From positions 2,604,001-2,668,000 of the forward strand of contig NZ_CP106855.1 of NCBI RefSeq assembly GCF_002209355.2: DNA of 64,000 nt. Direction: 5' to 3'. The notes below the pieces were generated by a model. The model was not told the origin of the DNA and ran no database searches. It saw nothing but the letters and a program-made list of their open reading frames with translations. The position numbers were made by a program, and so were the translations under genes. This DNA comes from Bdellovibrio sp. SKB1291214. Lineage in GTDB: Bacteria > Bdellovibrionota > Bdellovibrionia > Bdellovibrionales > Bdellovibrionaceae. Position 1 is the stretch's first letter, and each line of letters starts with the position of its first letter. This document shows positions 1 through 64,000 of the stretch, piece by piece.

Positions 1-59
1 GCATCCAAGATTTTTTCAATGCCTAGATAGTCGTGATAGTGAACTGAAGGGTATTTCAT
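1..59 (-). CDS. kynA: tryptophan 2,3-dioxygenase, N-terminal fragment (cut by window edge)
   Basis: Only the first 19 codons are inside the window, reading MKYPSVHYHDYLGIEKILD. The YPSVHYHDYL...KILD pattern is the characteristic start of haem-dependent tryptophan 2,3-dioxygenase, which opens the indole ring of L-tryptophan to N-formylkynurenine. The ATG overlaps the TGA of the upstream aldolase-like gene as ATGA, and an AGGAG ribosome binding site lies inside the end of that gene, so the two are probably translationally coupled. The identification rests on a short stretch, but the motif is distinctive. Confidence 0.8.
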   Translation of the reverse strand, partial: MKYPSVHYHDYLGIEKILD

Positions 60-1081
60 CGTGAAAGCTCCTTAATAGCTAAAGCAAAATTTTGAATGTC
101 AGCACTTTGAGTATCCCAGGAGGTCATCCAGCGGCACTCAAAAGTATTTTCATCCCAGACATAAAAGAAAAACTTTTCGCGCAAGGGTTTCACCCATGCC
201 GAGGGAATTGTCGCAAACACCGCGTTGCTTGCGGGTTTAGTACGAACTTTCACGCCGGGAATGTCGTGCACGGCTTCGTATAGCTCCCGAGCGCGCTCCA
301 ACGAATTTCGAGCGATGTCTTTCCAGAGGTCGTTCTTAAAATATTCGATAAACTGGCAGGCGATAAAGCGGGATTTTGAAGGAAGTTGGCTGCTTTGTTT
401 ACGCACATATTTAAAATCATGAGCCAATGCCTTATTCGTAAAGATCACGGCTTCGCCCATCATCAGGCCGTTCTTAGTTCCTCCGAAGCTAACAACATCT
501 ACACCCAAATCCGTGGTGATTTCTGAAAAATCTTTTTGCAACGAAACAGCAGCATTGGCTAAGCGAGCCCCATCGATATGCACGTAAAGCTTTCGGTCGC
601 GAGCCCAGCCAATTAATGCTCGTAGCTCATCTAGCGAATAAACTGTTCCAAGCTCTGTGGGTTGGGTGATGCTAAGAACGGCCGCCTGCGAGAAATGCTG
701 ATCACCGCGACGGATGAACTGTTTTTCCAAGGCTTCGACAGACATCTTTCCATCAACCGAAGGGACGGTTTGAAGTTTAAAGCCGCCCATTTGCTCGGGG
801 GCTCCGCACTCGTCCAGATTGATGTGGGCCACATCCGCGCACAACACACTTTGCCAAGGGCGAGTGATCGCACGCAAAGCTGTGACGTTGGCAGCAGTGC
901 CATTAAAGACAAAGAAAATTTGTGAAGATTCACCGAAGTGCTTGCGAAAGGCGCGCACAGCTTCTTCGGTCCACTCGTCCGTTCCATATGAAGGCGCATG
1001 ATCCACATTAGCGCGAGCCAATGATTCTAAAATCCTGGGGTGAGTGCCAGCATGATTGTCGCTGCCAAAACCGCGATTCAT
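56..1081 (-). CDS. threonine aldolase-family PLP enzyme (beta-eliminating lyase family)
   Basis: A 341-residue fold-type I PLP enzyme of the threonine aldolase / beta-eliminating lyase family. The canonical reaction is cleavage of L-threonine or allo-threonine to glycine and acetaldehyde. The cofactor-binding Asp is in YVHIDGARL (around residue 170) and the Schiff-base lysine is K203 in FGGTKNG; the N-terminal FGSDNHAGTHP motif is also typical. Length matches the family (about 340). It sits 4 nt after the ureohydrolase gene and shares ATGA with kynA, so it belongs to a coupled operon. In that context a substrate other than threonine, such as a tryptophan-derived amino acid, is possible; the sequence alone does not decide. 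Family call is strong, substrate uncertain. Confidence 0.85.
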   Translation of the reverse strand: MNRGFGSDNHAGTHPRILESLARANVDHAPSYGTDEWTEEAVRAFRKHFGESSQIFFVFNGTAANVTALRAITRPWQSVLCADVAHINLDECGAPEQMGGFKLQTVPSVDGKMSVEALEKQFIRRGDQHFSQAAVLSITQPTELGTVYSLDELRALIGWARDRKLYVHIDGARLANAAVSLQKDFSEITTDLGVDVVSFGGTKNGLMMGEAVIFTNKALAHDFKYVRKQSSQLPSKSRFIACQFIEYFKNDLWKDIARNSLERARELYEAVHDIPGVKVRTKPASNAVFATIPSAWVKPLREKFFFYVWDENTFECRWMTSWDTQSADIQNFALAIKELSR

Positions 1082-1085
1082 AAGG

Positions 1086-2039
1086 TTAACCTTTATTTAA
1101 AAGACCAAAGATAAAATTGTGCGAAATAAGGGCTGCCAGTTTCGACGTGCGTTTGTCAGAGTCTAAGGGCGGGGAAACTTCATAGATTCCCATGCCGCGC
1201 ACATCAAAGTTTTTAATCATCCACTGAAGAGCTTCCAAGAAGTCCTTGGTGAATAATCCTGTCGTCCATGATTGTGAGCAACCCGGAGCTTCGTTGGATG
1301 TAAAGGCGTCGATATCGACGCTTAAAAAGATTTTTTTATTCTCTTTACCGCTTAAGTATTTCTTTAATGAATTCAAAAGACCGTTTTCATTGATTTGATC
1401 CAAAGTGATGATCTCGGCCCCTTTGGATTTTGCCCAAGCGATGTGAGTTTTGCTGTTGCATTGGTTTTGAATTCCCACCTCTGCAAAATCCACGTGATCA
1501 GAAAATTCGGTTAACAGACGATGAAAAGGAGTGCCAGAGTTAAATCCTTTATCGGTAGGACGCACGTCCATATGGGCGTCAAAGTTGATCACCACGGCAC
1601 CGTCCTTGTGATTTTCGACGAAAGCGGCGGAATCACAGTATCCATAGTCGTGACCGCCACCGAAAGAAATCCAGTGCTTGTTTCTTTTCACAAGGTCTGA
1701 AACTAAGGCGCGACCTTTTGCGTGGCGTTCTTCAAGGGGTTTTTCTTTAGACAAGTTTCCAAGATCCAATATCTTGGGAAGTTGTGTGGAAGCCAAGTGG
1801 GGAGTCATCTTGTAAAGATAAGTGCGAATTTCAGGGGGAGCGACTTGCGCTCCAACGCGGCCGCCGTTTAAAGCGATGCCTTCGTCATCAGGATATCCCA
1901 AGATCGCAAAATTAAAATCAAATCCTTCAAGGGAAGGTTCGTCCTTAGGCCATAGCTGTACGCATTCACCCAGGCGAGGATCCTCTTTGTCATTTTTTGT
2001 GAAAAGAAGATGCTTGTCTGTGGGATGTAGCCAACTCAT
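1086..2039 (-). CDS. arginase/agmatinase/formimidoylglutamase-family ureohydrolase
   Basis: A 317-residue binuclear manganese ureohydrolase. Metal ligands are visible in the usual order: H130 in GGGHD, D154/H156/D158 in FDAHMD and D242/D244 in SVDIDAF. The N-terminal GYPDDEGIALNGGRVGA motif is most like formimidoylglutamase (HutG) and related enzymes, which hydrolyse a C-N bond of an amidino-type substrate. Start ATG at 2039 overlaps the stop of the preceding secreted-protein gene as TAATG, and the next gene follows after 4 nt. No histidine utilisation genes are nearby; instead the operon contains tryptophan dioxygenase, so a role in amino-acid catabolism is inferred but the exact substrate is open. 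Confidence 0.8.
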   Translation of the reverse strand: MSWLHPTDKHLLFTKNDKEDPRLGECVQLWPKDEPSLEGFDFNFAILGYPDDEGIALNGGRVGAQVAPPEIRTYLYKMTPHLASTQLPKILDLGNLSKEKPLEERHAKGRALVSDLVKRNKHWISFGGGHDYGYCDSAAFVENHKDGAVVINFDAHMDVRPTDKGFNSGTPFHRLLTEFSDHVDFAEVGIQNQCNSKTHIAWAKSKGAEIITLDQINENGLLNSLKKYLSGKENKKIFLSVDIDAFTSNEAPGCSQSWTTGLFTKDFLEALQWMIKNFDVRGMGIYEVSPPLDSDKRTSKLAALISHNFIFGLLNKG

Positions 2040-2635
2040 TAATTTTGTCCGGGTTGTTGCATTCTATAAAGGAGCAATGTTTTCGTCAGTTCACCGGTGT
2101 CTGAGTTATAGATTTTCATAACTGCAGAGCCTCTGTTGAATTGGATTGTTCCAAATGTCGTACTTTTGGAGTCTGACAAGAACAAGACCCACTCCTTACC
2201 AGAGCCAGGAACTAGACTGTAATTATATTCCACAGGATTTGTGGAAACAGAAGCGTAAACTTTGTTACCGTTCGTTACGATGCTTTGAGCCGGGTAGTAC
2301 TTCATGGAGTTGAAGTCTTGAACGTTGATAACGGCTTCACGAGAATACCAATTACCAAGCATACGGCGTAGGCCGACGTACTCGACGCTTTCGATAGCGA
2401 CTGAACATTCGCCTGGATTTTTAATACCTGTAGCAGTGACAACGTCACCCGCAGACAGCTTTACCAACGCACTCAGGGCGCCTTCAGTATTTGAAAGCAC
2501 CAAGTAACGATGGCAAGGATCGTCCGTCGTAAGGTACATGTTTTTGCCCTCGATAGACACTGTGCCAGACACTATTTGCGCAGCAAACGCAACAGCAGAG
2601 GACATAGCTGTGAGGACGAAAAATAAAAATCTCAT
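2039..2635 (-). CDS. secreted hypothetical protein, first gene of the kynA operon
   Basis: A 198-residue protein I do not recognise. I chose the ATG at 2635 because it begins a clear signal peptide (MRFLFFVLTAMSSAVAFAAQ), while the reading frame upstream adds a 24-residue charged stretch unlike a leader. The mature part is beta-rich (repeated VSG/TVS, YLTTDD, YVGLRR segments) with two cysteines, compatible with a small periplasmic or outer-membrane-associated domain. Its TAA overlaps the ATG of the ureohydrolase, so it is probably co-transcribed with the catabolic genes even though its function need not be related. Confidence 0.7.
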   Translation of the reverse strand: MRFLFFVLTAMSSAVAFAAQIVSGTVSIEGKNMYLTTDDPCHRYLVLSNTEGALSALVKLSAGDVVTATGIKNPGECSVAIESVEYVGLRRMLGNWYSREAVINVQDFNSMKYYPAQSIVTNGNKVYASVSTNPVEYNYSLVPGSGKEWVLFLSDSKSTTFGTIQFNRGSAVMKIYNSDTGELTKTLLLYRMQQPGQN

Positions 2636-2763
2636 GGCACCCTTGTTCCATGGGGCAAAACGCCGGTCAATAATAAAAGCACTCCACATATTGACTGATA
2701 TAGTCATGCCTAAGTGGTGAGCAAAACTTGCCCCTCAACCATTAGAATCTTACAATAAATAAA

Positions 2764-3603
2764 ATGTCACAAACAAACGACCTCTATAAGTTAATGTTTC
2801 CTTGGGATGAAGTCTTACCTGCGTCTGCCGAAGTGATAGTTCGCGATGTTGATGTGGTAGGTGTCGGGGCTATCCGCAAGCACCAGCTGCTTAAATTAAA
2901 GGCTGAACGAGAGATTATTCTGCAAACGCATACGGGGTTTATTCCTGCATCCGTACGCGCGATCTATGATGAAGAATTGCAAAGAACTTTGCAGTGGCTG
3001 CAGCCAACTCGTGTGATCGCCTCTAAAGAATTTAATTTTCATGACGAAGTCTTGAAGGCCTTTGTTCGGATTTTTCCAAAAACCCACGAACAACTTGGAG
3101 TCATGAATTCAAAATTGTGCGCAGAGTATTTGAAAGAAATGGAGTGGAGCAGTTGGTTGCTTCAAGATCATTGGAGATATTTTAGTGGATTTATCCGCCA
3201 AAAATTCGCGAGTAAACAAACGATGGTTGAACTAGTCCAGTGGGAGTGGATCCGCGCCTGGCTTGAGATTCAGCCGTTTGAGATGCCTCCAGCGGGGACT
3301 AAACAACTGGTTGTTAATCCGAGTTTGCAGACGTTAAAGCTGTCTCATGATAACGACGTGATTCAACGCACAGAAGGGCTTTATACATTTGTATGCAATC
3401 AAGAATCGGTTAAAATATTAGAGAGGAAAATCGAAATTTGCGAGGCTGCACTTTTAGATTTACTCAATGAAGATCGAGCGTTTTCAGAGGAGCGACTCTT
3501 AGAAATGGCGATGTTAGAAGATATCCAACCGCCGCTTTCAAAAGATGATTGGAGAAAAAAAATTGAAGTTCTGCTCGGCTCTTCGCTGATTTTGAAAACG
3601 TGA
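2764..3603 (+). CDS. hypothetical protein, weakly HvfC/DUF2063-like
   Basis: A 279-residue cytoplasmic protein with no signal peptide or membrane segment. The C-terminal half (a Trp-rich helix around VQWEWIRAWLE, then a beta-rich PSLQTLKLSHD segment, then EICEAALLDLLNEDR) faintly resembles the putative DNA-binding DUF2063/HvfC proteins that accompany MNIO (DUF692) enzymes in peptide modification. No DUF692 partner is present here, so this is only a suggestion. The gene is monocistronic, between a divergent operon and an XRE regulator. Confidence 0.6.
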   Translation: MSQTNDLYKLMFPWDEVLPASAEVIVRDVDVVGVGAIRKHQLLKLKAEREIILQTHTGFIPASVRAIYDEELQRTLQWLQPTRVIASKEFNFHDEVLKAFVRIFPKTHEQLGVMNSKLCAEYLKEMEWSSWLLQDHWRYFSGFIRQKFASKQTMVELVQWEWIRAWLEIQPFEMPPAGTKQLVVNPSLQTLKLSHDNDVIQRTEGLYTFVCNQESVKILERKIEICEAALLDLLNEDRAFSEERLLEMAMLEDIQPPLSKDDWRKKIEVLLGSSLILKT

Positions 3604-3654
3604 TAGTGATTTTTTTTAATCGAGTGCTTGTCTTTATTTTGCGTCACTGGTAGC

Positions 3655-3667
3655 GTCCAAATTGGAC
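3655..3667. promoter_or_regulatory. palindrome upstream of the XRE regulator, candidate autoregulatory operator
   Basis: GTCCAA-A-TTGGAC is a perfect 6+1+6 inverted repeat ending 29 nt before the ATG of the XRE gene. A modest sigma-70-like element (TTGTCT, 17 nt, TAGCGT at about 3628-3656) ends on the palindrome, so a bound repressor would cover the -10 region. XRE-type regulators commonly bind such short palindromes at their own promoters; the assignment is inferred from position only. Confidence 0.35.
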
Positions 3668-3696
3668 ACGGGTACGTATTTGGAGGAATTATTTAA

Positions 3697-3978
3697 ATGG
3701 CTACACAAGAATCGAAATTGGCGGCTTTTCTAAAAGAGTGTCGTTTGAAATCTGGTTTGTCACAAAAAGAAGTTTCAACTGTTCTAGGATATGAGACAGC
3801 ACAATTTGTTTCTAACTGGGAGCGTGGAGTTTCTTCTCCACCAATTTCTATTTTGTGGAAATTGGCGGGCTTGTATAAAGTTTCAGCGCAAAAATTATTT
3901 GATGTTGTGTTGGAAGAAGAGCTTCGTTTGACGGCGATCAATTTGAAAGCACGTTTCAAGCAAGCAAAAAGCAGCTAG
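3697..3978 (+). CDS. XRE-family helix-turn-helix transcriptional regulator
   Basis: A 93-residue protein that is almost entirely one Cro/C1-type helix-turn-helix (residues about 8-65): the helix pair in SGLSQKEVSTVLGYETAQFVSNWERG and the following PPISILWKLAGLYKV helix are typical. A good ribosome binding site (GGAGGA) lies upstream of the ATG. The basic 25-residue tail has no recognisable effector domain. It is single-gene, followed by a strong bidirectional terminator, and has a palindrome at its promoter that may be its own operator. Targets are unknown. Confidence 0.9.
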   Translation: MATQESKLAAFLKECRLKSGLSQKEVSTVLGYETAQFVSNWERGVSSPPISILWKLAGLYKVSAQKLFDVVLEEELRLTAINLKARFKQAKSS

Positions 3979-4014
3979 TATTTCTAGCAGCAAAAATCTG
4001 GAAACTCTGGAAAT

Positions 4015-4046
4015 AAAAAAGAGCAGCTCAAGGGCTGCTCTTTTTT
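4015..4046. terminator. bidirectional rho-independent terminator between the XRE gene and slyX
   Basis: GAGCAGC-TCAAGG-GCTGCTC forms a perfect 7-bp stem flanked by A6 on the left and T6 on the right, so it works in both directions for the converging XRE and slyX transcripts. Confidence 0.9.
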
Positions 4047-4053
4047 ATTTGTT

Positions 4054-4257
4054 TTAATAGTGCGGAGGTTTTTCGTTGCCGCGAATTTCCGAGCCCTCGT
4101 CGCTTAAGGCTTCCTGCAGACGTCTTGTCAGACCGCTTAGCAGGGTTTCCAATTTGTCGATCGTCTTTTGTTGTTCGTAAATCACTTGGTGAAGTTCTTC
4201 GATAACGTGATCTTGATGCGCAACTTTGATTTCTAAATTCGTTAAACGTTCATCCAC
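4054..4257 (-). CDS. slyX: SlyX family protein
   Basis: A 67-residue protein with an N-terminal coiled coil (heptad pattern through residues 1-50: LTNLEIKVAHQDHVIEELHQVI) and the diagnostic C-terminal PPHY motif of SlyX. The family is widespread but of unknown molecular function. It starts 10 nt after the ClC gene on the same strand and is probably its downstream operon partner. Length is normal for the family. Confidence 0.85.
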   Translation of the reverse strand: MDERLTNLEIKVAHQDHVIEELHQVIYEQQKTIDKLETLLSGLTRRLQEALSDEGSEIRGNEKPPHY

Positions 4258-4267
4258 AAAAGCCTAC

Positions 4268-5602
4268 CTACTCAACCGTGTTCTTTGCATTTTTGCCGTG
4301 AAAGAAGTCCTCTTTCACCAAGTCATAGAATGAGTGATGACTTATCATATGAGATACGCCGGCGGCAACTGCTGCACTTAACATCATAGGAAACAAGGAG
4401 GAGTGACGATCTGTCATCTCAAATATAAGGATAAAGGCCGTAAAAGGGGTCTTCATGAAGCCTGTAAGAAATCCAATCATCCCGCACAAAATCAGTAGAT
4501 GGTGGTTATGTGTCCAGACCAATTCAGAAAACAACGAGCCCACGGTGGCTCCAATAGCAAGGGTGGGAGCAAACAGTCCACCAGCAACTCCGGCGATGGA
4601 CATCAACACGGGTCCCACGATGCGAACCAAGATATCGGAAGCCGAGGCCCAGTCGTCCTTGAATAATAGATTCGTGATGATTGTTTTACCGCCGCCGACG
4701 CCGTGTTCATTCCAGAAATAAATGCTGATCCAAAACAACACGCCGCAAACGACATTCACGGCGACAAGTTTTTTGATGGTGGTTAGTTTTTTGCGCTCTT
4801 GAGGGATTCGATAAAGCAGCTTACCTAAGAGGGCTCCTAAAATTCCAGTCAGTGCGGCTAAGGTCACGATCCAAAAATAGCTTTGTATCCCCAGGGACTG
4901 AATGGTGGGAAAGCCAAAGTACAAGTATCCACCCATGACTGTTTGGACAATCAGACCGGTCACCATCACTGACCAAAGAACATAGGTTTTAAAGTTGTTG
5001 AAATAGTCTTTGCTGAGTTCCTCAAGCGCGTAAACGATGCCACCCAATGGCGTGTTAAATGCTGCCGCTAATCCTGAGGCGCCACCGGCAAGAATAAATG
5101 AGCGGGTGGAGGCTTGTTCAATCCATCGCGTGGATTTTTCCCCGATCCGATAAAAAATTCCCGAAGCGATTTGCAGTGTGGGTCCTTCTTGCCCTACGGC
5201 TCCTCCACCTAAAACACAAACGATGGATGCAAATATTTTTACCAAGATCACGCGAATGCCAATCAGAGAGCGAATCAATCTGCTGTCGCTGGAAGGATCA
5301 AGTTCATTTGCGATGAGCATTTGCGGAATACCACTGCCGCTGGCGTGGGCTGCCAAACGGTGGGGGATGTACCAGCTTAAAAATATTGTCGTTAAAGTGA
5401 CGAGCAAGGAAATCGACCAATGAGTGTTATGCAGTATGTGCAAAGACAATTCTTCGGTCGCGAAAAAAATCTTAGTGTAGAGGATGGACGTAACAGCCGC
5501 CACAAAGCTTGCAATAAGAAAAGGGACCACTCGCAGGGATTCCTTGTATTCAAGGCGCTCGATCAATTTGTGCAGTTTGTACTGAATGGCTGATTTAGGC
5601 AT
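4268..5602 (-). CDS. clcA: ClC-type chloride/proton antiporter
   Basis: A 444-residue ClC-family inner-membrane protein of prokaryotic length, lacking the CBS domains of longer members. Signature segments are GSGIP (residues 89-93), GQEGP (137-141, gating glutamate E139) and GGLFAPTLAIGA. EE at 194-195 in YALEELSKD aligns with the internal 'proton glutamate' of E. coli ClcA, arguing for an H+/Cl- antiporter rather than a channel. The family supports acid resistance or anion balance. No Shine-Dalgarno is evident before the ATG, but a hairpin ends 14 nt upstream of it. slyX follows directly. Confidence 0.9.
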   Translation of the reverse strand: MPKSAIQYKLHKLIERLEYKESLRVVPFLIASFVAAVTSILYTKIFFATEELSLHILHNTHWSISLLVTLTTIFLSWYIPHRLAAHASGSGIPQMLIANELDPSSDSRLIRSLIGIRVILVKIFASIVCVLGGGAVGQEGPTLQIASGIFYRIGEKSTRWIEQASTRSFILAGGASGLAAAFNTPLGGIVYALEELSKDYFNNFKTYVLWSVMVTGLIVQTVMGGYLYFGFPTIQSLGIQSYFWIVTLAALTGILGALLGKLLYRIPQERKKLTTIKKLVAVNVVCGVLFWISIYFWNEHGVGGGKTIITNLLFKDDWASASDILVRIVGPVLMSIAGVAGGLFAPTLAIGATVGSLFSELVWTHNHHLLILCGMIGFLTGFMKTPFTAFILIFEMTDRHSSLFPMMLSAAVAAGVSHMISHHSFYDLVKEDFFHGKNAKNTVE

Positions 5603-5615
5603 ATATCAGCAATAC

Positions 5616-5636
5616 TCCCATCAAGAGATGATGGGA
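5616..5636 (-). other. hairpin just upstream of the ClC antiporter start
   Basis: TCCCATCA-AGAGA-TGATGGGA is a perfect 8-bp stem with a 5-nt loop, lying between the HD-GYP stop and the ClC start codon. There is no T-tract on the minus strand, so it is a weak terminator at best. It could be a 5' UTR element of clcA, which lacks a clear ribosome binding site. Confidence 0.4.
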
Positions 5637-5668
5637 ATTATTATTTGCCGATGTGACAGGATGTCAGT

Positions 5669-6595
5669 TTAGATGCCCTTCATGATGTCGCTGAGAAGCT
5701 GAATATGCTGCAGAGGATGTTGCCCCACGCGCTCTAGCATCAGTTTCTTAGCTGCTTCACTTTTCGGCACACCTTCAAAAGTGATCAAGCGATCAATGGC
5801 GTTGGCTGAACATACGATGGTTGCCAAAGGATCGGTGTCTTTTTCACGCAGACCCAAGGGGCCCGAGCCATCAATAAGTTCTTCATGTTGGGCGATGATG
5901 TTGATAACCGTTTGATCAAAGTGCTGTTTGTCGCGAACTTTGGCTGCGCCCTCGGAGGGATGTTTCCACCATAAAAGCTTATCCGCTGGATTCATGTCGG
6001 CCACTTTTTGATTCACGTTCATTCCCGATAAAAAGTGCCCGTAATCATGTAAAAGGGCCCCCAACGTCAAGAGTTGAGTTTTCTTAATGTCGTTGATTCC
6101 AAGTTTTTGCGCCAGGGCGATGGCAAGGGTGGATACCGTCACTCCATGATGGGCTAAGTTTTTATCGGTGTTTTCCATATGCATAATGGAAGACACCGAT
6201 TGCGCATTAGACATTACGAAACTGACGTATTTGCCTGCAGCATCTTTTGCGTAGTCATAGTTTTCTTTGCTTTCTGGATTTTCAAAGACTTCTTCGCAGT
6301 TTGATTGTTGCGCGCCTTGGATGACTTCCACACGGGTTTGCAGATCTTTTCCAGAAGCATTGTCGTATGCCATCTCAAGATTGCGATCCAAATAACCACG
6401 ATAGAGTTGTTCCTCTGTGGTCAAAATGTACATCTTGCGAAGTTGCTTTTCCTTCAAGCGCTTCAAGCGATCACCTTCAAAACTATCGCCACGACGTAGG
6501 TATAGGATCATCTTGTCGTTAATTTTGATATAGGCGTTGAAATCAATTTTTTGGTCTCCGCGAAGTGTACTCACGCGGACTGAGACATAATCCAT
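5669..6595 (-). CDS. unconventional HD-GYP domain protein (Bd1817-like)
   Basis: A 308-residue protein counted from the ATG at 6595 (GGAAG upstream; a TTG nine bases earlier is the alternative). Residues about 1-115 form an alpha/beta N-terminal domain; the rest is an HD-GYP phosphodiesterase fold with H150, H183-D184 (LLHDYGH), H212 in HPSEGA and H237 in QHEELIDGSGPLG. The GYP tyrosine is absent (SGP at 244-246) and the usual HDIGK is HDYGH. Length and these departures match my memory of Bd1817, a structurally solved B. bacteriovorus HD-GYP protein with a metal centre. Cyclic-di-GMP hydrolysis or binding is likely but not assured. It is divergent from an HPt-like gene. Confidence 0.85.
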   Translation of the reverse strand: MDYVSVRVSTLRGDQKIDFNAYIKINDKMILYLRRGDSFEGDRLKRLKEKQLRKMYILTTEEQLYRGYLDRNLEMAYDNASGKDLQTRVEVIQGAQQSNCEEVFENPESKENYDYAKDAAGKYVSFVMSNAQSVSSIMHMENTDKNLAHHGVTVSTLAIALAQKLGINDIKKTQLLTLGALLHDYGHFLSGMNVNQKVADMNPADKLLWWKHPSEGAAKVRDKQHFDQTVINIIAQHEELIDGSGPLGLREKDTDPLATIVCSANAIDRLITFEGVPKSEAAKKLMLERVGQHPLQHIQLLSDIMKGI

Positions 6596-6630
6596 TGCTT
6601 CCAAACCTTCCGATTGCTATCGTTTAGTGA

Positions 6631-7164
6631 ATGTCTATTGATAAAGAAATTGTAAAAGATTTTGTGAGCGAGTCAAAGACCTTGATTGAAGATATGATAG
6701 ATCTTCTCGAAGGTATAGAAGGCGATTTCTCTCAAGTGCAAAAACTTGCCGATTATGGAAATGGTGTAGATCGCATTATGGGGGGAGCAAAGAGCTTAGC
6801 TATGTCAGCCCCCCAAGATCATGCAGTTCACTTGATTTCTGACTATACAGCCCTATGCAAAGCAGTCGGATATAAGGCGTCACAAATCAAAGACAACGAA
6901 AATTTGTTTGATGTGTGTGTCGCCACTTTGCTGGATGGTTCCGAGACTCTCGACATACTTTTAGATCGCATTGATGAGCCGTTGTCGGCTTTAAAAGCCA
7001 GCATTCCTCAGGCGTTCATTGATCGCCTGCGTTGGGTGTCCGGCAAATTCTCTGATGACGTGGCTGCGAGTGTGGGAACAGGAAAAGCGGCACAAGAGGA
7101 TCCGGGCAAACAAAAACTTAAACAGAACGAAATCGACGATCTGTTGCGTAAGTTAGGATTGTAG
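6631..7164 (+). CDS. HPt-like signalling protein with CheZ/FliM-like C-terminal CheY-binding motif
   Basis: A 177-residue cytoplasmic helical protein. Residues about 5-125 resemble a histidine phosphotransfer bundle: VDRIMGGAKSLAM matches the HPt core H-x-L-K-G-x-A, but the phosphorylatable His is Asp (D47) and the Lys is Met. The last 15 residues, LKQNEIDDLLRKLGL, look like the C-terminal CheY-docking peptide of CheZ (DDLLDSLGF) and the N-terminal EIDALL motif of FliM. It is divergent from the HD-GYP gene at 5669-6595 and overlaps queG by 12 nt at the 3' end. It could be a CheY-binding adaptor or phosphatase; that function is inference from motif resemblance. Confidence 0.7.
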   Translation: MSIDKEIVKDFVSESKTLIEDMIDLLEGIEGDFSQVQKLADYGNGVDRIMGGAKSLAMSAPQDHAVHLISDYTALCKAVGYKASQIKDNENLFDVCVATLLDGSETLDILLDRIDEPLSALKASIPQAFIDRLRWVSGKFSDDVAASVGTGKAAQEDPGKQKLKQNEIDDLLRKLGL

Positions 7165-8202
7165 TTGCCTTAAAGTCCAATGGGCTAACTCTCCCAATTT
7201 TTCGTGCTCTTTCAGGGCTTCAATTTCAGGTTGAAGCTCTTTTAGTTTTTTATTGGCAGCGACGATCATGGCATTGCGTTTTAAACCAAACGATCCCGCG
7301 CGAGCCAAAGGCGTTCCAAAGAAATCTTTCGTTAATTTTTTTCCGGAACTGACCAGGATATAGCGCAATTCCTCTTGCAACGCTGTGGTCTTTTCATTTG
7401 ATAGCGATAAGGTTTTTTCGATGGATAATTGGCCCTTGAAAACTTTTTGATTCCACGGGCAGACGGTTTGGCACAAGTCACATCCAAAAAACCAATCGCC
7501 GATTTTTTCTCGCAAAGATTCCTCTGGGATTTGGCGCGATTCGATTGTCAGATAGGAAATGCACTTACGAGCATCCATTTTTCTGGGTTCTACCAGCGCC
7601 CCCGTGGGGCAGGCATCCATACAGCGAGTGCAGGTTCCGCAAAAATCAGGCAACGGGGCCACTTCGGTGCTGATTTTTAATGAAGTGACGATTTCACCAA
7701 TAAAAAACAAACTCCCTTTTTTAGGGTTGATCACACAAGTATTTTTTCCCACCCATCCTAAGGCGGCTTTCTTAGCAAGGTCGCGTTCCAGTAAGGGAGA
7801 GCTATCGGTGAAAGCCATGAATTCTTCGTCAGGAAAAACTTTGGCGAGTTCCTCACAAAGCTTTTGCATGCGTTGCTTAAACCAAAAGTGATAGTCCATG
7901 CCCTGGGCATACATGCTGACACGAGCTTCTTTCAGTGGGAAGTTCGCCATTTTTTCTGGATGCGGGTAATAGGGCATGGCAAATACCAAGGCGCTCTCTG
8001 CCCGGGCCCATTTGCTTTGTGGATTTTCCTTAATGGGTGCATGCTCTGCCAAATAATTCATTTCACCATGAAGACCCTCGGCGATCCAGCTGCGATAAAA
8101 GTCAAAACTTAATGGATTCGCAAGCGGTGCCCAACCGAAATGGGAGACTCCCAAGTCAGCAAGGAAAGGATCCAATAGAGGTTTTATCTCCTGAGGCGTC
8201 AC
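7153..8202 (-). CDS. queG: epoxyqueuosine reductase QueG
   Basis: A 349-residue cobalamin-dependent iron-sulfur enzyme that performs the last step of queuosine synthesis in tRNA, reducing epoxyqueuosine to queuosine. Two 4Fe-4S motifs are intact: CGTCTRCMDACPTGA and CDLCQTVCPWN, the second flanked by the typical N-rich WNQK. The N-terminal part with FTDSSPLLERDLAKKAALGWVGKNT is the family signature. Length is normal (about 350). It converges with the HPt-like gene and diverges from the tRNA nucleotidyltransferase, another tRNA-modifying enzyme. Confidence 0.95.
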   Translation of the reverse strand: MTPQEIKPLLDPFLADLGVSHFGWAPLANPLSFDFYRSWIAEGLHGEMNYLAEHAPIKENPQSKWARAESALVFAMPYYPHPEKMANFPLKEARVSMYAQGMDYHFWFKQRMQKLCEELAKVFPDEEFMAFTDSSPLLERDLAKKAALGWVGKNTCVINPKKGSLFFIGEIVTSLKISTEVAPLPDFCGTCTRCMDACPTGALVEPRKMDARKCISYLTIESRQIPEESLREKIGDWFFGCDLCQTVCPWNQKVFKGQLSIEKTLSLSNEKTTALQEELRYILVSSGKKLTKDFFGTPLARAGSFGLKRNAMIVAANKKLKELQPEIEALKEHEKLGELAHWTLRQLQS

Positions 8203-8248
8203 GCGAACAAATTCTTTCTTTCAACGAGTTTTTTTGTACACTGAAGGT

Positions 8249-9436
8249 ATGGATCAAGTTCGCACGATTTTGCAATCTCATCCCCATTGGCCCGCAGTCG
8301 AGGCAATCTATCACAGGTTGGCCGGTGAAGGCTATAAAGCCTTTTTAGCAGGGGGATGCGTGCGTGACGCTTTATTGGGGTTTAAAGCCAATGACTTAGA
8401 CATTGCGACGGATGCAACCCCTGAAACCATCGAGAACCTGTTCGAAAAAACCATCAATGTGGGTAAAGTTTTCGGGGTTATGCGAGTTTTAGTCGGCGGA
8501 GCCGATATCGAGGTCGCCACGTTTCGAAATGACGGCAATTATCAGGATGGCCGTAGACCTGATCACGTGGTCTTTTCGACCCCTGAAGAAGACGCTGAAC
8601 GCCGTGATTTCACAGTGAATGCTTTGTTTTACGATCTGGAAAATCACCGGATTTTGGATTTCGTAAATGGCCAAGTGGACCTTAAAAAACAAATTCTTCG
8701 CACCGTGGGCGACCCTAGAAAACGCTTCCAAGAGGATCACTTGCGATTGCTGCGGGGAGCTCGTTTTGCGGCTCAACTGGATTTTGCTGTCGAGCCGAAT
8801 ACTTTGGCCGCTATGACTGAAATGGCCTCGGCGGTAAAAACAGTCAGCGGCGAGCGTCTTCGTGACGAGATGGGGAAGCTTTTAAAATCAAAAAATGTTT
8901 CTTTGGGACTTCGTGTGATGCAAGACACGGGGTTGCAGTCTGAACTTTTCCCGTGGCGTGCGCCGGATGTATCGTGGACCGCGTATCCAGGATGCGAGAT
9001 CTGGCAAAATCTAAGTTTATTTCTGCGTACGGCTCAAAAATTTGATTTGGAAAAATCAATTGAGCTTTTGCGCCTGTCGACCAAAGAAAAGCGGGGCATT
9101 GAAGATGCCTGGGAGCTTTGGCAAAATCCGGAAGAGTTCTTTACACAACGTCTTGGACTGCAAATTCAACTTTTGCAAAAACCTGGCAAGCAGTGGGCCC
9201 TGGAAGTTCTAATGAAAGAAGGCCGCCTCGAGGAACAAATACTTTCTCTGTTCATTCAGCGCCGTGATTTGGGCGAAGAACTGCCGAAGCCTATTTTAAA
9301 CGGCGAAGACTTGAAAGGAAAGCTTCAAGGACCCGCGATTGGGCAGTGTCTGCAAGAAGCTTACTTTTTGCAACTTGAAGGAACATTGAAAGAACGCAAA
9401 CAAGCTCTATCGTGGCTTGAAGGATATTTGAAATGA
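8249..9436 (+). CDS. cca: CCA tRNA nucleotidyltransferase / poly(A) polymerase family
   Basis: About 395 residues. The class II nucleotidyltransferase head is clear: FLAGGCVRDALLG, the catalytic DLDIATDA pair of aspartates, then ERRDFTVNALFYD and GDPRKRFQEDHLRLLRGARFAA, the last typical of the bacterial CCA/PcnB superfamily. No HD domain is present. Such enzymes add CCA to tRNA 3' ends or A tails to RNA; the CCA role is favoured because no other copy is visible, but this cannot separate them. Start is uncertain: a TTG lies 15 nt upstream and neither has an ideal ribosome binding site. It overlaps the next gene by 4 nt. Confidence 0.88.
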   Translation: MDQVRTILQSHPHWPAVEAIYHRLAGEGYKAFLAGGCVRDALLGFKANDLDIATDATPETIENLFEKTINVGKVFGVMRVLVGGADIEVATFRNDGNYQDGRRPDHVVFSTPEEDAERRDFTVNALFYDLENHRILDFVNGQVDLKKQILRTVGDPRKRFQEDHLRLLRGARFAAQLDFAVEPNTLAAMTEMASAVKTVSGERLRDEMGKLLKSKNVSLGLRVMQDTGLQSELFPWRAPDVSWTAYPGCEIWQNLSLFLRTAQKFDLEKSIELLRLSTKEKRGIEDAWELWQNPEEFFTQRLGLQIQLLQKPGKQWALEVLMKEGRLEEQILSLFIQRRDLGEELPKPILNGEDLKGKLQGPAIGQCLQEAYFLQLEGTLKERKQALSWLEGYLK

Positions 9437-10056
9437 TTGATATTTACGTTCCCAGCACGTGGCGAAGGTTTTTTGCAGTTTTAATAGATCAGGCCTTTCT
9501 TTCGATCTGCTATTTTCCGTTTTTCTCAGCGTTTTACAACGTTTGGTTCAGCGAAACGGATGTGGAGTTGAACTTGTTCCAACTGGGAATGATGTTCTTA
9601 ATTCCGGCTTTGTACGAAGCTGTGTCTTTGATGTTGATCTCTGCCACTCCCGGGAAATGGCTGTTAGGTCTTAAGGTTGTGCCTTGCAATGATCCTTCGG
9701 CAGATCTTGATTATACCCAGTGTCTGTTGCGTCCCTTAACCAGTCGTCTGACTTTCTTTTTTTCTTGGGCTATCTATGCCTTGGCGTTTTTCAGATACGA
9801 TCGCACGCACTTATCCGATTGGGTGGCAGAAACACGGGTGATTCAGTTTAAGCCTCGGAACACCCGTACGCGCATCCGCTGGATTGTCGGTTCATTCTTT
9901 GTTTTATCCTATGCCTATGAGGGCATGGTGTACGCGTCAGCTGTTTTAAATCAGATCAATTGGCAAACGGGCAAAGCCGATCTTCGCGAGCTTTTGATGT
10001 CAAACGGTATGGATAACATGGAGTTTGATTTTGATCTGGACGAAGAGGGAGAGTAA
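9433..10056 (+). CDS. RDD family membrane protein
   Basis: A 207-residue inner-membrane protein with the RDD signature: an R-x-x-A-x-x-I-D start (RRFFAVLIDQAFL), ATPGKWLLGLKVV, and the conserved Arg/Asp near TSRLTFFFSW and DRTHLSDWVAETRV. Four or five hydrophobic segments are apparent (around residues 15-35, 50-70, 105-125 and 150-168) followed by a very acidic C-terminus (MEFDFDLDEEGE). RDD proteins are of mixed or unknown function, some linked to ion or metabolite transport. It overlaps the nucleotidyltransferase stop as ATGA and is followed 1 nt later by a secreted protein gene. Confidence 0.85.
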   Translation: MIDIYVPSTWRRFFAVLIDQAFLSICYFPFFSAFYNVWFSETDVELNLFQLGMMFLIPALYEAVSLMLISATPGKWLLGLKVVPCNDPSADLDYTQCLLRPLTSRLTFFFSWAIYALAFFRYDRTHLSDWVAETRVIQFKPRNTRTRIRWIVGSFFVLSYAYEGMVYASAVLNQINWQTGKADLRELLMSNGMDNMEFDFDLDEEGE

Positions 10057-10057
10057 G

Positions 10058-10516
10058 ATGAAATTATTAGTTTTTATTCTTTCATTAGTGTTTTCAGTTT
10101 CCGTTCGGGCCAGCGCGCCGGCTGAAGCTGACTTTTCAAAAATCAACTTTACCGGCCTGCAGGTTTTAAGTGCTTCCGGTGACAACGCGTTTCCGTGGGC
10201 GGTAAAACCCATGGTGAATGGCTGGGAAGATCTTTTAAAAAAGCTGGAGGAAGTTTCTTCCACAAAGATTGTCTCTCCGATATTTTACTTGGCGGAAAAA
10301 ACGTCTTTTAAGAACATCTTCGTTTTCGTCGGTAAGGATTCTGACGGAAATTTCCAGTTCGTGAACATCTATTACACGATGGCCGGGCAAATGTATGGCT
10401 CCAATATGAAAGTTATGAACGTCGAGCATGATCGCTTAGATGTCGCGCAAGGAATCCCTAACGAGCAACCTAAGGACTACTACAAGGTCGTCGCAAAAAA
10501 GCTATTCCCCTTTTAG
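10058..10516 (+). CDS. secreted hypothetical protein
   Basis: A 152-residue protein beginning with a signal peptide (MKLLVFILSLVFSVSVRASA). The ATG at 10058 is chosen because it starts the leader and is preceded by GAAGAGGGAGAG; the frame is open 11 codons further upstream inside the RDD gene. The mature part has no cysteines or recognisable motif. It is the last gene of the cca-RDD operon and its TAG overlaps the stop of the converging HD-GYP-like gene. Confidence 0.75.
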   Translation: MKLLVFILSLVFSVSVRASAPAEADFSKINFTGLQVLSASGDNAFPWAVKPMVNGWEDLLKKLEEVSSTKIVSPIFYLAEKTSFKNIFVFVGKDSDGNFQFVNIYYTMAGQMYGSNMKVMNVEHDRLDVAQGIPNEQPKDYYKVVAKKLFPF

Positions 10517-11895
10517 GAAGGTTTGAATTTCTTAGCGATGGAACTGATCATGACAAGGTCGTACAGGGCTTTGCCGCTGACGGCGTCTTCTTTCATGGCT
10601 GCCATGGCGACTTGTGGAGCGGCGGCTGCGATGCCTTCGCGCAAAGCGGTGGCTTCGTGAAATGCATAGGCAATTCCTAATAACTTACCAAAGTTGCTAA
10701 TGTCTTCACCCGGCATTCCTTTGGGAAAGCCAGTCCCACGTAAGTTTTCACGATGTTGCATGATAGCGTCTTGGATGTCTTGATTGATGGGAACTTTTTT
10801 GGCCTTCACCATATTTACGGAGCGCTCAGGATAGTATTTGTAATCCTTTGCGGCTTCAGCTGATAGCTTCGTGATATCAATTTCCGTGGCTGCAAAATCC
10901 GCTTGGGACAATCCAATATTATGCAAAAGTCCTGCAATAGCCGCGGATTCCCGCTTTTCCTCGGGCCAATCTAAGAGCTGAGCAAAGTAGGCGGCGAATG
11001 CCGACACACAAAGTGCATCGTGATAATAAGAACGGGTGTTGCCTGTATAGCGACAAACTTCATCATAGATCGCCGGGGGAGTCAGAGTCTTATTCAGTTC
11101 CAGTTCATTGATGATCGTTTTGCATTTCTCCAAAATGCCTTTACCCATGGAGTAATCTCCGGTGGCAGCATTTAGGAATTGTTGCATGAACTCATAGATA
11201 TTCTTTTTAGAACGATGAAACTTTTCAGTCATCGAAATCGGGAATGGAATATTACGCATGCTCATGATGGTTCTTGCAAACTCAAAGAACTGCTTCATCT
11301 GAGTTTTTTTAACGTACATTTGCTGGCGCATATTTTTAAATTTTTCAACGTGGCGATCTTCAATCACATCCCCTGTGCGACGTAAGATCACGGAACGATG
11401 ATTCGCCGGTAAGTGCGCATAGACATCAAAGTTCAATGTGATGTTGGGCTCCATGTCGCGCAAATCCACAGGCATCAAAGCGGTGATCGGAATGTTTTCG
11501 CCCTCAAGCTCGATGGGTGCTAATTGCAAAACCATGTCCGAGATAAATTCACGGTCGAAGTTGATGTGCATCACTTCGTCGGCCCCGTTTTTTTTGACCA
11601 CATTAAAATCAAGGGGAGCGGTTGAGTGCAAAACGATCAAATGACAATCGGGATAGTTCATCTTAGTGGTTTGAACCCACTCGTTGGTGATATTCGTTCC
11701 GGCTTCACCGTCGATCAAAGCTAAGATAGGTTGGAATTCAGTGTTTGAAGTCGCGTCGATAATCTCATCGACGCTTTTAAAGTGCTTAAGGATATAGGGG
11801 TAGTAGCCTTTCAAGACCGTTTTGATTGTCTCAAGGAAACCCGGTTTCGGGCTTCCTATGATCACATCAACAGTCTTTCCTGGGCCACCAGCCAT
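10513..11895 (-). CDS. receiver-like plus degenerate HD-GYP protein of the cheY-cheX operon
   Basis: A 460-residue soluble protein. Residues about 8-130 look like a response-regulator receiver fold (TVDVIIGSPKPGF, LALIDGE, then TAPLDFNVVKKNGADEVMH), though the acidic pocket is not canonical. Residues about 285-445 are an HD-GYP fold: H292 in the first helix, LLHNIGL where LLHDIGK is expected (N326 replaces the catalytic Asp), YPERS and QHRENLRGTGFPKG where HHE-D-G-GYP is expected (R386 replaces Asp). Metal-dependent c-di-GMP hydrolysis is therefore doubtful; a binding or scaffold role is likelier. It starts on TAATG with cheX. Confidence 0.8.
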   Translation of the reverse strand: MAGGPGKTVDVIIGSPKPGFLETIKTVLKGYYPYILKHFKSVDEIIDATSNTEFQPILALIDGEAGTNITNEWVQTTKMNYPDCHLIVLHSTAPLDFNVVKKNGADEVMHINFDREFISDMVLQLAPIELEGENIPITALMPVDLRDMEPNITLNFDVYAHLPANHRSVILRRTGDVIEDRHVEKFKNMRQQMYVKKTQMKQFFEFARTIMSMRNIPFPISMTEKFHRSKKNIYEFMQQFLNAATGDYSMGKGILEKCKTIINELELNKTLTPPAIYDEVCRYTGNTRSYYHDALCVSAFAAYFAQLLDWPEEKRESAAIAGLLHNIGLSQADFAATEIDITKLSAEAAKDYKYYPERSVNMVKAKKVPINQDIQDAIMQHRENLRGTGFPKGMPGEDISNFGKLLGIAYAFHEATALREGIAAAAPQVAMAAMKEDAVSGKALYDLVMISSIAKKFKPS

Positions 11896-12395
11896 TATTG
11901 CACCGTGATCTCCACGTAGAACGTAGAGTTATTAGGAAGATTGAAAGGAATGACCAGAGTCGCACCTTTATCCGCCTGGGTAATATTAAAATTACCAGAG
12001 ATAACAGTCGGGATCGCCATTTCAAAGTTATAACCCATTTGATTCAACGTCGTCTTTGCAGACCCGTAAATCATATTCGTCATTTCTCCAACAGCGTCGG
12101 AAACTTCTTTGTTAAGCTCTGTGTATTTCTCTCCCAGCATATTCTCTAAAATATGGAAAATGGAATCCTTGCCGTAAGAAATCAAAAGAGTGCCTTTAAG
12201 TGGGGGAGCCACCATACCAACCATACCCGCGATTTCGCCCTTAAGTACGAACTGTGGTTCGATGAACGGTTTCCCCGGTGTTGCCTTCGTTTGCCCCATG
12301 GTTTGAAGAGTTTTAATAACCCCATCCACGAACGCATTGATCAGGCGTTTGTCAAAGAGCGGATTCAAAGCATCCACTTTAGGTGCCGCAGACAT
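11895..12395 (-). CDS. cheX: CheX-type CheY-P phosphatase
   Basis: A 166-residue member of the CheC/CheX/FliY phosphatase group. The catalytic signature D-x3-E-x2-N is present as D100, E104 and N107 in EVSDAVGEMTNMIYGSAK, followed by the usual helix and a beta-hairpin tail. CheX dephosphorylates CheY~P and so ends chemotaxis signalling. It lies 24 nt after a CheY gene and overlaps the next gene as TAATG, so a regulator-phosphatase pairing is well supported by context. Length and one-domain architecture fit CheX rather than two-domain CheC. Confidence 0.88.
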   Translation of the reverse strand: MSAAPKVDALNPLFDKRLINAFVDGVIKTLQTMGQTKATPGKPFIEPQFVLKGEIAGMVGMVAPPLKGTLLISYGKDSIFHILENMLGEKYTELNKEVSDAVGEMTNMIYGSAKTTLNQMGYNFEMAIPTVISGNFNITQADKGATLVIPFNLPNNSTFYVEITVQ

Positions 12396-12419
12396 AAATT
12401 CTCCTGTTTAATGCGCCGA

Positions 12420-12836
12420 TTATGCGGCTTTAGTTGTAGAGTGTTTCGCCCAAACGCGTTCCATTTTCCCTTTTAGAGTCTGGGAATTGAATGGCTTGAC
12501 CACGTAATCTGAAACACCAGCTTTTGCGGCTTCAAGAATGTGCTTTTGCTCGGATTCAGCTGTAACTAGCATGAAGGGAGTAGATTTAAAGCGAGGGTCC
12601 GCTTTGCACGCCTTTAGAAGATCAATTCCTTGCATGCCAGGCATATTCCAGTCCGAGATAATGAACTCGTATGGTTTACCCGCGTCATGGGCAGCTTGAA
12701 TCATCGGCAAGGCAGTTTTTCCGTCGTCGGCTTCCTCGACGTTAGTATAGCCAAGCTCATTGAGGACTTTTTTGATGATTTTTCGCATAGTTGAGAAGTC
12801 GTCAACGATCAAAAATTTGGTCGTAGTGGGAAACAT
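12420..12836 (-). CDS. CheY-like single-domain response regulator
   Basis: A 138-residue stand-alone receiver. The acidic pair D12-D13, phosphoacceptor D62 (IISDWNMPGM), T92 (LVTAES) and K114 (VVKPF) match CheY closely, as does the N-terminal MRKIIKKVLNELGY helix. CheY~P binds the flagellar switch protein FliM; no output domain is present. It has a good ribosome binding site (AGGAG) and a sigma-28-like promoter 40 nt upstream, and leads an operon with cheX and a degenerate HD-GYP protein. A short C-terminal tail (AKHSTTKAA) is unlike E. coli CheY. Confidence 0.92.
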   Translation of the reverse strand: MFPTTTKFLIVDDFSTMRKIIKKVLNELGYTNVEEADDGKTALPMIQAAHDAGKPYEFIISDWNMPGMQGIDLLKACKADPRFKSTPFMLVTAESEQKHILEAAKAGVSDYVVKPFNSQTLKGKMERVWAKHSTTKAA

Positions 12837-12875
12837 AATAACTCCTAAGGGCTTTTTTGTGTAAAATCTTCTTTA

Positions 12876-12902
12876 TTATCGGTCTAGTTTTTTAAAACTA
12901 GA
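12876..12902 (-). promoter_or_regulatory. sigma-28 (FliA)-like promoter for the cheY operon
   Basis: On the minus strand TCTAGTTT - 11 nt - ACCGATAA matches the flagellar sigma-28 consensus TAAAGTTT-N11-GCCGATAA at 6/8 and 7/8 positions with exact spacing, 40 nt before the cheY ATG. The -35 and spacer form most of a 20-bp near-perfect palindrome (9-bp arms, positions 12883-12902), which might also bind a regulator. Confidence 0.6.
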
Positions 12903-13038
12903 GTCCAAAGCTATTGCGAAACTTAGAATTTATGTCAGACTTTATTACAGGTGGTCGTGCTGCTTTTGGACATGAGTCCTGGGTAGTGCAAACGGTTTAG
13001 ATAGAAAAATAAAAAACAATTAGCGGGAGGGAGCAAGG

Positions 13039-13431
13039 ATGCTCAGAGATGTCCTGATTCAAAAAGGTCTTTCAAATAGAGAGGCAGAAGTTGCTGAACT
13101 TGTGTCTAAAGGCTTGTCCAACAAGGAAGTTGCGAACCAGCTTTTTGTAACTGAAAAAACAGTTAAATTTCACCTTACTAACATCTACAAAAAGATGAAT
13201 GTGAAATCTCGTGCACAATTGATCGTATGGTGCTTGCCTCACCTTGGTTTCGTTGAAACTGAAGTGCGCGCTGAGAGCAACAACCAAAACGCAGCATCTG
13301 CACAAACTTATAACAATAACCAAACGCAAACGATCCCAGCTGGATCTGCGACTGTAGCTGGTGCTACGACTCTTCCAGGTGGCGGTATGAACCGTAATGG
13401 TAATTCCGACATCGGTATGGGTGGCATCTAA
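13039..13431 (+). CDS. LuxR-type helix-turn-helix regulator with Asn/Gln/Gly-rich tail
   Basis: A 130-residue protein. Residues about 8-68 are a LuxR/FixJ/GerE output domain: LSNREAEVAELVSKGLSNKEVANQLFVTEKTVKFHLTNIYKKM is near consensus. There is no N-terminal receiver or autoinducer domain, so activity must be set by amount, oligomerisation or a partner. Residues 80-130 are low-complexity (NNQNAASAQTYNNNQTQT, then GGGMNRNGNSDIGMGGI), which is unusual for the family. A strong GGAGGGAGC ribosome binding site suggests high expression. It diverges from the cheY operon and ends in a clear terminator. Confidence 0.88.
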   Translation: MLRDVLIQKGLSNREAEVAELVSKGLSNKEVANQLFVTEKTVKFHLTNIYKKMNVKSRAQLIVWCLPHLGFVETEVRAESNNQNAASAQTYNNNQTQTIPAGSATVAGATTLPGGGMNRNGNSDIGMGGI

Positions 13432-13476
13432 TATAGACGCCCAAAGCGTTGACTGAACTTTTTAAGAGTTTAGTAT

Positions 13477-13514
13477 AAAAGGCACGGCATAAAATGCTGT
13501 GCCTTTTGTTTTTT
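13477..13514 (+). terminator. rho-independent terminator of the LuxR-type gene
   Basis: AAAAGGCACGGCA-TAAAA-TGCTGTGCCTTTT forms a 13-bp stem with one G-U pair followed by GTTTTTT. It lies 45 nt after the stop and ends about 45 nt before the thioesterase ATG. Confidence 0.88.
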
Positions 13515-13558
13515 ATAGATTACAAAGGCGTCTTTTATTTCTCGAAAGGCTCTTTTTC

Positions 13559-14035
13559 ATGGCTAAATCCTCTAAGCCCGTTTCCTTTTCACAAGTTGTA
13601 ATGACACAATTGGTGCTTCCCTCACATACGAATGCTTTAGGTTCGGTATTTGGAGGAACAATCATGTCTTGGATCGATATTGCGGCCGCCATCGCAGCTC
13701 AACGTCATTCGAACAAAGATGTGGTAACTGCTTCTATTGATCGTATTAACTTCGTGGCTCCTGTGTATAAGGGTTGGGTTGTGAACTTGAAGGCGAGTGT
13801 GAACTACACGTCTCGTACATCGATGGAAGTCGGTGTGCGCGTGGATGCAGAGGATCCTAAGACAGGAGAGACATTCCACACGGCGACCGCATATACGACA
13901 TTCGTGGCTTTGGGCGCGAATGGAAAGCCGATTGAGGTGCCCTCGTTAGAACTTACAACTGAGGATGACAAACGTCGTTTCAGCGAAGGGAAAGCTCGTC
14001 GCGAACAACGCTTGAAAGAAAAGCGTCAAGACTAG
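13559..14035 (+). CDS. hotdog-fold acyl-CoA thioesterase (YciA/ACOT family)
   Basis: A 158-residue single hotdog-domain protein. VMTQLVLPSHTNALGSVFGGTIMSWIDIAAAIAA is the family signature, with the catalytic Asn/Asp of the hotdog active site (TNALGSVFGG ... DIAA). It hydrolyses acyl-CoA to free acid and CoA, fitting the beta-oxidation genes elsewhere in the window. I place the start at the ATG at 13559 (AAAGG nine bases upstream); the frame runs open upstream through a terminator and should not be counted. Its TAG overlaps the stop of a converging membrane protein gene. Confidence 0.88.
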   Translation: MAKSSKPVSFSQVVMTQLVLPSHTNALGSVFGGTIMSWIDIAAAIAAQRHSNKDVVTASIDRINFVAPVYKGWVVNLKASVNYTSRTSMEVGVRVDAEDPKTGETFHTATAYTTFVALGANGKPIEVPSLELTTEDDKRRFSEGKARREQRLKEKRQD

Positions 14036-14568
14036 TCAGAATCACGGGGCTGACTGCGTTCGTACATCAGCCTCATTCCATAGACCTGTACAAACACAAA
14101 GACCACCATAATGAATTTCATAAAGAAGTCCAAAAGCTGCTCCAGAATGGGAGTTGAGCTGATGGGTTTTGTCAGTTGATACACGATTAAAATCATCAGT
14201 GATAAAATCAAATTTCCAAAGACTAATTCGACTTTCATTCTGTTCAGAAAAATCACCGGATTTAGAGCGACGATTAATAATGTTAAAATCGCATATTTGC
14301 TGACGAAGGGAATCGTCAACAGGATCACAAGGGACGCGTACATTAAAATGCTTTGAATGATAACGGCATCGCGGTTTCTGCGCATGTTGAAAAGTGGTGT
14401 CGTCGCAATTCCCAAAAGTGCAATCGCTCCCAAGCTGATTAATTTCAGCATTGAAGCGTCCATTGCTAAATAGTAAAAACAAAACGTGATACTGACGGCC
14501 CACACACTCAGGCAGACGTATCTTCCCAGATGGTTTTGATTGATAGAGAAATCACTGCTTTCGAACAT
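14032..14568 (-). CDS. integral membrane protein of unknown function
   Basis: A 178-residue protein that is mostly hydrophobic, with about six transmembrane helices (around residues 16-37, 40-60, 70-92, 95-110, 118-140 and 150-170) separated by very short loops. I do not recognise the family. A TTG three codons upstream is an alternative start, but GGAG is better placed for the ATG. It converges with the thioesterase gene and appears to be monocistronic. Confidence 0.7.
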   Translation of the reverse strand: MFESSDFSINQNHLGRYVCLSVWAVSITFCFYYLAMDASMLKLISLGAIALLGIATTPLFNMRRNRDAVIIQSILMYASLVILLTIPFVSKYAILTLLIVALNPVIFLNRMKVELVFGNLILSLMILIVYQLTKPISSTPILEQLLDFFMKFIMVVFVFVQVYGMRLMYERSQPRDSD

Positions 14569-14680
14569 AGTTATCAAGTCTCCGCGAACGTGCGTGTAAA
14601 CTTAATTATAACTGACATTCGGCACAGGGATCATTTTGATGCAGCAACGATTTAAAATAGAATCCTGTTTTGAGACGCTT

Positions 14681-15100
14681 CTATTTGCATAAAAGCGCTA
14701 ACCACGCGGAAGCCTCGGTAGCCTCGGAAGAAAGCGTAGAATCTTCGGGTTTTGTACCCTTGTCTTCGAGGATGATTTGGCGTTTCGCTTTATCGCAGTC
14801 CTGGGCTGTCGGTTTAGATTTTCCGACTAAGGAGTTCACGGGCTCCATGCTGTAAGAAACATACAGCACCTGTTCTTCGGCTTCCGTCAGGACGGGATTT
14901 TTCAATTTCTTATAGTTATCAACAGCGGCTTTCACGGAGGCAAAAGCTTTTTTGAATTCTTCAGAGGTTTTTGTGAAATCAAGGCCAGCGGCTTTTTCAC
15001 GGCGGGATTTTAAATCAGCCAAAAGATCTGCTTTGGTTCTTGGTGTTGCCCAAACAACAGAAGCGAATGCAAAGAAAAGAATTAAAGTGGTTTTACACAT
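14681..15100 (-). CDS. secreted hypothetical protein downstream of a lysozyme-like gene
   Basis: A 139-residue protein with a signal peptide (MCKTTLILFFAFASVVWATP) followed by a charged helical region (KTSEEFKKAFASVKAAVDNYKK) and three further cysteines or so. The start at 15100 opens the leader; the reading frame is open much further upstream only because it overlaps the previous gene. The first 19 nt overlap the 3' end of the lysozyme-like gene, so it is translationally linked to it and may be its periplasmic partner, perhaps an inhibitor or accessory factor (speculative). Confidence 0.75.
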   Translation of the reverse strand: MCKTTLILFFAFASVVWATPRTKADLLADLKSRREKAAGLDFTKTSEEFKKAFASVKAAVDNYKKLKNPVLTEAEEQVLYVSYSMEPVNSLVGKSKPTAQDCDKAKRQIILEDKGTKPEDSTLSSEATEASAWLALLCK

Positions 15101-16314
15101 TCGTTGGCTCCAAGTTGCTTGTCGGTGAGTGCTGCCTTTTTGTTTTTGCATTCCGAAGAAGACGGCTCGATACCATCTTTTAAGCAGTACATTTCGCCCA
15201 TCTTGCCCCGAATGGCTTTTAGGTAAACGCTGCTTCCTTGAATCATTTTTAAATAACATTTATCCGGTGTTAGTTTGCCTTTGCAGGGATTGTTTTTAGC
15301 GGTGTAAAGGCTTGCCTTGTCCGCCAGGGCGCGGGCTTTCTTAATGCCTTCGGCTCCATAGCTAACGGCTGTTAAAGCGCTTACGATTTCGCGATTTTTG
15401 GAAAGTTCTCTGTTTTCATCAAACAGTTTGGGGCCGATGATGCTATCACGCATGTGAATATAGTAAGCGATACCGTACATCAGATTGCGAGCAAGTCCAT
15501 CGCCAGCGCTGACATAGTCACAGTAATTCGAAGAGCTGATTTTAGGGCGCTTGCCGAGGTCCGATTTCGCAACGTCTTTAAAGCCTTGGCAGGAATGTTT
15601 AGAGCTTTTTGCGACGTTTTCTATGATCGGGCGGCCGGCGCCGTCTGCGATTTCTTCCACGGCAATGTTCGTCATTTGTCCGATGCCGGCGCCACCATTC
15701 CAAGCGATGGAATAGTTGAATCCTGTTTCATTATTGAACTTTTGATAGATCACCCGAGCATCGACGGGGTTGTCATCAGAGAGGCATTTGATAGCACTGT
15801 TCACGGCAAACTGGATATAGCTCACCATATCTGCAGTGATGCATTGCTGAGTTTTGCCGCCTACCTGACCATAGGGAATTTCGATATCTTGATCGGTGCT
15901 TTTTTTGGTTGCTGAGCAAGCGTAACCCTTCTGACCAGGATCGCGCATGAGGGATGCGTTGATGCATTCTCTTTTAATCAGAGACGGCAACTGGCTGGGA
16001 GATTTGGCGGAGTCATCTAAATCCCAGATGCCATCGTTTTCAGGTGCGGAGCCCGCAGCTTTAGAAATCTCTTTAAGGTCTTTGATTTGCTTTGCAACGT
16101 TGCCTGGCATTTCGCAAGCAGGGGAACCTTTTTTTGAAGAGGTTTCGCTAATGAAAGTTCTTTTAAGGGGATCGGCGTTGTCTTTAAAGGAGTTGTAGAG
16201 CTTTAAGTTTTTCTCACTTGCACCGTTCATGCATGCAGGAGCCTCTGCGGCTTGCGCCGTTGAACCCAAGTGAAGCGCCAGAACTGATAAAAAAAGGGTC
16301 AGACATTTCTGCAT
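15082..16314 (-). CDS. secreted lysozyme/lytic transglycosylase-like protein
   Basis: A 410-residue exported protein with a signal peptide (residues 1-22) and many cysteines. The segment around residues 190-225, FNNETGFNYSIAWNGGAGIGQMT, matches the lysozyme-fold pattern of lytic transglycosylases, E-x-G-F ... G-A-x-G-x-x-Q, with E196 as the candidate catalytic acid and GIGQ at 210-213. Such enzymes cut peptidoglycan glycan strands; in a predator this could serve wall growth or prey-wall remodelling. The long N-terminal region and Cys-rich composition are unlike common housekeeping transglycosylases. Family call is moderate, prey role speculative. Confidence 0.7.
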   Translation of the reverse strand: MQKCLTLFLSVLALHLGSTAQAAEAPACMNGASEKNLKLYNSFKDNADPLKRTFISETSSKKGSPACEMPGNVAKQIKDLKEISKAAGSAPENDGIWDLDDSAKSPSQLPSLIKRECINASLMRDPGQKGYACSATKKSTDQDIEIPYGQVGGKTQQCITADMVSYIQFAVNSAIKCLSDDNPVDARVIYQKFNNETGFNYSIAWNGGAGIGQMTNIAVEEIADGAGRPIIENVAKSSKHSCQGFKDVAKSDLGKRPKISSSNYCDYVSAGDGLARNLMYGIAYYIHMRDSIIGPKLFDENRELSKNREIVSALTAVSYGAEGIKKARALADKASLYTAKNNPCKGKLTPDKCYLKMIQGSSVYLKAIRGKMGEMYCLKDGIEPSSSECKNKKAALTDKQLGANECVKPL

Positions 16315-16478
16315 ACCTTAGCGTATCGGATACTGTACGTGACCCTAAAGAGAAAAATGAGTTAAGCTCTGCTCAAGCAGGTCTTTTCTCTGGGAACCGG
16401 CACAACAATCACGGCCGGTAGAATGAGGTTCGCTGTGTGAGGTGGTCCGTGCTGTCGAGTTATTTAAATATTACTTAA

Positions 16479-17744
16479 CTATTTAACAATATAGTCTTTC
16501 CAGCGATTGATCAGCGACGGAGTCAGCTGTGTATAGCAAACTGTTCCCTCAGTCGCTGTTTCTTTTCTGGAGATCTGTGCTTCTCGGCCCAAATCAAAGA
16601 TTTTGTACTCCTCAGCTCTTGGGAAGTACAATTGCACATCGGTCTGCATTTCACTGACCATTTGAGCCATTAGCTTTTTCAATTGTTCCATGCCTTGGCC
16701 CGTAAGTGCGCTGACAAAGACGCGGGGATATTGTTTTACGCGGAATTGGCGCTCGACGGGAGCTGCGTCGACTTTATTAAAGACGTGGATGATTTTCTTA
16801 TCCGCCCAGTTAAATTCTTTAATGAGTTCTTCCACAACTTCGATTTGTCTTTCCATATTGGGTGACGACAAATCCACCACGTGAAGCAAAACATCAGCCT
16901 CTGCCGATTCTTCAAGTGTTGCTTTAAAGGCCTCGATTAACTGTGTAGGAAGTTTGCGAATGAATCCAACGGTGTCGGTTACAACAGCCGGGGGACCATC
17001 GTTCAGGAAAATTTTGCGAGTTGTAGGATCCAAGGTCGCAAAGACTTGGTTTTTCGTCATAACCTGCGCGCCCGTTAAACGATTTAGCAGCGAGCTTTTT
17101 CCTGAGTTGGTATAACCAATCAAAGCAAAAGAGGGAATTTCATGACGTTTACGAGATTGTCTATGTTGCGCGCGGTTGCGACGAACGCCTTCAAGTTTTT
17201 CTTTAATGAAAGCGACTCGTTCGCGGATACGACGGCGGTCATTCTCGAGGGCCGTTTCACCGGGGCCGCGGGTTCCGATACCACCACCTTGGCGGGAAAG
17301 GGATTCAAGCCATGCACCTACCATGCGGGGCATTTGATCTAGCAACTGTGCAAGTTCCACTTGAAGTTTTCCCTCAAAGGTTTGCGCACGCTGGGCGAAA
17401 ATATCCAAGATCAATTGATTGCGATCCACCACGCGAACTTTAACAATTTGTGCTAAGTTTCTTTGTTGGACGCCCGAAAGTTGATGGTCCATCACCACGA
17501 TCGTGGCCTGGCTGTCGCGAACCATTTCCGCGACTTCCTCGACTTTTCCTGATCCAATTAATGTAGCGGGATTCCAAGAAGGCAGAACTTGGATAATGGA
17601 GCCGACGACTTCACCGCCTGCGGCGCCAACCAGCTCTTCAAGTTCTAGAAGATTTTCCTTAATTTCGGTGAGTGGTTCGGTCTTTAAACCGACCCCGATG
17701 ACAATCGCTCGATCGTGAACTTTGACATGGGCTTGATTACTCAA
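16479..17744 (-). CDS. hflX: GTPase HflX
   Basis: A 421-residue HflX GTPase, which binds ribosomes and splits or rescues stalled 70S particles. The N-terminal HflX domain (VVMDHQLSGVQQRNLAQIVKVRVVDRNQLILDIFAQRAQTFEGKLQVELAQL region), linker GGGIGTRGPGET and G domain are in order: G1 GYTNSGKSSLLN, G3 DTVGFIRKLP, G4 NKVD and G5 SALTG. Length is typical. No hfq is adjacent, unlike in enterobacteria. Confidence 0.95.
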   Translation of the reverse strand: MSNQAHVKVHDRAIVIGVGLKTEPLTEIKENLLELEELVGAAGGEVVGSIIQVLPSWNPATLIGSGKVEEVAEMVRDSQATIVVMDHQLSGVQQRNLAQIVKVRVVDRNQLILDIFAQRAQTFEGKLQVELAQLLDQMPRMVGAWLESLSRQGGGIGTRGPGETALENDRRRIRERVAFIKEKLEGVRRNRAQHRQSRKRHEIPSFALIGYTNSGKSSLLNRLTGAQVMTKNQVFATLDPTTRKIFLNDGPPAVVTDTVGFIRKLPTQLIEAFKATLEESAEADVLLHVVDLSSPNMERQIEVVEELIKEFNWADKKIIHVFNKVDAAPVERQFRVKQYPRVFVSALTGQGMEQLKKLMAQMVSEMQTDVQLYFPRAEEYKIFDLGREAQISRKETATEGTVCYTQLTPSLINRWKDYIVK

Positions 17745-17921
17745 CTCTTAAAACCCTCCCTTGGTCTGTCTTAATTCTAGCACCGCTTTCGGAGTGATCA
17801 AAGTTAAATTTTCGTATTTTGTGGGACTGTAAACCATCCTCGGAATGGACGTGAGAAGGCCCCATATCGGTTAAAACGAACGTCGATTTCCGGTCTAAAT
17901 AAGCGTGGATTTTTTTTTAAA

Positions 17922-17951
17922 ATAAGCCCACGGTTTGTGCCGTGGGCTTAT
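17922..17951. terminator. hairpin terminator downstream of the malic enzyme gene
   Basis: ATAAGCCCACGG-TTTGTG-CCGTGGGCTTAT is a perfect 12-bp stem 30 nt beyond the malic enzyme stop. The T-tract on the minus strand is only TTT followed by A's, so termination may be partly hairpin-driven. Confidence 0.7.
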
Positions 17952-17981
17952 CGGTTTGAACAGTTATATGTACGTAGACCG

Positions 17982-20372
17982 TTATTTGGTCAGTTCCGAT
18001 TTTTTAGCTTCGCGAGCTTTCAAAACAGACTTAATAAACTGCGCTTCAAGAGCCGTGAATACAACGGAGTTCACGATTCCATCCACGGTTGTCGTTCTTT
18101 GCAAAACGTTGCAAGAGCGACGTACGCCTGTCAGGAATGGACCGATCACTTCAACCTTTCCAACTTGTTGAATCAGTTTGTAAGCGATGTTCGAGGATTC
18201 GAGGTTCGGGAAAATCAGAATGTTGGCGCCGCCCTTAAGTTCCGAGAACGGGAACAAACGCTCCATGATGTCTGGATTCACAGCTGTATCCGCTTGCATG
18301 TCTCCGTCCACCATCAAACCTGGGCGCATTTTTCTAACAATTTGTGCAGCCTCTTTCATTTTGCAAGGAGTGCCTTCTGCTGCGGTAAAGTTCGAGTAAG
18401 AAAGCATTGCTACCTTCGGCTCGATGCCGAAATACTCAACAACTTTAGAAACTTGCAAAGCGATCAGCGCACACTGTTCAGCCGTTGGGTTCAAGTTCAC
18501 GGTTGTATCTGCTAAGACCAAGAAACGATCTTCAAGCAAGACGAAGTTCAGACCTGCTGGAATACCGTTTTGATAGACTCCCACGGTTTGCAAAATAGGT
18601 TTCACTGCATCTGCATAATTAACCGAAGCACCGTTCACCATGCCGTCAGCATCACCCATCGTGACCATCATCGCAGCAAAGTAGTTGGGATCTGCCATCA
18701 AACGCTCGGCCTCACGCATGTTGATGCCTTTACGCTGTCTAAGATTGTAAAGCTTTTCCACGTAAGCAAAGAATTTTGGATACGTTGCTGGATGAATCAC
18801 CGGAACGTCATTCAAGGCCGGGATGTCCAACGCTTGAATTTTTTCTTTCACGCGATCAGGATAGCCCAACAAAATGGGCTGACAGATTTTTTCTTCAACC
18901 AATGTGGATAGTGCTTTTAGAACTTTCGTGCTTGTGCCCTCTGGGAATACGATGCGCGGAAGTTCGCCGCCAGCCGCTGTCGCGTTTTGGTGAACACGGT
19001 TGATGGCAGAGCGAATGAAGACTTTGGACGGACCTTGAAGAGCTTCCAATGTTTCGCGATAGTGATCCCAGTCTTCGATGGTTCTAGTTGCAACGCCAGT
19101 TTTGATGGCAGCTTTTGCAACTTCAGGCGCCACCCAAAGCAGAACCCGGGTATCGAAAGGCTTTGGAATCAAGTATTCGCGGCCGAACTTAAAGGTTTTA
19201 CCACCGTAAGTCGCGGAAACGCGGTCAGGTACTTCTTCGCGCGCGAGCTTTGCCAGGGCATGCACGGCCGCGAGCTTCATTTCTTCATTGATTTGAGTTG
19301 AACGTGTGTCCAAAGCTCCGCGGAAAATGGAAGGGAAGCCCAAGACGTTATTCACTTGGTTGGGATAATCCGAACGACCGGTTGCAATGATAGCGTCTGG
19401 ACGAGCCGCGCGTGCCTTATCCGGTGTAATCTCGGGTTCTGGATTTGCCATAGCAAAAATGATTGGATCTTTTGCCATGTCCTTAAGCATTTCTGGAGTC
19501 AATGCTCCCGCCACTGAAAGACCTACGAAAACGTCAGCGCCATGCAACGCTTGGCTGAGTGTACGAACTTCTGTTTCGGCAGCGAAGTATTCTTTATACT
19601 TGTTCATTCCGGCTGTACGGCCTTTGTAAATCACACCTTGCGAGTCGCACATGATGATGTTTTCACGACGTACACCTAAAGAAATAAAGATTTTTGCGCA
19701 GGAATTCGCAGAGGCTCCGGCACCATTCACCACGATGCGGATTTGATCCATTTTTCTGTTGGTGATAGAGACGGCGTTCAATAACGCCGCACCCGACACG
19801 ATGGCTGTTCCGTGTTGGTCATCGTGAAAGACCGGGATCTTCATTTCTTTTTTTAGACGCTCTTCGATTTCAAAACACTCGGGTGCTTTGATGTCTTCCA
19901 AATTGATACCACCGAACGTCGGCTCCAGAGTTTTAATTGCGTTACAGAACGTGTCGACGTCGTTGGCATCCACTTCAATGTCGAAAACATCAATACCAGC
20001 GAATTGTTTGAAAAGAATCCCTTTACCTTCCATCACGGGTTTTGAAGCGTGGGGTCCGATGTTACCCAAACCCAGAACCGCAGTTCCGTTTGAAATCACG
20101 CCAACTAGGTTTCCTTTTGCAGTGTAGTCGTAAACTTTAGAGGCGTCTTTCGCGATCACTTTGCAAGGGGCTGCTACTCCCGGGGAGTAAGCAAGTGACA
20201 AATCCTTTTCAGAAACGCATGGCTTAGAAGAGATGACTTCGATTTTACCTGGCTTACCACGTTGGTGGTACTCCAACGCTTCTTGATCGAAATTGTTTGT
20301 TGCATGCTTTTCTACTGCTTTATCCGAGTTCTTATTCAATTCTTTTTCCAAGGATATTTCCTTTCGCTGCAT
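17982..20372 (-). CDS. maeB: NADP-dependent malic enzyme with C-terminal phosphotransacetylase domain
   Basis: A 796-residue MaeB-type fusion. Residues about 30-440 are malic enzyme: catalytic region FDVEID/GLGNIGPHASKPVMEGK, metal-binding HDDQHGTA and the nucleotide-binding VNGAGASANSCA. Residues about 455-790 are a phosphate acetyltransferase-like domain (RIVFPEGTSTKVLKAL ... GGANILIFPNLESSNIAYKL). It oxidatively decarboxylates malate to pyruvate with NADPH formation; in MaeB the PTA domain is usually regulatory, sensing acetyl-CoA. It links the TCA cycle with acetyl-CoA made by the beta-oxidation genes nearby. It is monocistronic and lacks a clear ribosome binding site. Confidence 0.95.
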   Translation of the reverse strand: MQRKEISLEKELNKNSDKAVEKHATNNFDQEALEYHQRGKPGKIEVISSKPCVSEKDLSLAYSPGVAAPCKVIAKDASKVYDYTAKGNLVGVISNGTAVLGLGNIGPHASKPVMEGKGILFKQFAGIDVFDIEVDANDVDTFCNAIKTLEPTFGGINLEDIKAPECFEIEERLKKEMKIPVFHDDQHGTAIVSGAALLNAVSITNRKMDQIRIVVNGAGASANSCAKIFISLGVRRENIIMCDSQGVIYKGRTAGMNKYKEYFAAETEVRTLSQALHGADVFVGLSVAGALTPEMLKDMAKDPIIFAMANPEPEITPDKARAARPDAIIATGRSDYPNQVNNVLGFPSIFRGALDTRSTQINEEMKLAAVHALAKLAREEVPDRVSATYGGKTFKFGREYLIPKPFDTRVLLWVAPEVAKAAIKTGVATRTIEDWDHYRETLEALQGPSKVFIRSAINRVHQNATAAGGELPRIVFPEGTSTKVLKALSTLVEEKICQPILLGYPDRVKEKIQALDIPALNDVPVIHPATYPKFFAYVEKLYNLRQRKGINMREAERLMADPNYFAAMMVTMGDADGMVNGASVNYADAVKPILQTVGVYQNGIPAGLNFVLLEDRFLVLADTTVNLNPTAEQCALIALQVSKVVEYFGIEPKVAMLSYSNFTAAEGTPCKMKEAAQIVRKMRPGLMVDGDMQADTAVNPDIMERLFPFSELKGGANILIFPNLESSNIAYKLIQQVGKVEVIGPFLTGVRRSCNVLQRTTTVDGIVNSVVFTALEAQFIKSVLKAREAKKSELTK

Positions 20373-20681
20373 TTTTTTACGAGCTCGTTTTTTAGAAAAA
20401 TTCTAAAGCTTTTCAGCGTTTAGCGGGCCTCGCAAAACAAGTGCAGTAACTCTACAAATGCATTCTTAGGGGGTCAATCAATGGGGGAGATTGGCGCGGG
20501 TGGCAATGTGATGATGCGTGGCGTTCCATTGGTATCACATGTGAATTGAATCTAAGTGACTTGTCAGTTGTGTACTCAAAGTCACCCAATTGCACGGGAT
20601 ATGAAGATACTATGCAGCTGTAAAACATTTTTTGGCAGCTGAAGCATGTCTCAGATTGAGACAGAGAGGTAGGTGAAGCAC
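20373..20681. other. 309-nt intergenic region between divergent maeB and a secreted-protein gene
   Basis: Contains the promoters of both genes by position. I see a small perfect palindrome ACGAGCTCGT (20379-20388) just before maeB, and no open frame, tRNA or obvious structured RNA. No promoter could be assigned with confidence. Confidence 0.3.
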
Positions 20682-21404
<723 letters not shown>

Positions 21405-21619
21405 CGACAGATTTCCCACCTCCAACTTGCATCTTTAGCCTTCGTCAAAAGCAACGTCCAGAATAAATGATGCGCTCAGTAACCGGAGCGGGTGTGGATG
21501 TTACATAGATTGTCCGAATTCCGACGCTGAATATCTTTTACATCTTCTTTATACGAATCTCAGATTGGTTTCACGATTGCTGATCAAAATTGCATTTAAA
21601 CTAATAAGTGGAGGATGCA

Positions 21620-22543
21620 ATGGATGGACTTGCATCGATTGGTAATCGTGATCTCGAAGCAAACTTAAAAAGTCTTGTTAGAAAAGAGCGAATGCTTTTG
21701 CATTTGATTTTGGAATACATCAGAGAAGTGGATGCGCGACGACTTTATCTCGAGCATGCGTACTCATCAATGTATGATTATTTGACCAAAGAGCTGGGAT
21801 ATTCCAGTTCGGCAGCACTGCGTAGATTGGAGGCCGCTCGACTGATGAATGTGGTTCCGGGATTGGCAGATAAAATTCAGCAAGGTTCTATCAACTTAAC
21901 TCAGGTGGGAGAGTTGACCCGCGCAATTCATGAAAAGGAAAAAACGGGCGAGAGAATATCGAATGAGGTAAAGTCCGAAATCATTGATCAAATTGCAGGA
22001 CTCAGTGGAGAACAGACGCAAAAAACTGTGGCAATGAGTCTGGATATTGAGCTCAAAGATCCAGAACGCGTCAGAATTCAGAAAGATGAATCGGTTCATT
22101 TGTCGATCACTTTGACTCGAGAGCAATTTGAGATACTCACTAGTTGTAAAGAGAAAGCTGCGCACAGTCTTCAACTCGCAAACGGGGATCATTCTTGGGC
22201 GAAAGTGATTGAAGTGGTGGCAGGTCAATACTTGGACGAAAAATCATCCGGGCGCGAGGAAAAAAGCTTCTCGCGGAGTACTGACTCCCGCATTCATTCA
22301 AAAAATAAAACTCTGACTCTTAAAACTCGTCGATTTATTCTGAACAGAGATAAGTGTTGTCAGTACAAAGACAAGCGGACCGGTAGGATTTGTGGTAGCA
22401 AATATGGGTTGCAAGTTGATCATATTATCCCTCGATGGAGTGGTGGAACTCACGAGCCGGAAAACCTTCAGGTGCTCTGTTGGTCGCACAATAACCAGAA
22501 GTATCGAGAAGAGGCCGGCATCAAATTTCGAAGCTCGAGCTGA
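21620..22543 (+). CDS. HNH endonuclease domain protein
   Basis: A 307-residue protein. The C-terminal 60 residues are a classic HNH nuclease: C-x-Y-K-D-K...ICGSKYG, LQVDHIIPRWSGG (first His), PENLQVLCWSHN (Asn and final His). The N-terminal part is long and helical (LTKELGYSSSAALRRLEAARLMNVVPGLADKIQQG) like the DUF222-type region often attached to HNH domains in repeat-rich gene families. The ATG at 21620 has GGAGG five bases upstream. It may be a mobile or defence-type nuclease or a domesticated one; no partner methylase or toxin immunity gene is adjacent. Confidence 0.85.
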   Translation: MDGLASIGNRDLEANLKSLVRKERMLLHLILEYIREVDARRLYLEHAYSSMYDYLTKELGYSSSAALRRLEAARLMNVVPGLADKIQQGSINLTQVGELTRAIHEKEKTGERISNEVKSEIIDQIAGLSGEQTQKTVAMSLDIELKDPERVRIQKDESVHLSITLTREQFEILTSCKEKAAHSLQLANGDHSWAKVIEVVAGQYLDEKSSGREEKSFSRSTDSRIHSKNKTLTLKTRRFILNRDKCCQYKDKRTGRICGSKYGLQVDHIIPRWSGGTHEPENLQVLCWSHNNQKYREEAGIKFRSSS

Positions 22544-22818
22544 GGGGGACGTAAACGGCGAAGGGAACAGGTGTGAAACATAACTCTTCACGATGCGTCC
22601 ATTCCAGACTTTTCATCATAAATTTCTAGAGTTGCAGCTCTTTTTCCCCTCTGGAAAACCGAAAAGTGTCTCGAAAAAGCACCTCGACCACCAAAGGATG
22701 CACGCTGACTTTGTCGAAACTAGACCATGCACATGCAATAATGCATTTGTGTTTGGTCCTCATATGGAAAACCTGTACGATTTTGAGTGGTTATTAGAAT
22801 TACCAACAGGAGTTTTCT

Positions 22819-24162
22819 ATGAAGTCACCACGTGATGTGGTTCTCGTTGAAGGTGTACGCACACCATTTGCAAAATCCGGTACAAAACTTAAAAAAGTTC
22901 ATCCAGCACAGTTGGGCCAAGTTGCGCTGAAGCAATTGATCGCTCAAACAAACTTGGATGTAAATTCTGTCGATGAAGTGATCATCGGAAATACAGGAAA
23001 TCCGCCAGACGCTGTGAACATCTCGCGCGTGGTTGCATTGAACGCGGGTATTCCAATGAAGACGTCCGCATACACAGTTCACAGAAACTGTGCATCCGCG
23101 ATGGAATCAATCTCTAATGGATTTGAAAAAATCAAATCCGGGACAATGGATGTTGTGCTGGCGGGTGGAACTGAATCCATGTCGCAAATTCCAACTCTTG
23201 CTCCGCAAAAGTTCCAAGAGATTTATGAAAAACTTTTTGCAGCAAAAGGTCCAAAGCAAGCTTTGCCATTGTTGTGGAAGCTTTTCAAAGCGGACGTAAA
23301 TCAAATTAAAGCGTTGCTTCAAGGCAACATGAAAGATCCATTCTTCCCGCAAATCGGCGTGATGTTGGGTCTGACAGACCCTTTCGTTGGGATCAACATG
23401 GGTCAAACGGCGGAGATCCTTGCAAAAGAATGGGGCTTGAATCGTCAGATGCAAGATGCATTTGCTCTTCGTTCGCACCAGTTGGCTTCTAAAGCGATGA
23501 AAGAAGGTCGCATGAAGGAAGAGACAACTCCGGTTTACTTGGCTCCTGAATACAAAGAAGTGATCTCTGAGGACATCGGTCCTCGTGACACTCAAACGCT
23601 GGAAGCTTTGGCGAAATTGAAGCCCTTCTTTGATAAAGCGACGGGAACAATCACAGCAGGTAACTCTTGCCCGATCACAGACGGCGCGGCAATGGTGCTT
23701 TTGATGTCTCGTGAGAAAGCAGAGCAAATGGGTTACAAACCTCTTGCGACAATCCGTTCCTACGGTTTCGCAGGCCTTGAGCCAGAGCGCATGGGGCTGG
23801 GGCCGGCATACTCAACTCCGCTTGCCCTTAAGCGCGCGGGTCTTTCATTGAAAGACATCGGCTTGGTAGAGCTGAACGAAGCCTTCGCGGCTCAAGTTAT
23901 GGCATGCCAAAGAGCACTGGATTCTGACAAATTTGCTCAAGAGAAACTTGGCTTGTCTGCAAAAGTCGGGGAGATTCGTGATGAGATCTTGAACGTCAAC
24001 GGTGGCGCGATTGCATTGGGCCATCCAGTGGGCGCAACCGGGACTCGTATCGTATTGACTCTAGCGAAAGAAATGAAACGCAGAGGCGTACAGCACGGCC
24101 TGGCAACACTTTGTATCGGTGGCGGTCAAGGTGGTTCTATGATTCTTGAAAACGAAAACTAA
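22819..24162 (+). CDS. acetyl-CoA acyltransferase (thiolase, FadI/FadA-like)
   Basis: A 447-residue thiolase of beta-oxidation, cleaving 3-ketoacyl-CoA with CoA to acetyl-CoA. The acyl-accepting cysteine is in HRNCASAMESI, the second motif is NVNGGAIALGHPVGATGTR and the final proton-abstracting Cys is in ATLCIGGGQGGS. Length (447, with the long loop domain) fits FadI rather than the shorter FadA type. It precedes the multifunctional hydratase/dehydrogenase by 29 nt, the usual fad operon pair. The start has AGGAG seven bases upstream. Confidence 0.93.
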   Translation: MKSPRDVVLVEGVRTPFAKSGTKLKKVHPAQLGQVALKQLIAQTNLDVNSVDEVIIGNTGNPPDAVNISRVVALNAGIPMKTSAYTVHRNCASAMESISNGFEKIKSGTMDVVLAGGTESMSQIPTLAPQKFQEIYEKLFAAKGPKQALPLLWKLFKADVNQIKALLQGNMKDPFFPQIGVMLGLTDPFVGINMGQTAEILAKEWGLNRQMQDAFALRSHQLASKAMKEGRMKEETTPVYLAPEYKEVISEDIGPRDTQTLEALAKLKPFFDKATGTITAGNSCPITDGAAMVLLMSREKAEQMGYKPLATIRSYGFAGLEPERMGLGPAYSTPLALKRAGLSLKDIGLVELNEAFAAQVMACQRALDSDKFAQEKLGLSAKVGEIRDEILNVNGGAIALGHPVGATGTRIVLTLAKEMKRRGVQHGLATLCIGGGQGGSMILENEN

Positions 24163-24191
24163 TTAGCGATTTGCATCTAGGAGTTACACAA

Positions 24192-26342
24192 ATGTCTATG
24201 CTAGAAAGTATCAGAATTAATCCTCAAGGTGAGATCGCAGTTGTTGAGTTCGACCTTGTTGGTGAAAAAGTTAATAAATTCTCAACACCGGTGATGATGA
24301 GACTGAAAGACGTGGTTGAAGAGCTGCGCAAGTCTTCTTACAAAGCGGTGATCTTTAAATCTATGAAGCCTAAAATCTTTATCGCTGGCGCGGATATCGA
24401 AGAGATTAAAGGCATGACGACACATGATCAGTTCAACGCTGCTGTTAAAGCCGGCCAAGAAATCATGAACATGGTGGAAGATCTTCCAATGCCAACAATC
24501 GCGTCTGTGAATGGCGCGTGTATGGGCGGTGGTTGTGAGTTTATCATGTCTTGTGATTACCGTATCGCTTCCGATGATTCTTCAACAAAGATCGGTCTTC
24601 CAGAAATTCAATTGGGTATCTTGCCAGGTTTCGGTGGGACTCAACGTATGCCTCGTATCATTGGTTTGCAAGCAGCATTGGATATCATCCTTGCTGGTAA
24701 GGCAGTGAATTCTAAAAAAGCTTTGAAATCCGGCTTGGTAGATAAAGTAGTTCATCCAAATCTTTTGGATGAACAAGCTATCAAATGGGCGAAAGAAATC
24801 ATCGCGGGTGGCGCTCAAAAACGTCGCAAAAAATTCCAACCGCAAGGTTTGGTTAACAAAGTTTTGGAAGGCCCTGCAAAAGGTGTTGTTTTCAAAAAGG
24901 CTCGTGAAGGCGTGATGAAGGCAACGAAAGGTCATTATCCAGCTCCGTTGAAAGCTTTGGATGTGATCCAGAAGACTTACGGAATGAGTGACCGCGATGC
25001 GGGTATGCGCATTGAGCGTGATGGCTTCTGTGATTTAGGTGTGACTCCTGAATCTAAAAACTTGATCCACGTTTACTACCTAACCGAAATGGTTAAGAAG
25101 CAAACGGGCGTGTCAGGTGTGAATGTGAAACCTAAAGAAGTCAAAGGCCTGGGTATCTTGGGTGCAGGAACTATGGGTGGCGGTATCGCTTACGTAGCTG
25201 CAGACAAAGGTGTTCAAGTTCGCATGAAAGACTTGAATCCAGATGCATTGGCGAAAGGTTTGAAACATGCCAGTGACCTGTGGATGAAGTTGGTCAAACG
25301 TAAATCCATCGATAAATATCAATTCCAACAAAAAATCGACGCCGTATCGGTGACGACAGATTACTCTGGTTTCAAAAACCTGGATGTTGTTGTTGAAGCG
25401 ATTGTTGAAGACATGGGTATCAAGCAAAAAGTCATCGGCGAGTGTGCAGGTCAAATGCGCCCTGACGCTATCATTGCGACGAACACATCTTCATTATCGG
25501 TGACAGAAATGTCCAAAGGTCATCCACGTCCTGAATACTTCGCAGGGATGCACTTCTTCAATCCGGTAAATAAAATGCCACTCGTTGAGGTTATTCGCGG
25601 GGAAAAAACTTCGGACGAAACTATCGCGACGATTTTTGAACTAACCAAGAAAATGGGTAAAATGCCGGTTGTTGTAAAAGACGGTCCGGGTTTCCTTGTG
25701 AACCGTCTCCTTTTGCCATACATGGCCGAAGCAGCATGGTTGATGCAAGAAGGTATGAGCATTGAAGTCGTAGACAAAGCCTACGTAAAAGACTTCGGTA
25801 TGCCAATGGGTCCATTCGAGTTGATGGATGAAGTTGGTTTGGATGTTTGTATCAAAGTTCTAAAAATCTTCAAAAAAGCTTTCGGTGAGCGCATCGAAAT
25901 GGCGCCTTGTATGGAAGCTCTTGAGAAGTCGGGCCGCTTGGGTCGCAAGAATGGTAAGGGTTTCTACACTTACCAAGCAGATGGCAAACGTGGTGACGTC
26001 GATCAGACGGTTTACGGTGCGTTGGGCTTGGGTACTCCAAGCAATCCTCTGCAACCAAAAGAGTGCATCGAGCGCGGAGTATTCGCTATGGTGAATGAGT
26101 GCTCTCTTGCCTTGATCGAAGATCATATCGTCGAGCTTCCACACGAAGTCGATCTAGGTATGATCATGGGTACGGGCTTCCCGCCATTCCGTGGCGGTTT
26201 GCTGAAGTACGCAGACAGCATTGGCTCGCAATATATCGCTGATCAATTGGCGATGTACGCAAATACACGCAATGCAAAACGTTTGAAGCCAGCGACACCG
26301 CTGTCGAACATGGCCAAATCAAACGCTAAATTCTACAAGTAA
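24192..26342 (+). CDS. multifunctional fatty-acid oxidation protein (enoyl-CoA hydratase/3-hydroxyacyl-CoA dehydrogenase, FadJ/FadB-like)
   Basis: A 716-residue bifunctional beta-oxidation enzyme. The N-terminal crotonase domain has GADIEEIKGM and NGACMGGGCEF...GLPEIQLGILPGFGGTQR with the two catalytic glutamates; the middle domain is a Rossmann 3-hydroxyacyl-CoA dehydrogenase (GILGAGTMGGGIAY, SSLSVTEM, HFFNPVNKMPLVEVI), followed by the C-terminal dehydrogenase repeat with NRLLLPYMAEA. The ATG at 24192 follows AGGAG; the frame opens seven codons earlier. Together with the thiolase it forms the fad operon, and a separate Hbd-type dehydrogenase sits at the end of the window. Confidence 0.93.
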   Translation: MSMLESIRINPQGEIAVVEFDLVGEKVNKFSTPVMMRLKDVVEELRKSSYKAVIFKSMKPKIFIAGADIEEIKGMTTHDQFNAAVKAGQEIMNMVEDLPMPTIASVNGACMGGGCEFIMSCDYRIASDDSSTKIGLPEIQLGILPGFGGTQRMPRIIGLQAALDIILAGKAVNSKKALKSGLVDKVVHPNLLDEQAIKWAKEIIAGGAQKRRKKFQPQGLVNKVLEGPAKGVVFKKAREGVMKATKGHYPAPLKALDVIQKTYGMSDRDAGMRIERDGFCDLGVTPESKNLIHVYYLTEMVKKQTGVSGVNVKPKEVKGLGILGAGTMGGGIAYVAADKGVQVRMKDLNPDALAKGLKHASDLWMKLVKRKSIDKYQFQQKIDAVSVTTDYSGFKNLDVVVEAIVEDMGIKQKVIGECAGQMRPDAIIATNTSSLSVTEMSKGHPRPEYFAGMHFFNPVNKMPLVEVIRGEKTSDETIATIFELTKKMGKMPVVVKDGPGFLVNRLLLPYMAEAAWLMQEGMSIEVVDKAYVKDFGMPMGPFELMDEVGLDVCIKVLKIFKKAFGERIEMAPCMEALEKSGRLGRKNGKGFYTYQADGKRGDVDQTVYGALGLGTPSNPLQPKECIERGVFAMVNECSLALIEDHIVELPHEVDLGMIMGTGFPPFRGGLLKYADSIGSQYIADQLAMYANTRNAKRLKPATPLSNMAKSNAKFYK

Positions 26343-26426
26343 TCGCCCTTCGTAAAGGAGTCCTATCAAGAAATTGAGGGGCTTCGTTGGAATTGCGAAA
26401 GCTTGGAAAATATCCTTACTAAACCG

Positions 26427-26458
26427 AAGCCGGAGCGAAAACTCCGGCTTTTGTTTTT
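26427..26458 (+). terminator. rho-independent terminator of the fad operon
   Basis: AAGCCGGAG-CGAAAA-CTCCGGCTT forms a perfect 9-bp stem followed by TTGTTTTTG, 85 nt after the multifunctional enzyme stop. Confidence 0.92.
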
Positions 26459-26481
26459 GTTGGATATAAACGAGGATATAT

Positions 26482-26880
26482 GTGAATATTTTCAGAGGGA
26501 AAAAGGGGGAGGCTATGACATACGCCGAAAAAGTTGTTGCTTGGAATTCTTACGCGAAGACCAAAGAAGTTCCTCATGCCTATGCTCAGTTCCCAAGCTT
26601 TCTTGGCATCAAGCTAGAGCGCGAGCCTGCGCCACTGATCTTGAGTTCCTCTTCAAGAATCGTTTTTTACCTCGGGGCTAATTTCGCCTTGCCCTGGGGT
26701 CTGGTCATGTATTTTCTAAGCTGGAGAAATTCCTCAGTGCCAGTCTACGGCATAGTTTGCGGTATTTTCTTTGCGGGAGTCAGCTATGGCGCTATCATGG
26801 CCTATTTGATTTTCCGCCAAAGAAAAAGAATCGATGTAACAAGCTGGGAATCATTTCATCCTGTCGATGTGATTGCGTAA
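26482..26880 (+). CDS. small inner-membrane protein of unknown function
   Basis: A 132-residue protein if the GTG start with GAGG six bases upstream is used; an ATG at 26515 with GGAGG very close to it would give 121 residues. Two transmembrane helices are evident (around residues 60-80 and 88-112) with short cytoplasmic ends. I do not recognise the family. It sits between the fad terminator and two small secreted-protein genes on the same strand and may be in one operon with the first. Confidence 0.6.
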   Translation: MNIFRGKKGEAMTYAEKVVAWNSYAKTKEVPHAYAQFPSFLGIKLEREPAPLILSSSSRIVFYLGANFALPWGLVMYFLSWRNSSVPVYGIVCGIFFAGVSYGAIMAYLIFRQRKRIDVTSWESFHPVDVIA

Positions 26881-26884
26881 ACCT

Positions 26885-27274
26885 ATGAAGAAGTGGCTGG
26901 TTGGCTTTGTAGTCATGTGTGCCGTTTACGGCGAATCTTACGCGCAATCAAAGGACACATCTAGTGATAGCGCCAGTCGAGTCTTCGCCAGCGTAATGAG
27001 TCCATCTAAGAAAGAACGCCTTTATCAATTCCGCGTACGACTGCAGTGCGAGTTTTTGCAGAACGAGCATGTTGGTATGAAAGATAAAAAGTTCGAGTGG
27101 GATTTAGTCGGGATTAAAAAAGGCGAAAGCTATACTGACGCTGACGGCAGGGTCACAATTACTGTTAAGACCGCAGAGACACCGACATATTTAGATATTT
27201 ATTATAAGGATAAAAAGCACCACTATGGAGCGTCTCCTGTGGTCATCGTTAATATCCAGGATTGCGAAATCTAA
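26885..27274 (+). CDS. small secreted protein, paralogue of the next gene
   Basis: A 129-residue protein with a signal peptide (MKKWLVGFVVMCAVYGESYAQ). The mature domain runs YQFRVRLQCEFLQN, then a TDADGRVTITV segment and IYYKDKKHHYG, and ends in a Cys-containing tail. The same order, with one Cys after an alternating beta strand, a T-D-x-x-G-R turn and a Y-K-D-K strand, occurs in the protein at 27411-27809, so the two are tandem paralogues. The ATG at 26885 opens the leader. Small beta-sandwich secreted domain of unknown role. Confidence 0.75.
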   Translation: MKKWLVGFVVMCAVYGESYAQSKDTSSDSASRVFASVMSPSKKERLYQFRVRLQCEFLQNEHVGMKDKKFEWDLVGIKKGESYTDADGRVTITVKTAETPTYLDIYYKDKKHHYGASPVVIVNIQDCEI

Positions 27275-27410
27275 AAAATCGATACGATGGCCAGGGGATA
27301 ACTGTGCTCTTCGACAATCTTGATACTCCTTGCTTGCTACTAGGGGAATGGATTCCCTGACTTGAAAGAATACATCTTTGGAATGCTTCTTGAGTGGCCT
27401 ATTATAGGGA

Positions 27411-27809
27411 ATGCAAAAGAAACGTCTTATGATCTTATCGTTGGCGCTCCCGTGGGTATTTAATTCCGTTCCCGCCTATGCGCAGACATCAAAACACACG
27501 GTCAGCGTGGATCGCATCTTTAGTGCGCGGCCGCGGTCGATGTCTTATCGATATGTGGTCACTATCACATGCCAGGATGCCGGCGAAAATATCCTGCAAC
27601 AGCCGGTTAAGAATTCTTCTTTTGGGTGGAGAATCGGGGGGCAGATAAATACCTCCACCACAGATTCTAACGGTCGTGCTGAATTCACACAGACCTCATT
27701 TGATGGAAAGTTGGCGGAGGTTTTGGAGCTTGTCTATAAGGACAAAACAATGATCTTTACCGCTGCTCAAGGACTACAAACGATCCCCGTCGAGCAGCGG
27801 TGTCGGTAA
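27411..27809 (+). CDS. small secreted protein, paralogue of the preceding gene
   Basis: A 132-residue protein with a signal peptide (MQKKRLMILSLALPWVFNSVPAYAQ). Shared features with 26885-27274: RYVVTITCQDAGEN versus the FRVRLQCEFLQNEH strand, GRAEFTQ after a TDSNG turn versus TDADGRVTITV, and LVYKDKTMIF versus IYYKDKKHHYG. I do not recognise the family. A 136-nt gap separates it from the upstream paralogue, so it may have its own promoter; its stop is 7 nt from the converging GH15 gene. Confidence 0.75.
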   Translation: MQKKRLMILSLALPWVFNSVPAYAQTSKHTVSVDRIFSARPRSMSYRYVVTITCQDAGENILQQPVKNSSFGWRIGGQINTSTTDSNGRAEFTQTSFDGKLAEVLELVYKDKTMIFTAAQGLQTIPVEQRCR

Positions 27810-27816
27810 GTCAGAC

Positions 27817-29628
27817 CTACTCAACTAAAAACGAAGGTTTCTTGTTCGCTTTGTCGATGGCAAAAGCACAGTTAATCACACCCACGTGACTGTAGGTCTG
27901 AGGAAAGTTCCCCCATTGGCTGTTGGTTTCGACATCAAAGTCCTCAGCCAGCAAGCCCACATGGTTGGCAGCAGTGCCTGTTACATGTTTTAAAAGCTCG
28001 GCAGCTTTTTGTTCCTGTCCTGTCGCTGCGAGTGCTTCGATGTACCAGAAACTGCAGACCAAGAAAGCTGATCTTTGCAAGCCAAAATCATCTTCGTGGC
28101 GATAGCGCACCAAGAATCCTGGCGAGATCATTAATTCCTTTTCAATCGCAGCAATTAAATCATGAGCCAATGCCGGCGGCTTATCGTGGAAATATCCAAT
28201 TGTAATCAGCTGCAGAATGCTCGCATCCAAATGCTCGGTATTAAGCGCCTGAGTGTAGGCTTTCTTATTTTTCGAATAAGTCTGCTCAAGCAACTCGGCA
28301 GATTGCTTCATCGCCGCTTGGGCTCTTTCCTCAAGACCGGTGTTACCAATTTTTCGTGCAACAGATCTTGCAGCAGCAGCGCCAGCCCAGTTGAACATCA
28401 TCGCATAAGAGTGCTGAGCTTGTTTGCCACGGAACTCCCAGACGCCGTTGTCGGGTGTGGTGATGTATTTTTCTAAATACGTTAACGTCTTTTCAACCAA
28501 GCGGTGAGAACGAATGCCTGATTTCGCATTCACGCGTTCGTCGGTATACAGCTTAAACAAAGCCATTAGGATTTGCCCATAGGCATCGTGCTGAATCTGC
28601 AAGGCTGCTTGGTTGCCGATACGGACAGGTTTATTGCCCATGTATCCGTCAAGGTTTAAAATTTCCTCCGTCAGTTCGGCAGAGCCATCAATCCGATAGC
28701 AGGGTTGTAGGCTTACCAGGCTTTCAAGATCAATATTCTCGATGAAGCTCGCATACTTTTCCATTTCCTCAAAATGACCCAAGGAGTTCAGCGCTGATAA
28801 AGTGTAATAAGTGTCGCGCAACCAGCAAAAGCGATAATCCCAATTACGTCCTTCACCAGGAATTTCTGGCAGGCTTGTTGTGCAAGAAGCGATGATAGCA
28901 CCCGTGTCTTCGTATTGATGAATTTTCAATGCCAGGGCCGAGCGAATCACTTCTTGCTGGAATACTTGCGGCAGATGGCAATGCTCGATCCATTTACGCC
29001 AATAAGATTCTGTGCGTGTGAAGAAATCTTCAAAGGTTGTTTCAAGAGGTCCCTCAAGAGGAATGCCCCATGATAAAACAAAATAAATATCGTGATCTAA
29101 AGTAAATGGCTGTTCTTCAAGAATGTATGTGAGCGATGCATTCGTTGTAAGGCGCACAGGTTGCTCCAGGCCTTCGTAACGGATGTGATTACTGCCCATC
29201 ATGATCCCTGGAACCGTTTCTCCGTATTTTCCACGAGGGTGGCATTTTGCGACGATGCGCGGTCTCCCTGAAATCTTTTTTACTTTGCGGAAAAGCATAA
29301 GGGGTTTATGATATCTTTCGAACAGTGTGAATCTGGGCGCGAAATCAGTCACTTCATAGACGCCCTCCTTCGTCTCAATGCGAGTGCGAAGAATATTGGT
29401 GTTCTTGAGATAACTTTGTTGGGATGTGAATTCCGCAGAGTGAGGCTTTAGAGAAAATTCTCCGCCTCGGTCTTTATCAATCAAGGAACCGAAAATAAAA
29501 CTAGAGTCGAATCGAGGCCAACACATCCAGCTGATGTTGGTGTTTTGATCTACCAGTGCTAAGTAAGCACAATTTCCGATCAGGCCTTGGTGATATCGAT
29601 GATTGACTAAATCTGAATGAGAACTCAT
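27817..29628 (-). CDS. glycoside hydrolase family 15 protein (glucoamylase/trehalase-like)
   Basis: A 603-residue GH15-type enzyme with an N-terminal beta-sandwich and a C-terminal (alpha/alpha)6 barrel. The first-domain signature IGNCAYLALVDQNTNISWMCWPRFDS and the GEGRNWDYRFCWLRD barrel motif are typical. The likely general acid is the Glu in GVWEFRGK and the general base in LLAEDFD...NFPQTYSH. In bacteria such GH15 proteins are often trehalases. It is divergent, 38-41 nt away, from the trehalose synthase/phosphatase fusion, so a role in trehalose turnover is plausible. No signal peptide: cytoplasmic. Confidence 0.9.
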   Translation of the reverse strand: MSSHSDLVNHRYHQGLIGNCAYLALVDQNTNISWMCWPRFDSSFIFGSLIDKDRGGEFSLKPHSAEFTSQQSYLKNTNILRTRIETKEGVYEVTDFAPRFTLFERYHKPLMLFRKVKKISGRPRIVAKCHPRGKYGETVPGIMMGSNHIRYEGLEQPVRLTTNASLTYILEEQPFTLDHDIYFVLSWGIPLEGPLETTFEDFFTRTESYWRKWIEHCHLPQVFQQEVIRSALALKIHQYEDTGAIIASCTTSLPEIPGEGRNWDYRFCWLRDTYYTLSALNSLGHFEEMEKYASFIENIDLESLVSLQPCYRIDGSAELTEEILNLDGYMGNKPVRIGNQAALQIQHDAYGQILMALFKLYTDERVNAKSGIRSHRLVEKTLTYLEKYITTPDNGVWEFRGKQAQHSYAMMFNWAGAAAARSVARKIGNTGLEERAQAAMKQSAELLEQTYSKNKKAYTQALNTEHLDASILQLITIGYFHDKPPALAHDLIAAIEKELMISPGFLVRYRHEDDFGLQRSAFLVCSFWYIEALAATGQEQKAAELLKHVTGTAANHVGLLAEDFDVETNSQWGNFPQTYSHVGVINCAFAIDKANKKPSFLVE

Positions 29629-29669
29629 CGCAACCTTTCTGTGATGTTCTTCTTTGAAACGGAGGAATG

Positions 29670-31853
29670 ATGTTAAGAATGCCCCAACGGATCTTTGTGA
29701 GCAATAGGTTGCCGTACAGCATAAACGAAAATGGTGAACTCAAAAGAGGCAGTGGCGGATTGGTTTCTGCTCTGATGGGAGTGAGTAAGAGTGAAAGCTT
29801 CTCGTGGTTTGGCTTTGAAACCGACGAGAATAATGCTCTGTTAATGCACAATATGGTTCGCAAGACCGAAGGCAACGTCAATTGTTATCCCGTTTACCTC
29901 GATAAAGAGGTTTACGACAAATACTATAACGGCTTTGCGAACGATATCTTGTGGCCCTTGTTCCACTATGAAAGCCATTTGACGAATTTTGATCGCAAAA
30001 GCTGGGAGTGCTACCGAGAGGCCAATCAAGTGATGGCCCAACAGATTGCCGAAATTGCGCAAGCGGGTGATACAGTCTGGATTCATGATTTTCATTTCTT
30101 TCTTTTGCCTAAGATGTTGCGTGAGTTGTGTCCCGGGGTCAGAATTGGATTCTTTCTTCACATTCCTTTTCCGGCCGCCGAGTTATTCAGACAAATTCCT
30201 GTCCGCGAAGAACTACTTGATGGCGTCTTAGCCTGCGATTTGATCGGCTTTCACGAGCACTCTTACCTGCGTCAGTTCATAGTGACCTTGAAAATGGTGA
30301 TGGGTGTAGATGCAAACTTTATCCAAGCACAACATGAAGGACATCGCACTCAATTGGGTGTCTATCCCATCAGCATTGAAAGCGATGAGTTTAAAGAAAA
30401 AGCGGAATCTGACCAAGTTCGCAATAAGGTCGAAGAATACCGTCGCAATCAATCAAATCCCTTTGTGATCGTGGGAGTGGATCGGTTGGATTACAGTAAG
30501 GGACTTGAGTTAAAACTGCGAGGCTTTCAACATGCTCTGGATAAATACCCAGAGCTGCGTGGGCAGATTTCTTTACTCCAAATAGCTATTCCCACTCGTG
30601 AAGATGTTCCTGCTTATATGAATATACGCCGAGAGGTCGAGCACATGGTCGGTAGTATCACGGGTGCTTTCGGTACACCTTCGTACAACCCCGTTCATTA
30701 TGTTTATAACTCTGTCAGCGAAACGGAACTGTTGGCCCTGTATAGGTCTTCGAATGCGATTTTAGTGACCAGTAAACGCGATGGTATGAATTTGGTTGCG
30801 ATGGAGTACGTCATGGCTCAGGATTTGGCAACTCCGGGTTCCTTGATCCTCAGCGAGTTTGCAGGCGCAGCCTCTTTATTGAGTGATGCCTTGTTGATCA
30901 ATCCTTGGGATGTTGATTCTGTCGCCGATGCGATTAAAAAAGCTTTTGATATGAGTTTTGAAGAACGAAATGACCGCATGTCGCATCTGCAAGAGATTTT
31001 GTCCAAGTATTCTTCGACAAGATGGGCGAAGGGGTTTTTAGCTGACCTAGAGGCCACTGTTTTAACTCCCGCCCATAAACCGAAAAGTTTATCGGCAGAG
31101 GCCCCATCATGGAGCAGCGACTTCACCCAATTTCTGACTCAACGTCGACTTCAAGTCTTACTTGATTATGACGGCACATTAGTGCCGATCGCTAAGCGAC
31201 CTGAACAAGCTCAGCTGTCGCAAGAAACGCGCGATGTACTGACGGCTTTAGCTAAGAAATGTGATTTATATATTTTAAGCGGTCGCAATCGCGAGTTTTT
31301 AGATGCTCAGTTCGCGGGTTTGAATCTAAACCTATCGGCGGAGCACGGGGCCTTTGTGAAACTTGCGGGGCGGGATTGGAACACGCGGATTTCATCCGAC
31401 ATCAATTCCTGGTATCCTCACGTGGAAAAAATCATGAGCGATTATGCGGAAAAAGTTCCGCTGTCTTTTGTTGAGCGAAAAAATGCAAGTTTGGTATGGC
31501 ATTTCAGATTGTCGCCTCCGGATTTCGCTGCCTATCACAGTAAAAAGATGGACGAAGAGCTGCAGTTAGGAATGTCAAATCAGCCGGTCACAATCAACAT
31601 GGGTAAAATGATCGTCGAGGCTAAAGCCCTCGAGTGTAACAAGGGGAACTTTGTTCGTTGGCTGCAACAGCGATACCGCGATACCCACATTTTGGCGGTG
31701 GGCGATGACAGAACGGATGAGGATATGTTTGCTGCTGTGGCTGACGTTGGTTTATCCGTGAAGGTCGGAGACGGCGTCACGATTGCACAGTATCGACTGA
31801 AAGATCAAAAAGAAGTCGTGTCCTGGTTGCGTAATCTGGCAGATAAGATATGA
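29670..31853 (+). CDS. bifunctional trehalose-6-phosphate synthase/phosphatase (OtsA-OtsB fusion)
   Basis: A 727-residue fusion. Residues about 1-460 are a GT20 trehalose-6-phosphate synthase: SNRLPYSIN, FFLHIPFPAAELFRQIP, DLIGFHEHSY and VDRLDYSKG are intact. Residues about 490-727 are a HAD-type trehalose-phosphatase: nucleophile Asp in LLDYDGTLVP, GRNREFLD and the metal-binding AVGDDRTDEDMF. It makes trehalose from UDP-glucose and glucose-6-phosphate through the 6-phosphate; trehalose protects against osmotic and drying stress. I used the second of two adjacent ATGs, 4 nt after GGAGG. A bidirectional terminator follows. Confidence 0.94.
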   Translation: MLRMPQRIFVSNRLPYSINENGELKRGSGGLVSALMGVSKSESFSWFGFETDENNALLMHNMVRKTEGNVNCYPVYLDKEVYDKYYNGFANDILWPLFHYESHLTNFDRKSWECYREANQVMAQQIAEIAQAGDTVWIHDFHFFLLPKMLRELCPGVRIGFFLHIPFPAAELFRQIPVREELLDGVLACDLIGFHEHSYLRQFIVTLKMVMGVDANFIQAQHEGHRTQLGVYPISIESDEFKEKAESDQVRNKVEEYRRNQSNPFVIVGVDRLDYSKGLELKLRGFQHALDKYPELRGQISLLQIAIPTREDVPAYMNIRREVEHMVGSITGAFGTPSYNPVHYVYNSVSETELLALYRSSNAILVTSKRDGMNLVAMEYVMAQDLATPGSLILSEFAGAASLLSDALLINPWDVDSVADAIKKAFDMSFEERNDRMSHLQEILSKYSSTRWAKGFLADLEATVLTPAHKPKSLSAEAPSWSSDFTQFLTQRRLQVLLDYDGTLVPIAKRPEQAQLSQETRDVLTALAKKCDLYILSGRNREFLDAQFAGLNLNLSAEHGAFVKLAGRDWNTRISSDINSWYPHVEKIMSDYAEKVPLSFVERKNASLVWHFRLSPPDFAAYHSKKMDEELQLGMSNQPVTINMGKMIVEAKALECNKGNFVRWLQQRYRDTHILAVGDDRTDEDMFAAVADVGLSVKVGDGVTIAQYRLKDQKEVVSWLRNLADKI

Positions 31854-31884
31854 AAAAAAAGGGTGCAGAACACACCCTTTTTTT
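31854..31884. terminator. bidirectional terminator between OtsAB and the peptide transporter
   Basis: GGGTG-CAGAACA-CACCC stem preceded by A8 and followed by T7, between converging genes; it serves both strands. Confidence 0.85.
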
Positions 31885-31885
31885 G

Positions 31886-33316
31886 TTAAACAGTTATTTC
31901 AGCTTGAGCGCCAATACTGGAGCTTGATTTACCCGAGGTTTTCGGTGCGGGCCCGTCGTCTTCCGTGTTCAAAGATTTAGTCAGAACCTTGTTGCTGATG
32001 AAGAATAGGATTCCCGGAACAAAACCCAGGGCTGCCAGCAACAGAAAGAATTCTTCCTTAGGCATCTTGTCGTAAAGTGCTCCAATCCATCCAGAAACCG
32101 TGTTTCCAAAGAAAGAGGCCAAAAACCAAACACCCATCATCATAGAAACAATTTTCTTAGGGGAAACTTTTGTAACCAATGAAAGACCAATTGGTGAAAG
32201 GTAAAGCTCACCAATAGTCAACATGAAAGTCGAGCCCAACAACCACAGGGCCGACCCTTTGCCGTCACCGACGGATTTTGCACCTAAGAACATGACGATC
32301 AAAGCCGCCGTTCCCAAGAAACAACCAATGGCCATTTTCATAGCTGTTGAGTTTTCCTTGCCACGACGTGCTTGCCACAACCATGCGCGGTCCAAAATTG
32401 GCGCGAACATAAAGATAATCAATGGATTGAATGATTGGTACCATGTCGATGGCATTTCCCATCCAAAGAAATTCCAGTCTGTTGACTGGTCAGCCCACAA
32501 CTGCAGAGTGTTACCTTGCTGTTCGTAAACTCCCCAGAAAAAGATCGTGACTGCACAGAGGAACGTCAAAGCCCAAGTGCGTGTCCAATCGTTTTTGGAT
32601 AAAGGCTTAGCAGCTTCTGCTTCCACTTCTTTGATCGACATCTTGTGTTCAGATGAAGGCAAGTGTTTGCCGCCAAAGTGATAGATCACTAAGCCTGCAA
32701 GCATCCCGATTCCTGCAGCTCCAAAGCCCCAGTGCCAGCCGACTTTCTGACCTAATGTTCCGCACACAAGCGGGGAGAAGAAGGCACCCAAGTTGATACC
32801 CATATAGAATAACGTAAAGGCCCCATCACGGCGTTTGTCACCCGGAGCATAAAGATCACCGACCTGAGTAGAAATATTCGGCTTGAAGAATCCATTACCC
32901 GCAATGATGAACAACAAAGCCAAAAAGAACATGCTTTCAATAGCCATCAAAAAATGGCCGATGGCCATCAAGATACCACCGACATACACCGAACGGCGCT
33001 TCCCCCAGTATCTGTCGGCAATGATTCCGCCGAAAAATGGCGTAAAATATACAAGCCCCATATAGTAACCGTAAATATGGGAAGACAGTGCTTGAGCAGA
33101 AACCGGTCCAAAAAAGTATTCGATCCCGCTTTTCAGTGCTCCGTAGCCCCAAACATCTTTGCCCTTATCAGCCTCGATAAAAAGGTATTGAGCCATATAG
33201 AGCACTAGAAGCGCTCTCATCCCGTAAAACGAGAAACGTTCCCACATTTCAGTGAAGAAAAGTGTGAACAGGGGGCGGGGGTGTCCAAAAAATGTTTTCT
33301 CAGAAGTTTGAGCCAT
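31886..33316 (-). CDS. POT/PTR-family proton-dependent oligopeptide transporter
   Basis: A 476-residue inner-membrane transporter with about 12-14 helices. Family hallmarks are the TM1 motif TEMWERFSFYGMRALLVLYM (ExxERFxYYG), the conserved GGIIADRYWGKRRSVYVGG loop and FYMGINLGAFFSPLVCG. It imports di- and tripeptides with protons, fitting a predator that digests prey protein. The extended C-terminal tail (NTEDDGPAPKTSGKSSSSIG) is hydrophilic and low complexity. Monocistronic, with its own upstream region shared with the protease gene. Confidence 0.94.
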   Translation of the reverse strand: MAQTSEKTFFGHPRPLFTLFFTEMWERFSFYGMRALLVLYMAQYLFIEADKGKDVWGYGALKSGIEYFFGPVSAQALSSHIYGYYMGLVYFTPFFGGIIADRYWGKRRSVYVGGILMAIGHFLMAIESMFFLALLFIIAGNGFFKPNISTQVGDLYAPGDKRRDGAFTLFYMGINLGAFFSPLVCGTLGQKVGWHWGFGAAGIGMLAGLVIYHFGGKHLPSSEHKMSIKEVEAEAAKPLSKNDWTRTWALTFLCAVTIFFWGVYEQQGNTLQLWADQSTDWNFFGWEMPSTWYQSFNPLIIFMFAPILDRAWLWQARRGKENSTAMKMAIGCFLGTAALIVMFLGAKSVGDGKGSALWLLGSTFMLTIGELYLSPIGLSLVTKVSPKKIVSMMMGVWFLASFFGNTVSGWIGALYDKMPKEEFFLLLAALGFVPGILFFISNKVLTKSLNTEDDGPAPKTSGKSSSSIGAQAEITV

Positions 33317-33423
33317 AAGCCTCTCTGTACATAATGTTGACGATCACTACATTTTTCCAATCCGACTTTTGATCTTGGCCTTTTTTTGAGATAAAGACAC
33401 CTGAAAAATGGAGGGGTCCCTCG

Positions 33424-36174
33424 ATGTCCTTTTCTCGTAACATTTTATTCTTCGGCGCAGTGCTTTCAATTCTCGTTGTAACCGGTTGTACAAACGGGTT
33501 CGACGTGAATCCTCTCATAGAGAAAAAGCAGGCTCCGAAGCAGATCGTGGACTCCTTCTCAATTCCCGGGACGCAATCTGCTGAAATCGCGGCTCAGTGC
33601 GAAAAAGCCACGTGCTTAACCATTAATAAATCATCTTTGGGTAAGATTTTTTTGCTGATCTCCTCCGGTAAAACGGGTGGTTCAACGCCGCAATGGTATG
33701 ATTTGAAGCCTCAGGTTGTAAGCTTTGAAAAGTCTGGCAGCCGCTTGGCCATGCTTGGCCAAAACTACAACAGCATTTACGAAGAGCTGCAAACACAGAG
33801 CTTAATCCAAACGTTCCGTATCGTGGGTGAGGACACAGAAACGATCACTTTTGATTGGGGTCGTGGCCTTAAATCATTGATTGCACAAAATGCATACGAC
33901 GTGGATTACGGGACCGGTATGAATGATCCGTTAACGGAAAGTTCGGTACCTGCAATCCCGGTTATGGATTCTTACACTCGCAACATTAAAATTGCGAACA
34001 ACAGCATCGAGCTGAATCAGATTTCTAAAATTCAAAGCCTGCAAGGTGAAGTTGCCGCTAAAAATAAAATCGGTATGGAAACTCGTGAAGAAACTTTGGA
34101 TATGAATATCCAAATCAGAGCCTACCGTTTGGAATCTAAATTCAAACCTAAAGAGTACGATGCATCCCGCTCAGTCGGTTTCTTTGTCACTCGTGTCGCG
34201 CGCGCATCTATGAGTAAAGATGCCATTAAACTCATTGCGAAATGGGATCTCTCTGAAGGTCGCGAGCCAATCACCGTGCGTGTTTCTGCTGCAGTTCCTG
34301 AAGATTACGTGCAAGCTGTAAAAGAGGGTGCTCTTTACTGGAATAAGGTATTCGGTAAGGAAGCTGTGGTCGTTGAAACCGGGGTGGATCCGCAAGCAAC
34401 TCCCAAGGACCATTCTATTATGATCCGTTGGGTGACGTGGTTGGATGCAGGGGCCGCGTATGCGATCAGCCAGTCTGATCCTTTGACGGGCGAGCTTTTG
34501 CGCGCTCAAGTGTTCTTGCCTTCGGTATTTACGAAAGTAGGTTCTGGAGAGCTGGTGCAATTGAACGGTGGTTCTCCGGTGGCAACAGGCGCGATCGCGT
34601 GTGATTTCACGGGTAAAATTCAAGAGCTTCAAAAAATCACGAAAGAGGCTTCGACGTCGCAAAGACTTCGCTTAGCTCAAGATTCCGTTCGATCAACCGT
34701 GGCCCACGAGTTGGGTCATGCGATGGGACTTCGTCATAACTTTGCGGGTTCATTCTCTGCAAAAGCGACGACGAAAGAAATCTATGACTCTGCCAAAACA
34801 TACCTGAAAGATCCAAATCATCCAGGTATCGAGACATCAACAAGCATCATGGACTATGTCAGTGGTATTGACGACGTATTGAATTCAGCACGCATCAAAC
34901 ACGCTGCTTTATCTTACGACAAAATGGCGATGGACTGGGCGTACTCAGATAATGACGAGGCTCTGGATTCTAAGATTTCTCAGTATTGCACTGATGAAGA
35001 TATTGGTCTTGCAAACAGCCAAGGTATGGCCATTTATGGCTGCGAGCGTTTCGATAACGGCAATAATCCTTTGTTAAGAAAATACCTAGATGGCCGTGAC
35101 GAGAAAGCAAACCTTGTGAAAGTTCTTTTTGCTTCTATTATCGGTCGTATGTATCCGGGTGATCAACCAGAGGTCGTGAATAACTTAGACGCAGTTATTA
35201 ATGACACTTATAAATGGGGCAAAGCTGCGATTGATCTTTCCTTTGTTGGTAAGGCCCTGTTTAACACTTCAGAAATTATCGGTAATACGGCAGCTGGTAT
35301 GCCCGCCTTGGTATCCTTGGATGCGGTGAAGAGCGGCAACGTCCTTGCAGCTCGTACGGGACAGGATTCTGCCATGACGGATTTGCGTCTGGCTCATTTG
35401 GCGGATGCGGCTAAGTACCTTCAAGGTATGGATGGTGTTTCTGATAAAGTGGGTGGATACGCGGCAATGCTTAACGGCCTGTTACGAAATGCGCAAGGTC
35501 AAATCGACATGGACTGGTTCGTTAAAGAAGTTCAAGCATTAAAGAATAGCGGTGTCATGGCTAAGGGTAAAACTTTGGCAGGTCGTGAGTATTCGTTAAC
35601 AGAAGAGCAACAGGCTAAGATTTTAAAATTCTATAGTGACATCCAAGCTGATAACGCGAAAATCATCTTCTCCGCGGTTCGTGAATTGCTTCCGATTATT
35701 CAAGGGCAGGTGAAGGGTGATGATGGTCGCGTGAAAGTGATCAACAAAATCTTGCCAATGGATATCGTGAAACAAGCTGATTCGGATATGCTTGGCAATA
35801 TCGCGCTAGATTTAATGTTAGCAAGTAAAGAGACGATCGACGTTCAAGTCGGCGAGGCGGGGGCTATCAAGGCTCAATTGCCAATTCCATTCTTGAACTC
35901 GAAAGAGCGTATTTCATTATTAACGTTGCTTTCATCCCAAGGACTGTCATTCCCTATGGATATGAAACGAGCGCAAGTTCGTGCTTCACTCGCGGCAACG
36001 GTGAATGAGTTCTTAGCGCAAATCGACTCATCATTGGTAATTGATACGATGTCAGAGGCTGACCAATCTGCACTTTCTGACAAGCTATTAAAAGCAGGTC
36101 TGATCGATGCGACTTCGGCGAACTGGATCGTGGCACAGGTCAGAGTTCTTCAAGCTTTGACATCGCTGAATTAG
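33424..36174 (+). CDS. secreted lipoprotein zinc metalloprotease (metzincin-like)
   Basis: A 916-residue lipoprotein: signal peptide with lipobox VVTGC (lipidated Cys at residue 22). The zinc site is HELGHAMGLRH at residues 428-438, i.e. HExxHxxGxxH, with the downstream SIMDYV that can supply a Met-turn. The arrangement resembles the large DUF5117-type zinc-dependent metalloproteases. The remaining 470 residues have no recognised domain. It probably acts at the outer membrane or periplasm, with digestion of prey or envelope protein as an inference. RBS GGAGGGG lies seven bases upstream. A hairpin at 36196-36225 follows. Confidence 0.85.
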   Translation: MSFSRNILFFGAVLSILVVTGCTNGFDVNPLIEKKQAPKQIVDSFSIPGTQSAEIAAQCEKATCLTINKSSLGKIFLLISSGKTGGSTPQWYDLKPQVVSFEKSGSRLAMLGQNYNSIYEELQTQSLIQTFRIVGEDTETITFDWGRGLKSLIAQNAYDVDYGTGMNDPLTESSVPAIPVMDSYTRNIKIANNSIELNQISKIQSLQGEVAAKNKIGMETREETLDMNIQIRAYRLESKFKPKEYDASRSVGFFVTRVARASMSKDAIKLIAKWDLSEGREPITVRVSAAVPEDYVQAVKEGALYWNKVFGKEAVVVETGVDPQATPKDHSIMIRWVTWLDAGAAYAISQSDPLTGELLRAQVFLPSVFTKVGSGELVQLNGGSPVATGAIACDFTGKIQELQKITKEASTSQRLRLAQDSVRSTVAHELGHAMGLRHNFAGSFSAKATTKEIYDSAKTYLKDPNHPGIETSTSIMDYVSGIDDVLNSARIKHAALSYDKMAMDWAYSDNDEALDSKISQYCTDEDIGLANSQGMAIYGCERFDNGNNPLLRKYLDGRDEKANLVKVLFASIIGRMYPGDQPEVVNNLDAVINDTYKWGKAAIDLSFVGKALFNTSEIIGNTAAGMPALVSLDAVKSGNVLAARTGQDSAMTDLRLAHLADAAKYLQGMDGVSDKVGGYAAMLNGLLRNAQGQIDMDWFVKEVQALKNSGVMAKGKTLAGREYSLTEEQQAKILKFYSDIQADNAKIIFSAVRELLPIIQGQVKGDDGRVKVINKILPMDIVKQADSDMLGNIALDLMLASKETIDVQVGEAGAIKAQLPIPFLNSKERISLLTLLSSQGLSFPMDMKRAQVRASLAATVNEFLAQIDSSLVIDTMSEADQSALSDKLLKAGLIDATSANWIVAQVRVLQALTSLN

Positions 36175-36195
36175 TTTTAAAGCAGACAAAATGAC

Positions 36196-36235
36196 TCCGA
36201 GATGTGCTTCGCAACACTTCTCGGACTTTCTGATG
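36196..36235 (+). terminator. probable terminator after the metalloprotease gene
   Basis: TCCGAGA...TCTCGGA arms (36196-36202 and 36219-36225) with an inner GTG/CAC pairing and a mismatched pair between them, followed by CTTTCTG. The T-tract is short, so it is less certain than the others. Confidence 0.55.
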
Positions 36236-36323
36236 ATGTAATAAATTGTTTACTGTCTGAATGCTTCAACATGAATTGCTATACCAAGGAAAAGAAAGAT
36301 AATTTTCCTTGGTGGTAATTCAT

Positions 36324-39245
36324 ATGTATTTAAACTCGAAACAGTTTGCCGAGCTTATCTTAAAAGAAAAAAGTTATATCAAACAGACTTGGCTTCAGTC
36401 CGTGCGAAGTCAGCTTGTGCAATCGAGACGTTTTGATGATGCCACGATCATTGACTCTCTTGATAAATATTTGATTGAGGTTGCAGACGCCCTGATTAGT
36501 TCTGCTTCCGTCAATCAGATGTCTGACTTTGTCGCAACCGCCAGAGAACACGGCACGACTCGCGTCCAGCTAGGTTATCAAGTCAGAGAAGTTGCCTTAG
36601 AATACTCCCTTTTAAGAGAAGTGATTTTATTACTCCACGAAAACGGTGAAACTCCTTCTGCCGAGGCTATTAAGCAGTTTAACAGAATCAATGACGCTGG
36701 ATTGATTAACGCCGTAGAAGAATTTTTAGGACTCACTGTCATTGCTGTGGAGCGCGCCGCACGTCGTGAAGCCGAGGCCGCTCAAACCATGCTAAGTGAG
36801 TTTTTTATGCAGGCTCCAGAGCCCATGGTTATTTTGAGTGGACCCAACCATGTGTTCAAAGTCGCCAATCAACCTTACATTGATTTTGTCGGCCGAAATC
36901 CAGTGGGGAAGTCAGTGCGGGAAGCTTTTTCGGAGGAAGAGGCCGGTGGGTTCTTCCAAATATTAGATGAAGTCTATCGCACGGGCATTCCTTATATCGG
37001 TCGAGAAATGTTGTTTCGCAGACAGAGTTCGGAAAACTCCAGCGAGTTCACCGATCACTATGTGAACTTCGGATACTATGCATCTCGCGACTGCAAAGGA
37101 CAGATTAATGGAATCCACGCCATCATAAATGATGTCACAGAACAGGTTAAATCTCGTAAAATGTTAGAGAATGCAAAAAACGTGGTCGAGCATGAAAGGA
37201 AAAACCTCGAACACCTTTTTAAACAAACACCTGAAATATTGTGTGTCCTAAAAGGACCGGATCTTATTTTTGATTTCGTGAATGATTCGCATATCCAAGT
37301 GGTGGGATTCAACACCACAGGACTTTCACTACGAGAAGCTCAGCCAGAAGCCGTGGAAATTAATGACCGGGTTTATGATGTCTACAGGACGGGTAAAACC
37401 CTGAAACTTTTTGAAGAGCCCGTCACCGTAAAGGACAAAGTCCGCTATTTTAATATCACTTATGCGGCTCGCAGAGATCTCAATGGTGTCATAGATGGGA
37501 TCATGGTTCTGGGTAACGAAGTTACCAACGAAGTTCGGGTTCGAAAGACCTTGTCGTTGCAAAGGCATGCTTTGGAACTTGCGATGACCAATGCGCCGCT
37601 TTCCAATGTCCTTGATGTCCTGACGAAAACTTTAGAGTTTCAAACAGGAGGAAACCTGTTTGCTTCGATTCTAATTGCGAACGAACAAGGTACACATCTG
37701 CATCATGGTTCGGCGCCGAATTTGCCAACAGCTTACAACGAAATGGTGAATGGAATCCCCATAGGCCCTGATCAAGGATCCTGTGGTACGGCGGGTTACC
37801 TTAAAGAGTCAGTCATTGTTCAGGATATTGCTCATCATCCTTCTTGGCGACTCTATAAGAACGAGGCTTTGAAATTTGGATTAAGAGCTTGCTGGTCTTT
37901 TCCGATACTTTCAAGCCATGGCAAGTTATTAGGCACATTGGCTCTGTATGCGTCGGAGCCTCGGGCGCCGACGGAGCGAGAAATTGACTATGTATCCGTA
38001 GCAACTCAGACGACGGGATTGATTTTAGAACGCGATCTGGAAGTGACTCAGAAACGTCTGGCTGCGGAGGAGGCAGAAAGGGCAAATGCCGCGAAATCCG
38101 CATTCCTCGCTAATATGTCCCATGAAATTCGCACTCCACTGGGAGCGATCATGGGATTTTCAGAGTTGGCGAAAGAAGAATCCGCAAAGGCAGAGGATGT
38201 GCGCTCCTATTTGGGAGTGATCGAAAGAAATTCAACTCAGGTGCTACGGATCATTGATGACATATTAGACCTTGCTAAAGTGGAGGCCGGTCGCATCAGT
38301 CTGGAAATGATGAAGTTTCCGCTGACAGAATTTTTGGCAGATTTTGCGTCACTGATCGGTTTTAGAGCAAGAGAAAATGGAATTCGTTTTGTTATTAAAG
38401 CAGAAACCGATCTGCCCACCTTTATTGAAACAGATCCCACAAGGCTTCGACAAATCTTAACCAACGCCGTGGGGAATGCCGTTAAGTTTACAAGCCACGG
38501 CTCAGTAACCTTGAAAGTCAGTTTTGAAAATTCATTCCTGCGGTTTGCAGTGGTGGATACGGGCCGAGGAATCAGTCAAGAGCAAGCCGCTCAACTTTTC
38601 CAGGCGTTCGTTCAAGCCGATGTGTCCACGACGCGAAAATTTGGAGGGACGGGACTTGGTTTGATCCTGACAAAAAAACTCTGCCAACTTATGGGTGGCG
38701 ATTATGTTTTAATTAAAAGTGCCCTGGGGAAAGGTTCTGTTTTTGAAGCTTCTATTCAAGTAAAGGTTCCGGCGGAAGCCAAGCTCATGAACAGGCAAGG
38801 CGTGGTATTCAAAAATTTTGTCGAGCACACCCCTAATGCGAAAGCCGGGCGCCTGGATGGTGTTACGGTTTTACTTGTGGAGGACTCTCCTGATAATCAA
38901 GTCTTGCTCAAGCTCATCTTAGAAAATCAGGGGGCATTGATAACGTTGGAATCCGACGGCTTGGCTGGGATAAAAAAGGCCCTTCAGGGGCGCGAATTTG
39001 ATTTGATACTAATGGATATTCAAATGCCTATTATGGATGGTCACGAGGCCGTGAAGATTTTAAGAAAGCGCGGTTATAAATCACCTGTGATCGCCTTAAC
39101 GGCTCATGCAATGCGGGAGGAAGCAGAACTGGCTTTGGCGTCGGGATTTACTGACTTTCTTTCTAAGCCCGTCAAGAAAGAAACTCTTGTTTCCACTGTC
39201 GCTAAATATACGCCCAAAGAAGTTCCCCGAGATTTGGATCTATAA
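36324..39245 (+). CDS. hybrid sensor histidine kinase (RsbRD-like, PAS, PAS, GAF, HisKA, HATPase, REC)
   Basis: A 973-residue soluble kinase with no transmembrane segment. In order: an RsbRD-like N-terminal helical domain (about 5-140), two PAS domains (about 160-290 and 300-415), a GAF domain (about 430-590), HisKA with phosphoacceptor H600 in NMSHEIRTPLG, a HATPase (GTGLGLILTKKL as the G-box) and a receiver with D898 in LILMDIQMPIMDG. It should sense a cytoplasmic or soluble signal and pass phosphate intramolecularly; no separate partner is adjacent. The start at 36324 (GGTGG upstream) is preferred over a TTG five codons earlier. Confidence 0.93.
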   Translation: MYLNSKQFAELILKEKSYIKQTWLQSVRSQLVQSRRFDDATIIDSLDKYLIEVADALISSASVNQMSDFVATAREHGTTRVQLGYQVREVALEYSLLREVILLLHENGETPSAEAIKQFNRINDAGLINAVEEFLGLTVIAVERAARREAEAAQTMLSEFFMQAPEPMVILSGPNHVFKVANQPYIDFVGRNPVGKSVREAFSEEEAGGFFQILDEVYRTGIPYIGREMLFRRQSSENSSEFTDHYVNFGYYASRDCKGQINGIHAIINDVTEQVKSRKMLENAKNVVEHERKNLEHLFKQTPEILCVLKGPDLIFDFVNDSHIQVVGFNTTGLSLREAQPEAVEINDRVYDVYRTGKTLKLFEEPVTVKDKVRYFNITYAARRDLNGVIDGIMVLGNEVTNEVRVRKTLSLQRHALELAMTNAPLSNVLDVLTKTLEFQTGGNLFASILIANEQGTHLHHGSAPNLPTAYNEMVNGIPIGPDQGSCGTAGYLKESVIVQDIAHHPSWRLYKNEALKFGLRACWSFPILSSHGKLLGTLALYASEPRAPTEREIDYVSVATQTTGLILERDLEVTQKRLAAEEAERANAAKSAFLANMSHEIRTPLGAIMGFSELAKEESAKAEDVRSYLGVIERNSTQVLRIIDDILDLAKVEAGRISLEMMKFPLTEFLADFASLIGFRARENGIRFVIKAETDLPTFIETDPTRLRQILTNAVGNAVKFTSHGSVTLKVSFENSFLRFAVVDTGRGISQEQAAQLFQAFVQADVSTTRKFGGTGLGLILTKKLCQLMGGDYVLIKSALGKGSVFEASIQVKVPAEAKLMNRQGVVFKNFVEHTPNAKAGRLDGVTVLLVEDSPDNQVLLKLILENQGALITLESDGLAGIKKALQGREFDLILMDIQMPIMDGHEAVKILRKRGYKSPVIALTAHAMREEAELALASGFTDFLSKPVKKETLVSTVAKYTPKEVPRDLDL

Positions 39246-39398
39246 GATTCCGCTGAACTAAACATGGTCAATTGCTTCCCGAAATTGTCAGTGGCTGTGG
39301 GTCTGTCTCATTGTGATACGCTTATCTGGCTCCAAATCAAATAGAACCCTGGCACGCTTGGTCCAACCCTTGCCTCTAGTGTGATCAGGAGGCTTTTT

Positions 39399-40046
39399 AT
39401 GAAAACTTCAATCCTTACTAAACTAGCTCTAGGTGCGGTGATGGCTTTGTCCATGGGACTCGCGGCCTGTGCAAAGAAGGGTGAATCCTCCGTGCGAGTC
39501 GCTAAACGTGGTGGTGAAATCACAACAAGCTCCACTTGCTCAACGGGAGCATCTTCGGTCGGCCGCATCTATAATCAAAGCAATCAAGCCGCTTTTGAAA
39601 GCGCAGTTAAAATCTTCGTTTCAACGACTCTGCCAGGAACAAGCTTTGGTAGTATCGATGCTTCCGGGCAAAGTGCCAATGGAGTCTTCTTAACGATGAA
39701 TCTTCGTTTTGATTCTTCAGGGAAGATCGATAAATCTGCGTCTAAGGTTTTGGTACAAATTAAAGATTCGTTTGTCGGGCAAGTTGACTCTGCAACGGGT
39801 AAAGAAATTCCAGCCTACGAAGTGCAATTCGTGACGGCTTACGCAGGGACATTGAATAAATCTGCGAGAACATTCAATGTGACTTTCCAAGATAATTTGG
39901 GTTGGATCGCCTTCAGCGGTACTTACGACAATAACAATGCTTGGGGTAATGTTTACTTCCAGAACTACTCTTCCGTCGATGGCAGCTCTTTGGCCCAACA
40001 AACAATGGGGTCATTCTGGGTGCCTTCATGTGGCCTCTTTAACTAG
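39399..40046 (+). CDS. small lipoprotein of unknown function
   Basis: A 215-residue lipoprotein: N-terminal KLALGAVMALSMGLAAC with lipobox LAAC and a following basic segment (KKGESSVRVAKRGGE). Residues 60-215 are beta-rich (VGRIYNQ, FVSTTLPG, VFLTMNLRFD, KVLVQIKD, VQFVTAY, WIAFSGTYD), suggesting an outer-membrane-anchored beta-sandwich. ATG at 39399 is 6 nt after AGGAGG. A hairpin with no U-tract lies just downstream, next to the RelA/SpoT-like gene. Function unknown. Confidence 0.8.
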   Translation: MKTSILTKLALGAVMALSMGLAACAKKGESSVRVAKRGGEITTSSTCSTGASSVGRIYNQSNQAAFESAVKIFVSTTLPGTSFGSIDASGQSANGVFLTMNLRFDSSGKIDKSASKVLVQIKDSFVGQVDSATGKEIPAYEVQFVTAYAGTLNKSARTFNVTFQDNLGWIAFSGTYDNNNAWGNVYFQNYSSVDGSSLAQQTMGSFWVPSCGLFN

Positions 40047-40065
40047 AGCGCTGCGTCTTGCTTGA

Positions 40066-40091
40066 GCCTCTATCCCCAATAAGATAGAGGC
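40066..40091 (+). promoter_or_regulatory. hairpin enclosing the ribosome binding site of the RelA/SpoT-like gene
   Basis: GCCTCTATC-CCCAATAA-GATAGAGGC is a perfect 9-bp stem with an 8-nt loop. The 3' arm contains the only Shine-Dalgarno-like element (GAGG, 40087-40090), three bases before the ATG at 40094. Folding would hide the ribosome binding site. No T-tract follows, which argues against a simple terminator for the lipoprotein gene. Confidence 0.6.
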
Positions 40092-40093
40092 CA

Positions 40094-41188
40094 ATGCCTC
40101 AACGTTTTTTATTCGATTCTTCCAGTCTGGGTTCAGTTGTCGGCGGTCATTCCGCACTCGATATCCCTAAGCTTAATATCCAGTCCTTGGATGAAGCTTC
40201 TGCATTCCTACTTAGTTATGGTTTCGATGTTAGTCAGCAAAGCGTTGTTGAGAAGCTTTGGTATTATCACCGTCGCGCTTTGGTGTTGATGGTTGAAAAA
40301 CTCGGATTCAACGACGCCGATATCCCTGAGCTGTTTTTGGACCCCAAAAAACTAGGAGACATCCGTCAGCTGCTTTTATACGCAAGTTCAAGTGATCCAG
40401 ATCAAGTGAACTTGCAGCGCTGGGCCTGCGCGATTTTGCGGGGGATTCACGTCTTCGTGCATGCAGAAAATGATCTCTTCAGTTCTTTCACCGAAGAAAT
40501 TCAGTCGCAGATTCTGACTCCATTTCAAGATGCGATTTTTCATGATGGCGCCACTCATCGCACTTATTTGAAATGCAGTGGAGAAAATCAAGAGGCCATC
40601 GAACTTTTGGGGTTTGAGGTCAAGCCGTTTAAAACATCATCCAGCACTGTTATTAAGTTGTTGGCAAAGCCCGACGCTTTGGCGATGAAGATTTTTGATA
40701 AATTGGGAGTGCGTTTTGTCACCCGCAATTTATTTGATACCTTCCAAGTTGTCAGATTTTTGGTTCGTGAAAACGTCATCAGCTTTCCGCACATTATGCC
40801 GGATCAAAGTTCCAATAACTTGTATCCCGTCGATATATTCATGCAGGTTTGCCAGGAGTTAGCACAACGTTTAGACACGATGGATGAAGCAACAATTCAG
40901 GCGGCATTCGATCAAAAGCTGAACGAGATGGGTGACAGCGTAAAGTTCTTGCGAAAAGAGAACAACTTTTCTGGTTCCGATTATAAATTTATTAAATTCA
41001 TTTCGCGTAAGCTGATCCATATCAAACCTCAAGGGAGCAAAGAGGCCTTTAGTTTCTTTTATCCATTCGAGGTACAGATTATGGATCAGTCAGCTCATGA
41101 AAAAGTCCTCTCTGGACCCTCTGAACATGAAGCTTATAAAGAGCGTCAACGTGTGGCTGCTCGTAAACGCCTATTTCCTGAGAGTTAA
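40094..41188 (+). CDS. RelA/SpoT-like nucleotidyltransferase-fold protein (TIGR04552-like)
   Basis: A 364-residue soluble protein. The C-terminal half shows a RelA/SpoT synthetase layout: IFDKLGVRFVTRNLFDTFQVV (residues 200-220), like the D-x-x-G-x-R-x-x core strand-helix of ppGpp synthetases, and FFYPFEVQIMDQSAHE (321-336), like the EVQIRT motif. The N-terminal half (1-190) is helical with no HD hydrolase motif. I recall a family TIGR04552 in Bdellovibrio and myxobacteria with this arrangement. Whether it makes (p)ppGpp or another pyrophosphorylated nucleotide is unknown. Its ribosome binding site sits in a hairpin, and plsC follows after 3 nt. Confidence 0.65.
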   Translation: MPQRFLFDSSSLGSVVGGHSALDIPKLNIQSLDEASAFLLSYGFDVSQQSVVEKLWYYHRRALVLMVEKLGFNDADIPELFLDPKKLGDIRQLLLYASSSDPDQVNLQRWACAILRGIHVFVHAENDLFSSFTEEIQSQILTPFQDAIFHDGATHRTYLKCSGENQEAIELLGFEVKPFKTSSSTVIKLLAKPDALAMKIFDKLGVRFVTRNLFDTFQVVRFLVRENVISFPHIMPDQSSNNLYPVDIFMQVCQELAQRLDTMDEATIQAAFDQKLNEMGDSVKFLRKENNFSGSDYKFIKFISRKLIHIKPQGSKEAFSFFYPFEVQIMDQSAHEKVLSGPSEHEAYKERQRVAARKRLFPES

Positions 41189-41191
41189 ATC

Positions 41192-41926
41192 ATGTTTCTA
41201 AAATTGCTTTCCTATCCACGCACTCTTTTGGGAACTCTTCTGTTGCCAATTCACACCGTATTTTGTTCTGCATTGATGGTCTTAGTCACATTCATTTATC
41301 CGAACCGATGGTTGGAAGATCAAATCGTGTATTTTTGGACCCGTGTTGCTTGTTGGATGTTTGGCGTGAAAGTCGTGGTGAAGGGTTTTCACAAAGCTTC
41401 GAAGGGTGGATATCTTTACGTTTTTAATCACACCAGCTTCTTTGATATTTTTGCGATGTCAGGCTATCTGGGAAGCTTCCGTTTCGGAGCTAAAATCGAG
41501 CTTTTTAAAATTCCAGTTTTTGGTTGGGGTATGAAGCGCGCAGGAATTTTACCTATTGCGCGCAATCGCCGCGAGGAAGTTTTCAAAGTTTATAAAGAAG
41601 CTGAAAAGCGCATTGCCAATGGCGAACGGTTCGCACTGGCTCCAGAAGGCACTCGCCAACATACAGAAACATTAGGACCTTTTAAATCAGGTCCCTTTAT
41701 CTTTGCAATTAATGCCAAGGCGCCGATCGTTCCTGTGATCGTGAAAGGTGCTGCGGCTATTATGCCCAAGGGAAGTTTCCTTCCGAATTGGGGAGTCTGG
41801 ACTCGCACAATCACCTTAGAGGTTTTGCCTCCCGTGGATACCAGTGTTTACACCGTCGAGCAGCGGCCTCAGTTGCAGGAGCATGTTCGTAATCTCATGC
41901 TCCCTTATTTTCCAGACGCTAAATAA
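41192..41926 (+). CDS. plsC: 1-acyl-sn-glycerol-3-phosphate acyltransferase PlsC
   Basis: A 244-residue membrane-associated acyltransferase. Catalytic motif I is NHTSFFD (HxxxxD) and motif III APEGTR is intact; two hydrophobic N-terminal helices precede them. It acylates lysophosphatidic acid to phosphatidic acid, a step of membrane phospholipid synthesis. The gene starts 3 nt after the RelA/SpoT-like gene, so the two may be co-transcribed, linking a signalling protein with membrane synthesis (inference from position). Confidence 0.9.
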   Translation: MFLKLLSYPRTLLGTLLLPIHTVFCSALMVLVTFIYPNRWLEDQIVYFWTRVACWMFGVKVVVKGFHKASKGGYLYVFNHTSFFDIFAMSGYLGSFRFGAKIELFKIPVFGWGMKRAGILPIARNRREEVFKVYKEAEKRIANGERFALAPEGTRQHTETLGPFKSGPFIFAINAKAPIVPVIVKGAAAIMPKGSFLPNWGVWTRTITLEVLPPVDTSVYTVEQRPQLQEHVRNLMLPYFPDAK

Positions 41927-41928
41927 AT

Positions 41929-42468
41929 CTAAGCCGTGTGGTGAAGGGGATAAGGATGAAGAACTTGCTCGAGTCTTTGGCGAGCTCTTTCCTTTAAATT
42001 TCCTGGCAAGTGAGCAGCCGTTCGCATGAATGCATCTCGCGAGTGAACGTCGCGGAAAACCTGATCATAGAATTGAGCTGAAAAATTACCTAGAGCGTAT
42101 TCCGTGTCAGCATTCACGTGTTTTTTGAAAACCGGAAACACATAAGCTTGCTGATTGGAATTATAGGTATGAAGCAGATGAGGAATGTTGTCGTCGTCAT
42201 GCGGGTCCAGCGCATAGCTTTTCAATTTCGACATCACCATTTCTTGATTGCGAAGTGAGCTTTCAAGAAAATTCGTTGATGTTGCAAACTGCTCAACCGC
42301 TGCATACAGAGAGACCTGTTCTGCCAAGAATAAACTGTTGAGGTGGCGGATAAGGTCGTCCAAGAAAATCTTTCTGCTGTATTTGTCTTGTTTTGGAAGT
42401 CGGCTGATGTGCTCCGCTTTTTTTAGGGCTGAAGTGTGTTGTGCGTTCAAGTAAGCGTACAAATTCAT
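41929..42468 (-). CDS. hypothetical protein, possibly hemerythrin-like helical bundle
   Basis: A 179-residue all-helical cytoplasmic protein, with His- and Glu-rich helices (HLNSLFLAEQVSLYAAVEQF, NIPHLLHTYNSNQQAYVFPVFKKHVNAD) spaced as in four-helix hemerythrin-like domains. The exact HHE ligand pattern is not met, so an oxygen or iron role is only a possibility. It converges with plsC by 2 nt and lies upstream of a PLD-family gene on the same strand. Confidence 0.6.
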   Translation of the reverse strand: MNLYAYLNAQHTSALKKAEHISRLPKQDKYSRKIFLDDLIRHLNSLFLAEQVSLYAAVEQFATSTNFLESSLRNQEMVMSKLKSYALDPHDDDNIPHLLHTYNSNQQAYVFPVFKKHVNADTEYALGNFSAQFYDQVFRDVHSRDAFMRTAAHLPGNLKERARQRLEQVLHPYPLHHTA

Positions 42469-42612
42469 GGGATAACTCCTTTATCCAGTAAAAACTTTGA
42501 CTGAACTGTTCATTAGCAAATCCCTCGCCAGCTTGAACTGCCAATTGATGGCCTCTGAACCCTTAAAAGTCCAAAAAGTCCACGCGTTTTCTGGGGAGTT
42601 TTGCCCCAATGG

Positions 42613-43584
42613 TTAGATGGAAATGCTGCTGGTGTATTCTTTGTGGTTTTTACGAACAGAACGAATGGTTTTCTGAAGATGCTTGGTAAGATTTGTCGCC
42701 AGGGTGGGATCTTTTAAATGGATGTAAAGTTGCGGATGAACCTCAACGTCTTCGTGAAGCCAGTTGCCGGTTCCTAGCATCACTTCTTTGTTGTCCATAA
42801 CAATGTACTTAGAATGCGTAAACAGCGTCCCTGGTCCGTAATGAAGGTCCTTGATCCCGGCGTCTGATAATCTCTCCGCAGTGCCGCGTGTACGACGTAC
42901 ATAGCTTAAAGCAAATGCATCGTGGTGATGAATCAGACCCGTGATTTTTACTTTGCGTTTGTGAGCGCGAATAAAAGCTTTTTCGATTTCGCTAATATGA
43001 AAAAAATAAATTGAAAAGGCCAAAGATTTTTCGGCCCGGTCAATCATATCAATCAACACATCCAAAAAGATTCCGTCAGCAATCATCGGTGGAGGCAAGA
43101 TCACACCGCCATGGCCTCCGCCGTTCCAGTGAAACTCAAAATATTTATTAAATCCTGCAATCGCTTTTTTATCGGTTAACAATAAATTTGTTTCGTGATT
43201 CTTTAGGATCGATTGCTGAGTGAGGTTCGTAGATCCGAACAAGAGATATTTGTTGTCGATGCAAAAGCCCTTGGCGTGAGTCGCACCATACACCACTTCA
43301 ATCCCGTTGCTTTTTAAGTATTCTGCTGTCACCAGATTTCGCGCCGAAGTTTCGCGGTGACCTTCGATATACAGACGGATGCGAATCTTTTTACCCAAGG
43401 ATTCTTTGATCTCAATCAGAGTTTCAGCAATTTCGAAAGGCGCTGACTTGCGATTAATTTTACCCGTGGCGCTGCCAATCGCAAAAGAATACTCCATAAT
43501 GTCGATGCTTTTCTGGGCCTTGTTGAGCAAGGTCAAAAGTGTCGGTAAATAGGCTGTATCTGCGATAATTTGAGGAGACGCCAT
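42613..43584 (-). CDS. phospholipase D-family protein with two HKD motifs
   Basis: A 323-residue PLD superfamily protein. Both catalytic motifs are complete: H103-x-K105-x4-D110 (HAKGFCIDNKYLLFGSTN) and H257-x-K259-x4-D264 (HSKYIVMDNKEVMLGTGN). No signal peptide or transmembrane helix is evident, unlike most cardiolipin synthases, so it may be a cytoplasmic phosphodiesterase or nuclease (BfiI/Nuc-like) as well as a lipid enzyme. The start at 43584 lies against a short plus-strand gene remnant. Confidence 0.87.
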   Translation of the reverse strand: MASPQIIADTAYLPTLLTLLNKAQKSIDIMEYSFAIGSATGKINRKSAPFEIAETLIEIKESLGKKIRIRLYIEGHRETSARNLVTAEYLKSNGIEVVYGATHAKGFCIDNKYLLFGSTNLTQQSILKNHETNLLLTDKKAIAGFNKYFEFHWNGGGHGGVILPPPMIADGIFLDVLIDMIDRAEKSLAFSIYFFHISEIEKAFIRAHKRKVKITGLIHHHDAFALSYVRRTRGTAERLSDAGIKDLHYGPGTLFTHSKYIVMDNKEVMLGTGNWLHEDVEVHPQLYIHLKDPTLATNLTKHLQKTIRSVRKNHKEYTSSISI

Positions 43585-43586
43585 AA

Positions 43587-43748
43587 CGTTATATTACGGG
43601 CGCTTCGCAACTGAATAAAACGGCACGGTCTATTTATGTTATCAATCAAGACCCTGCTGGAACTTTGTCGGTGGATATTGGCAACAATAATAGCGACCCG
43701 TTCGACCAAGACCCCAAATATGATGCCTGGTTCGGGATCGGCAAATAA
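43587..43748 (+). pseudogene. 3'-end remnant of a secreted-type protein gene
   Basis: A start-less open frame of 53 codons running to TAA at 43746-43748. The translation (ARSIYVINQDPAGTLSVDIG ... FDQDPKYDAWFGIGK) looks like a real protein C-terminus: alternating strands and no low complexity. It is bounded upstream by an in-frame stop (43584-43586) and has no ATG, GTG or TTG near its start, so it is probably the leftover of a gene truncated when the PLD gene came to lie next to it. No relative in this window. Confidence 0.4.
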
Positions 43749-43780
43749 AAAAGGCGCGACCTGGTATTGATCCGCGCCTT
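43742..43780 (-). terminator. rho-independent terminator of the secreted-protein gene at 43826
   Basis: On the minus strand AAGGCGCG, a 14-nt loop and CGCGCCTT are followed by TTTTATTTG, 45 nt after the stop. The T-tract is on the minus strand only. Confidence 0.75.
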
Positions 43781-43825
43781 GAGCTTGCACGTCGGCGTTG
43801 CCGGTGCTGTATTCAAATCTGAAAA

Positions 43826-44206
43826 CTACTCTTTTGAAACTACGCAAGTTCCTTCAACAGTTTGTTTGTTGATCAAAAGTGTTTGTTGGTAAGAACCTTT
43901 TTCGCCGCGAACAGATTTGAATGCGATAGAGTTTTTACCTGATACTCCCCAGAACTCGATCACTTCAAGTTCGTCGAATTTATAGTAAGAACCAGCTGGG
44001 TAGTAAATGTAAGAACCGTTTGCAGAGGCTTTAAACTCGTCAGAGCTTACGCCAGTTGCTTCAACAGTCCCAGTGACTGTGCGGCCTTCAACATTCAGGT
44101 TCGCTGTAACAACAGCATCACCAGCTGTGCAGTGTACATCCATTTGAGATGCGTGAGCAGCAGTGGCAGACAAAGCGATCAAAGAAGCGATAACTAGAGA
44201 TTTCAT
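43826..44206 (-). CDS. small secreted hypothetical protein
   Basis: A 126-residue protein with a signal peptide (MKSLVIASLIALSATAAHA). The ATG at 44206 begins the leader and follows GGTGGG; an in-frame extension of 25 residues upstream is unlikely to be translated. The mature part is beta-rich with two cysteines (VHCTAGD and GTCVVSKE) that could form a disulfide. Unknown function, single gene with a clear terminator. Confidence 0.78.
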   Translation of the reverse strand: MKSLVIASLIALSATAAHASQMDVHCTAGDAVVTANLNVEGRTVTGTVEATGVSSDEFKASANGSYIYYPAGSYYKFDELEVIEFWGVSGKNSIAFKSVRGEKGSYQQTLLINKQTVEGTCVVSKE

Positions 44207-44287
44207 AATCCCACCTTTCACTATAAGTGTCCTAACGACCCCAGAACTATCCTCCCATTCCAGAAAACGAGTCAAGATCAAAACAGA

Positions 44288-45034
44288 TCAGGATTTTAAG
44301 CGGTCGCGAAGGGTTTTCATGTAGGCGCGGACCTCGGATTTCTGTTGCTCAGACATTCCACCAAAATCTTTGTTCTCTAAAGCGGTGATAATAGTATAGG
44401 CGTACATCGAGTGATTGGTTTTAGGGTGAACTTTTACCAATTTCACCATGGTTTTCTGCCATCCCAGTTTCTGCATTTGCTGCGGCGTCTTAATTCCGGC
44501 ATCATGCAGCAATTCTTCGAGCACGGGACCGATGTTTTTCAGGTCCGAGAGTTTTTTGGCCTTTTGCAGCACCAGCGTGGGGTCATCATCCGAAAACATG
44601 CGCGGGTGGCGAGTGTCGATTTTTTCATTAATTACCAGCTTTGGTTTTTTAGATTTTGCGTCTTTAGAGGTCTTTTTCTGTTTCGGGTAAGAGCCCCAGA
44701 TGCTATGCGGTCGCAGAGCTATTTTTAAAATATCAGAAACCCATTCCTCGAATCCTTCCGTTTCGATCGGAAGATAAAGCCATTTAGGTAAAATCTTGTG
44801 GGGTTTTAAAATCGGGAATTGCGCTAAGGCCTGGGCTTGGCTGTCATGCTCCACCGGGAACATGCATCCATTCCAGTTGATTTTATCTTTGGGTTTATCG
44901 CCAGCTTCGAAGGTGATCAGGATGATTTTTTCGTCCAGATAATAAGCAAAACCGCCAAACATGGATTTACGACGATATCCCTCCTCAGGGAGGAGGTCCT
45001 CAATCCATTTTAATTCCAGCGGTTCTTTAGCCAT
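44288..45034 (-). CDS. TfoX/Sxy-type protein with N- and C-terminal TfoX domains
   Basis: A 248-residue cytoplasmic protein. The N-terminal part (residues about 8-95, SMFGGFAYYLDEKIILITFE) resembles TfoX_N and the C-terminal part (about 160-245, DLKNIGPVLEELLHDAGIKTPQQMQKLG) is the helix-hairpin-helix-like TfoX_C. TfoX/Sxy proteins regulate competence or gene expression in other groups. Between them lies a basic linker (KQKKTSKDAKSKKPK). No competence gene is nearby, so the role here is unknown. Its start has no clear Shine-Dalgarno. Confidence 0.78.
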   Translation of the reverse strand: MAKEPLELKWIEDLLPEEGYRRKSMFGGFAYYLDEKIILITFEAGDKPKDKINWNGCMFPVEHDSQAQALAQFPILKPHKILPKWLYLPIETEGFEEWVSDILKIALRPHSIWGSYPKQKKTSKDAKSKKPKLVINEKIDTRHPRMFSDDDPTLVLQKAKKLSDLKNIGPVLEELLHDAGIKTPQQMQKLGWQKTMVKLVKVHPKTNHSMYAYTIITALENKDFGGMSEQQKSEVRAYMKTLRDRLKS

Positions 45035-45095
45035 GGATATTATTTAGGGGCGAAAGCGCTTGAATGCAAGAAACACCGGAGCGAGTCGATAAGTT

Positions 45096-45123
45096 AAGAC
45101 CCTGGCGAAATCACCAAGGTCTT
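45096..45123 (-). terminator. hairpin after the small secreted gene at 45130
   Basis: AAGACCCTGG ... CCAAGGTCTT forms a 10-bp stem with one G-U pair and an 8-nt loop just downstream of the gene. No U-tract is present on the minus strand, so efficiency is uncertain. Confidence 0.45.
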
Positions 45124-45129
45124 AAAAGT

Positions 45130-45393
45130 TTATTCTTGATCCGTGTTATAGCCACGATCATAAGAACGCGGCTCTGTGATGCGCTCTTCAATATAGATAC
45201 GCTCTGTGGGACGTGTGCGCTCTTCCATGTATTCGCTGGCACTTGCTTGGCGGGCGCGACGGGCTTCATTCGTTGTATCCATTTTCGCCGGGCTTGAGTT
45301 GCGATCTTGTAGGACAGTTTCCAAAAGGGATTTTTCAGCGTGTGCGAAACTGAACATCATCATCGTTATTGAAAATAGGATTAGCTTTTTCAT
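45130..45393 (-). CDS. small secreted charged protein
   Basis: An 87-residue protein with a signal peptide (MKKLILFSITMMMFSFAHA) followed by a very polar, Arg/Glu-rich segment (RRARQASASEYMEERTRPTERIYIEERITEPRS) without cysteines. The Glu/Arg repeats suggest a disordered or coiled mature peptide. It has a strong GGAGGAAG ribosome binding site. I do not recognise the family. Confidence 0.7.
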   Translation of the reverse strand: MKKLILFSITMMMFSFAHAEKSLLETVLQDRNSSPAKMDTTNEARRARQASASEYMEERTRPTERIYIEERITEPRSYDRGYNTDQE

Positions 45394-45684
45394 GGAACTT
45401 CCTCCTTGGGGTGTTCATGATTTTATGATTCTCTTTCTGGGCATTTTCGACCAGTCCTGAATCGGCAGATGATGGCAAGAATCACATGCAAACCTATTGG
45501 TGATTAGACAAATTCGTCGCATATTTAAGGGGTAAAATTATTCAACGCGGCAGCTAACACTTTCGACAGAGTGGGGAAACAGACCTCTGTATTGCGAGTG
45601 TGCAAGGTATTTGACAACCGTCGAATATTTCTTGAAGTGTGCGCTTAACCTTCGTTACAAAGTGCCTCTGGGGAAAATTGGATT

Positions 45685-47706
45685 GTGTTTAATTTCTGGA
45701 AAAACCTCTCTGTCGTAAAGAAACTTTATATTGTTGTCGGCGGAATGGCCCTATTGATTGCTCTTGAGTTGGGGACGCTGGTCTTTGCCTTGACGACGCT
45801 GTCTTCGGTCCGGGCCTTTGTGGGGGGAGAGGGGCTTTGGTCGAAAGCTCAAAAGAACGCGATCCATTCCCTCACATCTTATATTTTTACTAAAGACAAA
45901 ACTTACTATGATGATTTCCATGCTCATATGCAAATTCCCTTGGGAGACCGTCACGCCCGCTTAGAACTGATGAAACCTCATCCAGACATCAAAGAGGTCT
46001 ATGCAGGTTTTGCGCAAGGGGGCATTCATGCGGATGACATCCCGGGTGTTATCCGTGTGCTGCAAAGGTTTGGAGAAATTTCCTATATCAAAGCGGCCGT
46101 GACGGCCTGGACTAAGGCTGACAACTTGCTGGATGCTCTGATTAAAAAATCAGAAGAACTGCGCCTCCTTTTTTCTGAACCCTCCATTGATCAGGAAAAA
46201 GTAAAAAAGATTTTAGCGGATATTAATCGTTTGAATGCTCAGCTGACAGAGTACGAAACAGAATTTTCGTCCGTGCTAGGGGAGGGTTCCCGTTGGCTTG
46301 AGAATCTATTAATGGTGTTGTTGATCCTTGCTGTGGCAACGATTGAGGGCACAGGGTTGTTGCTGACGTTTTCATTTGCAAAAAATTTGAACCGAAGTCT
46401 TTTGGAACTGAATCACGCGACCTCCGAAATTGGCAAAGGGAATTTAGGCATGACAGTTCCGGTTCATTCCCGGGACGAGTTAGGACAGCTGGCTGAATCT
46501 ATCAATAAAATGAGTCATGACTTGGATGCGAATATTTCAAAGCGCCTGCTTGCTGAAAACGCCAATCAAGTAAAGACCTTATTCCTTGCAAACATGAGTC
46601 ATGAGATTCGTACGCCCTTGGGTATTATCTTAGGAATGACAGAAATTCTTAAAGATCCCCAAGTCAGTGAAGAGGAAAAAAGAAAATACCTGGATGTGAT
46701 CGAAAGCACAGGACATAATCTTGCGCGTTTAATTAATGATATTTTAGACATCACAAAAGTAGAATCAGGCCATCTTGAGGTTGAATACGAGGCTGTCCAG
46801 TTAGAGGGTTTGATGCAAGAAGTGGATACCATGATGGCTCTGAAGGCTGCCAAGGCCGGTACCGCTTTGAAATTCAACCTTCAAGACCGTCTGCGAAAGA
46901 TGGAAGTTGCAACCGACCGGAATCGTTTAAAACAAATCCTGGTGAACCTTATTAATAATGCGATCAAGTTTACACACGATGGTCAGGTTCAGGTTGATGT
47001 CGGAACGATTGGGCAGGATATTTATTTTGAAGTTTCGGATACGGGCATTGGTATCCCGCAAAGTATGCAGAGCAGTTTGTTTCAGAACTTCTTTCAGGCA
47101 GACACCTCGAGCACTCGTAAATATGAAGGGACGGGGTTAGGGTTGGTGCTTTCTAGAAAGCTTGCGCGATCTTTAGGTGGTGATGTGGTGCTAAAACGAA
47201 GTGCGCCAGGTGAAGGGTCGGTATTTAGATTGACCATCCCTCAACGCGAGGTTGATCAAATTCCTGCCAAAGAGACAGAAAAGCTTTCAGAAGAATCCAA
47301 ACATTTCCTGCGCGGGTTCAGAGTTCTGATTGTCGACGATTCGGAAGACAATCAAATCTTGATTCAGCATCATTTGAAAAAATATGGTGTCGTCTGTGAT
47401 ACTGCGTCTGATGGAGTGCAAGCAATTCAGAAAGCTCAGGATAATCCCTTTGACGTGGTGTTGATGGATATGCAGATGCCGCAAATGGATGGGTATTCTG
47501 CGACTCGCAAGCTGCGCGAAAACGGCTATCAAAAACCTATCGTAGCATTGACGGCGCACGCGATGAAGGAAGATCGAGACCGCTGCATCAGTGTGGGTTG
47601 CAATGACTATCTGACAAAACCCATCGTGTCTGAACAGCTCTACAAAACGCTTTTAGAACTGACTCACAGCCACCCGGGAAACATGGTCCTTTCCAAGGCT
47701 AAATAG
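45685..47706 (+). CDS. membrane hybrid sensor histidine kinase (HAMP, HisKA, HATPase, REC)
   Basis: A 673-residue kinase. TM1 is about residues 15-37, a periplasmic helical sensor region follows (38-205), TM2 is about 208-230, then HAMP (about 230-285), HisKA with H306 in NMSHEIRTPLG, a HATPase with GTGLGLVLSRKL, and a receiver with D595 in LMDMQMPQMDG. It starts with GTG; the first TM needs the upstream residues. The kinase core and receiver resemble those of the hybrid kinase at 36324, but this one is membrane-bound with an external sensor instead of PAS/GAF domains. No cognate partner is adjacent. Confidence 0.93.
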   Translation: MFNFWKNLSVVKKLYIVVGGMALLIALELGTLVFALTTLSSVRAFVGGEGLWSKAQKNAIHSLTSYIFTKDKTYYDDFHAHMQIPLGDRHARLELMKPHPDIKEVYAGFAQGGIHADDIPGVIRVLQRFGEISYIKAAVTAWTKADNLLDALIKKSEELRLLFSEPSIDQEKVKKILADINRLNAQLTEYETEFSSVLGEGSRWLENLLMVLLILAVATIEGTGLLLTFSFAKNLNRSLLELNHATSEIGKGNLGMTVPVHSRDELGQLAESINKMSHDLDANISKRLLAENANQVKTLFLANMSHEIRTPLGIILGMTEILKDPQVSEEEKRKYLDVIESTGHNLARLINDILDITKVESGHLEVEYEAVQLEGLMQEVDTMMALKAAKAGTALKFNLQDRLRKMEVATDRNRLKQILVNLINNAIKFTHDGQVQVDVGTIGQDIYFEVSDTGIGIPQSMQSSLFQNFFQADTSSTRKYEGTGLGLVLSRKLARSLGGDVVLKRSAPGEGSVFRLTIPQREVDQIPAKETEKLSEESKHFLRGFRVLIVDDSEDNQILIQHHLKKYGVVCDTASDGVQAIQKAQDNPFDVVLMDMQMPQMDGYSATRKLRENGYQKPIVALTAHAMKEDRDRCISVGCNDYLTKPIVSEQLYKTLLELTHSHPGNMVLSKAK

Positions 47707-47888
47707 TCCTGCTAAGTAATCATCACACACTTTAGAATAACTGCTCGGTGTCTGCCAAACTTTGGCCAGATGCTTTTAAATTTAACATTCCTTCGCAATT
47801 GGGTCCAAATTAACCCCAAATACTTATGGTAAGGAGTTTGCATTCCGAAAAGGTGGTATCATTAGATAAGATCGTTAGGAGTACAAAG

Positions 47889-48119
47889 ATGAAAAAAGCA
47901 CTAAAAATCCTTACAGCACTGATCGCAATGAACTTCCTAGCTGCATGTGCAACGACAACTCCAGAACACCACGCTGCTCAAGAAACTGTGACAGTATGGG
48001 AAGTTTCTGAAACACCCTTCTTGCGTGCAGTGAAAAAGAATATCACTGTGAACGGTGACAAAGCTCAAGAGGTGACATCGCAAAATCCCATGAAGGCGAA
48101 AGAAACAAAGACACGTTAG
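47889..48119 (+). CDS. very small lipoprotein
   Basis: A 76-residue lipoprotein: leader MKKALKILTALIAMNFLAAC with lipobox LAAC and mature sequence starting CATTTPEHHAAQETV. The ATG at 47889 follows TTAGGAGTACAAAG. The mature part is about 57 residues, without obvious domains, and has the Lys/Thr-rich end KAKETKTR. Followed by a strong bidirectional terminator; function unknown. Confidence 0.75.
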   Translation: MKKALKILTALIAMNFLAACATTTPEHHAAQETVTVWEVSETPFLRAVKKNITVNGDKAQEVTSQNPMKAKETKTR

Positions 48120-48146
48120 TCTTTATTTAAAATCTCAATTTGAGAA

Positions 48147-48180
48147 ATAAAAAAGCGGGTTCAATGACCCGCTTTTTTTT
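48147..48180. terminator. bidirectional terminator between the lipoprotein and subtilase genes
   Basis: AAAAGCGGGT-TCAATG-ACCCGCTTTT with flanking A's and T8 forms a perfect 10-bp stem between converging genes. The subtilase stop lies on its edge. Confidence 0.93.
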
Positions 48181-51100
48181 ATTTCTCGTAAGTCGCCTGA
48201 ATCGTTTGTGACTGCGCATCTTCGATCAAAGTATCTCTGACCGATTTATTTTGCGGAGTATAGATAACAAGGTCCGATGTTCCATAACCCTTTTTAAGGC
48301 TGACGGTGGCTTGAGACTGACCAGAGAGTTCAATCACCTCTGGAGTGTCGACATAGGCCTGTCCCTGGTCTCCTAAAGACACTAGAGACCACGTCAGTTC
48401 ATCACCCAAGTAGTCATCGTACTCAACCGAACTGAAATCGTTATGAGTTGTGGAAATCTTAATTCTAAGCTCCCCCGTATCAGATACTTGCAGAAACGAG
48501 GTATCCGCTGTGATGATTGCTAACGTTGAGTTGTCGAATGTGGCCATAGGGAGCATATCAACCACGGCACCGCCATAGTTTTCTGTCACAGTTTCGCCCC
48601 GGGAAATAGCCGCCTCATAGCCTTTGCGAATTTCGCGGGCTTTGTTTGCATTTAATAGCATCGTCATAAATTGATCTGCCGGAAACCCTGGCAAGTCAGA
48701 AGCCATCATACCTGACATTTCTTGATCGGCCAGGCCATCGCCATTGCTGTCGATTTGAACGTTCACTTCGCAGCGATGCCAAGTCGTCATGCCTTCATAA
48801 AGTTTCAATCCCACTTGGAGATAGCGTTTACCATCTTGACCTGTAATCACACGGTAACCTGCAGATTGAAGATCGCAGTTTTTGTTATGGGTAGAATCTG
48901 GTTTCGCATCCTTTTTACGAGCGTCTTTGCCTAAAAGATTAAATAGGTACGCTTCACCCTTATTAATGCTCTTATTCACTAATTTCAGTTCGGCGACGCT
49001 TCCTGCGGCGTCGTCAGCTGATGTTGATAACACTTTTAGCGAAGTGGCTTCTATTCGTGAAATCTGACGAGCAACGACCAAGGCGGGAATTTGTAACAAA
49101 GATTCTGCACCTTGATTAAAGTTTAAAAAACCATCCAATTCCTCATTTGCAGATTTCATGGCAGAACCAATCACCTTGGCTGTCACAGTCAAAGTTTTAC
49201 TTTGACCCGGTTCTAAGCTTACAGCGGGTACTGACACTTGCAGTGCTGAAGAGCCTTTCCACAGGGGAGTCAACGTGACTGCTTCATCTGAGATGTTCTT
49301 CATCGTGATATTGATCGCCAGTGTCTTTTGGTTTTCGATATCCGTTAAGCCAAATGATAAAGTTGAAGGCGTCGTGATGACTTGAGCTTTCAAGCTTTCG
49401 GCTACTTGCACACGACCGGCACCCTGACGGCTGACGGAATATTGTTTTCTCTCTTTATCAGAGATCACTTTGCCATGACCTAAAAGAACGGACTTCAGTT
49501 GAAGCGGCGAAAGTTCTGGGAACTTTTGCTTTAAAAGACCCATAACACCAGCGATATGAGGGCCTGCCATCGAGGTTCCCGACATCGAAGCACCTTTATC
49601 ACCGGAACCACGAGCTGCTGAAATAATATTTGTACCGGGGGCTGCGATCTCTGGCTTAATCAGACCGTCATCGGAACGCGGTCCACGAGAGGAAAACGGG
49701 GAAATTGTGTCGGCCATGTAGCTCTTATCCACTCGAGCGCTCGGTTTTAAATTCACCAACACAGAGCTCGCTGCCAGCATTGCTTTCACTTTGGCACCGG
49801 AGTCTTGGGAGATCATGACAGCAGGGATGCTGAACTTTGTTTCGCCAGCCATGACCATCGTGTCGCCTGGAGCATTATTCGCAACGATAACACCGATAGC
49901 ACCTGCATCCTGGGCTCGCTTGATTTTATCAGAGAATGACACCACTCCTCGGTCCATCAATGCAATTTTGCCTTGGATCTGTGCGGCCGTCGTCCCATCA
50001 AAATCTTTATCGGCAAGGCCTACGAATAGAACTTCACCTTGAGCTTCTTTAAGTTCTGCCAAAGGTTTTGAAGTTTGGGCTTCAGTGAATTCCGCCAAAA
50101 ATTTTTTGTCCCCTGTGCTAAACTCAGCGCCCGCTGCGGAAATGTTTTGAACCATGTTATCGATGCTTGATGCAACCGAGATAGCGTCATCGGAAATACC
50201 TGGCGCACCGACGATATACGCGGAATCACCCGAGTTGCCTCCGGATGCGACAACGACGGTACCGCCACGAACCAGATTTTTGATCGCGTGATTGTACATG
50301 ATATGGGGATTACCATAGTTAGAACCTAAGGATAGATTCACAACATCCAATTGCTTTTCAAAACTAAGATCACAGGTAGGATCCGCCGCATATTCTAGCG
50401 CCGCAATCACCACTTCATCGCTGGTGCCACCTTTCGCGCCAAAGACTTTGATCGCATAAAGGGATGCATCAGGAGCGACACCATCGTAGGTGTTAATGCC
50501 ATCACCAAGACCAGCCACGGTCCCAGCAACGTGAGTTCCGTGAGTGGCTTCATCCAAAGGATTCACATCGGGCACCGGTATGCGAGCCTTTACGTTGGGA
50601 GAGCTCGGGGAATATTCACTCCCCACTAAGTCGATACCACCTACAACTTTATCATTTGGAAAAGCTGATGTTGGCGTCGAGGGATTGATGGCCTTGTAAG
50701 TATCTGGGGATCCATTGCCGCCCAGCATTTTATGAGTGTAGTCGATCCCCGTATCGATGACCCCGATACGCATCCCTTGGCCACGAATATTTTGAGCGTA
50801 GGCGGCCTCAGCACCGATGAATTTCACCGATGTTTTATCCGTGACCATACCGGTCTTGTTAAATTCTAACTCCTCGTCCTGAAGGCGTGCGAACTGACCT
50901 GATTTTTCAGACAAAATCACATTGGGAATGCTTTTAATCTTACCCAATGTGTCTGCAGGGGCCCAAACCACCAATCCATTCAATACCAAGCGATAGCGGA
51001 TCAGGACACGGATATCGGGAGAAATCTTTTTTAGTTCTGCAATGGTCTGTTCTTGTTCCTCGGAAATAGCTTCCGCTTGTTGAGGCATCAATTGGGGTTT

Positions 51101-51325
51101 ACCGTTTTTCAGTTTTGCTGTTTCCAATAACGCGGGAACAGTCAATTTGATGATGAAAATTTCAGGCTCTTCCACTGTGGGACGAGTGCTATACAAACCG
51201 TCTAAAAGAGCTGATTTAAAGATCGGAGCATCGGGCTGGGTAGGGCCGCAACCCCCTAAAACCAGAAGTGAAATCAAAAGAGTTGAAAAATATCTCTGTT
51301 GTGTATTCAAATTTAACAGGTTCAT
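48179..51325 (-). CDS. subtilisin-like (S8) serine protease lipoprotein with PA domain
   Basis: A 1048-residue lipoprotein (lipobox LGGC, Cys26). The S8 triad is complete: D191 in GVIDTGIDYT, H262 in HGTHVAGTVAGLG and S585 in GTSMAGPHIAG. A PA domain with EVLFVGLADKDFDG...GAIGVIVANNAPGD is inserted between His and Ser (about residues 410-520), and an inhibitor-I9-like pro-region precedes the catalytic domain. The C-terminal 400 residues include beta-sandwich Fn3-like segments. It should be an envelope-anchored protease, possibly a prey-digestion or self-processing enzyme (inference). Large size fits lactocepin-like S8A members. Confidence 0.92.
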   Translation of the reverse strand: MNLLNLNTQQRYFSTLLISLLVLGGCGPTQPDAPIFKSALLDGLYSTRPTVEEPEIFIIKLTVPALLETAKLKNGKPQLMPQQAEAISEEQEQTIAELKKISPDIRVLIRYRLVLNGLVVWAPADTLGKIKSIPNVILSEKSGQFARLQDEELEFNKTGMVTDKTSVKFIGAEAAYAQNIRGQGMRIGVIDTGIDYTHKMLGGNGSPDTYKAINPSTPTSAFPNDKVVGGIDLVGSEYSPSSPNVKARIPVPDVNPLDEATHGTHVAGTVAGLGDGINTYDGVAPDASLYAIKVFGAKGGTSDEVVIAALEYAADPTCDLSFEKQLDVVNLSLGSNYGNPHIMYNHAIKNLVRGGTVVVASGGNSGDSAYIVGAPGISDDAISVASSIDNMVQNISAAGAEFSTGDKKFLAEFTEAQTSKPLAELKEAQGEVLFVGLADKDFDGTTAAQIQGKIALMDRGVVSFSDKIKRAQDAGAIGVIVANNAPGDTMVMAGETKFSIPAVMISQDSGAKVKAMLAASSVLVNLKPSARVDKSYMADTISPFSSRGPRSDDGLIKPEIAAPGTNIISAARGSGDKGASMSGTSMAGPHIAGVMGLLKQKFPELSPLQLKSVLLGHGKVISDKERKQYSVSRQGAGRVQVAESLKAQVITTPSTLSFGLTDIENQKTLAINITMKNISDEAVTLTPLWKGSSALQVSVPAVSLEPGQSKTLTVTAKVIGSAMKSANEELDGFLNFNQGAESLLQIPALVVARQISRIEATSLKVLSTSADDAAGSVAELKLVNKSINKGEAYLFNLLGKDARKKDAKPDSTHNKNCDLQSAGYRVITGQDGKRYLQVGLKLYEGMTTWHRCEVNVQIDSNGDGLADQEMSGMMASDLPGFPADQFMTMLLNANKAREIRKGYEAAISRGETVTENYGGAVVDMLPMATFDNSTLAIITADTSFLQVSDTGELRIKISTTHNDFSSVEYDDYLGDELTWSLVSLGDQGQAYVDTPEVIELSGQSQATVSLKKGYGTSDLVIYTPQNKSVRDTLIEDAQSQTIQATYEK

Positions 51326-51475
51326 CCGGGGCCCCTAACGTTCCAAGTGTCATATAGACACCGTCATCCAAAAAACTGATATTTCCGTTCTGGGGTATTC
51401 CAATATTCGTGCCGGGAAAAATGCCTCCATTTTGCGCTGATTTGCACGGCGTACATTATGGGTCTTGCTACTAAG

Positions 51476-51508
51476 CAAAAAAAAGCCTCGGGGAGACCGA
51501 GGCTTTTT
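51476..51508. terminator. bidirectional terminator after the secreted-protein gene at 51531
   Basis: AAAAGCCTCGG-GGAGA-CCGAGGCTTTT is a perfect 11-bp stem with A/T flanks, just downstream of the small secreted-protein gene on the minus strand. Confidence 0.9.
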
Positions 51509-51530
51509 AGAGTTGAGTATAAGGGGAGTC

Positions 51531-52004
51531 TTATTTCCAAGGGCACTCAAGCGTCGCTTGGCCATCAACCAAAGTGATGTTGTCATCTTGGTTATACGCT
51601 GCAAGCTCGCCCGCGGCCGTGAATACCACTCCGTAAGGATTGTCACCAGGATAGGATTTCGCTTCGATAAACACGGCTCCTGTTGTTTTAGAAGTCATCG
51701 TAACCAAGTAAAGGTCGTTGTATTTCTGATCGCCTGTTGTGAAAAGCGCCTTGATTTGTTGGAAAGACAACGGTTCCGTGACGTATTCAACTTGGATCAA
51801 GTGAGCGTTGATCATGCGCACTTGTTCAGCGGTAAGGCTTTGCGCCTTATTCACGTGGATGAAAGTTTCGGAAAAAGCTTTTTCGTAAGCCTCAGGGTCA
51901 TCGGAAGTTTGCAAAGCACAAAGTTCCATTTTTTTAGAAAAGTCGGCTGCAAAAGCCGTCGTCGAAGTCATCAAAAGTGCAAAAGCCAGAAGCATATTTT
52001 TCAT
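51531..52004 (-). CDS. small secreted hypothetical protein
   Basis: A 157-residue protein with a signal peptide (MKNMLLAFALLMTSTTAFA). Mature sequence begins ADFSKKMELCALQTSDD and has a second Cys near the C-terminus (LECPWK), so one disulfide is possible. The domain is mixed helix/strand and not recognised. Monocistronic, closed by a strong terminator. Confidence 0.75.
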   Translation of the reverse strand: MKNMLLAFALLMTSTTAFAADFSKKMELCALQTSDDPEAYEKAFSETFIHVNKAQSLTAEQVRMINAHLIQVEYVTEPLSFQQIKALFTTGDQKYNDLYLVTMTSKTTGAVFIEAKSYPGDNPYGVVFTAAGELAAYNQDDNITLVDGQATLECPWK

Positions 52005-52166
52005 TTAAATATCCTTTTCGTTCTTACTTCGGAGGGGCCGAAGTTTAAGACAGTTTTTGTATGAGCAAGGATTTATCGTGGCCCCAGATATACGTACAGT
52101 GTATTAACGGTAAGATATAATGCATAAAATGAATAGCTGAGTGAGTCCCTAAGCAGCCGGGCGGGT

Positions 52167-52870
52167 TTACTTGTAGTAATAAGAGCTCAGGATTTTAGCC
52201 AACGTTCCACTTCGATGAAGGGCCGCGATAGCTCGATTGACGTCTTCGATTTTAAGTTTCGACTTTTTTGAAACGTCAAGCCGGGAAATAGGTATTCATA
52301 ATAGGCGAACTCCAGATTCGACATCACGATATAATTGATGCGGCCTTTTAAAAGCTTATGGATGTTGGCCAGGTTATTGGGACCATCCTCGCGCTTGATT
52401 GTTCCAGCCTTAAACATTGGATCGAGGCCCGTGTAAATGAAGTTCAGCACCACGCCCACAGGCTCGTAATAGATGTCTTTAATGGATTGGATCGCGTGGT
52501 CTTTCGAAAACACTAAGACATTCGCGCTTCGATAAAGTTTGGCACTCCACCAGACGTCATCTTTGATCTTGGGCTGCAAAACTTCACTTAAGTGGCAAAT
52601 CAAGTCGACACGACCGGAAGTTAACGCGGAACTCACACGGCGTTTTGGAACTAAAAACCATTTCGGTGTTGTTTTTAGTTCTTTCGCAATAGCTTCGCCC
52701 AGATCTTTTAGAATCCCTGAGGTGAGTTCTGAATTTCCACTTTCGTTTTTGATTTGCACCAGCGGCATCGCATAGTCCATGTTCACGCCAAAGACAATCG
52801 GTGGCAGCTCTTTAGCAAAAGAACTACTCACCAAAAAGGTCACAAGGGTGAGGACAACTGCATAAATCAT
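52167..52870 (-). CDS. periplasmic substrate-binding protein (SBP_bac_3 type) with apparent frameshift
   Basis: An exported binding protein with signal peptide (MIYAVVLTLVTFLVSSSFA) and the two-lobe SBP_bac_3 layout (DLGEAIAKELKTTPKWFLVPKRRVSSALTSGRVDL). In the given sequence the frame stops at 52187-52189 after an unusual tail (RPFIEVERWLKS, 227 aa). A 6-A run at 52264-52269 (minus strand) is the break: with one extra A the frame continues EDVNRAIAALHRSGTLAKI...LSSYYYK and ends at TAA 52167-52169, giving 234 aa and a normal binding-protein C-terminus. This is a sequencing indel, a genuine mutation or slippage; I list the full span. Ligand probably amino-acid-like. Confidence 0.75.
52264..52269 (-). 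other. frameshift site (A6 run) in the binding-protein gene
   Basis: Reading in the minus strand, TTT CAA AAA AGT CGA continues out of frame; adding one A gives TTT CAA AAA AAG TCG and joins the gene to a coherent C-terminal reading frame. See the CDS entry. Confidence 0.7.
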
Positions 52871-52940
52871 TTCCTCAGCATAACCAAGGAGCCCAAGAAG
52901 TCATACAAAATTGCAGCAATTATTCTAAATTCTTTTGGCT

Positions 52941-53585
52941 TTAATCGATTTCGAAAACATCGCCGTCACCTACAGCAAAGATTCTTTTGCTCTCGGATCG
53001 TTTCACAACATACCCACCGGTCATCGTGCCAAACGCCGGTATGGTCAGGCAGTTTTTTTCTAAAACAAAGCAGGGGCGCTTCATGCGCAAGGGACCCAGT
53101 TGCAGGGAGACAAGGGGGTGAGTATGACCCTGGATTTGAAAAAGCTCAGATTGCGCATTTTTGTGACCGTGAGTGAGTAAAAACGGACCCATTTGTATTT
53201 CATCTTCCACAAGGTGAAATGGCATAGCCCTTAAAATTTCATGGGAGCCTTTTTCATGATTTCCTAACAACAGGGTCCAGTGCACATGGTTGTGAGAATA
53301 GAAAAAGTCATGAAGGTCGTTTGCCACGAACTCACTTAAGGAATAGCGATTGTGAATCCAATCTCCCAAGATCACTACTTTTTTGATGGCATAGCGGTGA
53401 ATTAATCCAGATAAACGGTTTAAATCATCCTTGTGTCCACCGGAGGGCATAGGGACACCCGCTGCTTGATAGCTCTCAGCTTTTCCTAGATGCAGATCCG
53501 AAAGTCCCAACAGATGCTCTGCATGCCATAAAAAAGCCCGTTCAGGCAAAAGTTCAATGTCTTGCTGAGCTGCCTGAATGATCAT
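52941..53585 (-). CDS. pdeM: ligase-associated metallophosphoesterase PdeM
   Basis: A 214-residue calcineurin-type metallophosphoesterase of the ligase-associated repair cluster. Metal motifs are in order: LSDLHLGK (D-x-H), LGDWIHN (GD-x-x-D/H), LLGNHEKGS (GNHE) and THGHKN (H-x-H). It begins 32 nt inside the end of the helicase gene, so it is co-translated with the cluster. Known members are phosphoesterases or nucleases of DNA repair; the exact substrate is not established. Confidence 0.88.
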   Translation of the reverse strand: MIIQAAQQDIELLPERAFLWHAEHLLGLSDLHLGKAESYQAAGVPMPSGGHKDDLNRLSGLIHRYAIKKVVILGDWIHNRYSLSEFVANDLHDFFYSHNHVHWTLLLGNHEKGSHEILRAMPFHLVEDEIQMGPFLLTHGHKNAQSELFQIQGHTHPLVSLQLGPLRMKRPCFVLEKNCLTIPAFGTMTGGYVVKRSESKRIFAVGDGDVFEID

Positions 53586-56004
53586 TTTTCTTTTCCCATG
53601 ATTTTTTAAGTCGTGCGATTTTAGATTCTAAACTTTCATTGGAAAGATTTCCGACAGCAATACTTTCAACCACCAACGGGAATGAAAGGGGAGACGGAGA
53701 TTCCAGTTCAATCCACTCCGTTTTCATTTTGCTCATTCGTTGCAAAGTCCTGCGTATACGTCCGCTTTCCAGCGAGTTTGCCAAGACTTCATCAAAGCTT
53801 TGGCGAATCAATAAATTCCCAGGTTCATGTTTTTTAAAAACTTCATATAAGAGAGAGGCGCTGACCTGCATTTGTCGACCCGTTTTTGGAGACCCGGGAT
53901 AGCCCACGAACACCAATCCTGCAATTTGTGCGATCTCTTTAAACTGTCGTTGGCTTAATTGACCGATTTGCAAACTCTGGCCGATCTCTTCGACCAAGTC
54001 GTGATCCGAAAAGAAATCATCATCAAAAAGATTTTTAAAATCATAATCTTCGGGACCGACCATTTCAAAACCGTAGTCATTCAGGGAAAATGAAAAGGTG
54101 GTGGGTTGTCGCTGAGCGAACCGATAGCCCCAAAGCTGTGCCAGTCCCTCGTGAACCGAGCGCCCCTCAAAAGGATACACGAAAAGGTGCGAGCCCCTTT
54201 TTGATTGCCAAGTTTCGATTAATAATGTGTCGGACGAAGGGAGTACTGACATTTCACTTTGAGTTCCCAGCAGAGGTTTTAAAAACCTATCCAGACCGGG
54301 GTGCTTTTCTCCCAAGACCTCGCGGAAAACCTGTCCCAGCGTTTCTGAGATAGGAAATCGTCCGCCATCCCAGGAAGGTACTGTGTTTGTAGGTGCCTTA
54401 CTGGACTTCACAAAGGCAGTCATGTCTTTTAAAAGTACGAACTCCAATTTCTTTCCTGCGAATTGGAAAACGTCGCCTTTTTTAAGTTTCGAAATAAAGC
54501 TTTCCTCGACCGAGCCAATGCGTGTGCGGTTGGTATAGGAGACTTGAACGGACTGTCGGGATACGATGGTGCCGATGCTCATGCGGTGCAATTTTTCTAC
54601 GCGGGGATCGGCCGGGCGATACTTTCCAGATTCTTCGTCCATGACCAGCTTATGAAACTGCGGATAGGACTGCAACGTTTCCCCACCTAAGGTTAAAAAG
54701 CGGCGGCACCAGTTCAGTTCTTCTTGAGTGATTTCAGAAAACGAAAAAGTTTCTTTTAGAGATAACTGCAATTCATCCATTCTTAAACCGGGCCCGCAGG
54801 CCAGGGTCATCATATGTTGTAACAACACATCCAGTGGTTTTTTTAAAGGTCGGCGTGGTTCCGTCAGTTTTTCGTTCACTGCTTTTTTTACGGCTTCAAG
54901 CTCTAGAATTTCCCAGGAGTTGGTGGGCACAAAAAGCAAACGGCTTTTTCCGCCGGGACGGTGGGCCGAGCGACCTGCTCTTTGAATCATTCGTGCGACC
55001 ATTTTTGGTGAGCCAATTTGCACAACACGCTCGACGGGCTGGAAGTCGACACCTAAATCCAAAGACGAAGTACAGACGACCCATTTTAGATCGCCGTTTT
55101 TGACGCCTTCTTCCACAGCTTCTCGTTCTTCTTTTTCTAAAGAGCTGTGATGCAATGCCATGAATTCTTCCATATCTGGCTTTGCTTGCAGTAAGGCTTC
55201 AAACCAGCGCTCGGCCTGGGATCTGGTATTGGTAAAGATCAAAGTGGAAACTTCGGGATCAAGGACTTCCAGCAAAGATTCTTTCAACGCAAATCCCAAG
55301 TGTCCCGCCCAAGGGAAGCGATCGACCTTCTCGGGAAGTAGACACTCTAAATCAAGCTTCCGATCCGAACCTCCTGAAATAATAGTGGGTTCTTGCGCTC
55401 GTCCGACAGCCACTCTGGCAGCTTCTTCAAGATTGCCGATGGAAGCGGAAAGCGCCCAAGTTTGCAATTCGGGATTTATGGAGCGTAAATAGGAAAGTGA
55501 AAGTTCACAAAGACTTCCGCGCTTACTCGACATCAATTCATGCCACTCGTCTAAGATCACGACTTGTAGGTTCTTAAAATAGTCCTCGGCATCGGGTTGT
55601 GAAATCATCACAGCTAAGGATTCCGGGGTGGTTAACATCATATCCGGAGGCTTGGTAAGCTGGCGTTTCTTTTTCGCGAATGTAGTGTCACCCGTGCGTG
55701 AAACCACTTCGATGGGCCAATTCATTTTTTGAATGGGTTCTTGAATGGCAGTTTCCAGGTCCCTCGCCAAAGCACGAAGGGGAGTGAGGTAAAGGGCTTT
55801 AAGACCCCGTCGGGGCTCTGCCATCATTTTTGCGAGGGGCCCCATGATGGCAGCATAAGTTTTACCTGAGCCGGTTGGAACATGGAGTAACCCTGACTCT
55901 CCTGCAAGATAAGACTTCCAGGCTTGTTCTTGAAAGGGAAAAGGTTTCCATTTTTTTGCCGCAAAAAAATCGTGAATTGGTTTTAAACTTTTAGGGTTCG
56001 CCAT
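53554..56004 (-). CDS. ligase-associated DEXH-box helicase (Lhr-like)
   Basis: An 816-residue superfamily 2 helicase. RecA-like domain 1 has Walker A HVPTGSGKTYAAI and Walker B LDEWHELM (DEWH), TPESLAVM and SASIG; domain 2 has TRSQAERW and IQRAGRSAHRPGG. The C-terminal half is the Lhr-type wing/beta domain of about 350 residues. Lhr helicases unwind 3'-5' on DNA or RNA:DNA. It overlaps the ligase gene (14 nt) and PdeM gene (32 nt), so the cluster is transcribed and translated as a unit. Confidence 0.92.
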   Translation of the reverse strand: MANPKSLKPIHDFFAAKKWKPFPFQEQAWKSYLAGESGLLHVPTGSGKTYAAIMGPLAKMMAEPRRGLKALYLTPLRALARDLETAIQEPIQKMNWPIEVVSRTGDTTFAKKKRQLTKPPDMMLTTPESLAVMISQPDAEDYFKNLQVVILDEWHELMSSKRGSLCELSLSYLRSINPELQTWALSASIGNLEEAARVAVGRAQEPTIISGGSDRKLDLECLLPEKVDRFPWAGHLGFALKESLLEVLDPEVSTLIFTNTRSQAERWFEALLQAKPDMEEFMALHHSSLEKEEREAVEEGVKNGDLKWVVCTSSLDLGVDFQPVERVVQIGSPKMVARMIQRAGRSAHRPGGKSRLLFVPTNSWEILELEAVKKAVNEKLTEPRRPLKKPLDVLLQHMMTLACGPGLRMDELQLSLKETFSFSEITQEELNWCRRFLTLGGETLQSYPQFHKLVMDEESGKYRPADPRVEKLHRMSIGTIVSRQSVQVSYTNRTRIGSVEESFISKLKKGDVFQFAGKKLEFVLLKDMTAFVKSSKAPTNTVPSWDGGRFPISETLGQVFREVLGEKHPGLDRFLKPLLGTQSEMSVLPSSDTLLIETWQSKRGSHLFVYPFEGRSVHEGLAQLWGYRFAQRQPTTFSFSLNDYGFEMVGPEDYDFKNLFDDDFFSDHDLVEEIGQSLQIGQLSQRQFKEIAQIAGLVFVGYPGSPKTGRQMQVSASLLYEVFKKHEPGNLLIRQSFDEVLANSLESGRIRRTLQRMSKMKTEWIELESPSPLSFPLVVESIAVGNLSNESLESKIARLKKSWEKKNDHSGSSARH

Positions 56005-57616
56005 TAACTGCCTTTAATAACTCTTGTGCGGAATCCAAGGTGTCAGCATCCTCGACCTTTTTGTCTTTACGCCAACGCAAGATGCGCGGAAATCTGACAG
56101 CGATTCCTGATTTATGTCGCGTGGAGGGACCAATGCCTTCGAAGCCAATTTCAAATACGTGCTCTGGCGTCACTGAGCGGACGGGGCCGAATTTTTCCTT
56201 GGTGTGTCGACGAATCCACGCATCCAGTTCATCGATCTCCTTCTGATCAAGTCCCGAATAAGCTTTGGCAAAAGGAATGAGTTCTTTATTTTCGTTCCAT
56301 AAAGCAAACGTGTAGTCGGTGTAAAGGTTCGAGCGACGTCCCGTACCCGATTGTGCGTACAGCAATACCGCATCCAGAGTTAAGGGATCGACTTTATACT
56401 TCCACCAGTTGCCGGTTTTTCTGCCCACAGAATAAATCCCAGCCCACCATTTAATCATCAGACCTTCAGAATCTTTATCTCGGGCGCTGTTACGAAGTTC
56501 GTTTAAATGTTCTAAAGATGTGGCTTCAACCACAGGGGATATTCTAACTTGTGAACTTTTGATTTTACTTAATAATTTGCCCAGGCTTTTTTTTCGCTCG
56601 CGCAAAGTTTCTTGACGGATGTCTTGCCCGTTAATTTCCAAGCAATCATATCCCATAAATCCTGCTGGGAACTCTTTCAGCATTTGCGCGGATACTTTTT
56701 TTCTGCCCAGGCGGCGTTGCAAAGCTTGAAATGAAGAAATGCGCTCATCCTTAAAGACTAAAATCTCTCCGTCAATAACACTGCCCTCGGGAAGGTCACT
56801 GAATATTTCGGCCAGTTCAGGGAACGTGGCCGTGATGTCTTCCTCGCCGCGGGACCATATCCATGTTTGGCTTTCGCGGCGTATGACTTGGGCACGAATA
56901 CCATCATATTTCCATTCAATGCACCACTCTGAGGGGTCAAAGTTTTTTTCACTGCGCTCATTCCAAGGATGTGCCAAGCAAAAAGGATACGGTTGGCTAA
57001 AGCTGACCGCGACCGTATCTTGGGACACGATTTTTTCAAAGGCTTCGGCGCCGGATTCTAAAGAGCCTGACATGCGATGGGCTATTTGATCTGTAGGAAC
57101 GTCATAGACTTCGGAAAGCGCACGAATGACCAATTTCTCACTCACACCGACGCGAAAGGCGCCGGTGATTAATTTATTTACGATGTAAACTTCTTGGGTG
57201 GTGAGCTTTTTCCAAATCTTTAAAAGTCGATCTGCCTGTTCGACTTCATCTTTGATTTTAGCTAGATTTGGAATTTCTTCCTCCATCCACTCAGACAGGG
57301 ATTTATGATGGGGGAGCGCAACTTCGCGACATAATTTAAGCGAGTGCGCTAACAGACTTAAAGTTTCGGCGGAGTCCCCCACGTGGTCCCGACATTCAGC
57401 CCACAACCACTCAGGATAATGAGTACTGGCCAGAAAAAGCGAATTCAAAGTTCGGGAGGTGATGGTTCGGCGAGATAGCTTTCCAGTCAGAAGAATTAAA
57501 GTCCACATCGAATCTTCAGGGCTTGCGTGCTCAAAGTATTTTCTAAGAGCCGCCACCTTTTCATTGGTTGAGGTGGTCGAGTCAAGCTCTTCATAAAGTT
57601 CTGCAAACTCCTTCAT
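55991..57616 (-). CDS. ATP-dependent DNA ligase of the ligase-associated cluster
   Basis: A 541-residue ATP-dependent ligase. The AMP-accepting lysine is K236 in EWKYDGIRAQ (K-x-D-G), with motif III/IV GEILVFKD and EGLMIKWW, and motif V KYKVDPLTLDAVLLYAQSGTGRR. The N-terminal 200 residues are the DNA-binding domain. It seals nicks using ATP, distinct from the housekeeping NAD-dependent LigA. It overlaps the exonuclease stop by 4 nt and the helicase by 14 nt. In known clusters the ligase works with the exonuclease and helicase in DNA damage repair. Confidence 0.92.
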   Translation of the reverse strand: MKEFAELYEELDSTTSTNEKVAALRKYFEHASPEDSMWTLILLTGKLSRRTITSRTLNSLFLASTHYPEWLWAECRDHVGDSAETLSLLAHSLKLCREVALPHHKSLSEWMEEEIPNLAKIKDEVEQADRLLKIWKKLTTQEVYIVNKLITGAFRVGVSEKLVIRALSEVYDVPTDQIAHRMSGSLESGAEAFEKIVSQDTVAVSFSQPYPFCLAHPWNERSEKNFDPSEWCIEWKYDGIRAQVIRRESQTWIWSRGEEDITATFPELAEIFSDLPEGSVIDGEILVFKDERISSFQALQRRLGRKKVSAQMLKEFPAGFMGYDCLEINGQDIRQETLRERKKSLGKLLSKIKSSQVRISPVVEATSLEHLNELRNSARDKDSEGLMIKWWAGIYSVGRKTGNWWKYKVDPLTLDAVLLYAQSGTGRRSNLYTDYTFALWNENKELIPFAKAYSGLDQKEIDELDAWIRRHTKEKFGPVRSVTPEHVFEIGFEGIGPSTRHKSGIAVRFPRILRWRKDKKVEDADTLDSAQELLKAVNGEP

Positions 57617-58620
57617 GAAGCCTCCTCTTCGGCTTCATATTCGGTGTGGAATAATTTAACCGTGGTTCCTTGTTCTTCAAGGTGTCGTTGCAAAACATCA
57701 GTACGACCATGAGTTAAATAAACGGTGGAGGCTTTTGTTTCCGTGATCGTTTGATTAAGTTCGTTCCAATCAGCATGGTCAGAAAGTACGAATCCTTTTT
57801 CATACCCTTTTCGACGGCGCGTCCCGCGCACCGCCATCCAGCCTGATGCGAAGGCTGTCTGTGGTTCTTTAAATCGTTTCATCCACGGGGATCGATGTGC
57901 AGATGGTGGTGCTAGAATCAGGTCGCCTTTAAAACTATGACCTTTTTCAAAATCCTGAACAGAAGCTGTGGGAAGCATTTTAATTCCGGCATCGCGATAA
58001 ATTTGGGTCAGTGATTCCATAGCGCCATGAAGGTACACCGTGCGATCCGTGAACCTGGTAAGCTCTGCTAAAATCCTTTGTGCCTTCCCCAAAGCATAAC
58101 AGAAAATCAACGAGGGCCGATCTTGATCGCCCTGCCACCAATTATAAATTTTCTGGGCTGTGACTTCACCGGAGTCCCATTGGTAAACAGGCAATGCAAA
58201 TGTGGCTTCAGAAATAAACGTGTCACACGGAACAACTTCGAAGGGGTCGCAGGATGGATCGGGTGTGCGTTTGTAATCCCCCGAGGCCACCCAGACTTGG
58301 TCTTTGTATTCAATTCGAACTTGCGACGATCCCAAGATATGACCGGCGGGATGAAAGCTCACCCACGTATTTCCCATTTTAAATTTCTGACCGAATTTAT
58401 AGGGAGTGACTGGTAAATCTGCTCCCAGCCGCAAGTTTAAAATCGGAATGGATTTTTCTGTGGCATGGTACTCCTTGGAACCCCAACGGGCGTGATCGGA
58501 ATGCCCGTGAGTGATCAAAGCTTTATCAACCGGGCGCCAAGGATCGATATAAAAGCCGCCTGGTTCACAGTAAAGTCCTTCATTTGTGGCTCTTACGAGT
58601 TCTGTATTCTTCGCCATCAT
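57613..58620 (-). CDS. ligase-associated DNA exonuclease (metallo-beta-lactamase/beta-CASP)
   Basis: A 335-residue metallo-beta-lactamase/beta-CASP nuclease. The HxHxDH motif is intact as THGHSDHARWG, with later metal ligands in HPAGHILGSSQV and SGDYKRTPDPSCDP, and the beta-CASP region. These are exonucleases that process DNA ends before ligation. It leads the four-gene cluster: exonuclease, ligase, helicase, PdeM. Start uncertain among GTG 58629, ATG 58620 and ATG 58617; no strong ribosome binding site is visible. Confidence 0.9.
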   Translation of the reverse strand: MMAKNTELVRATNEGLYCEPGGFYIDPWRPVDKALITHGHSDHARWGSKEYHATEKSIPILNLRLGADLPVTPYKFGQKFKMGNTWVSFHPAGHILGSSQVRIEYKDQVWVASGDYKRTPDPSCDPFEVVPCDTFISEATFALPVYQWDSGEVTAQKIYNWWQGDQDRPSLIFCYALGKAQRILAELTRFTDRTVYLHGAMESLTQIYRDAGIKMLPTASVQDFEKGHSFKGDLILAPPSAHRSPWMKRFKEPQTAFASGWMAVRGTRRRKGYEKGFVLSDHADWNELNQTITETKASTVYLTHGRTDVLQRHLEEQGTTVKLFHTEYEAEEEAS

Positions 58621-58734
58621 GTCGAACACTATACTTTAATATGGAGTAAAATTCCGTATGTGAGATCACACATCTAAAAGGTTCGGGGTCGACAATATCT
58701 CAATGGTGGCTATTTTGGAAAGCAGGTGGTGCTG

Positions 58735-59214
58735 ATGTGGGGACTAGAACATCCTTGGTATGAGTATATAGTAAGAGCTGTGATCATCTATGCATCCGTG
58801 TTTTTTTTAATACGGGTCATGGGTAAGAAACAAATTGGCGAGATGGGGCCCTTCGATCTGGTATTGCTCTTGATTATCAGTGAATCCGTCAGTTCAGGGA
58901 TCACTGGCGGAGATAACTCTTTAAGTGCCGCATTAATTTGCGCAGCCACATTCGTGGTGGGAAATTACTTCATAGATTTTCTTGGATTCAAATCTAAGAA
59001 AGTTGAAAAGCTGTTAGAAGGTGAACCGAAAAGAATCATTCATAAAGGACAACTCGATTTTGAAATCTGCCGACGCGAATTCATCACCTTAGATGAAATT
59101 GCCTCCTGTCTTAGAGAGCATGGAATCAAGGATATCAAAGAAGTTGATTTTGCGACCTTAGAAACGAATGGAAAAATCACTGTCGTTAAAGAGGCAGCAA
59201 ATGCAGCCAAATAA
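58735..59214 (+). CDS. DUF421 (YetF-like) membrane protein
   Basis: A 159-residue protein with three N-terminal transmembrane helices (about residues 10-30, 40-60 and 62-82; core FFLIRVMGKKQIGEMGPFDLVLLLIISE) and a soluble C-terminal domain (KLLEGEPKRIIHKGQLDFEICRREFITLDEI) of the DUF421 family. Its function is unknown, but the family recurs in stress gene clusters in several bacteria. ATG at 58735 is 6 nt after AGGTGG. The next gene starts 14 nt before its stop. Confidence 0.88.
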   Translation: MWGLEHPWYEYIVRAVIIYASVFFLIRVMGKKQIGEMGPFDLVLLLIISESVSSGITGGDNSLSAALICAATFVVGNYFIDFLGFKSKKVEKLLEGEPKRIIHKGQLDFEICRREFITLDEIASCLREHGIKDIKEVDFATLETNGKITVVKEAANAAK

Positions 59215-59767
59215 AATCAAAGCTCATCATGGTAAGGCACTGCTGATCGTGGATATGATCAATAGTTTTGATTTTCCCGACGGTAAAAAACTTGTTTCCT
59301 ATGCCTTGCCCGCAGCGAAAAAAATCCAGGCCCTTAAGAAAAAAGCCATGGAAAAAGGTGTTCCGATAATTTATGTGAACGATAATTTTGGGTTGTGGAG
59401 ATCCAATTGGCAGCAAGTCTATGACCACTGTGCGGCTCCCGAAAGTCTCGGCAGGGAAATCTGTTCTTTGTTAAAGCCCTCGGAAAAAGACTATTTTATT
59501 TTAAAGCCTCGACATTCGGCTTTCTATAACACCAATTTGCCGACCCTTTTGGATGAACTGGGCACTAAAGAATTAATAATTACGGGGGCAGCGGGAAATA
59601 TCTGCGTATTATTCACGGTGAATGACGCCTATATGCAAGACTATAAAGTTCACGTTCCCTCTGATTGCATCGCTTCGAACACCTCCACCGAAAATAACTT
59701 CGCCCTAAAGCAGATGAAGAATATTATGAAGGTGAAAGTTTCTAGTTCTAAGTACCTCGTTTTTTAA
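59201..59767 (+). CDS. isochorismatase-family cysteine hydrolase
   Basis: A 188-residue cysteine hydrolase with the catalytic triad Asp18 (LLIVDMIN), Lys102 (FILKPRHSAF) and Cys135 (GAAGNICVLFT). Family members include nicotinamidases and other amidases; the exact substrate is not evident. ATG at 59201 lies within the end of the DUF421 gene with GAGG six bases upstream, so the two are coupled. No signal peptide. Confidence 0.88.
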   Translation: MQPNKIKAHHGKALLIVDMINSFDFPDGKKLVSYALPAAKKIQALKKKAMEKGVPIIYVNDNFGLWRSNWQQVYDHCAAPESLGREICSLLKPSEKDYFILKPRHSAFYNTNLPTLLDELGTKELIITGAAGNICVLFTVNDAYMQDYKVHVPSDCIASNTSTENNFALKQMKNIMKVKVSSSKYLVF

Positions 59768-59878
59768 CGCTCCGAAAGTCTTGAATCCACAAGGTATTGT
59801 GTACTAAATCAAAATACACAATTCGGAATTCAATTATTCTCTAATTCCTTTCAGACTGCACGGGATAGGAGATGACTT

Positions 59879-60457
59879 ATGGAAAATGAATTTCAAAGAT
59901 CCACGGAAAATAAATCAAAAAAAACCAATCCCTTTCGTCTAACTAAAATCGGAAATCCCGAAGACGGCAAAGTTCCTCACTGCACGACGATCAATAAATC
60001 AGTTGAAGAGGTGGCCGCACTTGTTGGGGATGTCTCTAATCTTCCACAATTCTTTGAAGGTTTGGAGAAGGTTGAAATGGAGGGGCTGCGAGCTTCTTGG
60101 CAATTTCGCAAGGCCAGTGAAAGCTCCAGTTTATCTATGAGACTTACAGAGGACCGTACCGCGCGTTCTTGGACTTGGGAGGCGGATGACTCTGCAGGAT
60201 TTGATTATTCCATCGTTATTAAGCTTGATAAAGCGCAAGCCAATCGCGGCACCATTGTTCAAATGAAAGTGGAGTACGATAACAAATTCACCGGGGCCTT
60301 AGCTGCTTTTGAAAAAATCTTTGGCGGTAAAGATGCGGATACGACAGCAAAAGTAAATTTGCAAAGACTGAAAGCTTTCTGCGAAACCGGAAGCGTGCCA
60401 ACCATCGAAGGCCAACCAAGTGGTCGTGAAGAAGATTCTAAAGAATTAAAACATTAA
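59879..60457 (+). CDS. SRPBCC (polyketide cyclase-like) protein
   Basis: A 192-residue protein with an unstructured N-terminal tail (1-35) and a START-like SRPBCC domain: the C-terminal GQPSGR motif and DVSNLPQFFEGLEKVEMEG region are typical of the cyclase/dehydrase-type group. These proteins bind hydrophobic ligands; the ligand is unknown. It lies 13 nt upstream of the dehydrogenase gene, a pairing seen with formaldehyde dehydrogenase-like enzymes in stress clusters. Confidence 0.78.
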   Translation: MENEFQRSTENKSKKTNPFRLTKIGNPEDGKVPHCTTINKSVEEVAALVGDVSNLPQFFEGLEKVEMEGLRASWQFRKASESSSLSMRLTEDRTARSWTWEADDSAGFDYSIVIKLDKAQANRGTIVQMKVEYDNKFTGALAAFEKIFGGKDADTTAKVNLQRLKAFCETGSVPTIEGQPSGREEDSKELKH

Positions 60458-60470
60458 TAAGGAGTTTTTT

Positions 60471-61646
60471 ATGAAAGCACTATGTTGGGAAGGCCGCCAA
60501 GAGGTTGCCGTCCGCACGGTCAGTATGCCGCGAATCTTAAGACCTGATGACGTTGTTATTAAAATTACGACGGCCGCTATCTGTGGCTCGGATCTTCACT
60601 TGTATAATGGTTACGTTCCGACCATGCAAAAGGGAGATATCTTAGGTCATGAGAACATGGGTGAAGTTGTAGAAGTGGGACCCGCAGTAAAAAAAATGAA
60701 GGTCGGCGATAAGATTGTTGTCGCGTTCGATATTGGGTGTGGAAAATGTTACCACTGCGAAAACCAAGATTATTCCGTTTGTGACAATTCTAACCCCAAT
60801 CGATACATGGCTGATGCTATGTATGGTTACGGTGGCGCTGCGGCGTTTGGATACTCCCATCTGTATGGGGGATATGCTGGGGGACAAGCAGAATACCTGC
60901 GCGTGCCTTATGCGGATACAAACGCCATCGTTGTTCCTAAGGATATTCCCGACGAAAAAGTGCTATTCCTAAGTGACATCTTGCCCACGGCTTATATGGC
61001 AGCCGAGAACTGCAACATCAAACGCGGTGACACAGTCGCTATTTGGGGTGCAGGCCCCGTGGGTCAGTTGGCGATTCGTTGTGCCTTTATGTTGGGTGCT
61101 GAACGAGTGATTTCTATTGATCATTTCAATGATCGTTTGAAACTAGCCGAGTCAGCAGGTGCGGAAACAATAAATTTCGAAGACGTGAAAGATGGAATCT
61201 TGGATGAAATCAAATTCCGCACCGGTGGCGTGGGTCCTGATTCTTGCTTGGATGCTGTCGGATTGGAAGCCCACGGCTCTTCCGTAACAGCCGTTATGGA
61301 TCGTACCAAAGCTGCGGTGGGACTTGCCACAGACAGACCCGATGCGCTTCGCCAGGCGATCATGGCGTGTCGTAAATCGGGTTCGATTTCTGTGCCCGGT
61401 GTCTATGCGGGCTTTTTAGATAAATTTCCATTCGGAGCAGCCTTTGCCAAAGGTTTGAAATTTGGGATGGGCCAAACGCATACCCAAAGATATATGGCGC
61501 CACTTTTGGAACGTATTCTTAAAGGCGAAATCAATCCGGAAGAGATCATCAGTCATCGCATTCGTATTGATGAGGGCCCTGAGGCCTACAAGAACTTTAA
61601 TTTCAACAAAGACGAATACCGCAAAGTCGTTATTAAAATGCATTAA
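60471..61646 (+). CDS. zinc-dependent alcohol dehydrogenase, glutathione-independent formaldehyde dehydrogenase-like
   Basis: A 391-residue medium-chain dehydrogenase. Catalytic zinc ligands C38 and H60/E61 (ICGSD, GHENMGE) and structural-zinc cysteines C90, C93, C96 and C104 (GCGKCYHCENQDYSVCD) are all present; the cofactor-binding motif is GAGPVG near residue 190. The sequence is closest to the glutathione-independent formaldehyde dehydrogenase-type group; whether formaldehyde is the substrate is untested. It follows the SRPBCC gene with an AAGGAG ribosome binding site. Confidence 0.88.
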   Translation: MKALCWEGRQEVAVRTVSMPRILRPDDVVIKITTAAICGSDLHLYNGYVPTMQKGDILGHENMGEVVEVGPAVKKMKVGDKIVVAFDIGCGKCYHCENQDYSVCDNSNPNRYMADAMYGYGGAAAFGYSHLYGGYAGGQAEYLRVPYADTNAIVVPKDIPDEKVLFLSDILPTAYMAAENCNIKRGDTVAIWGAGPVGQLAIRCAFMLGAERVISIDHFNDRLKLAESAGAETINFEDVKDGILDEIKFRTGGVGPDSCLDAVGLEAHGSSVTAVMDRTKAAVGLATDRPDALRQAIMACRKSGSISVPGVYAGFLDKFPFGAAFAKGLKFGMGQTHTQRYMAPLLERILKGEINPEEIISHRIRIDEGPEAYKNFNFNKDEYRKVVIKMH

Positions 61647-61653
61647 AAGAGCT

Positions 61654-61679
61654 GCAGCGGCTCCTCGGGGGGCCGCTGC
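61654..61679 (+). terminator. GC-rich hairpin between the dehydrogenase and a small gene
   Basis: GCAGCGGCTCC-TCGG-GGGGCCGCTGC is an 11-bp stem (one U-G pair) with a stable UCGG tetraloop, 8 nt after the stop and 24 nt before the next ATG. No T-tract follows, so it may act as an attenuator or mRNA-end stabiliser as much as a terminator. Confidence 0.5.
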
Positions 61680-61702
61680 CACATTAACTTGAGGAGTGTT
61701 GT

Positions 61703-61888
61703 ATGGGAAGCGGTCAAAATAATAAACCAGCAGGTTTGGATCGAATGATCGGCGAAGACAAAGGCGACAATGGCATGAAGAAAAAAACTCCCAACGACAT
61801 GGAAGGTCTTAAAGAGGGGCAGTACTCCGGCGTCGTTGATCCAACCAAGAATAATCAACGCGATCCCAATTATAAACAGGGAAAATAA
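61703..61888 (+). CDS. small hydrophilic stress-type protein
   Basis: A 61-residue protein, Gly/Asn/Lys/Asp-rich (MGSGQNNKPAGLDRMIGEDK at the start), with no predicted structure or cysteine. Composition resembles small hydrophilic desiccation/stress proteins; that is inference from composition. GAGGAG lies upstream of the ATG. It ends the DUF421-SRPBCC-dehydrogenase cluster. Confidence 0.65.
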   Translation: MGSGQNNKPAGLDRMIGEDKGDNGMKKKTPNDMEGLKEGQYSGVVDPTKNNQRDPNYKQGK

Positions 61889-61900
61889 CCACCAAAAAAT

Positions 61901-63268
61901 TTATTTTTTTAAAACTGTCCAATGAGTTGAATCACTCAGTGAACTCATCAGTTTGATCTTTGATGAACCCGTATCCACGTTAATGATTATTTGCGTAGGG
62001 GAAACCGCCTCGATTTGCGTCAGGCGTAGTAATTTTGGGTTTCTGTGAATGGAAGCCTCTATGGCATCTGCAACGATTTCCCAACGGATGAAGGGCTCAA
62101 AGCTTTGTCCCAAGTTCGTGGATTTGTAAGAACCCACAAACCACTGACCTTTAGGATGAATGTAAACCGGGTAGTTTTGCTTTCCGAATTGAGGAATCTG
62201 TTTCCAAGTTAGGCCGTCCTCCGTCGTGTAAATACCTTCGGCAGAGACAATCCCCCGCACCGAGGATTTGTTTTCAAAAGCGATCGAGTAAATTTCTCGC
62301 TTCATCAATTCATCCGTCGTAATTGTGTTTTTGTCAGCGACGGGAGTTATTTCATGGGAAACCGAATTGCGCTTCCACCAAACTTCGCCATGACCATCCA
62401 CTTTGCTTAATGCCCAGATGTTGGCTTCAGGCTTTGTGATTTCCACCCTTGAAAGCAATTGGGGGCCGCCCGGTGTTGCGCGAATGACCACTCCGCGAGT
62501 GCTACTGGTGACGTAACCTAAAGATCGTTGCAAAGGGATTTGCGCACGTTGCGCGGAAACCAAGTATTCTCCATTTCGATGAGTAATGGGAATCCATTTA
62601 TTATCAACGAAAGCCAAATTTGAAAAGTCCGCACGGGAAGCAAAGTGATTCACATCTACAAAGCCCACCATGTTGTTAAAGGAAATTTTCATAAAGCCTT
62701 TTTCAAAACCTAAAGGCTGAACACGGCTTAAGCGGGGAACTGTGGTAATCACTTTTGCAAAACTATGAGCTTCACCACGTAAATACGTATCCATGATGTT
62801 CACAAAAACGCCGACATCATCGTGGCGATTTTTTAGCATTGATAGTGGAACCCATCCGGTAACTTTGTCTTTGTAAGTTCGAACGCGCGCCCAGTAATCA
62901 TCAGTTTCTAAAATCTCAACCGTCGCACCTGCATTTAAAACTTTAATGGCTCCGGAATCATTGCGATTCAACGACAAAAGCTGGCAGGCAGAGTTGGTAT
63001 CAACTAGTTTTGCAACTTGGATATCTTTCAGAATTTGTTTGGCTTCGAGTTCGTATTCTCGACGATCCCATCGAACACGGTAAGTGCTTTCGATTTGCGT
63101 GGAAATGAGTCTGCTTTCCAGAATCGTTCGACTCGCCTGGCCAGAGGAGAAAGGACTCTCTTTTGTTCGGTAAAATGAAATGGCCGCACTCGCATCGGTC
63201 GCTAAAGCCGCGTAAGCAGAAGAGGCTGCAAAAAAAATAGGAAGAACGGACAAAATTATCGAGTGCAT
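61901..63268 (-). CDS. secreted SH3-type protein with a BNR/sialidase-like segment
   Basis: A 455-residue exported protein with signal peptide (MHSIILSVLPIFFAASSAYA). Residues about 107-147 form an SH3b-like barrel (AGATVEILETDDYWARVRTY...GWVPLSML) and 150-210 a second one; residues about 345-400 contain a BNR-like strand (YTTEDGLTWKQIP). SH3b domains often bind peptidoglycan or cell-wall peptides. It may be a periplasmic binding/scaffold protein; function otherwise unknown. It converges with the small hydrophilic protein gene. Confidence 0.78.
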   Translation of the reverse strand: MHSIILSVLPIFFAASSAYAALATDASAAISFYRTKESPFSSGQASRTILESRLISTQIESTYRVRWDRREYELEAKQILKDIQVAKLVDTNSACQLLSLNRNDSGAIKVLNAGATVEILETDDYWARVRTYKDKVTGWVPLSMLKNRHDDVGVFVNIMDTYLRGEAHSFAKVITTVPRLSRVQPLGFEKGFMKISFNNMVGFVDVNHFASRADFSNLAFVDNKWIPITHRNGEYLVSAQRAQIPLQRSLGYVTSSTRGVVIRATPGGPQLLSRVEITKPEANIWALSKVDGHGEVWWKRNSVSHEITPVADKNTITTDELMKREIYSIAFENKSSVRGIVSAEGIYTTEDGLTWKQIPQFGKQNYPVYIHPKGQWFVGSYKSTNLGQSFEPFIRWEIVADAIEASIHRNPKLLRLTQIEAVSPTQIIINVDTGSSKIKLMSSLSDSTHWTVLKK

Positions 63269-63509
63269 TCCTTATTGTGCTGCTCCATGGAGTCTCCTCT
63301 CAAGACCAGAACTTTTGACCCCAGGTCTAAAGTAAAGTACCTAAAAATGGCAGGAATTGTTGAAAATAGTCCATCTGACTTCGTTGTCGGAACTTTCCCT
63401 CTTGGGGCTTACGTAAAGTAACGCCTCACTGCGGAAATGTCTCCCTGCCTTGCACCTGGACCATTTTGAACAATTCAGTTTTACGAAGGATTTTAACACG
63501 GAGTGGTAT

Positions 63510-64000
63510 ATGGATATCAAATTGATCGGTATTGTGGGCGCGGGACAAATGGGGAACGGGATTGCTCAAGTGGCAGCAAACTTCGGTTTCAACGTCGTCA
63601 TGATGGACGTGAGCGGCGCTTCTCTTGAAAAAGGTATGGCGACAATTTCTGGTAGTTGTGATCGCTTGATCAAAAAGGCGACAATGACTGAAGCAGATAA
63701 AGCGGCCCTATTGGGTCGTATCAAGACAACTCAAGAAACTGCAGGCCTTAAAGATTGCGATATCGTGATTGAAGCTGCGACAGAAAACATTGATCTTAAG
63801 CTTAAAATTTTCAAAGACTTAGACAACACAGTTAAACAAGGTGCTTTACTGGTTTCCAACACGTCTTCAATCTCAATCACTAAAATCGCGGCTGTAACAA
63901 AGCGTCCTGACAAAGTGGCTGGTATGCACTTCATGAATCCAGTTCCTTTGATGAAACTTGTTGAAGGCATTCGTGGTTTACAAACTTCGGATGAAACTTT
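63510..64000 (+). CDS. hbd: 3-hydroxybutyryl-CoA dehydrogenase (cut by window edge)
   Basis: The N-terminal 163 residues of an Hbd-type NAD(P)-dependent dehydrogenase: GIVGAGQMGNGIAQVAAN is the Rossmann motif, and SNTSSISITKIA and HFMNPVPLMKLVE are catalytic-domain motifs. It oxidises 3-hydroxyacyl-CoA, a step of beta-oxidation or butyrate/PHB metabolism, complementing the fad operon at 22819-26342. GGAG lies six bases upstream of the ATG. The gene continues past the end of the window. Confidence 0.92.
   Translation, partial: MDIKLIGIVGAGQMGNGIAQVAANFGFNVVMMDVSGASLEKGMATISGSCDRLIKKATMTEADKAALLGRIKTTQETAGLKDCDIVIEAATENIDLKLKIFKDLDNTVKQGALLVSNTSSISITKIAAVTKRPDKVAGMHFMNPVPLMKLVEGIRGLQTSDET

Follow-up and report, generated by a model that had tools for sequence, protein, structure and literature searches.

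A His-less HPt-like protein with a CheY-binding-type tail, encoded beside the inactive HD-GYP protein Bd1817, as a probable regulator of CheY-P

The 177-aa protein described here, a pseudo-HPt, is encoded within a window of 64 kb (the whole stretch of DNA that was analysed) of the 3.68 Mb Bdellovibrio-type chromosome G000. A helical core of the CheA P1/HPt type, from which the phosphorylatable His and the Lys at +3 have been lost, is followed by a variable linker and a conserved peptide of the kind by which FliM and CheZ bind CheY. The gene is linked to that for Bd1817, an HD-GYP protein without phosphodiesterase activity, and in a sister family to genes for CheY and CheX. On balance we lean towards a non-phosphorylatable P1-type HPt whose tail would capture CheY-P, so that the signal is ended or blunted, with Bd1817 as its partner; the biochemistry in this account is what we infer from these features. 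The protein would probably damp or redirect the CheY signal together with Bd1817, and plausibly works like CheZ as a regulator of CheY-P, with an HPt fold as its base. The features are collected in Table 1.

Table 1. Features of the pseudo-HPt gene and its surroundings (window coordinates)
Feature	Position	Strand	Basis
Gene of the 177-aa pseudo-HPt, which ends in a CheY-binding-type peptide	6631..7164	+	Ortholog counts, ORF call
CheA-P1/HPt-like helical core, residues 5-147	6643..7071	+	Profile homology, model
N44, amide three residues before D47	6760..6762	+	N or Q in 58/60
D47, position of the HPt phosphorylatable His	6769..6771	+	Conservation; register in alignments
Variable linker, residues 148-162	7072..7116	+	Low conservation, indels; pLDDT <50
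CheZ/FliM-type tail LKQNEIDDLLRKLGL, residues 163-177	7117..7161	+	Conservation, CheZ-profile matches, genome pattern
Bd1817 ortholog, unconventional inactive HD-GYP, conserved divergent partner	5669..6604	-	PDB 3tm8 match, linkage
HD-GYP-type protein of the CheY-CheX cluster	10513..11895	-	Profile match, f12 loci
CheX, ExxN intact (EMTN); homologs directly downstream of the gene in the sister family	11895..12395	-	f12 loci
CheY, likely ligand; homologs directly upstream of the gene in the sister family	12420..12836	-	CheY matches, f12 loci

The gene is single-copy in its genome and runs from an ATG at 6631 to a stop codon at 7162-7164; the position, the length of the product and the sequence given for it in an earlier sequence-only reading were all exact. 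Among 100 close relatives, protein searches found an ortholog in 63, and a profile built from 42 of the orthologs has matches, in several families, in 174 of the 369 genomes of the phylum to which that search was confined. The gene is therefore real and old. No match was found in NCBIfam or PHROGs, a PDB search with the single sequence returned matches at chance level only, and the viral contigs searched held no relative. The family is present in predatory Bdellovibrio and many relatives and is previously unstudied; the papers searched contain no mention of Bd1818 or of Bd1822-Bd1825.

Just upstream, within 6588-6630, lies a TTGcnt-N17-TATCGT-like pair whose end is 5-7 bases ahead of the ATG in 23/23 sequences from genus members and near relatives, and which as a promoter would give a leaderless mRNA. 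It is not claimed as the promoter of the gene, since a standard promoter scan did not list it, and its conservation may have another cause because the TTG overlaps the conserved Bd1817 start.

The proposal that the protein fits the HPt core except at D47 is borne out by profile homology to CheA P1. Against Pfam Hpt (PF01627) the protein itself scores below the gathering cutoff of 24.6 (13 bits, E 0.13), as a single sequence. When sister-family orthologs were scanned singly, L139 (28.4 bits) and five of ten others passed the cutoff; L141 reaches 27.4 bits. A profile of remote orthologs (A3) matches Thermotoga maritima CheA P1 with E 1.3e-7 (2ld6) and 2.7e-6, and the remote-ortholog profile gives an hhalign score of 55.3, where shuffles reach at most 26.3. 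The close-ortholog alignment scores 41.4 against 13 P1/Hpt domains taken from CheA proteins of the same phylum; the highest score was 20.2 among 100 column shuffles and 24.0 among 100 heptad-block shuffles, and reversing the alignment gave 20.0. By these profile comparisons, the core is homologous to CheA P1/HPt.

A predicted structure without an HPt bundle had been named in the sequence-only reading as its refutation, and the prediction did not refute it. A structure model built from three sequences, of low confidence (pLDDT 60) and therefore supportive only, has five P1-like helices (residues 5-29, 33-58, 65-83, 90-112 and 127-147), with the tail forming a helix of its own (165-174). Foldseek ranks CheA3 P1 bound to CheY6 first among its matches (3kyi_A; probability 0.99, E 0.17). 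In VIA-align, designed four-helix bundles rank above CheA P1. The P1 rows have Z about 9, a level commonly reached between helical bundles, and P1 identity is therefore not proved by fold comparison alone. The protein has no match to CheX or CheC; among the 42 orthologs a single one matches CheX, at no better than E 0.039.

The active site is altered in a consistent way. In the profile alignments D47, within VDRIMGGAKSLAM (residues 46-58), falls on the P1 phospho-His. Of 60 close orthologs, 59 have Asp at residue 47 and one has Glu; the 20 remote orthologs aligned all have Asp. At the position of the HPt Lys (+3) there is Met in 56/60, and R48, M50 and G51 are likewise near-invariant. Few parts of the protein are as well conserved as the helix-B face around D47. 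Since the His is absent, the pseudo-HPt is not a functional HPt, in keeping with the earlier suggestion that it should not be an ordinary phosphotransfer protein. An ordinary HPt could in principle employ another His as phosphoacceptor, and H64 and H67 do exist, but they are kept in only 61% and 42% of the weighted sequences and lie outside helix B in the low-confidence model, and the HPt Lys is Met; this reading, most improbable, was dropped because the two residues are not conserved.

Known receiver phosphatases pair an acid with an amide, as in the ExxN of CheX and the DxxxQ of CheZ. Neither motif is present in the pseudo-HPt, which reads D47-RIM-G51 and has no Gln at +4, and with these core motifs absent membership of the CheZ or CheX family was rejected. 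It has instead [NQ]-x-x-D, the opposite order, although the amide at 44 is missing from two of the 60 close orthologs and from the remote ortholog L153. In RapH a single amide is enough (PMC3510030). The amide-x-x-acid order may be taken as a lead towards catalysis, no proof of it.

The C-terminal tail is more conserved than the core: residues 163-177 carry 2.77 bits per column, residues 1-140 2.32 and the linker (141-162) 1.02. Its consensus, Q.EIDDLLKKLGL, stands at the extreme C-terminus, with Q165, I168, D169, L171 and L172 as the conserved residues; the tails of the sister family are mostly like Q.SIDDLM.SLGL. Degenerate tails occur in some other families, and several remote orthologs (L153, L155-L157) have them. 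The likeness to the end of CheZ (DDLLDSLGF) and to FliM EIDALL, pointed out in the sequence-only reading, is upheld by weak close-ortholog matches to positions 176-203, 183-202 and 190-203 of the 203 in the CheZ profile (PF04344) and by the motif shared with FliM. The FliM of this genome starts MNQVLSQSEVDALL, as does that of most relatives, and FliM LSQxEIDALL is a CheY-P-binding sequence (PMC6700473). Searched for at the DNA level, Q-x-[DE]-[IVM]-D-x-[LF]-[LF] occurs seven times in the six frames of the 3.68 Mb genome, and the only recognisable proteins among these are FliM, at its N-terminus, and the pseudo-HPt, at its C-terminus. The conservation and this count led to rejection of a chance tail; a search of the genome with the 18-aa tail alone found only the tail itself.

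These comparisons support a FliM/CheZ-type CheY-binding peptide at the end of the protein. The tail might instead serve another partner, such as a flagellar or polar protein, with the likeness to FliM and CheZ convergent, for the motif is short, amounting to one amphipathic helix, and single Pfam CheZ matches of the orthologs are weak (E 0.08-0.34). However, it is a known CheY-P motif that is matched, at the extreme C-terminus and in a gene found in CheY operons, and such a partner seems a distant prospect. Binding of CheY-P by the pseudo-HPt is likely.

The neighbour on the other side, already read as an unconventional HD-GYP protein encoded divergently, proved to be the ortholog of Bd1817 (PDB 3tm8, E 3.5e-156); its listed start is 26 bases from the pseudo-HPt gene. 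Of 62 loci, a count in which one genome appears twice, 59 have a Bd1817 ortholog divergently adjoining the gene. Among the three exceptions, one locus lies at the end of a contig, and in two Bd1817 is encoded at another place in the genome. In G091 both pseudo-HPt copies are adjoined by Bd1817. Across the 100 relatives, 63 have both genes, none the pseudo-HPt gene only, four Bd1817 only and 33 neither (Fisher p 2e-22, or 2e-17 outside the genus, values that overstate independence because the genomes are related). In three of the four Bd1817-only genomes Bd1817 abuts QueG, as if the pseudo-HPt gene had been deleted, and these Bd1817 proteins are only 35-40% identical. Loci at which a Bd1817 homolog of 35-40% identity adjoins QueG with no pseudo-HPt gene between are L129, L130, L131 and L133. 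From this linkage Bd1817 seems a fairly likely physical partner of the pseudo-HPt.

The His-less domain also occurs in other settings. A 555-aa frame (L178, 1492-3156, plus strand) fuses a His-less HPt (Hpt E 0.007) to an HD domain (HD_5 E 8e-9), which supports a link between pseudo-HPts and HD-type proteins. Short paralogs of about 145 aa in the sister family (L170-L176) have FGQ..DRIYGTA and no CheY-type tail. At L168 a paralog on the minus strand (1501-1989) is without the DR motif (SGSIEQLRKAA) and has an end that keeps ELDALLGDLGL; next to it, on the plus strand (2037-2972), is a Bd1817-like HD-GYP. With the tail-less paralogs and the fusion, the His-less domain thus makes up a small superfamily within the phylum, one branch of which is marked by the CheY-binding tail.

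The pairing with Bd1817 could also reflect a non-catalytic adaptor, in which the tail grips CheY-P while the core binds Bd1817, giving mutual control of CheY-P and the HD-GYP protein (via c-di-GMP or another ligand), and in which D47 is structural or a negative-charge mimic. The divergent arrangement and the co-occurrence of the two genes suit such a role, as do the fusion to an HD domain and the finding that Bd1817 lacks phosphodiesterase activity (PMC4159591). The tail-less short paralogs keep Q..DRIYG and therefore the core must have a role of its own, again as expected of an adaptor. Yet in most loci of the sister family the gene lies beside CheY and CheX with no adjoining Bd1817, and the conservation of the helix-B face around D47 exceeds the need of a mere scaffold; a pure adaptor is possible but rather doubtful.

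The sister family (f12) provides the link to chemotaxis. Of the 15 loci read, 11 have the order CheY>gene>CheX, often preceded by an HD-GYP gene, and three others have an HD-GYP neighbour instead; in G092 (L060) the order is HD-GYP<gene>CheY-CheX. In the window, a CheY-CheX-HD-GYP cluster starts 3.3 kb beyond the pseudo-HPt gene. The genome encodes two close CheY-type proteins, one of them the CheY of this cluster, which is of the same type as those of Escherichia coli and Vibrio cholerae (E 1e-37 to 7e-42). Homologs of its HD-GYP-type protein occur in the CheY>gene>CheX operons; by eye, about 130 N-terminal residues of that protein resemble a degenerate receiver. These operons and the near-perfect pairing with Bd1817 strengthen the sequence-only reading of a CheY-docking adaptor or phosphatase.

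Over the 100 genomes, the pseudo-HPt gene co-occurs with CheA (p 2e-5) and with CheX (60 of 63 genomes, p 4e-7). The protein might thus be a helper of CheX, delivering CheY-P to this phosphatase or assembling CheY and CheX, as the 11 operons of the sister family, the co-occurrence and the intact ExxN of those CheX proteins would suggest. However, CheX was not detected in G026 and G038, which carry the gene, and in the Bdellovibrio genus it lies about 5 kb away, not adjacent; a role as CheX helper is unlikely. CheX is present in 79 of the 100 relatives, and ExxN was intact in those inspected; the need for a second phosphatase is therefore not obvious. No CheZ was found in the order: none passed the cutoff in the 100 relatives, in a search for which E. 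coli served as the positive control. G026 and G068 have the pseudo-HPt, a Bd1817 ortholog and FliM, and no CheA dimerisation domain was found in them at E 1e-5; the CheY kinase there may therefore be another protein.

The preferred reading, a CheY-P-capturing protein partnered by Bd1817, can be set out as a mechanism. A bundle derived from CheA P1 and no longer phosphorylatable would capture CheY-P, probably the CheY of the window cluster, through the amphipathic C-terminal peptide, which would bind the alpha4-beta5-alpha5 face in the manner of FliM and CheZ. The CheY phosphorylation site is the normal docking place of P1, and the flexible linker would let the helix-B face (N/Q44, D47, R48, G51) settle on it. 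The net effect would be that the CheY-P signal is ended or blunted before it reaches FliM, a fairly likely outcome. The route may most readily be aided hydrolysis, with the N/Q44 amide placing a water and D47 near the active-site Lys, or otherwise sequestration; that the signal is ended by catalysis is somewhat short of an even bet. Bd1817, the inactive HD-GYP, would be the regulatory partner.

The boldest form of this account would have an HPt-derived CheY-P phosphatase that lost its His, gained the reversed amide-x-x-acid and a CheZ-type tail, and stands in for CheZ in Bdellovibrionota, gated by a dead HD-GYP. This is a tentative proposal, and if true, c-di-GMP-type signalling and chemotaxis would meet on CheY-P in predatory bacteria. 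From the present analysis the pseudo-HPt emerges as a candidate regulator of CheY-P in a lineage in which no CheZ was found, and as a candidate for the partner of Bd1817, whose crystal structure has been published. If the reading is right, a phosphate-carrying HPt has become a protein that reads or erases a phosphorylated receiver.

Several known systems share part of this design. CheT of Sinorhizobium and Agrobacterium is also a helical protein, a CheY regulator specific to its lineage and additional to the classical ones. The plant pseudo-HPt AHP6 and ChpA of Pseudomonas aeruginosa have in common with our protein the HPt fold without a phosphorylatable His but, as far as is known, no tie to a CheY-P-binding tail and no HD-GYP partner. 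The His-less Hpt domains of ChpA have been described (PMC10542144). The predicted structure of CheT resembles CheZ and the protein has DXXXQ (PMC12654446), whereas the pseudo-HPt, compared by description with S. meliloti CheT, has no DXXXQ at D47. With CheZ (PF04344) it shares a CheY-binding-type C-terminal peptide that follows a flexible linker on a helical bundle, but the bundle is HPt-derived, and without the core motif DxxxQ or a CheZ core over threshold (L150 matches positions 102-203 at E 0.0011, 19.3 bits, below the cutoff of 30.7) the protein is not a CheZ. CheA P1 (PF01627; T. maritima 1tqg/2ld6, Rhodobacter sphaeroides CheA3 3kyi/3kyj) is a homologous bundle with the same helix B register, whereas the pseudo-HPt is a stand-alone protein in which Asp replaces the His and Met the Lys at +3, with an amide at -3 and the CheY-binding-type tail. 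Finally, the peptide motif that FliM carries at one terminus, LSQxEIDALL (PMC6700473), is placed by the pseudo-HPt at its C-terminus, where it has a CheZ-like ..LGL end and is attached to an HPt-derived bundle.
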